From a virus, in IMG/VR virus record IMGVR_UViG_3300011253_000793, positions 1 through 31,282 of that record: a DNA stretch of 31,282 nt; one strand, written 5' to 3'. Both the position numbers and the translations under genes were made by a program. A model generated the notes under the pieces. The model searched no databases. It saw only the letters and a list, made by a program, of their open reading frames with translations, and was not told the DNA's origin. Of the stretch, positions 1 to 31,282 are shown in pieces. Position 1 is the stretch's first letter, and the number at the start of each line of letters is the position of its first letter.

Positions 1-12
1 CTTCGAATTACC
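1..12. repeat. Terminal 12-bp direct repeat, left copy (candidate cos)
   Basis: The first 12 bases, CTTCGAATTACC, are identical to the last 12 of the window. The matching copy lies 60 bases upstream of the terminase small-subunit start, where lambda-type phages carry cos. A 12-nt 5' overhang filled in at both ends would give exactly this arrangement; a circular assembly overlap would also. The stop codon of the last minus-strand gene (TAA, bases 8-10) lies inside the repeat. That the ends coincide is seen directly; calling them cohesive ends is inference. Confidence 0.6.
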
Positions 13-184
13 CGCAAGACGAATCGCGCTGGAAGTACCTTTTTGATTTGGTAGGCACCATCAATAAATACATGCCATAAACGACGGCCCCTGTGGTCAA
101 AATGATGGTCATCAGTACCAAAAAGATAAAGTTAAGCACTGCCTCGTAGACCGCCACCAGTAATGTCAGCAAATCCCTGATCAC
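8..184 (-). CDS. Small membrane protein next to the genome end
   Basis: This 58-residue protein starts at a GTG that overlaps the stop of the preceding gene as GTGA, so it is probably translationally coupled. Residues about 4-42 are strongly hydrophobic and could form one long or two short membrane helices, followed by a short basic, polar tail (TKSKRYFQRD). It is the last gene of the leftward transcript, and its TAA stop is inside the 12-bp terminal repeat. The function is unknown. A holin-like or superinfection role is possible from size and topology, but nothing in the sequence proves it. A longer reading from an upstream ATG would overlap the previous gene by 55 bases and is less likely. 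Confidence 0.6.
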   Translation of the reverse strand: MIRDLLTLLVAVYEAVLNFIFLVLMTIILTTGAVVYGMYLLMVPTKSKRYFQRDSSCG

Positions 185-876
185 TTTGGATCCTTCATTG
201 CCTTCCTCATTCCTCGATCCATGTTGCGCGCCCACTTGCTCTTGATGGTTTTTTCGATGACCTGGTAAAACATGAAGCGCTTTTTATAGGTAGGCTCGCG
301 GCCTTCAACCATGAAGGGCGTCACGCTGTTGCCATTACGCTGCATGATGATCGTCTTTTGTTTGCGCGTATTAATGGCAAAGTAACGCTTTTTCTTGCGC
401 TTAGTATTTTGGGTTGCGTCGGTGTTGCGCCCAACGTCGCTGATCGCCTTAACGATCTGGCTCGTATGCAGGTTGCCAAAGCGATCTCGGGACGCGCTGC
501 GTCCAGGGTAAAGATATCTGCCAGGCGATAAGAAAAGGCGCTCTGCTTTCTTTTGGCGTCTAGTGCCGCCCTCAATGTGCGGTTTCATAATACTTCGGCG
601 CGCCTGGCCTTTGTCGCCCCAATCCTCTAAGTCAATTCGGGCGAACATCTTGTCTATATCTTTGTCTTTCTTTGCCTGTTCCACCTTTATCCCTGCGGGC
701 AGATAGGCAGCGATCGGTTTGTTGAAGGTTTCGCGCATGTGTTTCTTCGCAGCCCTCATGGCATCGAACGCTGTGCTGTTAAGCGCGAGCTTGTAAGCAT
801 AAGGTAATTGCTTTTTCTGCATCTTTTTCAACGTGCGCTTGTAGTCGTGAATATTGGTGCTGACGCTAAGTTTCAA
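181..876 (-). CDS. Minor tail protein Z-like (tail completion) protein
   Basis: This 231-residue basic protein has the layout of the lambda gpZ/HK97 gp10-like tail-completion group. It has an N-terminal helical stretch (about 10-50) typical of proteins that join tail to head, then a middle segment with PHIEGGTRRQKKAERLF (about 99-115), matching the family pattern of a Gly-Gly-x-Arg turn followed by basic residues. The start is a TTG, chosen because GAGGAG lies 7 bases upstream and no ATG fits. It overlaps the DUF3310 gene by 11 bases. Oddly, it is not among the tail genes at 20-24 kb but at the far end of the genome behind metabolic genes. On a circular map it sits just across the ends from terminase. 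The family call is by pattern recognition and moderately sure. Confidence 0.6.
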   Translation of the reverse strand: MKLSVSTNIHDYKRTLKKMQKKQLPYAYKLALNSTAFDAMRAAKKHMRETFNKPIAAYLPAGIKVEQAKKDKDIDKMFARIDLEDWGDKGQARRSIMKPHIEGGTRRQKKAERLFLSPGRYLYPGRSASRDRFGNLHTSQIVKAISDVGRNTDATQNTKRKKKRYFAINTRKQKTIIMQRNGNSVTPFMVEGREPTYKKRFMFYQVIEKTIKSKWARNMDRGMRKAMKDPK

Positions 877-1195
877 TGATCGTCTCCTCGCCTGTTACCG
901 TGTTTAGTTTGCGCCCTGTACGCCATTTGACTGCGTCCCAGTCGGCTGGGGTAGGGTCGGCCCTGTACCCGCGCAGATCCTTACCAATTGCGAACGATAG
1001 CCACCAATGCGCCTTGCTGAGATTCTCATCAGCATCGCCTTTCTTTTGCCATCGCCAGAGCATCTCGAACGCCTGAACGACACAGGCGGTTTTGACCGCA
1101 TCAGGTCCGAACTGCTGGACCATTGCATCAATGCACTCAATATCGCCCGCATAGTGATCTGGCCGGTTTACTGCGTCAGAATGGGATTTCGTCAT
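866..1195 (-). CDS. DUF3310 family protein
   Basis: This 109-residue protein begins with the DUF3310 signature: VNRPDHY (about 9-15) followed by IECIDAM, then a segment ending KKGDADENLSKAHWWL (about 51-66), the counterpart of the family's EDlxKAxWYL stretch. The family is widespread in phages, usually among nucleotide or replication genes; it is related to nucleotide-kinase-like proteins of T7-type phages, and its role is unproven. The start ATG is preceded by GGAG with a 7-base spacer and overlaps the upstream gene by 20 bases. It is part of the leftward operon running from the repeat region at 2.5-2.8 kb. Confidence 0.8.
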   Translation of the reverse strand: MTKSHSDAVNRPDHYAGDIECIDAMVQQFGPDAVKTACVVQAFEMLWRWQKKGDADENLSKAHWWLSFAIGKDLRGYRADPTPADWDAVKWRTGRKLNTVTGEETIIET

Positions 1196-1664
1196 CTACT
1201 AGCTCCACTTCTTTCCAATTGATCACACGGGTGCCAGCGAACTGGCTCTTGATGTGAATGATGTTGGCTGGGATCATCATCACCAGCTCATCGAGGGTGA
1301 AGGCAACAGTGCCATCCTCAACCTGATTCATGTGCTCTTTTTCTCTTACGATGGCAACCGGTGTATTTCGCGGCCCTGCGACGGTTGTCCACACACTTGG
1401 CGGCACCGGCTTATTGCCCAGGCTGGCCGCTTCCAGTTCCAGGGCAGCAAATCCTTTGGTGACGCTCTTGGCGTGATCTCGCACCGATGGCAGATGATTG
1501 GCTTCAACCGCTGCCTGGTATCGCTTCCACTGAGCATCCCACTTAAACCTCAGATCAGCGCCGACCTTCAGCCGGAGTTGATCAGTTCCCCATTTGCGAT
1601 CAGCTTCAATTACCAAAGCATTGATGCCAGCGATGAGAGAATCTAGTTCGATGTTTTTCTTCAT
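1176..1664 (-). CDS. Hypothetical phage protein
   Basis: This 162-residue protein starts at an ATG 4 bases after the stop of the PP-loop gene, with TTAGGACA as ribosome site. The N-terminal half is helical and rich in charged residues, including a tryptophan cluster (KWGTDQLRL, FKWDAQWKRY) and a helix ending KGFAALELEA. The C-terminal half (about 85-162) is predicted beta-rich and ends in an acidic tail (ELVDDEIPF). Proteins with this RxWGxxxLxxLV-like start occur as unnamed genes in phages of alphaproteobacteria and other hosts, but I know of no function. Its place between a PP-loop protein and DUF3310 suggests an early metabolic or host-modifying role. Confidence 0.7.
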   Translation of the reverse strand: MKKNIELDSLIAGINALVIEADRKWGTDQLRLKVGADLRFKWDAQWKRYQAAVEANHLPSVRDHAKSVTKGFAALELEAASLGNKPVPPSVWTTVAGPRNTPVAIVREKEHMNQVEDGTVAFTLDELVMMIPANIIHIKSQFAGTRVINWKEVELVDDEIPF

Positions 1665-1668
1665 TGTC

Positions 1669-2517
1669 CTAATCGCCGCAAAAACAAGGGATGGATTCGT
1701 CATCAAATTCAAATAACGCACCCTGATCTGAGGCAATTATTTTCATCTGTGCATAACTTGGACTCTGCCTATCAAACTGATCGCTGTGAATTTCTTCTTC
1801 TTCTGCCCACCAATCTGCTAGATCTGGACGCGCCTGGATAATTGACAATCTTTTTGATCTACCCTTCAGAAAACACAGATCGCAATTTCCCCAATCTGTA
1901 ACGCCATCATTATTTGGCAGATCAAGATCAAAATTCTGATTTTTCCAGAACAACGACACCATCCATTTGGTGTGGCCCGCCTCATACATCGGGCAGAAAT
2001 TATCCTGACCTTCGTTGGTCTTTTTGTGTAGCTTCATTGCCCGACGCTTTTCATCTGCTCGAATTCCAATCATTGTCAGAAATGGTGCTTGAAGCCCATG
2101 ATCCAGCGCATATCGATGAATCGATCGAACCTTTAATTGACCAGAGCAAAATCGAGCCATTGGATTTGGCAAATTGCCAACATCTCGCATCAATCTTACG
2201 AACGGCTCGCCATTTCTTGAGGCTGTCTCATGGTCCACAACCTTGTACCTATAATCGTAATTTTTTGAATCTGCCTTTTGATCTCTGCCGTCATATTCAA
2301 GCCAAACAATTGGCACGTCCCAGTTATCTGAACAGGCTTGAACAAAATCCAAGGTTTGCGGCATTTCCTTCCCTGTGTTTGCAAACGTCACAATCACATC
2401 ATCTGGCAAAATTCCATTGTGAGCCTCAAGTATGTTGTAAAGCATAAAGGCGCTACTGCGCCCACCGCTGAAGCTGATCACCGCTGGCTCATCTATAAAG
2501 TATGGATTCTTTTTCAT
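1669..2517 (-). CDS. PAPS reductase/DndC-like PP-loop protein
   Basis: This 282-residue protein belongs to the PAPS reductase family of adenylating PP-loop enzymes. The PP-loop is SGGRSSA (17-23), followed by VTFANTGKEMPQTLDF (43-58) and the conserved GIRADEKRR (151-159). Cysteines at 124 (ARFCSGQ), 175, 212, 215 (NCDLC) and 278/280 (CFC) are spaced like an iron-sulfur site. That resembles DndC or TtcA-like sulfur-transfer proteins more than classic PAPS reductase with its single C-terminal redox cysteine. Phage members are called auxiliary metabolic genes, but the true substrate is usually unknown. No other dnd genes are nearby, so DNA phosphorothioation is not supported here. The ribosome site is AAGGA 7 bases before ATG. 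The leader is made of the TGATGAC repeats. Confidence 0.85.
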   Translation of the reverse strand: MKKNPYFIDEPAVISFSGGRSSAFMLYNILEAHNGILPDDVIVTFANTGKEMPQTLDFVQACSDNWDVPIVWLEYDGRDQKADSKNYDYRYKVVDHETASRNGEPFVRLMRDVGNLPNPMARFCSGQLKVRSIHRYALDHGLQAPFLTMIGIRADEKRRAMKLHKKTNEGQDNFCPMYEAGHTKWMVSLFWKNQNFDLDLPNNDGVTDWGNCDLCFLKGRSKRLSIIQARPDLADWWAEEEEIHSDQFDRQSPSYAQMKIIASDQGALFEFDDESIPCFCGD

Positions 2518-2529
2518 TTCCCAATCCTT

Positions 2530-2769
2530 GAGTCATCAGTCATCAGTAATCACCCCCTATAGGGGGGGTGATGACTATGATGACTCGGCTGAAATTGACC
2601 GTTTCAATGATGACTGAATGATGACTCGGATTTTTCATAATTTAAAAACTGATATATATCATTGGTTTAGGGCTGAACCTTCGAGTCATCATTTTGATGA
2701 CTGAGTCATCATTGATGATGACTGAGTCATCATTTGGGTATGATGACTCGACCCCCCAAATGATGACTC
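2530..2769. repeat. Array of 13 TGATGAC/GTCATCA motifs around an AT-rich core
   Basis: The heptamer TGATGAC, usually as TGATGACTC or TGATGACTG, occurs at least 13 times in 240 bases. Copies at 2569, 2578, 2608, 2619, 2695, 2716, 2741 and 2761 read on the plus strand. Copies ending at 2538, 2545, 2691, 2711 and 2732 read on the minus strand. TGATGACTGAGTCATCA is an almost perfect palindrome present twice (2695-2711, 2716-2732). CACCCCCTATAGGGGGGGTG (2551-2570) forms the core of a larger palindrome spanning 2530-2586. Between the two clusters lies an AT-rich stretch (2629-2668) with the perfect palindrome TGATATATATCA (2650-2661). Iterons flanking an unwinding element are typical of origins; the array also lies directly in front of the PP-loop gene, so operator clusters are an alternative. 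Confidence 0.85.
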
Positions 2770-2784
2770 CAAATTGAATAAAAT

Positions 2785-3210
2785 TCATGATTTAGACCCA
2801 TTTGTATGAATAAAATTCTCCATGTCATCGACCATTTTTTGCATATCCGTAACCATATTTTCGGACCTGACCATCAATTTTGCGGCCCGATTCCGCAGCT
2901 TGACCAGCTCCGCAACCAGTTCATCGAGGTCGTCATTGTCAAATTCTAGAGTCATTTTCGACCAACAAAACTCAACCGAAAACTGCTGCCGGAACCATTT
3001 GCGATGCCCTGGATCTTGGTCAATCTCGGTCTCGATCTCTAACTCACCGGCCATCAATTCCGCAATTTCTTCCATCAGATCCCTAGCCGCGACCAGCGCT
3101 TCGATGTCCTGATCGGAAATGAGCAAAAATCCTTTGTCATAACCTCGCTTCAAATTGCGACCTTGCATGGCGATCTCGAAAACCAAACTGCCCAGTTCCC
3201 TGTGATTCAT
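2785..3210 (-). CDS. Hypothetical acidic helical protein of the replication operon
   Basis: This 141-residue protein is acidic and mostly helical. Heptad-like hydrophobic spacing in the C-terminal half (VAELVKLRNRAAKLM and onward) suggests a coiled coil or helical dimer. A central stretch (PGHRKWFRQQFSVEFCWSKM) is the only basic, aromatic part. I chose the ATG at 3210 because it overlaps the stop of the upstream small HTH gene as ATGA, although a GTG at 3273 would be open. It is the last gene before the TGATGAC repeat array. With the small HTH protein it is a candidate partner in origin binding, but only by position. I recognise no family. Confidence 0.6.
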   Translation of the reverse strand: MNHRELGSLVFEIAMQGRNLKRGYDKGFLLISDQDIEALVAARDLMEEIAELMAGELEIETEIDQDPGHRKWFRQQFSVEFCWSKMTLEFDNDDLDELVAELVKLRNRAAKLMVRSENMVTDMQKMVDDMENFIHTNGSKS

Positions 3211-3383
3211 GGCACGTTTTTCACAGTGCGCCAAGCCACCCCAAATTTTTGCGCGATCCTTCTGACATTCCACCCGAGCTGACGATGCGCGATAACCGCA
3301 TCTTCAAAATCGGCCCTGCATCGGAATGGCCCAGGCGTTGGCGGGCGTCCCTGTTTCATAGTTAAAACTCGCTCTTTACTCAT
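3207..3383 (-). CDS. Small helix-turn-helix protein
   Basis: This 58-residue protein carries a clear helix-turn-helix of the homeodomain/resolvase type in its C-terminal half, LGWNVRRIAQKFGVAWRTVK, preceded by a basic, proline-rich arm (KQGRPPTPGP) that could lie in the minor groove. The ATG at 3383 overlaps the primase-helicase stop within ATGAGTAA. An in-frame ATG at 3359 would give 50 residues. The stop overlaps the next gene as ATGA, which supports a real coding sequence in a coupled series. Such small HTH proteins can be repressors, activators or origin-binding factors. The TGATGAC array two genes downstream is an obvious candidate target, but this is inference. Confidence 0.65.
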   Translation of the reverse strand: MSKERVLTMKQGRPPTPGPFRCRADFEDAVIAHRQLGWNVRRIAQKFGVAWRTVKNVP

Positions 3384-5265
3384 TTGCTAACCACACCTCA
3401 TCATCATATTTGCCAACCACCTCACGCTCGACCAGGCGCGCGACGCACCGATTAAACGACGTGTAGAAATACTTGCCGCCGTTGTCCATCAACGCCTTCG
3501 CCTCGTCGCGCCATTGATCCAACGACACCACCCGCGTCATGCCTGGCGCTTTGCCGGACCTGCTGGCGTGACCGAGTTCCCACACTGCCGAGCGCAGAGC
3601 CTTGATCGCTAGGCGCTCGTTGGTGCTCATGTCGAATCGTTGCTTTTCGTCCTTAACGATCGTGCTTAGTTCCAGGGCAACGCTGGTTTGCCCGATCAGG
3701 CCGTCGCCAATCTGCACTTGAACCATGTCAAACGAGATTGGTTCTCCCATTTCCACATCTTTTTGCTTCTCGAAAGTGAGCCGAATTTGGTTGTCGGTGA
3801 TCTTCTTGCAGCTCAGTGAAGTATTAACCGCGCCCTTGAGGCTGCTTGAGCCTCTGAGGCCCTTTGCCGTGTCCTTGCCGGAGTGGTGTATGCCCAGCAC
3901 CGACGCGCCGTGTACGCGCTGCAAATTGCCGCACGCCTTGATGAATTTGCCCATATCCGTGGCGCTGTTCTCGTCACCGTCAGCCATAGCCCTGGCGACC
4001 GTATCAATCACGATCAGGTCAAAGCGGCCCATCTCGGAAATGGTATTGCTCAAGCGAAACATGCTGGCCGGATCCAAAAACTCGACCGCTTCCGGCAGTA
4101 CATAAAAGTCCTGCACCGGCTCGTATTCGTTGTGAGCGTGCCAAGCCTTGATGCGCGAGGGCAGGCCGCTCACGCCTTCACCGGCGATGTAGAGCACCCG
4201 CCCAGGCTTGGTTGTCTGCCCATGCCAATCGCGCCCAGCGGCGACGTGTAGCGAGAGATCAAGCGCCACGAAGGTTTTGCCCTCGCCTGGCGGGCCATAG
4301 AGCACTGCTAATTCATTTTTGGGAATGATCGAGTCGACCAGCCATTCAGGCGGCGGCATGGCGAACAGATCCTCGATCGACAGGACGCGATAGGAAAGGG
4401 CGGTTTCATCGTCCAAATCGACCGCTTCATCGTCCTCGTCAAAATCAAACTCGATCGAAAAATCAGCGTCATGCTCGGTGATTATCTGGCACCGTTCGCC
4501 CAATTCCGTGAAGTCGTGGGTCAGCAAAAAATCCGCCGCGTCAAACTTTTCTGGGAAGTCCCGAAATGTGACCAATTGAATGGTACTTGCCAGCCCTTGC
4601 AGTGAGCTAATGACCTGGCGCGCGTGTGCTCGCCCAGCCGCATCGTTGTCCTCATAAACCACGACATCGCGGCCCCTGAAGTAGATCGACAGCAGATCCG
4701 ACCAATTCTTGGCGCCGCCGGAGTTGGTCGTTGCCAGCACGTCAACCTCGGCTTGTAGGGCAAGCACGTTTTTCTCGCCTTCCAATATGTGCACCGGCTC
4801 GTCGGGCCTGGCCGCGAGTTCGTGCAATTTATAGGGCAGGGCGGCAATGCCTTTGATGCCAGGCTTGCCCTTGGCGTCGTACTGCCGAAAGGTCTTGCGC
4901 CCGTCCAAGTATTGAAGACGACGCACCTGGTAGATAACCACGCCGTCCTGATTGGTGTAAAAGTAGCGATCAACCTCGACCGGCTTTTCGTCAACGGTCG
5001 GGACTGGCTGCAACCGGCAACCGAAGTCGTCCAACTGCTCAAATATGGGCCTGCCGTCGCCGTAGAGCTTCAGCAGTGAAATGGCGTTGCCGCCTTTTTC
5101 CAGTTCGTAATCGTAAAACTGCCCATTTCCGACCGTGAGGCGTTTGCTGCCCTGCAATCCCCAGCGATACTCATCGGCGGTGTTGAAGCTCGGCTCGCCA
5201 AAGATGGCGATGCAGATTTTTAACATCGTGTCGCCACTAAGATCGTGTTCCCGTTCCGTCATCAT
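3376..5265 (-). CDS. Toprim primase / RecA-like replicative helicase
   Basis: This 629-residue protein is the phage's replication protein. The N-terminal part (1-100) resembles primase-associated domains but has no zinc-finger cysteines. A Toprim domain follows, with LEGEKN (161-166) and the metal-binding YEDNDAAG (204-211). After an acidic linker (about 265-290) comes a RepA/DnaB-type ATPase of the AAA_25 kind, with Walker A GPPGEGKT (324-331), Walker B LIVIDT (417-422) and the GIHHSGKD motif (458-465). The C-terminal 90 residues look like a winged-helix tail. It would prime and unwind at the origin. The gene starts ATGATG after a G-rich stretch 6 bases upstream and overlaps the next small HTH gene. 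No separate DNA polymerase is encoded, so the phage should use the host enzyme. Confidence 0.9.
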   Translation of the reverse strand: MMTEREHDLSGDTMLKICIAIFGEPSFNTADEYRWGLQGSKRLTVGNGQFYDYELEKGGNAISLLKLYGDGRPIFEQLDDFGCRLQPVPTVDEKPVEVDRYFYTNQDGVVIYQVRRLQYLDGRKTFRQYDAKGKPGIKGIAALPYKLHELAARPDEPVHILEGEKNVLALQAEVDVLATTNSGGAKNWSDLLSIYFRGRDVVVYEDNDAAGRAHARQVISSLQGLASTIQLVTFRDFPEKFDAADFLLTHDFTELGERCQIITEHDADFSIEFDFDEDDEAVDLDDETALSYRVLSIEDLFAMPPPEWLVDSIIPKNELAVLYGPPGEGKTFVALDLSLHVAAGRDWHGQTTKPGRVLYIAGEGVSGLPSRIKAWHAHNEYEPVQDFYVLPEAVEFLDPASMFRLSNTISEMGRFDLIVIDTVARAMADGDENSATDMGKFIKACGNLQRVHGASVLGIHHSGKDTAKGLRGSSSLKGAVNTSLSCKKITDNQIRLTFEKQKDVEMGEPISFDMVQVQIGDGLIGQTSVALELSTIVKDEKQRFDMSTNERLAIKALRSAVWELGHASRSGKAPGMTRVVSLDQWRDEAKALMDNGGKYFYTSFNRCVARLVEREVVGKYDDEVWLANE

Positions 5266-5330
5266 TTAAAACCCCCGCCTGGCGCTTTGGGTGGGAAGGG
5301 TAAGGGGGTGCGCCAGCGCGAGGGGAGGCT

Positions 5331-5858
5331 TTACCATTCCGCCGCTGCCGACTGTGCATCGTCAACAGAGGAAAGGGCGATTGGGCGCTCGACCCATTCG
5401 ACTATTTTAAACTCAGGGATTCGGGTGCTGCCCTTGCCGATCTTGGCAGGGGTTGAGCCGGTATACTGACAGAGCGGCAGCTTGTCGCCTTCGCGCGTTT
5501 GCGCCATCTCGTCATAGATTGCGTCCAAGCCCATCACAGGACCAGTGCCGTTTGATTCCCAGATCCGGCGCTCATCGTTAAGGGTTAGCTCGATCTGAAA
5601 CGCGAGCTTATAACCTTCGCCTGGGCTTGGCAGTTTAGCGCCAGCTTTTTCAGCCCAAACCTTGTCAGGTGCCGCGCCATCATCGCCCCACTTCATCCAG
5701 CCGGTTTTGACCGAATCCATATCAAAGACAATTTTCACATCCTTCATTTCAAATTCGGTCTTACCTTCCGACCAGGCATTGGCCGATGGCATGAATTTAA
5801 TGAACAGTGAACCGCTTGGTTCGTCACCGGAATTGCTGCTGAGGCCCAGAATTGACAT
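5331..5858 (-). CDS. Replication-operon protein, possible ssDNA-binding protein
   Basis: This 175-residue protein is predicted to be mainly beta-strand and is rich in tryptophan and charged residues (SANAWSEGKTEF, TGWMKWGDDGAAPDKVW, RRIWESNGTG). The region KLPSPGEGYKLAFQIELTL (about 75-93) looks like a strand pair of an OB-like fold. Related unnamed proteins are found beside helicase-primase genes in marine phages. Position, size and aromatic content fit a single-strand DNA-binding protein, although the usual acidic C-terminal tip is missing (it ends DDAQSAAAEW). The ribosome site AAGGA sits 8 bases before ATG within a long A-rich tract. The function is inferred, mostly from context. Confidence 0.55.
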   Translation of the reverse strand: MSILGLSSNSGDEPSGSLFIKFMPSANAWSEGKTEFEMKDVKIVFDMDSVKTGWMKWGDDGAAPDKVWAEKAGAKLPSPGEGYKLAFQIELTLNDERRIWESNGTGPVMGLDAIYDEMAQTREGDKLPLCQYTGSTPAKIGKGSTRIPEFKIVEWVERPIALSSVDDAQSAAAEW

Positions 5859-5883
5859 ATTTTTTTCCTTTTTTTTGAATTTA

Positions 5884-6288
5884 TTAAGTTTCTATTTCCA
5901 GCGTCTGAGCCTCACGAACAACGTAGCACCAGGTTTCAAATGAGGTCGTCACCACCTCGTTATTTTTCCGCGTCCAGTCACCGTTGATGACGTGAATTGG
6001 AAAAACGCATCGGATCGGTCTGCGATCAAATTTATAAATCAGGACCGGATGCGTGTTATCTCCTGCCGCGTTTGTTGTCTGCGTCCACCATTCCGGCCTG
6101 TGTAGAAAGGATGAATTGTCACGATACCGCTTGCATTCAATCGTCCAATCATCAAGACCAATGAGGTCGCCGTGGTTGCTTTCGCGGTATTGATCAAGAT
6201 CCCTGCGAACCGTCACGCCCAGGTGCTCATAGATCAAATTTGCGATCTCTCGCTCAAATCCTGCACCCTTTGCGCGACTGTCAACCAT
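5884..6288 (-). CDS. PDDEXK nuclease, Holliday-junction-resolvase-like
   Basis: This 134-residue protein shows the restriction-endonuclease-like active site: an N-terminal helix with GFEREIANLI (E12/E14), then GDLIG (D41) and IECKRY (E51-K53), followed by a conserved W-W segment (RPEWWTQTT) and VLIYKFDR, the usual third strand. Size and order fit the archaeal-type Holliday junction resolvase/phage PDDEXK group that processes recombination intermediates or replication forks. The start is the ATG at 6288, six bases after AGG; a TTG six bases earlier is possible but less likely. It is the first gene of the leftward replication operon and faces the recombinase-like gene across the control region. 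Confidence 0.75.
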   Translation of the reverse strand: MVDSRAKGAGFEREIANLIYEHLGVTVRRDLDQYRESNHGDLIGLDDWTIECKRYRDNSSFLHRPEWWTQTTNAAGDNTHPVLIYKFDRRPIRCVFPIHVINGDWTRKNNEVVTTSFETWCYVVREAQTLEIET

Positions 6289-6453
6289 CCGCAACCTATA
6301 ACCTTATGATTTGTATGAAAACCAATGTATAAACACCGGTCAGCCCTTACGCTTGCAGAACGGTATTTATAAAGGTAGAGTTTGTACAGAGTGTTTTGAT
6401 ATTGTTGATAAAGAAAGTTGCATTAAATAGATATATTGCATAAAAAGGTATTT
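6289..6453. promoter_or_regulatory. Divergent early control region
   Basis: This 165-base AT-rich gap separates the leftward replication operon from the rightward early cluster, so it should contain two divergent promoters. ACCGGTCA (6335-6342) matches eight bases of the perfect palindrome in the moron promoter at 28209-28220. It lies just upstream of a TATACA sequence on the minus strand. On the plus strand TTGATA and TAGATA-like hexamers are visible near 6410-6435, but neither promoter is convincing by consensus. No tRNA or terminator was seen. Confidence 0.5.
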
Positions 6454-7359
6454 ATGAAATCTATACGGCGAAAGGTTGTGGTGTATTACAGGGACAGAAG
6501 GGGCGGGAAAACTCTGGATTTGCAAAAACAAATTGCTGAAGACTGGGCGGCTGCGCGTGACTATCAGACCTGCGGCCAAGTCATTGAGACCGAAGGCACA
6601 AGCAAACGGAACAATCGGCCTGAGCTGGAAAGAGCGTTGCGCTTGGCAAAACTGCAAAAGGCCATTTTGCTAATTCCTAGCTTTGGGCAAATGTCGCGCA
6701 ATGCTGATTGCATTGGCAAAATGATAACGCATGGGGTTGAAGTGTGTACGCCGGACGTGGCGAGCTTGAGGGAGCCTGGCGGCACTAGGGACGTGCTGAA
6801 GGTGATGGCATCAGTGGCCGAGTTTGAGGTAAGCGAGACCAAGAAGCGCGCCAAGGACGCCTATTCGCGCATCAAAGATGAGATCCGCGAGACTGGCAAG
6901 CACACAACCAAAAAGGGCAAGGTGATCACAAGTCTTGGCAACACAAAAACCACTAGCCTTGCGTCGTCTGAAGCGATCAAGGTGCGCAAAGCCAAGATGT
7001 TAGATTATGCGGCTGAAATTCAACCGGTTTTTGATCAATTGTATTCTCGGGGATGCCGATCGGCGGGAGATTTTGCGCGCAGTCTAACTGCAAAAAAGAT
7101 TGTAAGCCCTCGGGGGCATACCGTTTGGACCGCTAGCATGGCGCGCAACCTGATGAACACGCTTGGCATGACCAGCGAGCCTAGGCTGCACCTAGTTCCC
7201 AAGGTAAAAACAGATAATTTCAAGTATAACGCTAAAAAAACGATCGAAGCGGCTGATGTCGAAAAAACCATTTTGGATAATAAAGAAATGACCACTTCGA
7301 TGATTCGCCGAAAATTTGGCATACCTTACGGCGTAATTAATAGGATTTTAGGCCGATGA
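6454..7359 (+). CDS. Serine-recombinase-family protein lacking catalytic residues
   Basis: This 301-residue protein follows the small serine recombinase layout. An N-terminal YYR (11-13) aligns with the YRVS catalytic start, then EGTSKRNNRPELERAL aligns with the SGKRxxRPEL segment, and LLIPSFGQMSRN with the LxxAKLDRLSRN motif. VMASVAEFEVSETKKRAKDA matches the long E helix, and SPRGHTVWTASMARNLMNTL the DNA-binding helix-turn-helix. The nucleophile serine is absent (YRDR instead of YRVS), and the DRLSR motif reads GQMSR, losing Asp and the first Arg. The distal Arg and the RPEL Arg remain. A second HTH-like segment ends the protein (TTSMIRRKFGIPYGVINRI). It probably binds DNA without recombining it, perhaps as a regulator. 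The ATG at 6454 has AAGG upstream. Confidence 0.8.
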   Translation: MKSIRRKVVVYYRDRRGGKTLDLQKQIAEDWAAARDYQTCGQVIETEGTSKRNNRPELERALRLAKLQKAILLIPSFGQMSRNADCIGKMITHGVEVCTPDVASLREPGGTRDVLKVMASVAEFEVSETKKRAKDAYSRIKDEIRETGKHTTKKGKVITSLGNTKTTSLASSEAIKVRKAKMLDYAAEIQPVFDQLYSRGCRSAGDFARSLTAKKIVSPRGHTVWTASMARNLMNTLGMTSEPRLHLVPKVKTDNFKYNAKKTIEAADVEKTILDNKEMTTSMIRRKFGIPYGVINRILGR

Positions 7360-7604
7360 GTCGACCACTAACAGCTTTCAAGTATGGACCCAAAGCCAGC
7401 CGTATCACGGTGCCGATCGCTTGCGATGAGCACATTAGATTGGCAGCGATGGAATTTAAAACTTTGTCTGAGACCCTTGAGACAATACTTGCGCAGGACG
7501 GGCGAGTATCAGAGCGCGTCGGTGCCGCGCAGTGGGCAGTGCAAACAAGTGCGATCAATTTACGCGAAAGCGTGAAAGGCACAAACCTAAAAACATTGCG
7601 ATAA
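7356..7604 (+). CDS. Small protein, possible ribbon-helix-helix regulator
   Basis: This 82-residue protein overlaps the preceding stop as ATGA, so it is coupled to the recombinase-like gene. Its central segment SRITVPIACDEHIRLAAMEF followed by SETLETILAQD has the strand-helix-helix pattern of CopG/Arc-type proteins: alternating hydrophobic strand, then two helices with a polar turn. The family assignment is weak because the helices are short and the glycine turn is missing. It is probably a DNA-binding partner or antirepressor-like factor given its coupling, but this is inferred from position. Confidence 0.55.
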   Translation: MSRPLTAFKYGPKASRITVPIACDEHIRLAAMEFKTLSETLETILAQDGRVSERVGAAQWAVQTSAINLRESVKGTNLKTLR

Positions 7605-7624
7605 ATATTTAAGGTGATGAAGAT

Positions 7625-7885
7625 ATGAATATATTAGGAAACGCCCAAAAAAACGGCATCACGGGGAGCCGTTATGCAAATCGAATGCGCATAATAAATA
7701 GTACGGTAACACCGCTACCCGTGGTTTATTGTAGTCCGAGGTTATCAGAGGGGGGACAATCACCTAGATTGTCGGAAATGATGCACACAGCGGGGGAAAT
7801 ACTGACCGTTTGCATCTTCACCAGCAGCCTGGTTTTCTCATTATACATGATTCACGGCCTCGCCACTGGGGGTGTCTCATGGTAG
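7625..7885 (+). CDS. Small protein with one C-terminal membrane segment
   Basis: This 86-residue protein has a polar, basic first half, a repeated SPRLSE motif (38-42 and 47-51 region), and a single hydrophobic stretch near the C-terminus (EILTVCIFTSSLVFSLYMI) that would cross the inner membrane. AAGG lies about 9 bases upstream of ATG in an A-rich leader. Its stop overlaps the next start by 7 bases. I recognise no family. As an early membrane protein it could affect the host envelope or exclude other phages, but there is no direct support. Confidence 0.5.
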   Translation: MNILGNAQKNGITGSRYANRMRIINSTVTPLPVVYCSPRLSEGGQSPRLSEMMHTAGEILTVCIFTSSLVFSLYMIHGLATGGVSW

Positions 7886-8841
7886 GAAAAGTCACCCCAA
7901 ACCACATGGCTTCGGCCTCAATCATCTCGGCCATCTTAGGCCAAGATCAATATAAAACCCCCAATGATGCTTTGCGGAACTGCATTAATGCCAGCCTTGG
8001 CATCAAATCCAAAGAATGGGTTCAGAGCAAGCAAGCCGCCTTTGGCGACAGGATAGAGGGCTTTCTGGCTGAATCGGCGCGCAAAGAGCTGCAAGGCACT
8101 TGGCTAAAGACCGATTACGAAACGGCTTATTTTCACCAATCCCTGGAATTGGCTTGCAGCCTGGACGCCAGTTGCTTCGCGCACATCGACTTAGAGCACA
8201 ACCCTGATAAGGGTATTTATGTGATGACCCCAAGCCGAAAGATCCGGCTCGATGGCGAAGGTATCATTGAATGCAAGAATACCAGCGTTAAGCCTGGCGA
8301 TGGACCTTCACCGTCTCGCGGTCCACTTCAATTGCAAGCACAGTTGATGTGTACCGGCATGACTTGGGGCTGCGTCGCGACGTTATACGGTGGCTATGAT
8401 TTGCGGCTGTATATTTACGACAACGACCCATCGGTGCAAGCACTGATCACCGCGCGAGTGAATGATTTCTCGCGGCGCGTCAAAGAGCAGGATTTTTATG
8501 CGCCCGACAGTTCCGAGGATTGCCATAATATATGGCCTGTTCCGGTAAATTTTGAGCACGAACCGATGGCGGATCTGCCCGATGACATCGATGACATCGT
8601 CGAAGAAATCGAAGATGCTAAAAGGTTAAAAAAGGCGATGGATGCGAAAATTGATGCTTGTCAGCAATTGCTTAAAACGTACCTCGGCAATCACTCGATG
8701 GGTGTCACTCGTCAATACCAGCTTGACTGGCCGATGGGCAAGCCTGCCGGTGAGCGCCTTATAACCTACAAGGCGAAAGAGGCCGAGCGGGTCAAGTCCG
8801 TCAGGATCAAGAAATTGCGGGGTGACCGAAATGCAGCATAG
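7879..8841 (+). CDS. YqaJ-type (lambda exonuclease-like) recombination nuclease
   Basis: This 320-residue protein matches the YqaJ/lambda exonuclease fold. TPNHMASASIISAILGQDQY (6-25) is the typical opening, with GDRIEGFL (E60) next. Then come RLDGEGIIECKN with D125 and E131-x-K133 as the metal site, and QLQAQLMCTGM (151-161) as the conserved glutamine helix. The remainder (about 215-290) is an acidic, coiled-coil tail. Such nucleases resect double-strand ends for phage recombination; the usual annealing partner (Bet/RecT/Erf) was not found. The start ATG at 7879 overlaps the previous gene's stop; a longer reading from 7810 would run through that gene and is unlikely. Confidence 0.8.
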   Translation: MVGKVTPNHMASASIISAILGQDQYKTPNDALRNCINASLGIKSKEWVQSKQAAFGDRIEGFLAESARKELQGTWLKTDYETAYFHQSLELACSLDASCFAHIDLEHNPDKGIYVMTPSRKIRLDGEGIIECKNTSVKPGDGPSPSRGPLQLQAQLMCTGMTWGCVATLYGGYDLRLYIYDNDPSVQALITARVNDFSRRVKEQDFYAPDSSEDCHNIWPVPVNFEHEPMADLPDDIDDIVEEIEDAKRLKKAMDAKIDACQQLLKTYLGNHSMGVTRQYQLDWPMGKPAGERLITYKAKEAERVKSVRIKKLRGDRNAA

Positions 8842-9067
8842 TATTGAAGTGACCAGCCGTCAGTTTGATTGCCTGGAATTTATCCGCGCTCATCACGCTG
8901 AAACCGGCGCATATCCGTCGCAGTATCAAATCGCGGCGGGTATTCACTCAACCCAAAACAGCATTTTTATGATGTTTCAAAAGTTAATTAATAAGGGGGT
9001 GATCCATCGTGAGCGGCTTTGGTGCCGCGAATATAATCTGGCAGCAGATTACTGCCTGAAGCAATAA
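8831..9067 (+). CDS. LexA-like winged-helix DNA-binding protein
   Basis: This 78-residue protein consists almost wholly of a LexA N-terminal winged helix: SRQFDCLEFIRAHHAETGAY, then PSQYQIAAGIHSTQNSIFMMFQKLINKGVIHR, with recognition helix and wing in the expected order. There is no peptidase domain, so it would bind DNA without self-cleavage. The ATG at 8831 is preceded by GGGGTGA with a 5-base spacer; a GTG at 8822 is also open. It overlaps the exonuclease gene by 11 bases and is the last gene before the terminator. It could regulate the divergent early region or the moron promoter. Confidence 0.7.
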   Translation: MQHSIEVTSRQFDCLEFIRAHHAETGAYPSQYQIAAGIHSTQNSIFMMFQKLINKGVIHRERLWCREYNLAADYCLKQ

Positions 9068-9074
9068 GAAATAG

Positions 9075-9098
9075 CCCCGCTTCGGCGGGGTTTTTTTT
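9075..9098 (+). terminator. Rho-independent terminator of the plus-strand early cluster
   Basis: CCCCGC-TTCG-GCGGGG forms a 6-bp GC stem with a TTCG tetraloop, followed directly by eight T residues. It lies between the convergent ends of the LexA-like gene (plus) and the endolysin gene (minus) and would stop rightward transcription. The minus-strand side has no good T run, so it is mainly one-way. Confidence 0.95.
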
Positions 9099-9100
9099 GC

Positions 9101-9520
9101 CTATTGGTATTGACCGGATCTGATCATCTCCGAGATTTCCTCGGATCGCGCGCCCACTTGTACCGCCCATCGTGAATCAAGCAGCTCAACCTTTGCCGTC
9201 TCCCACAATCCCGCCTCGATCGCAGCCAGGGCTTTTTTAAATCCCAGCAGCCTGGTCAGTCCCAAGTTGAAGCATAGATCGATCAGCGCCTCTTTCCTGA
9301 CCTCATCGAGCGAGTTGAAAAAGGGCAGGGCGTTGCTCAATTCCAAGATGCAGCGCTGGATATCGTTATCAAGCAGGTAATTGATCTCATCGTCAGATAG
9401 GCCGAGACTGCCTGGCGCAATACAGCGGCCCACGCCGATCGTCTCAAGGCCCAGGTGATCTTTGTAGCAATGGGTCTCGACTCCTTCGTGCCGCTTTATC
9501 ATTTCGCGCAGACGATTCAT
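9101..9520 (-). CDS. GH24 endolysin (T4-type lysozyme)
   Basis: This 139-residue muramidase shows the T4-lysozyme catalytic triad in exact spacing: Glu12 (RHEGVE), Asp21 (CYKDHLG) and Thr27 (ETIGVG). It then has the helical body DLCFNLGLTRLLGFKKAL (about 80-97) and a C-terminal RSEEISEMI helix. There is no signal peptide or SAR segment, so export needs a holin. The ATG overlaps the stop of the upstream 161-residue membrane protein as TGATG. It is the last gene of the leftward lysis region. Confidence 0.95.
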   Translation of the reverse strand: MNRLREMIKRHEGVETHCYKDHLGLETIGVGRCIAPGSLGLSDDEINYLLDNDIQRCILELSNALPFFNSLDEVRKEALIDLCFNLGLTRLLGFKKALAAIEAGLWETAKVELLDSRWAVQVGARSEEISEMIRSGQYQ

Positions 9521-10005
9521 CAGTTGCCCTTGTGATCGTGGCTTGCGCCGTAATAAAAGCTAATGATGCTTGAGACAATCCCGCCCAAGTATCCGAGCAC
9601 TAGGCTAACGATCGTGTCAGAGTTCGCGTCCGGCGGCAGTATCGTCACCAGGGCGATATATCCGCCAAAGAATAGAACGCAACAAACTGCGATAAATTTG
9701 GGCGTCCAGTCGCCGCTGTTTGCATACGCTTGCCTGGCGTTTTGCACGTCGGCGGTTTCAAGCGCAAAAACGTCCACATCGAGCTGGGCCATTTGCACCT
9801 GAAAATCCAGCTCTGCCTTTTTAAGCTCTGCCAATTGAGCCGGAGTCGCCGCTTTGACTGCTCGCTCGATCGCGCGTGGCTCATTCGGCACGCCCAGCAC
9901 ATTGGCAATAACAGATCCGGCAGCGCCGCCGACCGGACCGCCCAGGGCTGCGCCAATGGTGGGCGCGACAGATCCCAAAATTGATTTGATTGCGTCAAAT
10001 TTCAT
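9520..10005 (-). CDS. Holin family protein with three hydrophobic segments
   Basis: This 161-residue protein has a glycine- and alanine-rich first segment (PTIGAALGGPVGGAAGSVIANVL), a charged helical middle, and two strong membrane helices near the C-terminus (KFIAVCCVLFFGGYIALVTIL and IVSLVLGYLGGIVSSIISFYYG). It ends in a His/Lys tail. This layout matches the 3TM holin group found beside endolysins in proteobacterial phages. AAGGACAAGGACAA, which also encodes the repeated Lys-Asp tail of the upstream protein, serves as ribosome site. It lies directly before the endolysin. Confidence 0.8.
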   Translation of the reverse strand: MKFDAIKSILGSVAPTIGAALGGPVGGAAGSVIANVLGVPNEPRAIERAVKAATPAQLAELKKAELDFQVQMAQLDVDVFALETADVQNARQAYANSGDWTPKFIAVCCVLFFGGYIALVTILPPDANSDTIVSLVLGYLGGIVSSIISFYYGASHDHKGN

Positions 10006-10169
10006 TTGTCCTTGTCCTTATCCTTGAGATTGTTGAACAGGTTGAACAGCACCTCGACCTTGGACTTGAGCGTTTCAACGTCCCCAATAAGTCTACTGAT
10101 CGTATAAATCAACAGCGTCACGCCCACCAAAGGTGCCCACAATTGTGACAACAATGCGATGGCATCCAT
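10002..10169 (-). CDS. Small membrane protein of the lysis region
   Basis: This 55-residue protein has one N-terminal membrane helix (LLSQLWAPLVGVTLLIYTI), then an amphipathic helix (VETLKSKVEVLFNLFNNL) and a KDKDKDK tail. It starts directly after the previous stop (TGA-ATG) and overlaps the holin start as ATGA. It falls below usual gene-finder length limits, but the tight junctions at both ends support it. It may be an antiholin or pinholin-like partner; this is unproven. Confidence 0.65.
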   Translation of the reverse strand: MDAIALLSQLWAPLVGVTLLIYTISRLIGDVETLKSKVEVLFNLFNNLKDKDKDK

Positions 10170-10583
10170 TCACTTCGCCTCAGTTAATTTTTCGTTATAA
10201 AGCTTATAAAGTGATTCGATTTTTTGCTCTGAAACTGCCGACCGTGATTCTAAAATCCCAAGCGTTACCTGAATCTCGTTAATACCTTTTTGGATATCAC
10301 GCAGGTCGGTAGCTTGCCCAATGTTTTGGCCCTCGATAGCATCGAGCCGCGAATTCTGCTGGACGTCAGCCGCAAGCAAACCTTCCTTCGGCCAGTTGAT
10401 GCGAAAATCAGAATTCATATCGATTTCAGTTTCGTGCATCAAAAGATCGTGATCGTGCTGCCTGATTGCGTTAATAATTGACATATAGGCAGCCGAGGCA
10501 ATCACAAGGCCCGCTGATATCGCGATCAGATTGCGTAATGGCAAGGTGATCAAAGAGTCATCGCTGACGGATAAATCACTCAT
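10170..10583 (-). CDS. Single-pass membrane coiled-coil protein of the lysis region
   Basis: This 137-residue protein has one membrane helix (RNLIAISAGLVIASAAYMSI, about 17-36) followed by an extended polar region and a long predicted coiled coil (about 75-135). The topology is N-in, C-out, as in inner-membrane spanins, but no outer-membrane lipoprotein partner with a lipobox was found. The segment WPKEGLLAADVQQNSRLDAI is shared with unnamed proteins near phage fibre and lysis genes. The ATG overlaps the upstream stop (GATGAGTGA). Confidence 0.6.
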   Translation of the reverse strand: MSDLSVSDDSLITLPLRNLIAISAGLVIASAAYMSIINAIRQHDHDLLMHETEIDMNSDFRINWPKEGLLAADVQQNSRLDAIEGQNIGQATDLRDIQKGINEIQVTLGILESRSAVSEQKIESLYKLYNEKLTEAK

Positions 10584-10743
10584 CCTTGCCGCGCCATTTA
10601 ACGACCAGCGGATCTTGCCAAATCCGCAAGCTCATCCAAATGATTGTGAGCAAGCTGGCAACCGGCGGCAACAAGCCCGCGAGGGTGCTAACCGCCGCGC
10701 CGACTGATAGCCAATCGAGCGCCTGTTTTGCGCTTTCTTCCAC
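10576..10743 (-). CDS. Small class II holin-like membrane protein
   Basis: This 55-residue protein has two short hydrophobic segments (WLSVGAAVSTLAGLLPPV and ASLLTIIWMSLRIWQ) and a basic tail (VVKWRGKDE), resembling small T7-type class II holins. The start is a GTG preceded by GGAGG with an 8-base spacer. Its stop overlaps the next gene. It is too short for routine gene calling, but the ribosome site and junction make it convincing. Confidence 0.6.
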   Translation of the reverse strand: MEESAKQALDWLSVGAAVSTLAGLLPPVASLLTIIWMSLRIWQDPLVVKWRGKDE

Positions 10744-10764
10744 AATCTTGACCTCCGCTAATAA

Positions 10765-10980
10765 TTAATGAGTTTCTTCGACAGGCTCGAAGGTTGGGGC
10801 TTCACCGGAAATTTCTTCTTTCGACTGCTTCATTTCGTTCAATTCCATACTCAGCAAATTGATCTGCGTTTCAAGCTCGCTGATAGTGACTGCCTGGCGA
10901 GCGTTCTGCTTTGCCAATGATTCGATCTTGCTTAAGTTGACGTATTGCTCGCGCGTCATTTCGTTCTTTTGTTCTGTCAT
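10765..10980 (-). CDS. Small coiled-coil protein
   Basis: This 71-residue acidic protein is almost wholly helical, with a clear coiled coil over residues about 15-55 (leucine/isoleucine heptads in QAVTISELETQINLLSMEL). It follows the fibre genes after a 71-base gap and has AAGGAAG 4-5 bases before its ATG. This is the largest gap between late genes here, so a lysis-region promoter is possible. The function is unknown. Confidence 0.6.
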   Translation of the reverse strand: MTEQKNEMTREQYVNLSKIESLAKQNARQAVTISELETQINLLSMELNEMKQSKEEISGEAPTFEPVEETH

Positions 10981-11051
10981 TTTTACTTCCTTTTTTTGGT
11001 TGATCTATTTTAACAAGTTGGGTTAATTGCGTAGATGTTTTTCACACTGCT

Positions 11052-11951
11052 TCAGCAAGTGAACTTAAATGTTCCGCTTCCTGCGCTAAATGGTGGTGTT
11101 CCGAAATTTGCTACCCAATTATGGTCAGCTCCGCTTCGTGTATAGGTTAAATCTTCACGATAAAAGGCCACCTCAGATCCGCCAGACGGGGTAAAACTTA
11201 CTTTATACCATTGGCTGTTGTTAGAGGTTGCAGTGTGCGACATAGTAAAACTAAAAATATGTACGCTAGGATTGCTGGGAAAATTAATAGATACGAAGTT
11301 CGTTACAGTTGCACCATTATAAAAGTTGATGATTGAATCTACTGACGTATCTGCCATTGATCCAAGCGTTTGTGGTGCATATATTGTCGTTGAGAATCCG
11401 GTATGGCTAACAAATTGACCTGGCTGATATGCAATAGACATTGCGCTGCTAAATTGATACTTCACCGCATTCTTGAGCCAGCTCAGTTTAAACGCACCTG
11501 ACACCGGCGGCACGTTCCTGGTAGCGCCATAAAAGTCGCTCATCTTTTTAGGGTTTCTACGCTCTAACGTCACGCCTTCAGTGTTTACGTTGGTGCTGCC
11601 TGAGTAAAGCCTCAAAGTGTACGTTGTCCCTGCAACTAGATTCCTATAACTGTCGCTAGATCCCCATTGGGATGAATTGACACTGCTGTAATAAGTAAAG
11701 GTATTCACATTAAATGTGAGGGTAGAACCCCCGCTTGGTGTCAATGTAAACGAAGTTATACTGCTGTTATCAAAATATCCGTTAAACCGAATGATGGTAA
11801 AGCTAAAGTAGTCATACACCAGATCAACCAGCGGAGAGTTTCCCACCGCGTCAGTAGTAGTCGGTGAGCAAGTGCCAATATTGGATGCTCGGTTGAACTG
11901 CGGAATGCTGTTAAAGTTTTGCACAACGACCGTGAGAGGGCTGCTAGACAT
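11052..11951 (-). CDS. Beta-rich fibre-associated protein
   Basis: This 299-residue protein is rich in Ser, Thr, Asn and aromatic residues and predicted to be nearly all beta. Two related halves are visible: FTLTPSGGSTLTFNVNTFTYYSS (about 67-89) and YKVSFTPSGGSEVAFYREDLTYTRSG (about 245-270) share a TPSGGS turn and strand pattern, suggesting an internal duplication. It ends in cysteine. The segment KKMSDFYGAT is typical of proteins accessory to phage fibres. The gene looks more AT-rich than its neighbours. It probably forms or decorates a receptor-binding structure; the specific role is unknown. Confidence 0.65.
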   Translation of the reverse strand: MSSSPLTVVVQNFNSIPQFNRASNIGTCSPTTTDAVGNSPLVDLVYDYFSFTIIRFNGYFDNSSITSFTLTPSGGSTLTFNVNTFTYYSSVNSSQWGSSDSYRNLVAGTTYTLRLYSGSTNVNTEGVTLERRNPKKMSDFYGATRNVPPVSGAFKLSWLKNAVKYQFSSAMSIAYQPGQFVSHTGFSTTIYAPQTLGSMADTSVDSIINFYNGATVTNFVSINFPSNPSVHIFSFTMSHTATSNNSQWYKVSFTPSGGSEVAFYREDLTYTRSGADHNWVANFGTPPFSAGSGTFKFTC

Positions 11952-12096
11952 TTCTTGTCACTTCCACCATCTCAATGGCTCTCTGCATGTCTTGTTCCAA
12001 GGTGGTTTTTAGCTTGGTCTCTATGTAGACCTCGCCGCCATCCTCAAAGGTATGCGTGAAGCAGATCCAGTCATCCCGCATCGTGTGCTCAGGCAT
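11944..12096 (-). CDS. Small protein between fibre genes
   Basis: This 50-residue acidic protein fits exactly between its neighbours: its ATG overlaps the upstream stop by 8 bases and its TAG overlaps the next ATG by 8 bases. It contains a short beta segment (WICFTHTFEDGGEVYIETK) and a C-terminal helix (LEQDMQRAIEMVEVT). It may be a small fibre chaperone or accessory protein; I know of no family. Confidence 0.6.
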   Translation of the reverse strand: MPEHTMRDDWICFTHTFEDGGEVYIETKLKTTLEQDMQRAIEMVEVTRNV

Positions 12097-12337
12097 CGGT
12101 CCAGACCGCCGCGCAGATGTCTTGAACTATCTGAGCTTGCCCTGACACATCATCTCCCGGTCTAAACTGAAACGACCTGTTCTGCGTGATCGGCAGGGTG
12201 TCATCATCTGGATCATCAACTGTCACGCGGTCGTTAACTGTCACTAACGTAATCAAAACGGACGGATCTGTCGGCTCCATGTTTGTATTCGGTCGCACAA
12301 CAATATCCGTTAATTCAACGGTTTTGGTCATTGCCAT
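12089..12337 (-). CDS. Small fibre-region protein
   Basis: This 82-residue acidic, beta-rich protein follows the giant fibre gene by one base. The ribosome site (AAGGAGAAA) is part of the last codons of that gene. Sequence features include VRPNTNMEPTDPSVLI and an acidic loop (TVDDPDDDTLP). It is probably a tail-fibre accessory or capping protein; no known family is recognised. Confidence 0.6.
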   Translation of the reverse strand: MAMTKTVELTDIVVRPNTNMEPTDPSVLITLVTVNDRVTVDDPDDDTLPITQNRSFQFRPGDDVSGQAQIVQDICAAVWTDA

Positions 12338-12339
12338 TC

Positions 12340-15300
12340 CTATTTCTCCTTGAGTTTCGTTTTAAGGGTTTCTACTTCTTGCGTTAATTCCTTTATGGCC
12401 TCAACTAACAGCGGAACTAATTTGGCATAATCAACCGTCAGATAATTTTCACCAGATTTGGAAGTGATCTCGCCAGTTTGCTCGTCTGTATCCATGTCGA
12501 TTGGAGCCAACGACACGGCCTCTGGCAACACGGCTTGAATTTGTTGCGCCGACAATCCCACTTGCTGCTTGTCGTTGCTGTAACCCAATTCTTTGGCAAG
12601 ATCGTTTTCAACGTACTTGAAGCCTGAGAGGGAGTTAACTTTCTCTAAAGCGTTATCAATATCCGCTGTCTTAGTCTTTAGACGCATATCTGAATAATAT
12701 GCAGTCACGTTCCCAGAGGTTGCTATCTCCGCAGAACCACCGCCAACATATAGTCTTTTGTTGTTGTACGTTCTGACCCAAGTGGTGTCAGTCATGTGAA
12801 CGCCGCCAGCGTGGGAAGAGAAATATATCCCTTCATTGCCGCTGGTCCGATACCAAGTGTCACTCCCGTTTATTAGTGTGTGACCGTCTTGGCTTAATCC
12901 GGCGTTCGCCTTTAGAATTTTTGAGCATTCAATACCGGTGGGGGTCATTTTTACAACATTTTCCTCTCCTGCTGGGTGGAAACATAAATTCCCAGCCGAG
13001 GTATAAATATTCATGGCGCTTGCACCGCCCCACGACGTGTAGCCAGTGCCAGCTTTCCAAGCCTGAAAATTCCCGTTATTTGAATTAAGCCTTAATAGGC
13101 TGTATGTAGTTTGGGATGCTGAACCAATATCTACGCCGACAAAATACGCAGAGCCGCTTGTGACATTCAATGTTCCTGTCAACGTACCACCAGCAAGGGG
13201 CAAGTGACCTACTGTTGAGTAAGTATAAGCCGAGTTCCAGTTGGTAGAGGTGCCGCCTGAAGCAGAAATAGTCCCAGTCACATACAGGTTATTCGTGATC
13301 CTTACATTACTATCGCTTTTTCCGATAGACATAATTTCAGTGGTAGATATAAATGGTGAATCAGAAAAAAACCTTGTACCACCATAAGTCGGATTTGCCC
13401 CTATCTCTATCCCAGTGTGCCAGCCTAGCCGCAGCCTGCTGTGAGTGCCGTATCCGTTATTATACGCACCCTTTAAACCTATCAGATAATAACCATTGTT
13501 GTCAGTTCTTTGACCCCAGCTAATTCCACTAGGGTTCTGAGCATCTGTTACAGCGGCAGGGTCTGTTTCTGTATCCGCTAAATTTAAGTGCCGAGTTACT
13601 CCGGTTGTAGCACCCTTTCTAAATAAGAAAGTACCTGAAGCATCTTCAGATCTATCTGATCGGAAAGCATCCCCAGCAGTTAGGGTATTGCCTGATATAT
13701 TTCGGCTTGCGTCTATTGTTACAAGACCGCCTACCTTAAAATTGCCCGCAATAAGATTTACACCAGATTTGCCGTAAGCCGTTCCGCCATCTAGCTCAAT
13801 TCCAGTGTCAAACGATATTCTCAGTTGCTGATACGTGGGGTGAACCCATGTGCCAGCAGTTCTGTAAATTCCATAGTCGGCGTTTACGTGCCAAAAGATA
13901 CCCTCATTTGACGCGGCGGTGTGACCTATAGAGGCGGGGTAAGCGTTAAGCCCGATGCCCATAGCTGGAGGGAAAATACTGCCGCCAGTAATTAAGTCGT
14001 TATAAACTTTTACATCTGTAACCGCAGAACCCTCACCGATAGACATTAATTTGGTAGTAAAGTCTTCGTTGTTGTAAAAACGAATTCCTCCATATACGCC
14101 CTGCGCACCCATGCGAATGCCGGTGTGCCACCGCAAATCCAACTTTGAATAATTCCCCCCAACATCCTCCATTGAAGTGCCGATGGAATAGTTTGCAAAA
14201 TCGCTGCCGCCGCCAAACGTAAGTTTTGTACCTGCGTTATTATAAGGAGTTGACGCGGCGGTTCCGCCCAGTATCACATTTCCTGAAAATGTTCCCGCCA
14301 CCGTTGTTAGGTTATTGCTCGCATCAATTACCGTGGCGGTTCCTATCTTGAGAACGCCGTCTTCAATAACTAAATCTCTACCTCTGAAATAGTAATTCCC
14401 TGTATCAGCAGGCTCGCCCCAGTAAACATCTTTGCCAGTTTGGTAGTTGTAAACGCCAGAAACGGATGCGTGCGTGGAGAAGTGCGGGATTCTCCAAAAG
14501 TCCGCTGAGCCTGCTGACCCGATTTTTAACTGCGCGTTTGTGATATTGGTGTAATCGCCACTGCCGCCAGAGTATGACCCTGAAACCTCTATGCTCGTTG
14601 GGAACAGGCTTCTGTCGTTCGTAATAACGGCGCTGCCACCCATCGCCAAGTTGCCGCTAACGATATTGACTAACCCGTTTCCCAAAATAGCGAATCGTTC
14701 GTTAGTCTCGCTTTTATCTGCGCCGGTCCTTGTGTGAAAACGAATAGCAGCAATGTCATCAGCATAAGTTGTAGCTATATGAGCATCGCCCACGTTGTTG
14801 TCATACCAGATTTGAAAGCCTTCTGATGTGATCGGGCCTTGATCGGATCTTAGGTTGAGAACAGGGTCATAACTACTATTCCCCCTGATGTCTACAATTG
14901 TATCGGCTCCGGTTTTCTTTATATCTAAGTTGCCGGTCAATGCCCCGCCAGTTGCTGTTACTACCCCGCTGCTAGTAATAGCCCCACTAGAGATGGTTCC
15001 TGCGAAGGTTGCGTCCCCAGTGCCGCTCAAGCTACCTGCAAGTTGGCGAGTAGTGGAATTGACACCTGCATACCAATAGAACGTATCTGATGTTGTGTAA
15101 ACGCTATTAATGAAACTTGCGCTTTCTACGCCAAATCCGTAAAACTGAAAATCATTGCCTAATGCTGAGTCATATAAAACAATCTTGCGGGTTCGTATAC
15201 CGCTGCGATTAATTCTCAACTCTGAAACTGTGCTTGCTATGTTGATATCGCCGCTTGCTGTAATAGCCCCACTTGAGATAGTGCCAACGGTCAGATTGCG

Positions 15301-18300
15301 GCTTGCATCTGCCATTCTCGTTCCGTTCACCCAATAACCAAACGGCGCGTCTACACCAGTGTCATCGTAGATCTTGAAATGCACCTTGTTGGTATCTTCT
15401 GGCTCGTAGAAATGCAGTTCTTCGCCAACAAGTTTGATCGCCATATCAACAGCAGGGTCGGTGGCAGTGCTGCTGTTGAAGTTTACTGATGGCGATGAAG
15501 TGGTTGTACTCGTTAGTGTTATGTCACCCGCGCTTGTTATTGCGTCAGTGGATATGCTTGCTGCGTTAATGTTTTGGCTAGAATCAATAACCGAGATGCC
15601 GCTTAGTTCAAAGCTAGCTCCAGATATAGCGCCTGTGAAAGTCCCCGAAGTACCTGATAACGCTCCTGTCAGCGTGCCGCCAGATAGAGGTAAATAGTTG
15701 GCAGATTGATCTGTAATAACTCCAGATGAATTAACAGAAAATCCATCCCCGTCAGTCCCAAATTGCAGCGTTCTGTTGCCGGTTATGTCTGGCTCATAAT
15801 CTGTATCCGGCGATGATCCCGCAACGAAGCTCAATTGAACTCTAAAAAGATATGAGCCAGGAGCAAAGGCTGCTGATTCTATAAAGTGTATATTATTGAT
15901 ATCGTCTATTGCGTGAACATCCCGCCGATAACCAGTCCTCCCATTCCCATCAACAGCAGCCGTCAAAACTCCAAACTTTGACGCATCGGATGGGGAGGTT
16001 GCAGCCGTTCTAGTTAATGCGACTGCCGTTCCAAACGTAGACCATGAGCTGCCGCTGTTGGTTGAATATTGGATTGTTGCGGTGATGCTGGCGGGATATT
16101 TGGCAGTTGTATAATTGCCCGCATACTTTTTGGCCGCAGGCAGCGCAAGTATTGCTTCTAGCGTTAAGGTCTGGCTATTAGTTAAAATCACCGAGACTGT
16201 ATTGGTCTGGCTTGTCAGTTCAACGGCTGGCCCTGCAACAATAGCACCTGTGTCTTGGCTCAAACTTGCTAGTCCGATTCCGACGAGACCATCTCTAGCC
16301 GAGTCAAAAATAACAGCAGACAAATCATTCGGCCTTGTAACGACCAAACGTGTAGCGGTGACAGTCCCAGAAGAATCTACTTTAAATGGCGAGAGGGCTG
16401 GGCTTAAACCTCCAGCATAAATCCTGTAGTCAGGGTCGCCGCCATCCATCGTTGCAGATGCAGCACCAGATCCAGCGATAAACTTTGAATCAGTGCTAAC
16501 GTCACCCGTGAATGCCCCAGCGGATGCGTTTACGGTGCCGGTAACAGCCAGGTTGGTGCCATCAAAAGTCAGTGCCTCAGTGCTGGAATTGCCGATGCTG
16601 AATTTATAAGCGTTTGTATCATATCCAAGGAAAAAACCTGTGCCGCTGTTATAGGCACTTTGACCGCCCTTGATAGATCCGCCCTGGTTCATGGTAATAC
16701 CGCCCTGGGTGACGGTCGTTCCGGCTTCTAGGCCGCTAGTTGCTACTGTTTGGCCTGTCGTTGTGTTTGCAACGCCAAGATTGATTGAGATCTCATCGCT
16801 GTTGTTGATATCAATCCCGATAGTAGGATTGGCAACATCAACCCATTCAACAGCACCTACAGTCGCGAAAACGGTGGTATTGGGATCATTGGGCGGTTCT
16901 AGGCCGGACCTTGATGCGTCATCGGTGCCGATATTCTTAACAGCGCGCACCCAGTAGTACCTTAGATTGCCTGGCACGATAGTTTCCCAGGCTTTGCCGG
17001 TCCCACTGCCTGCTCCGGTGGCTGTAAAAACTACGCCAGCAGATATCGGCGCGGTTGCTCCAATCGCAACCCAATTTGTATTTCCCACATCTCTGATGGT
17101 GTAGCTATCGCCAATATTGAAAAGACCGGCGGAGAATAATAAGGTCTTATTCGACGCATCGTGAACAAATTGGGTTCCGTCAGTCTCGCCAATTTTAATC
17201 GCCGATGAGAAATTTGCATTTTTTGATGCGTAAACGTAGACAGTGCCAAAGTCGCTAGGCTTGCCAGGATTAACCCAAGAAAGCTCTATGTTTTTAAGTC
17301 CCGCCGTTGCGGTCAATCCTGATGGGCTTGGCACACCGCGAAAGCCATCAGAAATGGAGCCATCTGAGGTGATCTGTGAATAGGCAGCAGGCAAGGGGTC
17401 GCCGTAGCTTAACGATGAATCTTCGCGCAGCGTTAGATTGACGCCGCCCTCATCGGAGAACGTCCAGCCGATACATTCAAAAACCTTTTGATTCCAGCTC
17501 AGTTCCTCGACCGTAACCCGGACTCGATCGCCTGCCGTAATCCTGAGCGCCGACAGGTTTGCCGGAAACGAGATTATTTTTTGCTGATCTGATAGCTGAA
17601 TCAGTTTGTTAGCAATCCGCTGCGCCTGGTAGCTGTCGGAGACCATTGGCAATTGAATTTCTTTCTCAAGCACCTCGCCGTTGTCGCGTGTCACCGCGTC
17701 AAGGAGTTGCACCTTTGGAAATTCCGTAGATTTATTGTTTGCGGCTGCGTCGACAAAAATGCCGCGAATGGTGTTGAACCGATCTGAGCGTTCGAGGCTA
17801 GTTTTGATCTGGATCGCGCCAATCAAATCGTCTTCGGTCAGATCTTCGGTTGCCTCTTCGTAAATTCCAGCCTTGACGATGTATTTACCGTTCGAGTAAA
17901 TCAGCCGACCGTTCATCGCCGACAGCAGTTTATTTATATTCTTCTGATGGCTATCAGTCCCGAACAAAACGCCGTTCGCGGTAAATCGCTTTTGCGTTGC
18001 GTTGTTCGGTACGTCAACGTCAACATCGCAGCCATTTGCCGCCGTGATAACCGCCGCCCAATCAATCTTGGCGGCAGCGATACCCATGCCGAGGGTCTGA
18101 TCGATCAAGTAGTCGGTGACGCACAAAGCGGGATTGGTTGAGTAGGCGACATAGGCGGCGTTTGTGGGGCTTGCGCCAGCAGTGCCGCCAGCAGTGACCT
18201 CAAGGCGCGGATCATAGACCTGCTTACCTTGCACCAGGGCTTTAACATTTCCAGGGCTGTATTTTTCCCAAACCTCGGCAGAGTCCTCATCAAGCGTCCA

Positions 18301-18903
18301 TTTCATCGCGAGATAAGCGATGCCTTCGCCTCGATGGTCTGAGGTGTATAAAGCAAACTTGTTGGTCAGCATTGGGTCTGATGCCTGTGAGGCCGCGCCC
18401 AAGTGCTTGTTGATCACGCAAATGGTGTTCGAGTCGATCGGCCCGAACGTGCCGCCGGTCACATCTCCGGCAGTGTTACTGCCGTTATTAAGACCCGCAG
18501 CGATCTGCGCGTTTGTGATGATCTCGTCGTCGAAATGGATGTCGGTGATGGCGTTGACTTCATGACCGGCAAGCACAATAGTCTGATAAAGGTCAGCGTT
18601 ATTAGCCCCAGCCAAAGCGATATAACTGATCGGACCTGATACAAGCGCCTCGCCATATATTATTTTTTGAGGTGCAACGGTGGTTTTCGCAGTTGACTGT
18701 CGACTTACATCTGAATCAACCTGGGGCATTTCCATTTCGAAAAGAGACATGGCCTTTTTGGCAACGACAGAGCCGCCAACAATTACCGCCGCGCCAATAT
18801 ATAAAGCGGTACTGTATGCAATACTTCCACCAACAAGCGCTGCCGCCGTGTAACCGACCGTCGCCAATGCTGTTTGAGCAAATATTATTATTGCTTGCGG
18901 CAT
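12340..18903 (-). CDS. Central tail-tip protein fused to fibre, with S74 chaperone
   Basis: This 2187-residue protein takes up a fifth of the genome. The first 500 residues resemble lambda gpJ/tip attachment proteins (hydrophobic N-terminus, then IIYGEALVSGPISYIAL and a long beta region). Residues about 525-700 form a fibronectin-III-like domain, interrupted by the FTATGAGSGTG module common in marine phage fibres. A long shaft of SGGTLTGAL-type repeats follows, with a paralogous HTGI...YGG...MSIG module at about 1580, 1690 and 1820. The end (from about 2060) is an S74 intramolecular chaperone with SDMRLK; Ser2071 and Lys2076 are the expected self-cleavage dyad, followed by VGLSAQQIQAVLPEAV and a trimer coiled coil. 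The ATG at 18903 follows AGGGTGG; an in-frame ATG at 18966 lies inside the upstream gene. Confidence 0.9.
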   Translation of the reverse strand: MPQAIIIFAQTALATVGYTAAALVGGSIAYSTALYIGAAVIVGGSVVAKKAMSLFEMEMPQVDSDVSRQSTAKTTVAPQKIIYGEALVSGPISYIALAGANNADLYQTIVLAGHEVNAITDIHFDDEIITNAQIAAGLNNGSNTAGDVTGGTFGPIDSNTICVINKHLGAASQASDPMLTNKFALYTSDHRGEGIAYLAMKWTLDEDSAEVWEKYSPGNVKALVQGKQVYDPRLEVTAGGTAGASPTNAAYVAYSTNPALCVTDYLIDQTLGMGIAAAKIDWAAVITAANGCDVDVDVPNNATQKRFTANGVLFGTDSHQKNINKLLSAMNGRLIYSNGKYIVKAGIYEEATEDLTEDDLIGAIQIKTSLERSDRFNTIRGIFVDAAANNKSTEFPKVQLLDAVTRDNGEVLEKEIQLPMVSDSYQAQRIANKLIQLSDQQKIISFPANLSALRITAGDRVRVTVEELSWNQKVFECIGWTFSDEGGVNLTLREDSSLSYGDPLPAAYSQITSDGSISDGFRGVPSPSGLTATAGLKNIELSWVNPGKPSDFGTVYVYASKNANFSSAIKIGETDGTQFVHDASNKTLLFSAGLFNIGDSYTIRDVGNTNWVAIGATAPISAGVVFTATGAGSGTGKAWETIVPGNLRYYWVRAVKNIGTDDASRSGLEPPNDPNTTVFATVGAVEWVDVANPTIGIDINNSDEISINLGVANTTTGQTVATSGLEAGTTVTQGGITMNQGGSIKGGQSAYNSGTGFFLGYDTNAYKFSIGNSSTEALTFDGTNLAVTGTVNASAGAFTGDVSTDSKFIAGSGAASATMDGGDPDYRIYAGGLSPALSPFKVDSSGTVTATRLVVTRPNDLSAVIFDSARDGLVGIGLASLSQDTGAIVAGPAVELTSQTNTVSVILTNSQTLTLEAILALPAAKKYAGNYTTAKYPASITATIQYSTNSGSSWSTFGTAVALTRTAATSPSDASKFGVLTAAVDGNGRTGYRRDVHAIDDINNIHFIESAAFAPGSYLFRVQLSFVAGSSPDTDYEPDITGNRTLQFGTDGDGFSVNSSGVITDQSANYLPLSGGTLTGALSGTSGTFTGAISGASFELSGISVIDSSQNINAASISTDAITSAGDITLTSTTTSSPSVNFNSSTATDPAVDMAIKLVGEELHFYEPEDTNKVHFKIYDDTGVDAPFGYWVNGTRMADASRNLTVGTISSGAITASGDINIASTVSELRINRSGIRTRKIVLYDSALGNDFQFYGFGVESASFINSVYTTSDTFYWYAGVNSTTRQLAGSLSGTGDATFAGTISSGAITSSGVVTATGGALTGNLDIKKTGADTIVDIRGNSSYDPVLNLRSDQGPITSEGFQIWYDNNVGDAHIATTYADDIAAIRFHTRTGADKSETNERFAILGNGLVNIVSGNLAMGGSAVITNDRSLFPTSIEVSGSYSGGSGDYTNITNAQLKIGSAGSADFWRIPHFSTHASVSGVYNYQTGKDVYWGEPADTGNYYFRGRDLVIEDGVLKIGTATVIDASNNLTTVAGTFSGNVILGGTAASTPYNNAGTKLTFGGGSDFANYSIGTSMEDVGGNYSKLDLRWHTGIRMGAQGVYGGIRFYNNEDFTTKLMSIGEGSAVTDVKVYNDLITGGSIFPPAMGIGLNAYPASIGHTAASNEGIFWHVNADYGIYRTAGTWVHPTYQQLRISFDTGIELDGGTAYGKSGVNLIAGNFKVGGLVTIDASRNISGNTLTAGDAFRSDRSEDASGTFLFRKGATTGVTRHLNLADTETDPAAVTDAQNPSGISWGQRTDNNGYYLIGLKGAYNNGYGTHSRLRLGWHTGIEIGANPTYGGTRFFSDSPFISTTEIMSIGKSDSNVRITNNLYVTGTISASGGTSTNWNSAYTYSTVGHLPLAGGTLTGTLNVTSGSAYFVGVDIGSASQTTYSLLRLNSNNGNFQAWKAGTGYTSWGGASAMNIYTSAGNLCFHPAGEENVVKMTPTGIECSKILKANAGLSQDGHTLINGSDTWYRTSGNEGIYFSSHAGGVHMTDTTWVRTYNNKRLYVGGGSAEIATSGNVTAYYSDMRLKTKTADIDNALEKVNSLSGFKYVENDLAKELGYSNDKQQVGLSAQQIQAVLPEAVSLAPIDMDTDEQTGEITSKSGENYLTVDYAKLVPLLVEAIKELTQEVETLKTKLKEK

Positions 18904-19280
18904 AAATTCCACCCTGAATGTATATGATTCCTCGGAATTCTTGCCAAGCCTTTCTTGACTAGGCACACCGCGACAGATCCGAGCTTGATGCCCATCAGTT
19001 GCCCCTGCGGCGCTTTAACGATGACCGGCGAGCCATCGGCAAGGGATTCAAAATCACGCGTAGGAACGCCCAGAACGCTCGCAGCGGTGCGCTCTAAGTC
19101 GCCGAATCCGTCTATGATTTGCTCGGCTGCTTGCTCTGACTCATAGGCGAAATCGCGCAGGTAATCAATGCCGGTCAGCTCGCGCACGATGAACCCAGCA
19201 AACTGGCAGCAGTCGACAGATCCATAGTTAAACTCTGACTTTTCCCACTTGTTCAGCGCCTGATGGATTTGCAAAATCAT
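18888..19280 (-). CDS. Tail-tip NlpC/P60-like protein (DUF6950 type)
   Basis: This 130-residue protein begins with a short helix, then YGSVDCCQFAGF with Cys24/Cys25 as candidate nucleophile and LTGIDYLRDFAY, the signature of small NlpC/P60-like phage tip proteins (DUF6950). These sit between DUF2163 and the central tip protein in GTA-like tail modules and are thought to open peptidoglycan during DNA entry. The catalytic His is not obvious, although the last strand ends RIPRNHIHSGWNLC. The ATG overlaps the upstream stop (TGATG), and it overlaps the giant tip gene by 16 bases. Confidence 0.75.
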   Translation of the reverse strand: MILQIHQALNKWEKSEFNYGSVDCCQFAGFIVRELTGIDYLRDFAYESEQAAEQIIDGFGDLERTAASVLGVPTRDFESLADGSPVIVKAPQGQLMGIKLGSVAVCLVKKGLARIPRNHIHSGWNLCRKQ

Positions 19281-19912
19281 CAAAATAACCTGATGTTTTT
19301 ATAATCATCTGGGTCAATAACCGGCGCGCCCAAGTTGCTGCCGCCTGGCGTCCTAGATCCCCAATTGATTTTCGCGCCTTCGATACGGTGCAAGAAATTG
19401 AAAAACAAATCGCCGGTTGATCGCTCCTGCTGCGCGGTGTTCGTGTACATCAGGTTTAAGGATTTGTTAAAGCGTGATAGTTCCGACTCTGCGACCAATT
19501 GGATCGCGTCGCCGCCATCAGCGCCGACCGTCATGTTCATCTGATCCATGAAGCCGCCCCAAATCTGGGTGGGGGTATCGATTAAAACATCGTCCGTATC
19601 CAAAACGCCCAGGTAAACGGTCACGCCGTGTAGGTAGTAATCCTCAGTCAAAGCCGCGCCGCTGATCGTTGCGTCGAGGCCGGAGAGCGTCAAAGTGATC
19701 GCGTAAGGGCTAACGTCGAGCCCTTCCTCGACCTGGCTGATGCTGCCGAGATCGCCAACGCCAAGCCAATCGTGACCGCCCCAGGTATAACTACCGAGCG
19801 AGTTGTGCAAGTAAACAGTGCCGCTGGGAAATTCCAGCTTGGCAAATGTAACGATCGCAACATTCTGCTGGGCAAGGGCGGTTGCAACATCATCCGGAAA
19901 GCCGCGGCTCAT
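19280..19912 (-). CDS. DUF2163-like tail-tip protein
   Basis: This 210-residue beta-rich protein shows the DUF2163/BR0599 pattern: an N-terminal VTFAKLEFPSGTVYLHN, SYTWGGHDWLGVGDL (about 41-55), a central ITLTLSGLD and a WGGFMD strand near 117-122. A SELSRF segment precedes the C-terminus. These proteins form part of the tail-tip hub around the central fibre. The gene order (distal tail, DUF2163, NlpC-like, tip) is the usual one. The ATG overlaps the upstream stop by 4 bases. Confidence 0.8.
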   Translation of the reverse strand: MSRGFPDDVATALAQQNVAIVTFAKLEFPSGTVYLHNSLGSYTWGGHDWLGVGDLGSISQVEEGLDVSPYAITLTLSGLDATISGAALTEDYYLHGVTVYLGVLDTDDVLIDTPTQIWGGFMDQMNMTVGADGGDAIQLVAESELSRFNKSLNLMYTNTAQQERSTGDLFFNFLHRIEGAKINWGSRTPGGSNLGAPVIDPDDYKNIRLF

Positions 19913-20565
19913 GCGAGCACATCCTCGACGGCTTCAATAGTAAAGTTTGAAACGATACCTGGCTGCGTGTCCCAGCTTGCCGAGCTTGTAAGCATGAAAA
20001 CGCCAAAGACCGGTTGCAAATAGTCGATGGGCTGATTGTCAATTGTTGGCTTTCTGATTGGTGGGGCGACCGGAATTCCGCCAGTTGTTGTTGTGGTGCC
20101 GTCGCTGTTGGGTTTGTCAAATTCCAAAGTTCCGTTTGATCTTGAGTCAACGTCTTCTGTCACCATGTGAAGTTCGTTATTAAATGCAATGTAGTCGCCT
20201 GGCCTTAAATATCCTGTCTGCGACGCGGTGGCCCCGTCCGCAAGCAAGATCGATCCAGTCTGACCAGCCCCCTTAATCAAAAGCGTATCCGCCGGATTAG
20301 AAGGCGCGACGCCTCGCTTTGTGGCCGCGTGATCGTAAAGATAAAACCGATGCGTTTGCCCATTGAGCTTTGTTAAAAATGCCTGCATTTCTGCGCGATC
20401 ATTTCCAGAAAGGTTGTTGAATTGCAGCGAGGCTTTCCAAAGCGACCCTTTGCGCTGCACCGTTTGCACCGCGTTGGTCAAAGGGCTTTGGAAAGTCCTT
20501 GTATTGGTTATCAGCTCAAACGTGCTTGATGACGGGGTTATCGATGGTGTTAAAAATACTGTCAT
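19909..20565 (-). CDS. Distal tail-like protein
   Basis: This 218-residue protein is beta-rich and follows tape measure as the first tail-tip gene. The segment RTFQSPLTNAVQTVQRKGSL followed by WKASLQFNNLSGNDRAEM is a pattern of phage distal-tail/baseplate hub proteins: a strand, RxGxxW, then a short helix. FLTKLNGQTHRFYLYDHAATKRG is the next conserved piece. It likely links the tail tube to the tip complex. The ATG overlaps the tape-measure stop. Confidence is moderate because this group is poorly named. Confidence 0.65.
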   Translation of the reverse strand: MTVFLTPSITPSSSTFELITNTRTFQSPLTNAVQTVQRKGSLWKASLQFNNLSGNDRAEMQAFLTKLNGQTHRFYLYDHAATKRGVAPSNPADTLLIKGAGQTGSILLADGATASQTGYLRPGDYIAFNNELHMVTEDVDSRSNGTLEFDKPNSDGTTTTTGGIPVAPPIRKPTIDNQPIDYLQPVFGVFMLTSSASWDTQPGIVSNFTIEAVEDVLA

Positions 20566-22325
20566 GCGAACCGCCTCCGACGCATCAGATCTTGAATTGT
20601 CATGACGGTCTGCTGACTGGTTTGCTGCATGGCTGCGCGGATCTTCATATCGACCGAGGCATCTGCGCCCTTGGCGTCAATATTGTTGACGATGGTTATG
20701 CCGCCCATTTTTTGCCCTTTGGTGTGATCGATCACGGTCTCGTTGGGATGCAACACAGCGGGAAATCCGCCACGTCCATCGATGCCGCCAGATCTTGAGC
20801 CGCTACCAGTAAAGCCGCCGCCCTCAAACGATTGCGCCTTAATTTGAGCGACCTGGCCCAGACCGCTGGCGACTGTAGCCGCTGCCATCACAAAGTTGAG
20901 CGGGGGAGGGTAGCTGCTCATTGCTAGGGTTGCGCCCTGGTAGGTTTGCATAATCGCTTGCGCGATCTGGAAGGCCTTGTTCATTGCGAACAGCTTTTTA
21001 TTGTTTGATGCAATTCCAGAGAATTGGTTGCCTAGTTCGCCAATGACGTGCGCTGTCTGATCCGTTGCAGACTTCATTTCAAATTCTTTTCTTTTCTTTG
21101 CTCCTGCTGCGGCTTGCCCTTGAAAAAAGGTCAGCTTTTCTACTAATTCGCTGCCATTCTTATTCGCATCATCAAGCATGACTTTCGCAGGTGAATTATT
21201 AGCAATTTCTTCAGCCATCCTCCTGGTTGACGCAACGATCTCGTTAAAGGTTGCTTCATAGCCTTCAGACGGCAATGGTTGCTTCATCAGGTCCGAAACA
21301 TTCTGTATGGCTGAACCAATTGATTCCTCTAAATCGGCACCCATTTGAGACATTGCCGCCGAGTCAATCAAAGGGAACCCGAAGGCATACGCTAGCTTGT
21401 TGTATTTTTCCGCGATAGATGTGAAAACTGGATCAATCTTATCGACAACAACCTTTGCAATTTCCAACAATGGAATTTTTAACTGAGCAAACCCAAGTTT
21501 TAAAAAGAAAATGCCATCGGCAAGTGTTCCGAATGCCGATAACAATGCGCCGACAACCCGTTCGCCTATGCTTCCGAAGTCTTCGTTGTCTAAAGCTGCT
21601 TGTCGAAAATTATCAGCTACCGCCATTATTAAGGGGCTAAACGATGTTGCGAGTTGATTTCCCAAACCGGTGAATACACCTTTCGCTCTTTCGACCGCAT
21701 CGTTTGCAAGTTCAATTTTTGCTGCGTCAACGCGATTAACAGAAATCCCAAGGTGCTCTGCTTCTTTTGCAACAGCGGCAAGCTCACTAGCTCCGCCGCC
21801 GAGCATGTTTAAAACTGCCACGCCGCGAGAGCCAAAAAGTTCCGTTGCAATTCTGACTTTATCTGCCTGAAGCTCGACGCCTTGCATGGCGTCGGCGACC
21901 TTGAGCATTTGCTGATCGACCGGCATTTTTTCTAATACGCCAGCACTTAACCCTAATTCAATCAAAGCATCCTTTGCGATGCCGGTGCCATCGGCAGCAT
22001 CAGAGACACCGACAGCGAGATTCTGAAGTGATTTTTCTAAAGTTTTATTCTCAACGCCAGCAAGGCTAGCCGCGTGTTGCAGTCCGGCGAGCGACTGCGT
22101 TGCAATGCCCAGGCGATCTGACACCTTCGCAAGTGCGTCGATGTTTTGCATGCTCATCTTTGTGAGCGCAATACCAGCGGCGACGCCAGCGGTTGCGAAG
22201 GCTGCGCCGATCTTAGCAATCTTTACGGTTGCAGCAGCGGCAGAATTGCCGACTGATTTAAACGCGGCGGCTGTCTTATCCTTTGCTGTCAGTACTGTGT
22301 TATAGGTCGCCGCCACGATCTTCAT
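20562..22325 (-). CDS. Tail tape-measure protein
   Basis: This 587-residue protein has the tape-measure layout: helical N-terminal third with Ala/Gly-rich hydrophobic stretches (AAFATAGVAAGIALTKM), ITDALAKVSDRLGIA-like TP901-type repeat, a central hydrophobic segment, and a C-terminal PAVLHPNETVIDHTKGQ motif typical of tape measures. Its length sets the tail length; at the usual 0.15 nm per residue this predicts a tail near 90 nm, a short siphovirus tail. The start ATG has AAGG very close upstream and overlaps the frameshifted chaperone product by 26 bases. Confidence 0.9.
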   Translation of the reverse strand: MKIVAATYNTVLTAKDKTAAAFKSVGNSAAAATVKIAKIGAAFATAGVAAGIALTKMSMQNIDALAKVSDRLGIATQSLAGLQHAASLAGVENKTLEKSLQNLAVGVSDAADGTGIAKDALIELGLSAGVLEKMPVDQQMLKVADAMQGVELQADKVRIATELFGSRGVAVLNMLGGGASELAAVAKEAEHLGISVNRVDAAKIELANDAVERAKGVFTGLGNQLATSFSPLIMAVADNFRQAALDNEDFGSIGERVVGALLSAFGTLADGIFFLKLGFAQLKIPLLEIAKVVVDKIDPVFTSIAEKYNKLAYAFGFPLIDSAAMSQMGADLEESIGSAIQNVSDLMKQPLPSEGYEATFNEIVASTRRMAEEIANNSPAKVMLDDANKNGSELVEKLTFFQGQAAAGAKKRKEFEMKSATDQTAHVIGELGNQFSGIASNNKKLFAMNKAFQIAQAIMQTYQGATLAMSSYPPPLNFVMAAATVASGLGQVAQIKAQSFEGGGFTGSGSRSGGIDGRGGFPAVLHPNETVIDHTKGQKMGGITIVNNIDAKGADASVDMKIRAAMQQTSQQTVMTIQDLMRRRRFA

Positions 22326-22787
22326 TCCTTAGTTTGAAAAATGCTTGCCATTCAAAAAATTCAATTTCAGAGATGCTTTCAATCTCTGCGACCGTCTTGT
22401 TCAGATGCTCGGCAAGCTCGAACATGAACCACCGCGCGCGGTCGCTTTTTAGTTTCCCTCGATCTCCTCTTGGCTCGGTTGCAGTTCCGCAATCTCACCC
22501 GCGACTCGGATCAGCACATCAGGGTCGATCGATCGGCACATTTCAAAAAGATCAGCTTTTTTAAAACAGGGGTTGCCTTCGCCATCAACCAAGTAATAAA
22601 TCAACGAAAGCGCCAAGCCTTCATCCATTTGGTCGCCGGTCAATTTCTTCTGGATTTCCATCTTCTTTTTTACGCTGATCTGAGGGCGCACGAAAAAAGT
22701 CCCGCCCCATTCTGCGATCGTTAAAGGCTTCGGATCAGCCGACAGAACACCATCGAAATGCGCTTTCGCCGCATCCATAATGCTCAT
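22300..22787 (-). CDS. Tail assembly chaperone, -1 frameshift product (gpGT type)
   Basis: Slippage by -1 on GGGAAAC (22452-22458) would extend the 112-residue upstream protein to a 162-residue fusion. The new frame continues through FEWQAFFKLRNED and stops at 22300, overlapping the tape-measure start. The extended segment has the typical tape-measure-binding composition (aromatic and acidic), as in lambda gpGT. The heptamer fits X XXY YYZ and lies directly before the zero-frame stop. Frameshifting itself was not measured; it is inferred from the signal and from gene order. Confidence 0.85.
22449..22787 (-). CDS. Tail assembly chaperone, unshifted product (gpG type)
   Basis: This 112-residue protein lies between the tail tube and the tape measure, the place of lambda gpG. 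It is mostly helical, with a short beta segment (EWGGTFFVRPQISVKKKME) and an acidic C-terminus (ELQPSQEEIEGN). Its last two sense codons overlap the GGGAAAC slippery heptamer. The unshifted form is made in excess over the shifted one in lambda. The ATG starts directly after the tail-tube stop. Confidence 0.85.
   Translation of the reverse strand: MSIMDAAKAHFDGVLSADPKPLTIAEWGGTFFVRPQISVKKKMEIQKKLTGDQMDEGLALSLIYYLVDGEGNPCFKKADLFEMCRSIDPDVLIRVAGEIAELQPSQEEIEGN
22452..22458 (-). promoter_or_regulatory. Programmed -1 ribosomal frameshift site GGGAAAC
   Basis: The heptamer G GGA AAC is in the correct zero frame and is followed by TAA. Slipping to GGG AAA joins the chaperone to a downstream segment of 50 codons that otherwise has no start. 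Lambda uses GGGAAAG at the same place. Confidence 0.85.
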
Positions 22788-23180
22788 TTAGCTTGCCCCG
22801 GTAGTTAGAACCCCAGTTCCTTGAAAGCTCAAACTGGCCTCCACGTTGCCATCGTGGGATGCCGTTCTGCTGTGGCCTGTAACGATTACCGATCCTGAAT
22901 AGTCAACGTCACTAGCTCCAGCCGTATCATCGGGGGTAAATTTGATTGTTACGACATTTCCAGGCGCTAATGCGACTTGGCCGTCAGTGTCGGTAGGATC
23001 CCAAAAAACATCACAAGATCCTGTCCAGCTCGTGATCGTGGAAACGTGCGTTGCTACCAGCGAACCCATTGTGGTGGTTTCTGCTGTTGCCGCTGATGCC
23101 TCAAGGCTCCATGAGCGCAGATTCGCTACTGCGTTAGATCCAACCTTTACTGTGCCGCCGTTGCCCTTATAAGTTGCCAT
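22788..23180 (-). CDS. Major tail tube protein
   Basis: This 130-residue beta-rich protein is typical of siphovirus tail tubes. GGTVKVGSNAVANLRSWSLEA (8-28) is the usual N-terminal strand pair, then AETTTMGS, a WTGSCDVFWDPTDTD loop and a C-terminal VTGHSRTASHDGNVEASLSFQG. There is no Ig-like C-terminal extension as in lambda gpV. It lies between the small VHP protein and the gpG-type chaperone, as expected. It should be the most abundant tail protein. Confidence 0.85.
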   Translation of the reverse strand: MATYKGNGGTVKVGSNAVANLRSWSLEASAATAETTTMGSLVATHVSTITSWTGSCDVFWDPTDTDGQVALAPGNVVTIKFTPDDTAGASDVDYSGSVIVTGHSRTASHDGNVEASLSFQGTGVLTTGAS

Positions 23181-23328
23181 CGTTTTCGTCCTCTACTTTT
23201 TGAATTTTCTTAGCCGCCTTTTTGGGTGGCACCTCGTTGGCTGGCTTGTAGCCAGAATTCTGCATTGATTCGACCTGGCTTGGATGCACGTCGATCGTTA
23301 CTTTGCCGCTTGGTGATGTCATCAGCAT
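23167..23328 (-). CDS. Small phage protein upstream of the tail tube
   Basis: This 53-residue protein has the short SGKVTIDVHPSQVESMQNSG motif seen in small genes next to tail-tube or head-tail genes in many phages, followed by a Lys-rich tail. GAGG precedes the ATG with a 7-base spacer. Its stop overlaps the tail-tube start by 14 bases. It is under 60 residues and is easily missed. The role is unknown; it may be a tail-assembly cofactor. Confidence 0.75.
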   Translation of the reverse strand: MLMTSPSGKVTIDVHPSQVESMQNSGYKPANEVPPKKAAKKIQKVEDENDGNL

Positions 23329-23338
23329 CTCATTGTCC

Positions 23339-23785
23339 TCACAGCGCCACGTCGGGCGCGTTGTTTGCCGTGCGGTATTGCACGTCGAACGTCATTGTCA
23401 CAATTCCGATCGGCTGATCACCTTCGCCGCTCAGTTGAATATCGGTGCCGGTCAAGAAAATATCTTTTGCCAGGCCGTTGATCTTTGTATCAGCCGCCAA
23501 AGCGGTCTCGACCTCTTTCGAGATCGTGTCAAGCGTGTCGTCTGTGTTCGCCGTGCCTTTCGCATATCCCTCGATCGTCAGTGTTAGCTCTCGCGCCAGT
23601 TCCGGCTGCGCGCCCATCTGGTCCGGCTCGCTTGTCTCGCTGTTCGTAAACACTAAAAGCCCAGGCAAATTGTTAGCGGCGAGCGGGTACACGCGAGACT
23701 GATAGACCTTGCTGCCGGTCGTGGTCAATCCGGTCAACGTGGTCGCCACGCGCTCCCTGATCTGCTGTCGAACATGGTTCGCCAT
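23339..23785 (-). CDS. Tail terminator (gpU-like) protein
   Basis: This 148-residue alpha/beta protein resembles lambda gpU-type tail terminators. It has an N-terminal helix (VRQQIRERVATTLTGLT), then a strand SRVYPLAANNLPGLLVF, a helix-rich middle (DDTLDTISKEVETALAAD) and a final strand IGIVTMTFDVQYRT. It would cap the tail and join it to the head. It directly follows the head-tail joining gene with one-base spacing. The gpZ-like gene that normally sits between these two in lambda is instead at 181-876. Confidence 0.75.
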   Translation of the reverse strand: MANHVRQQIRERVATTLTGLTTTGSKVYQSRVYPLAANNLPGLLVFTNSETSEPDQMGAQPELARELTLTIEGYAKGTANTDDTLDTISKEVETALAADTKINGLAKDIFLTGTDIQLSGEGDQPIGIVTMTFDVQYRTANNAPDVAL

Positions 23786-24082
23786 CTATTGTTTTTCCAG
23801 TGCAATTTCGCTTATGCCAGTGCCGTCGGGTCTGATACCGATGACGTTGTAATTTATTCCTGAGATTGCGATCACGTCGCCGTGAGCAATTCCAGGCACT
23901 TTTGAAGTCTCGACCGTGATCACCGGTTGCGTCGTTTCGACGCCAACACCAGCATCTTCAAGATAAAACTCGTTGCGAAAAATAACAGTGATCGAACTAG
24001 CACTGCCCCCGCTTGGCGTATAGCTGGCGGCTTGGGCGTGCTCGTCCACGTCAAAAAATTCTGCCAGATCCTCAAGAGCCAT
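23786..24082 (-). CDS. Head-tail joining protein (gpFII-like)
   Basis: This 98-residue beta-rich protein matches the lambda FII/head-tail attachment family. FFDVDEHAQAASYTPSGG (9-26) is the usual opening, ITVIFRNEFYLE the first strand, and HGDVIAISGINYNVIGIRPDGTGISEIALEK (67-97) the conserved end. It forms the connector ring that receives the tail. The short spacer (AAGGCG directly before ATG) suggests coupled translation from the small upstream gene. Confidence 0.85.
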   Translation of the reverse strand: MALEDLAEFFDVDEHAQAASYTPSGGSASSITVIFRNEFYLEDAGVGVETTQPVITVETSKVPGIAHGDVIAISGINYNVIGIRPDGTGISEIALEKQ

Positions 24083-24091
24083 CGCCTTGCC

Positions 24092-24286
24092 CTATTTGCC
24101 GCGCTTTGTAGTTTTTGGTGCATCGGCTTCTCTGCTTGTTGTCGGCTTTGCCGCTGCTTCGACGGGAACTGCTTTGCCCATGCGAATCAATAGCAATGCG
24201 TCTTCCTCGGTTAAGTCGTAGGTGCCGCCAGGCTTGCAGTCATATCCGCTTGCAACGACTCCCACTAAAACTTTTACTTTTGCCAT
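24092..24286 (-). CDS. Small head protein following the capsid gene
   Basis: This 64-residue protein has a short fold typical of small genes beside phage capsids: KVKVLVGVVASGYDCKPGG then DLTEEDALLLIRMGKAVPVE, and a basic unstructured tail. AAGGA lies 9 bases before the ATG at 24286; an upstream in-frame ATG at 24352 lacks a good ribosome site. It resembles N-terminal domains of FluMu-like head proteins and may help head completion. Confidence 0.65.
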   Translation of the reverse strand: MAKVKVLVGVVASGYDCKPGGTYDLTEEDALLLIRMGKAVPVEAAAKPTTSREADAPKTTKRGK

Positions 24287-24356
24287 TTTGTTTTTTCCTT
24301 GAGAGGGGGATAGGCCCGCGACTAGCGCGGGCGAATCCTTAGTGCTCAACAATTAC

Positions 24357-26141
24357 CTAAGCACCTTTTCCAAATGAAGCCGAATGTCGCACTCCTACGT
24401 CAACCATCGCATGAAGGCCGAGCGTCAATTGCCCGGTTTGAGCGTTGCGATCAGTGATGACCTCAACAGCGCCAAACTGGGCGATCATTAACTGGCTGAA
24501 GTCGCCAAGTAAGATCGTGTTCGCAGTCATGCTTGAAGTTGGGTTTACTGAGTAACCCATGATGCTGTTGTCTTCAGAAACGAATCGGCCAGAACCAGAG
24601 TCCTTAGTCGTTGTTTTCAAAGTTCCAGCAAGTGCAGGGGTTGTTACGAACGCCATGTTTGCGCCCATTGCGTTGTCGGCGCTGATGGCTGATTCAATCG
24701 CAACGATCTCAGCAAACGTCGGAGCACCAGCAGAAGCGAATGAAACGCTACCAATGCCAGTCGTTGCCAGGATGCCGGTGGGCTGGTTGCTTGAACCAGT
24801 TCCAGCCAATGCAGCCGCGTCGATCGCAACTGCGATGGCTCGCGTGATGTCGTCCTGAATTACAGTCTCGACCGAGGGGTCACTCTGCACCAAAAGGTTG
24901 CGCGAGATTTGTACAAATGACGCGAGGTTTTTTGGACTCAATGAAACGCTTGAGAACACTGGCTGACCTTCAGTCGGCGCGCCATCTTCCGCAACCCAGT
25001 AGGTTGAAGTTCCAGTTGCTAACTTAGGAATTGCAACATTGCCCTGCAAGTTGCTCATGATGCGAGCGCCCAGGCGAGTCGTTACCATTGCAGCGCGTAA
25101 TGCGTCAATGAAGTTTGCCCCGTCGTGGTCAGTGCCAACCAGAAAGCCACCGGCATTGTTGGTGCCAACAGTCAAGTCGCGTCGACCCCAAGCCATATCT
25201 GAAGGCATGTAGAAGCCGCCATTTGATTGGCCGCTGCGCTGTGCGATGGTGTCGCTGATTTCTTTTTCAAGTCCAGCTTTTGACCAGTCGCCTGATGCAG
25301 ATGCAGAGATAGCGCGCAACAAAGAATAGCTTTGCTTCTCGCCTCGGCTCAGATCCACATTTAAAGGGCTGGCAATGTCAGCAGCCAAATCAGGCTTGCG
25401 GGCAAGCTCTTTTTTAGTTGCTTCAAATGCTTCACGCTGAAAGTGATCGAGGGCAAAGCCGTCGTTCAATGCTTTGTCAGCAAGTTCGCGCAGGTAGGGC
25501 GCATCTTTTGCCATCTCGTTGATGGTGCGAACGCGGAGCTGTTCTTCTTTTAAAACTGCTTCGCGGGCTTCGTTTTTAACGACTTCGATGTCGATCTTTT
25601 GGTCTTCCATTATCGGAGTTTCCTTTATTAAATTAATTACACGGGTTAAGTGATCGCCTGAGACGGCGTCTGATCTTCCAATTCCAACTGAAAAATCTGC
25701 TGGCGTAGATACAAGACTGATTTCATGCGGTGCCCATTGGGTCGCGGTGAAAACTCGCTCGCTTTTTTCTTCCATTTCTTCAATTGTGTAACCGACCGAA
25801 ACATTCAATCGAATACCATCAAGCACGTCCTGGTAGAATTCCTCGCCTCGTTCGCTTTTTGAAAATCGAACTGTGGCGATGCCGCGTCCGTTTTCCACGG
25901 TGGCGTTTTCAATGACGCCGATTTGATCGTTCAGGTCATGATTAGCAAGCAATGCGGCCTTGGCATTCAAGCGCGTAAGGTCGACAGATTCGGCAGAGTG
26001 CGAGAGCACCTCAGTTCCAAACCATCTTTCGACCGGCTGTTCGCTTGAAAAGCTCAGGGTCACGGTGCGAGCTTCTGCATCGACTTGATCCCGTTCAAAA
26101 TTAAATTGCCGACTCAGTTGGCCGGTCTTAATCTGTTCCAT
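24357..26141 (-). CDS. Fused HK97 prohead protease and major capsid protein
   Basis: This 594-residue protein joins two usual genes. Residues 1-165 are a U35/S78-type prohead protease: His68 in LLANHDLNDQIGVIE and Ser142 in APHEISLVSTPAD are the catalytic candidates. Residues 178-594 are a complete HK97 major capsid protein, with a helical scaffold-like delta region (178-300) and then GGFLVGTDHDGANFIDALR, SLSPKNLASFVQISRNLL and a C-terminal VGVRHSASFGKGA. The protease should cut itself free during head maturation. A separate ribosome site before Met178 (AAGGA, 10-base spacer) would allow free capsid protein too. It overlaps the portal gene by 14 bases. Confidence 0.95.
   Translation of the reverse strand: MEQIKTGQLSRQFNFERDQVDAEARTVTLSFSSEQPVERWFGTEVLSHSAESVDLTRLNAKAALLANHDLNDQIGVIENATVENGRGIATVRFSKSERGEEFYQDVLDGIRLNVSVGYTIEEMEEKSERVFTATQWAPHEISLVSTPADFSVGIGRSDAVSGDHLTRVINLIKETPIMEDQKIDIEVVKNEAREAVLKEEQLRVRTINEMAKDAPYLRELADKALNDGFALDHFQREAFEATKKELARKPDLAADIASPLNVDLSRGEKQSYSLLRAISASASGDWSKAGLEKEISDTIAQRSGQSNGGFYMPSDMAWGRRDLTVGTNNAGGFLVGTDHDGANFIDALRAAMVTTRLGARIMSNLQGNVAIPKLATGTSTYWVAEDGAPTEGQPVFSSVSLSPKNLASFVQISRNLLVQSDPSVETVIQDDITRAIAVAIDAAALAGTGSSNQPTGILATTGIGSVSFASAGAPTFAEIVAIESAISADNAMGANMAFVTTPALAGTLKTTTKDSGSGRFVSEDNSIMGYSVNPTSSMTANTILLGDFSQLMIAQFGAVEVITDRNAQTGQLTLGLHAMVDVGVRHSASFGKGA
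25608..25625 (-). promoter_or_regulatory. Possible internal translation start for free capsid protein
   Basis: AAGGA (25621-25625) precedes an in-frame ATG at 25610 (Met178 of the fusion) by 10 bases, exactly at the border between protease and capsid. It would give a 417-residue capsid protein, the usual HK97 length. The spacer is a little long, and it remains to be shown whether both starts are used. Confidence 0.5.
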
Positions 26142-27522
26142 CGTCTGACTCCATCATTGGTTCGATAGGCCCGAAAACCAGGCCGTACTCGGCCATTAGT
26201 TCGGTCTCTTTTTGTCGTTGATCGAATACTTCCTCAAGGTCTTTACCCTGGCTTGCAGCTATTGCCGAGAGGCTGCTCACGCCTAATTCGTAGGCCATCT
26301 TGTGCGCTTGCAGATCCTTGACGGGATCAACCCAGGTCCAGCCGCGAGGCACAAATGTGGCGACGGTTTGCTCTGCATTGATGCCAAGCCGCCCCTGGTT
26401 AAATTCCAGCCAGGCCGAAAATATGGGGCGCATCAGGTGCGAGATATAAAACTGCTGCCAGCGCTTCCAGTTGTCGCGCTCCTCGATAGTTCCTGCTCTG
26501 ATAGAGCTAAAATTGACCGATGACAGGTCGCTGGAAAGGGCGTGATAGGTCACGTTTAAACCGGTCGCAACGCCCTTTAGAACGCCTGAAACGTAGTCTG
26601 AATAAGCACTGACAGGGTGGTTGGGGTCGAGCATGGCCAGCTCAGTTCCAGCCGGTAATTCAGTAAAGCCAACGCCGCCGATGGATGAGGGTAGGCCATA
26701 GCCTTCGGCATTTTCTTGATCGTCTAGGTAATCGCCGGTCGGCGTCTTGTAGTATCCGACCTTGCTGGCTGCTATTTCAGCAGCGCGCATTTCAGCTCGC
26801 TCATAACGTCCAAGCATCAACAAGTGAATCATTACCGGCGCAAGCCAGGTGGCGCCTCGAATCTGGTTCGGGCGATCCGACTTGTAAATGTGAATAATGT
26901 CTGCGGCGACGACCCGTTCGTAGGCGTTGATATTCGGCGACTTCGTTGGCATCCCAAAGATTGAAGGCACCTTATTGGGCGGCATTTTCCACAAGTAATA
27001 TGCGACCGGCTTGCCAGCGCGGTCTAACTCAATGCCTTGCACGATGGCATTGCTTTCTTTTGTCGCTTCGCGGTTCAGTGCGTAATCAAGAAAATCGGCG
27101 TCGTAAATCGCAATCTGAAATTCAGATCCGCGAACCATGCGAACCAGCACCTCGCCATCACGGCAAACTGACCGCACAACCAGGCGCTGAATGTCAGCCC
27201 AGTCGAGCCGACCAGCGCGCGAGCAATTCTTGGCGCTTGTCCAATCGGTGAATTCGCGCTCGATGATTCGGTTGATGCGGTTGTCGAGCTTGCCTTTATT
27301 GGTTCGCGCCTTGCTTTGCAGCTTAATGCCTTCGCCGACGATGTTGGTCTCGACCAGGTTTAAATACCGGCTGGCGTAATCGTTGTTTTGCTCAAGATCC
27401 CGCGCCCTGGCGCGCAGAGCTTCGCCCTGGGTTCGCAGGTCTTCGTTGATGCTTTTGACTTCGCTGACCCAGTTCTGGACAACATCAGGCGAAGCGGCAT
27501 CCCATCGGCGCACATTGTTCAT
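26128..27522 (-). CDS. Portal protein, lambda gpB type
   Basis: This 464-residue protein is a lambda-B family portal (pfam05136 type). Conserved pieces include RARDLEQNNDYASRYLNLVE (about 38-57), NIVGEGI, DWADIQRLVVRSVCRDGEVL (about 107-126), and the central RAEMRAAEIAASKVGYYKTP. The C-terminus is PRGWTWVDPVKDLQAHKMAYELG, near-universal in this family. It forms the dodecameric channel at one vertex for DNA and terminase. Length is close to lambda's. The ATG overlaps the connector stop and the stop overlaps the protease-capsid start. Confidence 0.95.
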   Translation of the reverse strand: MNNVRRWDAASPDVVQNWVSEVKSINEDLRTQGEALRARARDLEQNNDYASRYLNLVETNIVGEGIKLQSKARTNKGKLDNRINRIIEREFTDWTSAKNCSRAGRLDWADIQRLVVRSVCRDGEVLVRMVRGSEFQIAIYDADFLDYALNREATKESNAIVQGIELDRAGKPVAYYLWKMPPNKVPSIFGMPTKSPNINAYERVVAADIIHIYKSDRPNQIRGATWLAPVMIHLLMLGRYERAEMRAAEIAASKVGYYKTPTGDYLDDQENAEGYGLPSSIGGVGFTELPAGTELAMLDPNHPVSAYSDYVSGVLKGVATGLNVTYHALSSDLSSVNFSSIRAGTIEERDNWKRWQQFYISHLMRPIFSAWLEFNQGRLGINAEQTVATFVPRGWTWVDPVKDLQAHKMAYELGVSSLSAIAASQGKDLEEVFDQRQKETELMAEYGLVFGPIEPMMESDDGTD

Positions 27523-28070
27523 CGGCGAATTCCAAAGGTTTTGCGCTGTTTCGTGTTGATCTCGCCGACAGTCTGATCACGCATTCTTATCAGTTCCGGT
27601 AAATCGACATAGGAATAACTGCGACCAGCGATCGAATAAGCGCTTGCCGTCTTAGTAGTGAGATTAAGAATTGCGGTTTCAAGGTTCTCTAACCGCTGGC
27701 GCAGATTGGTTATCGGATTGGCCGTCGACTGGTCACGGTTTGCGATCAGTTGGATCTGACCGGATCCGATTGTGATTCGCTCGCTGTCAGAGTTGCGAGT
27801 GATATAAATTTGGTAAGTATATCGACCAACGATATAGGCGGCGGTTGTGCTGCTGCCGACTTCTATTATGTATTCAAGTCCCGACGCGCTGGCGGTGATC
27901 TCAATCTCGGTCGTACCAGCCCCCTGCAAGCGCAACGCGTATTTAAGCGTATAGGCTGAGTTTGGATAATCGATGTTCAGATCCGATCGTTTCCAGCGCC
28001 ACATATCACCGGCAACCAGCTCGGTCGGCTCGGTGGTGGGGTAGTTAGCAGAATCAAACGCATTTGTCAT
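27519..28070 (-). CDS. gpW-like connector with extra N-terminal beta domain
   Basis: This 183-residue protein lies between terminase and portal, where lambda has gpW. The C-terminal 65 residues (RQRLENLETAILNLTTKTA, then YSIAGRSYSYVDLPELIRMR and a basic end) resemble gpW in helix, beta hairpin and helix order. The N-terminal 110 residues form an Ig-like beta domain (WRWKRSDLNIDYPNSAYTLKY) not present in lambda gpW. No ribosome site precedes its ATG; instead GCAATC...GATTGC could form a hairpin there. The connector call is by position and pattern. Confidence 0.65.
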   Translation of the reverse strand: MTNAFDSANYPTTEPTELVAGDMWRWKRSDLNIDYPNSAYTLKYALRLQGAGTTEIEITASASGLEYIIEVGSSTTAAYIVGRYTYQIYITRNSDSERITIGSGQIQLIANRDQSTANPITNLRQRLENLETAILNLTTKTASAYSIAGRSYSYVDLPELIRMRDQTVGEINTKQRKTFGIRR

Positions 28071-28073
28071 CGA

Positions 28074-28092
28074 GCAATCATCTCGGGATTGC
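28074..28092 (-). promoter_or_regulatory. Hairpin directly before the connector start
   Basis: GCAATC (28074-28079) and GATTGC (28087-28092) are perfect 6-bp arms with a 7-base loop, ending 3 bases before the ATG. No Shine-Dalgarno sequence is present between hairpin and start. A translation-control element or chance are both possible. Confidence 0.4.
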
Positions 28093-28137
28093 TGTCAAAT
28101 TTTTAGGGAAAAACTTTACAAATTTACAAGTTGTTTC

Positions 28138-28168
28138 GGCGGATAAGTAAACCGTTTACTTTTCCGCC
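28138..28168. promoter_or_regulatory. 15-bp inverted repeat in the divergent late/moron region
   Basis: GGCGGATAAGTAAAC and GTTTACTTTTCCGCC pair with a single mismatch around a central C. A T-rich stretch (CTTTTTT) follows on the plus strand, which would suit a terminator, but no plus-strand gene reads into it from the left. A TTTACT...TGTAAA promoter-like pair on the minus strand overlaps its left arm. An operator for the late promoter, perhaps bound by the Mor-like protein, is an alternative. Confidence 0.6.
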
Positions 28169-28201
28169 TTAAATCTTTTTTAAATTAATTGCATAAAGTG
28201 C

Positions 28202-28229
28202 TTGCATTGTGACCGGTCACGAATATAAT
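28202..28229 (+). promoter_or_regulatory. Promoter with palindromic operator for the plus-strand gene pair
   Basis: TTGCAT (28202-28207) and a consensus TATAAT (28224-28229) are separated by 16 bases. The spacer contains the perfect 12-bp palindrome GTGACCGGTCAC (28209-28220). A repressor bound here would block polymerase. ACCGGTCA recurs in the early control region at 6335-6342, so the same regulator may act on both. Confidence 0.75.
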
Positions 28230-28262
28230 AGATAACAACAACAACGCAAACGGAGAGACAAA

Positions 28263-28493
28263 ATGATCAAGTTCGAAACTGGCAAAACTTACAAGACAAA
28301 CTTTATTTGTTCCTCTGATAGCTGGATCCACGTCACGATAATTAAGCGCACAGAAAAAACTGTGACGTTTGAAGGCGTTATGGGCGAAGGCGTTAAGCGA
28401 GCAAAAATCAAAGTTTATGAGGGCGTTGAGCAATTTTTGCCAACCGGCAGCTATTCAATGGCACCAACCATGAGAGCAGACAAAGCGGCATAA
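28263..28493 (+). CDS. Moron protein 1 (YSMAP-type small protein)
   Basis: This 76-residue protein matches a family common on proteobacterial plasmids and genomic islands: an N-terminal FETGKTYKTNFICSSDSWI, then VTIIKRTEKTVTF, a KRAKIKVYEGVEQF strand and a near-invariant end GSYSMAPTMRA. The fold appears all-beta. The function is unknown to me. The ribosome site is GGAGAG, 5-6 bases before the ATG. It has its own promoter with an operator and runs opposite to the late genes around it, as expected of a moron. Confidence 0.8.
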   Translation: MIKFETGKTYKTNFICSSDSWIHVTIIKRTEKTVTFEGVMGEGVKRAKIKVYEGVEQFLPTGSYSMAPTMRADKAA

Positions 28494-28510
28494 GCCGCCC
28501 AGGGGGAATC

Positions 28511-28849
28511 ATGAAAAATCAAATCACAATGCAGAAGCATCATCGTGGCTATCTTGTGCGATGGCCAGCAGAATGGGAAAACTGGGATTTTAAAACGTAC
28601 CGCGAGCAATACTGCGAAAGCAGCGGGATCGATGATGAGTCAGGATTCAGGAAAGCGCAGCGTCTCAAACGCGAGTTGATCGATGACCTCAAAAAGTTGC
28701 AAAAATCCATCGTGGCAAAAACCGCAACCGAGCGCAAAAGCGCCGAGCGGGAACGCAAAAAAGAGCAAGGCCTGAAGCGCCTTGAGTTGTGGGTCACAGA
28801 TGCAGAGGCCCAGCAGATCCAGACATTGATTAAAGAGTTGAGGGCATAG
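28511..28849 (+). CDS. Moron protein 2 (basic coiled-coil protein)
   Basis: This 112-residue protein begins with a compact aromatic segment (GYLVRWPAEWENWDFKTYREQY), followed by a basic coiled coil rich in Lys, Arg and Glu (about 55-90). It ends with KRLELWVTDAEAQQIQTLIKEL, which looks like one ribbon-helix-helix half. The gene follows moron 1 by 17 bases with AGGGGGA as ribosome site. DNA binding, perhaps at the palindrome upstream, is possible from the C-terminus. I recognise no family. Confidence 0.7.
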   Translation: MKNQITMQKHHRGYLVRWPAEWENWDFKTYREQYCESSGIDDESGFRKAQRLKRELIDDLKKLQKSIVAKTATERKSAERERKKEQGLKRLELWVTDAEAQQIQTLIKELRA

Positions 28850-28855
28850 CCCTCA
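28839..28855. terminator. Hairpin over the two convergent stop codons
   Basis: TGAGGGC-ATA-GCCCTCA forms a 7-bp stem spanning the TAG of moron 2 and the TGA of the Mor-like gene. There is no strong T run on either side, so termination would be weak or Rho-dependent. Its placement at the gene junction still suggests a transcription barrier between moron and late genes. Confidence 0.5.
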
Positions 28856-29101
28856 GTTCTCGTTCAAGATTTGATACACCCGCTGGCGCGTGATCTTAAA
28901 TCGCCCACATAGATCATCAATATTCCTGCCGTTAAACTCCGCCCGCAGTTGATCCTGGTCGATCTTCTGCCGCTTCAGAATGTAGATCGTATCGCCGCCA
29001 GCGCGCTGCTGGAGTGCCTCGATGATCGCCTCGCGCAATTCATCGGCCAAAGATCCCTCAACCTTGCTGTGCAATACCTCAGAAATGATCGCTTCGATCA
29101 C
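28853..29101 (-). CDS. Mor/C-like transcription regulator
   Basis: This 82-residue protein has the Mor family's C-terminal HTH, EFNGRNIDDLCGRFKITRQR followed by VYQIL (about 55-79), and the helical dimerisation part before it. It is shorter than Mu Mor (129 residues), lacking some of the N-terminus. The GTG start overlaps the terminase stop as GTGA. Mor activates the middle promoter in Mu; here, one gene upstream of the late structural block, it may regulate the promoter in 28071-28262. The family call is good; the target is inferred. Confidence 0.75.
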   Translation of the reverse strand: MIEAIISEVLHSKVEGSLADELREAIIEALQQRAGGDTIYILKRQKIDQDQLRAEFNGRNIDDLCGRFKITRQRVYQILNEN

Positions 29102-30906
29102 AGCCAGGCACCGCCATTCTGTTGGTTAATCGTCCATTTGCGCCTTTTAGGTGGTGTTTGTACGGTTTTAGGTACGTTTTCGGCGTCATTTTGCACAGGT
29201 ACGCGCGGCCTTCTGCGCGTGTTTTGGCTTAATCTTAGGGCTGCGAGGGCATAAACTCGGCAGTCGAGCGCCTCATTTCGCGCCCTGGTCGCAGCCCATT
29301 CCTGGCGCGGTCGGCCTTTACTGTACCGCGTGACCAGTTTCTCGGCGGTAAGCTGGGCAAAATACTCGTCATCATAGGCCGCGTCAGCGGGAAAATGGCA
29401 ATATCCAGGTCCAGGCTCGGCGATACTGAGCATCGAATAAACCATTGCTTTGCCCTGGTCGACGCCGATTGGCTCGGCTGTGAGCGCCTTCTTGCGGCGC
29501 TTTGCGAGCCGCCTGGCGCGCTTTTGCGCGTCCTCGATCAATGGCAAGCCGAAGCCTGAAACGCCCTTGACGGCGTGACAGTAGCGCCTCTTGGCGACGA
29601 AATCATAAACCAGCGAAGTGTTATAGCCGCTGTCGATTGCAACCGAGTCAGGCGCTAGGTCATCTAGCAATTCCGCAAGCTCATCCCACACGCCAGGCTG
29701 GGCGGTGTCGCCCAATAAGACCACATAATCTATCGACCAGCTTTCCTCACCCTCGCCCCAGCCGACGTATTCAAGCTCAAGCCGATCTTTTTGCACGTCA
29801 ACGCCAATCGTGGTCTTTTTAAATTCCAGGGCAGCGGGGTATTCCTCCCGGCGCATGATCAGGGCGGCGGGGTCTGCCTGTTGCCCTTGCTCCGTCCAAA
29901 CTTCGCCCAGCACCGTATTGATGAACGTCTTCAGTTGCTCCTGGGATCCTTTCTTTGCCGCCATGAAATCGGTCGCGGCGTCGCTCCATGAATACCATCC
30001 GAGCGGGCTGTACAGGCTCGACAGGTGGTAGCCCTTATATCTGCCGGTCGCGGTCGGTCGCCATTCACCGGCCAGCAGCATGTTCGTTTTATTGGATTCG
30101 CTTATTTCAGATCCGCAGTGCTCGCACACCAGGCAAGCGGTGGTCGGGTCGTTGTCATGCCAGCGGATCCGGTCCCAGGTGATCGTGCCAAATTCCGAGC
30201 AGTGAGGGCAGGGTACATAAAAATAGCGTTGATCGGATTGCTCGAAATATTCCTGAATCGTGCAAAGGCCGTCCAGGGTCGGAGTGCTGACCATGAAAAC
30301 CTTGCGGTTGCGTTTAAACGTGGCCGTTCGACGGATCGCCAATTGTACCGGCGAGCCTTCGCCATCCACGTCGCTAGGATAGCTGCTGGCCTCATCCAGA
30401 AACAGATAGCGCGCTGGCATCGAGCGCAGCCCGACGTTGCTATTAGAGCCGGTTAGGATCAGGGTGCCGCCCGCATAGTCTTTTTGGAATAGCGTATTGC
30501 CGGAGTCCCTGGCGCGGGGTGCAGATATTTTGGCGGCGACTTCTGGGATGCTGTCGAGCATTGGCCCGATCCGTTGCTTGCTTGCGCGCTTCGCGCTGTC
30601 GGCGGTCGGCATGACGTAAAGCATCGAACCAGGCGCGTGGTGGATTACATATCCGAGCCAATTATTGCCCGCCTCAGTTGCGCCGATTTGCGCGCCCTTC
30701 TGGAAGACGATGATATCGTCAGGGCTTTGCGCGCTCAGTGAATCCATGATCTCGCGCAGGTACGGGGTGCGATCAGTGCGCCATTTGCCTGCCTCGCTGC
30801 TGCTTGCCTGGTCAAGAATGCGGTGCCGGTCAGCCCATTCGCTGACAGTCAGATCCGGTTCAGGGCGCAGGGCTGCGCTATACGCTTGGCTGTACACGAT
30901 CGGCAA
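29098..30906 (-). CDS. Terminase large subunit, GpA family
   Basis: This 602-residue protein is a lambda gpA-type packaging ATPase and nuclease. LTVSEWADRHRIL (19-31) is the family opening; the ATPase has VFQKGAQIGATEAGNNWLGY (the atypical Walker A) and YLFLDEASSYP (Walker B). A zinc ribbon follows (CPHC...CLVCEHCG, about 235-275). The nuclease has GVDVQKDRLE and AIDSGYNTSLVYDF as metal-binding strands. GpA terminases cut at cos, which fits the terminal 12-mer. The start is a TTG at 30906 or GTG at 30897; either overlaps the small subunit. Confidence 0.95.
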   Translation of the reverse strand: MPIVYSQAYSAALRPEPDLTVSEWADRHRILDQASSSEAGKWRTDRTPYLREIMDSLSAQSPDDIIVFQKGAQIGATEAGNNWLGYVIHHAPGSMLYVMPTADSAKRASKQRIGPMLDSIPEVAAKISAPRARDSGNTLFQKDYAGGTLILTGSNSNVGLRSMPARYLFLDEASSYPSDVDGEGSPVQLAIRRTATFKRNRKVFMVSTPTLDGLCTIQEYFEQSDQRYFYVPCPHCSEFGTITWDRIRWHDNDPTTACLVCEHCGSEISESNKTNMLLAGEWRPTATGRYKGYHLSSLYSPLGWYSWSDAATDFMAAKKGSQEQLKTFINTVLGEVWTEQGQQADPAALIMRREEYPAALEFKKTTIGVDVQKDRLELEYVGWGEGEESWSIDYVVLLGDTAQPGVWDELAELLDDLAPDSVAIDSGYNTSLVYDFVAKRRYCHAVKGVSGFGLPLIEDAQKRARRLAKRRKKALTAEPIGVDQGKAMVYSMLSIAEPGPGYCHFPADAAYDDEYFAQLTAEKLVTRYSKGRPRQEWAATRARNEALDCRVYALAALRLSQNTRRRPRVPVQNDAENVPKTVQTPPKRRKWTINQQNGGAWL

Positions 30907-31210
30907 CCATTTCCAATGTCTCTTTCACTTCACGCCGCAGCTCGAACAAAATCTCTTTTTCGGTGCGTCCAACCAGGATGCTGCTGATTCTTTCCGGCAG
31001 TGCTAGGAAGGCATTTTTGACTTCCCTGGCTGCATTGTCGGCTTGCTTCCTGACGGTTGAGGCTTCAACCAGCTCGGCCTCTTTTTCACGAAGTGTGAGC
31101 GAGGCCAGCTCGGCATTGGATTCTTCGCGCTTCGCTCGCGCCGCGTTATATCGCGCATAATCTTCGACCCCATCGGCCTCGACCGCCGCTGTTTTGCGTC
31201 CTTGTTTCAT
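30878..31210 (-). CDS. Terminase small subunit, Nu1-like
   Basis: This 110-residue helical protein resembles the C-terminal half of Nu1/DUF1441-type small subunits: LREKEAELVEASTVRKQADN (about 40-59), then FLALPERISSILVGRTEKE and LRREVKETLEMVAD. The N-terminal winged helix of lambda Nu1 is missing or strongly reduced, so DNA recognition at the ends may differ. Its ATG is 60 bases from the terminal 12-mer and only a distant AGAGG (13 bases) serves as ribosome site. Confidence 0.8.
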   Translation of the reverse strand: MKQGRKTAAVEADGVEDYARYNAARAKREESNAELASLTLREKEAELVEASTVRKQADNAAREVKNAFLALPERISSILVGRTEKEILFELRREVKETLEMVADRVQPSV

Positions 31211-31270
31211 TTAGTTATATAAACCTCTTTTTTAATGCTTTTTGAATCTATTCACTAAAAAATGATCGAC

Positions 31271-31282
31271 CTTCGAATTACC
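31271..31282. repeat. Terminal 12-bp direct repeat, right copy (candidate cos)
   Basis: This is the right-hand copy of CTTCGAATTACC. Between it and the terminase small-subunit start at 31210 lie 60 AT-rich bases with homopolymer A and T runs, which could hold terminase-binding sites and a promoter. I could not identify either with confidence. Confidence 0.6.

Follow-up and report, generated by a model that had tools for sequence, protein, structure and literature searches.

A short motif that recurs 13 times within one intergenic gap of a virus genome raises the question of what the motif is for and which protein reads it. The window analysed here, 31,282 bases long, comprises one virus record, and an earlier note on this DNA had proposed that the array serves either as a replication origin or as a multi-operator switch. 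It is probably the replication origin of the phage, with iterons that would be read by the C-terminus of the phage's own Toprim/RepA-fold primase-helicase. The origin reading, which draws on sequence comparison, is preferred because 13 invariant 8-mers have no copies elsewhere and relatives keep 13 of them at the same place, and because phages with homologous helicases carry another motif at that place, together with a shared palindrome and a TAAGTCATTGA-like element. The helicase is proposed as the reader because its C-terminus in the CRP phages, and a single residue of it in loci L046-L066, track the motif.

The true repeat unit is the 8-mer TGATGACT rather than the heptamer TGATGAC. By exact matching, its 13 copies occur in both orientations at 2531-2768 and nowhere else in the 31-kb window; the gap holds one further near-copy only (one mismatch), and the positions flanking the units are almost free. 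The heptamer TGATGAC/GTCATCA, reported earlier as present at least 13 times in mixed orientation, was counted 13 times at 2532-2767 and 24 times in the full window, against 3.8 expected, a number attained in 0 of 100 shuffles. Within the gap 2518-2784, the top 7-mer and 8-mer occur 13 times; across 300 dinucleotide shuffles of this stretch, the highest count was 4. At 267 bp, this gap is indeed the longest non-coding stretch in our own ORF set (runner-up, 181 bp), and CRISPR was rightly set aside, since the 8-bp units stand in both orientations at irregular spacing and are not direct repeats with regular unique spacers. The elements of the gap are as follows.

2531..2768, no strand assigned: iteron array, TGATGACT in 13 copies (exact matches and shuffles)
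TGATGACT on the plus strand, n = 8: starts 2569, 2578, 2608, 2619, 2695, 2716, 2741 and 2761
TGATGACT on the minus strand, n = 5: starts 2531, 2538, 2684, 2704 and 2725
2531..2626, no strand assigned: iteron cluster 1, 6 copies (exact matches)
2684..2768, no strand assigned: iteron cluster 2, 7 copies, including two 17-bp palindromes TGATGACTGAGTCATCA (exact matches)
2627..2683, no strand assigned: AT-rich core, candidate melting site, 32% G+C against 50% for the window, with TGATATATATCA at 2650-2661
2553..2566, no strand assigned: GC-armed, AT-centred perfect palindrome CCCCCTATAGGGGG, with a counterpart in relatives and most distant lineages

The AT-rich core with TGATATATATCA between the clusters and the two TGATGACTGAGTCATCA palindromes, placed at 2695-2711 and 2716-2732, had already been recognised, and both descriptions hold; the palindrome CCCCCTATAGGGGG, which sits within the first iteron cluster, had been overlooked. 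An intrinsic terminator was considered for this palindrome and found no support: the terminator call is absent there in the window, and the palindrome is not a typical terminator because in most lineages no T-run follows it.

On both flanks of the array, the genes lie on the minus strand. The array had been placed directly downstream of the primase-helicase operon, which is correct as to the 3' side of the helicase gene but overlooks that the 58-aa and 162-aa ORFs intervene. The relevant features are listed below.

3376..5265, minus strand: Toprim/RepA-fold primase-helicase, 629 aa, proposed initiator (Pfam AAA_25, E = 5e-42; Toprim_3, E = 5e-6)
3376..3633, minus strand: last ~85 residues of the helicase, a proposed domain for reading the iterons, as deduced from the co-segregation in homologues (CRP phages and L046-L066)
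3207..3383, minus strand: 58-aa HTH-like ORF, not conserved alongside the array
2785..3273, minus strand: 162-aa ORF with no assigned function, split in two in relatives
1669..2517, minus strand: PAPS-reductase-family gene, accessory, between the array and u186, absent in L025 and the L003 group
1176..1664, minus strand: u186, a 186-aa ORF whose relatives adjoin the array in distant lineages too

The primase-helicase matches the RSF1010 RepA profile 1g8y (E = 2e-12 over 324-509), and this match, with AAA_25, identifies a RecA-fold hexameric helicase core related to 1g8y. Upstream in the minus-strand sense, a 175-aa protein without a family match occupies the position of the ssDNA-binding protein annotated in the CRP phages. 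The protein u186 matched no known protein family, a Foldseek search with its structure model returned no significant match, and the bacterial genomes scanned with the u186 family gave zero matches. Separately, u186 and its relatives (L008:1640-2131; L032:3732-4298) end in DDEIPF, DDDIPF or DDPIPW, resembling the acidic tip of SSB, which in bacteria recruits partner proteins. In L025 (1-970), the PAPS-reductase gene is missing, and the flanks, 98.6% and 92% identical to the window, form a clean empty site; the gene was therefore inserted in the window or lost in L025 and is not part of the array unit. As a further observation, a relative whose helicase is 96% identical carries ~0.9 kb (L016:5209-6120) within the 162-aa ORF that the window lacks.

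An exact search of viral contigs for TGATGACTGAGTCATCA yielded six contigs with 13-copy arrays, which show 65-78% nucleotide identity to the window elsewhere and carry the array at the same place. This answers the suggestion of looking for the same repeats at the same position in relatives: 13 exact copies are kept while the spacers have diverged. Between the window and L008, 79 of 88 unit-unit columns are identical and 64 of 124 spacer-spacer columns, the 26 TGATGACT copies of the two genomes being exact by the definition of the search. In the close relatives, too, an AT-rich stretch separates the iteron clusters, and the GC palindrome is kept with changed arms (CCCCCTATAGGGGG versus CCACCCTATAGGGTGG). 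In these arrayed relatives, the 162-aa ORF is split and the 58-aa HTH is missing; the latter, suggested earlier as a binder of the repeat, was therefore rejected as a required partner of the array. Seven other contigs (L004, L006, L009, L010, L013, L014 and L015) contain the 17-bp palindrome TGATGACTGAGTCATCA with no array and were discarded as chance matches.

The same layout with other motifs is encountered in more distant phages. In contigs with u186 homologues, the order is helicase, a non-coding gap of ~170-415 bp and the u186 homologue, and the motif, again in both orientations, is specific to each distant lineage, with GGTGAGGA in L031-L045 and ACCACAAA or ACTACAAA in L046-L066; other swapped motifs in distant phages with homologous helicases include GCGTGACA, GCGGAGAT and CGTTCCCA, among others. 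Among annotated phages, the following arrays lie directly 3' of the helicase gene.

CRP-821/831 (Roseobacter phages): GTATAAA, 10 copies
CRP-823/811 (Roseobacter phages): CTACAAA, 11 copies; gap at 3166-3351 in CRP-823, which infects Roseobacter FZCC0197
1N2-2: CGGTACA, 8 copies
16-3 (Rhizobium phage): CGTGACA, 14 copies
RHph_X2_25: CGTGACA, 16 copies
RHph_N65: GCGGAGA, 12 copies
RHph_Y3_1: GTTCCCA, 9 copies
PB15: TGAACCA, 8 copies
CGphi29: GGGGACA, 5 copies

The counts in all of these annotated phages were reached in 0 of 300 shuffles. In Vibrio phage 1.076.O, a 6-mer array is seen by eye but does not pass the 7-mer test, where 31 of 300 shuffles matched it. Within L046-L066, the same test gives a clear signal in L047, a weak one in L046 and a negative result in L063 and L065, where copies overlap or vary. 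An array 3' of the homologous helicase is absent in eight sampled phages (ctyzp037, ct76p945, ct3Oc712, RLK, Vincenzo, Wanda, Mae-JY30 and CRP-406), the sample consisting of database matches rather than a random draw. The array is immediately 3' of the helicase gene in the CRP, Rhizobium, L031-L066 and other phages, and the window has two ORFs between them. The earlier statement that no such array is usual thus needs qualifying, as arrays of the same layout are common among phages with this kind of helicase.

Two elements recur across lineages that differ in their iterons. A palindrome of the form CCT[ATG]{2,7}AGG is present in 12 of 15 regions, against 1.9 expected, and a TAAGTCATTGA-like element (at most 2 mismatches), searched after lineage-specific units had been masked, is present in 9 of 13 lineages, with shuffles reaching at most 7.

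The identity of the reader can be approached through phages in which the motif has changed. CRP-821 and CRP-823 share 95% identity across their main 15.5-kb shared block, yet have different motifs, and the DNA block that differs with the motif runs from a point within the 3' portion of the helicase gene to where the following gene begins. Residues 600-741 of the CRP-823 helicase are 98.6% identical to those of CRP-811, which has the same motif, and 75% identical to those of CRP-821 and CRP-831, whereas residues 1-595 show 88%, 97% and 90% identity to CRP-811, CRP-821 and CRP-831, respectively. Among the CRP phages, the C-terminal ~140 residues of the helicase are 98-100% identical within a motif type and 75% identical between types, and the protein encoded downstream of the array does not track the motif type. 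In L046-L066, the residue preceding RAKDH in the helicase C-terminus is L with ACTACAAA (5 loci), G with ACCACAAA (15 loci) and S with a mixed array (1 locus), so that residue and motif variant match in 21 of 21 loci, which are not independent and include several near-copies; the tree of the remaining helicase interleaves the L, G and S types with weak support. Linkage is the main confound here, because the array and the 3' end of the helicase gene are neighbours and their co-segregation could come from linkage alone. In the four CRP phages, three small early genes (8952-9359, 9534-9758 and 9751-9933 in CRP-823, L069) also follow the array type and lie away from the helicase; a search for a DNA-binding signature in these three genes found none.

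Structural and profile searches did not confirm a fold for the C-terminal segment. In L046-L066, a weak homeobox-like HTH match appears in L061 (E = 4e-4, below the cutoff), and the AlphaFold2 model of the helicase was discarded (pLDDT 49). Comparison by hhalign was strong only among the C-termini of 1N2-2, PB15 and CGphi29 and moderate between the window and the Rhizobium 16-3 group (probability 89); for many lineages, hhalign detected no relatedness of the C-termini, and one common domain is unsupported.

These data bear directly on the second half of the original proposal, a multi-operator switch in which a phage DNA-binder (the 58-aa HTH, the 162-aa ORF product, u186 or another protein) coats the array and controls downstream transcription. 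The array does lie between genes of one operon and, in relatives, directly upstream of u186, and a mixture of orientations among short repeats is typical of repressor arrays; moreover, iteron origins are often autoregulated, so both readings could hold. A switch nevertheless seems unlikely: in the consensus scan of the window, the operon strand lacks any promoter-like site close to the array and the array itself contains no terminator, the 58-aa HTH does not accompany the array in relatives, the CRP motif varies with the helicase C-terminus rather than with the downstream protein, and the absence of TGATGACT elsewhere in the genome speaks against a genome-wide regulon. The origin half of the proposal is retained: in related and distant phages alike, the array accompanies the replication operon, and motif and helicase C-terminus co-segregate.

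An origin could also be read by a separate protein, such as u186, the 162-aa protein or the resolvase-fold protein encoded at 6436-7359, with the helicase recruited to it. In RSF1010, a separate iteron binder, RepC, recruits RepA, which is the closest solved fold to the present helicase; relatives of u186 also adjoin the array in distant lineages. Such an arrangement is judged quite improbable, since in CRP phages it is the helicase C-terminus, and not the u186 counterpart, that goes with the motif type, and the single motif-tracking residue in L046-L066 belongs to the helicase.

A partition (centromere-like) or packaging site deserves hardly any credence. Some plasmid centromeres consist of short repeats arrayed in either orientation, and a small-terminase gene would lie ~2.6 kb from the array on a circular map; however, the window ORFs read or scanned, the scan covering part of them, included no recognisable ParA-like gene, the constant neighbour of the array across lineages is the helicase and not the terminase, and Rhizobium phage 16-3 has its annotated cos site ~3.6 kb from the array.

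A turning point of GC skew at 2.5-2.8 kb had been suggested as a check on the origin, and the detrended minimum was found instead at ~6.35 kb (6350), where gene orientation flips; in CRP-821, CRP-823 and CRP-811, the minima at 8.0-9.2 kb are likewise near the flip of gene orientation. Because the genes run mostly one way and skew follows their orientation, GC skew is uninformative here rather than refuting.

For the origin read by the primase-helicase, we infer a self-loading mechanism in which initiator, helicase and primase would be a single protein. Its C-terminal domain would bind the TGATGACT iterons, several subunits assembled on both clusters would gather at the AT-rich core and help its melting, and the protein would then load there as a ring and begin unwinding and priming. 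The GC-armed, AT-centred palindrome would stand apart from the iterons as an element that the lineages have in common, perhaps with a role in priming or in structure, and the helicase C-terminus and the iteron motif would form a specificity pair that is exchanged between phages as a block.

Several known systems resemble parts of this arrangement. The RSF1010 origin has iterons, and a RepA-type hexameric helicase fold (1g8y match) combined with an iteron origin is common to both systems; RSF1010 has separate primase and iteron-binding proteins, whereas the present phages fuse primase to helicase and appear to use the helicase C-terminus as the reader. The alpha protein of satellite phage P4 is a fused primase-helicase-origin binder with short repeats (ori/crr), which the present case resembles, although P4 has a different helicase and two separate sites and is not a complete phage. 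The P4 alpha protein is also named in work on phage-inducible chromosomal islands (PICI; PMC6092414), in which a plasmid maintenance test was applied to the element EcCICFT073. In SaPI/PICI elements, the origin lies 3' of the initiator gene, the iteron varies between elements, and the C-terminal domain of Rep recognises the origin (PMC6092414, PMC7581432); in PICI origins, two iteron sets flank an AT-rich region (PMC6092414). The array 3' of the helicase gene, with a motif differing between lineages, resembles this pri-rep-ori order, as do the window clusters at 2531-2626 and 2684-2768 around the core at 2627-2683 (32% G+C), and the co-segregation observed in CRP phages and L046-L066 may reflect a similar C-terminal iteron recognition. 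The phages considered here share the PICI layout and probably its logic. They are not classed as PICI/SaPI-type members, because they are complete tailed phages with a RepA/RecA-fold helicase instead of PICI Rep types; they are not helper-dependent satellites and have their own virion genes (portal, terminase and tail genes in the window), and they add a shared GC-armed palindrome and, in the window, two intervening small ORFs. In plasmid pRN1, the origin is similarly located directly downstream of the gene for primase-helicase ORF904, a protein with a C-terminal winged helix (PMC4234260), but it needs a ~100-nt stem-loop without iterons and uses an archaeo-eukaryotic primase and an SF3 helicase.

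Phages with RepA-fold primase-helicases may well possess an undescribed class of origin, in which lineage-specific iterons and shared CCTATAGG-type and TAAGTCATTGA-like elements lie 3' of the helicase gene, the C-terminus and the iteron constitute a matched, exchangeable specificity cassette, and single-residue changes in the reader track small changes in the iteron. No description of such origins was found in the open-access literature, most subscription papers being outside that search, and the words origin, repeat and intergenic are absent from the CRP phage paper (PMC12629253). The similar layout now extends to complete tailed phages of several hosts and habitats, with a helicase fold different from that of the satellites. 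If this proposal is true, inspecting the DNA downstream of the helicase gene could reveal the origin in many unstudied phages, and replication interference would be predicted between phages with a common iteron; the natural swap between CRP-821 and CRP-823 makes the helicase-origin recognition code directly testable.

Two further features of the genome were observed. The resolvase-fold gene (6436-7359, plus strand; L008:5893-6807; Pfam Resolvase, E = 1e-10 and 1e-11) is kept in relatives and is divergent from the replication operon, and its catalytic serine seems to be replaced, with YYRDRRGGKTLDLQ where resolvases have YxRVS; the protein is possibly a regulator and not a recombinase. The ends of the window record (1 and 31282) share 12 bp, and L003, L007, L008 and L012 span the join, so the genome is probably close to complete, with a circular or permuted map.
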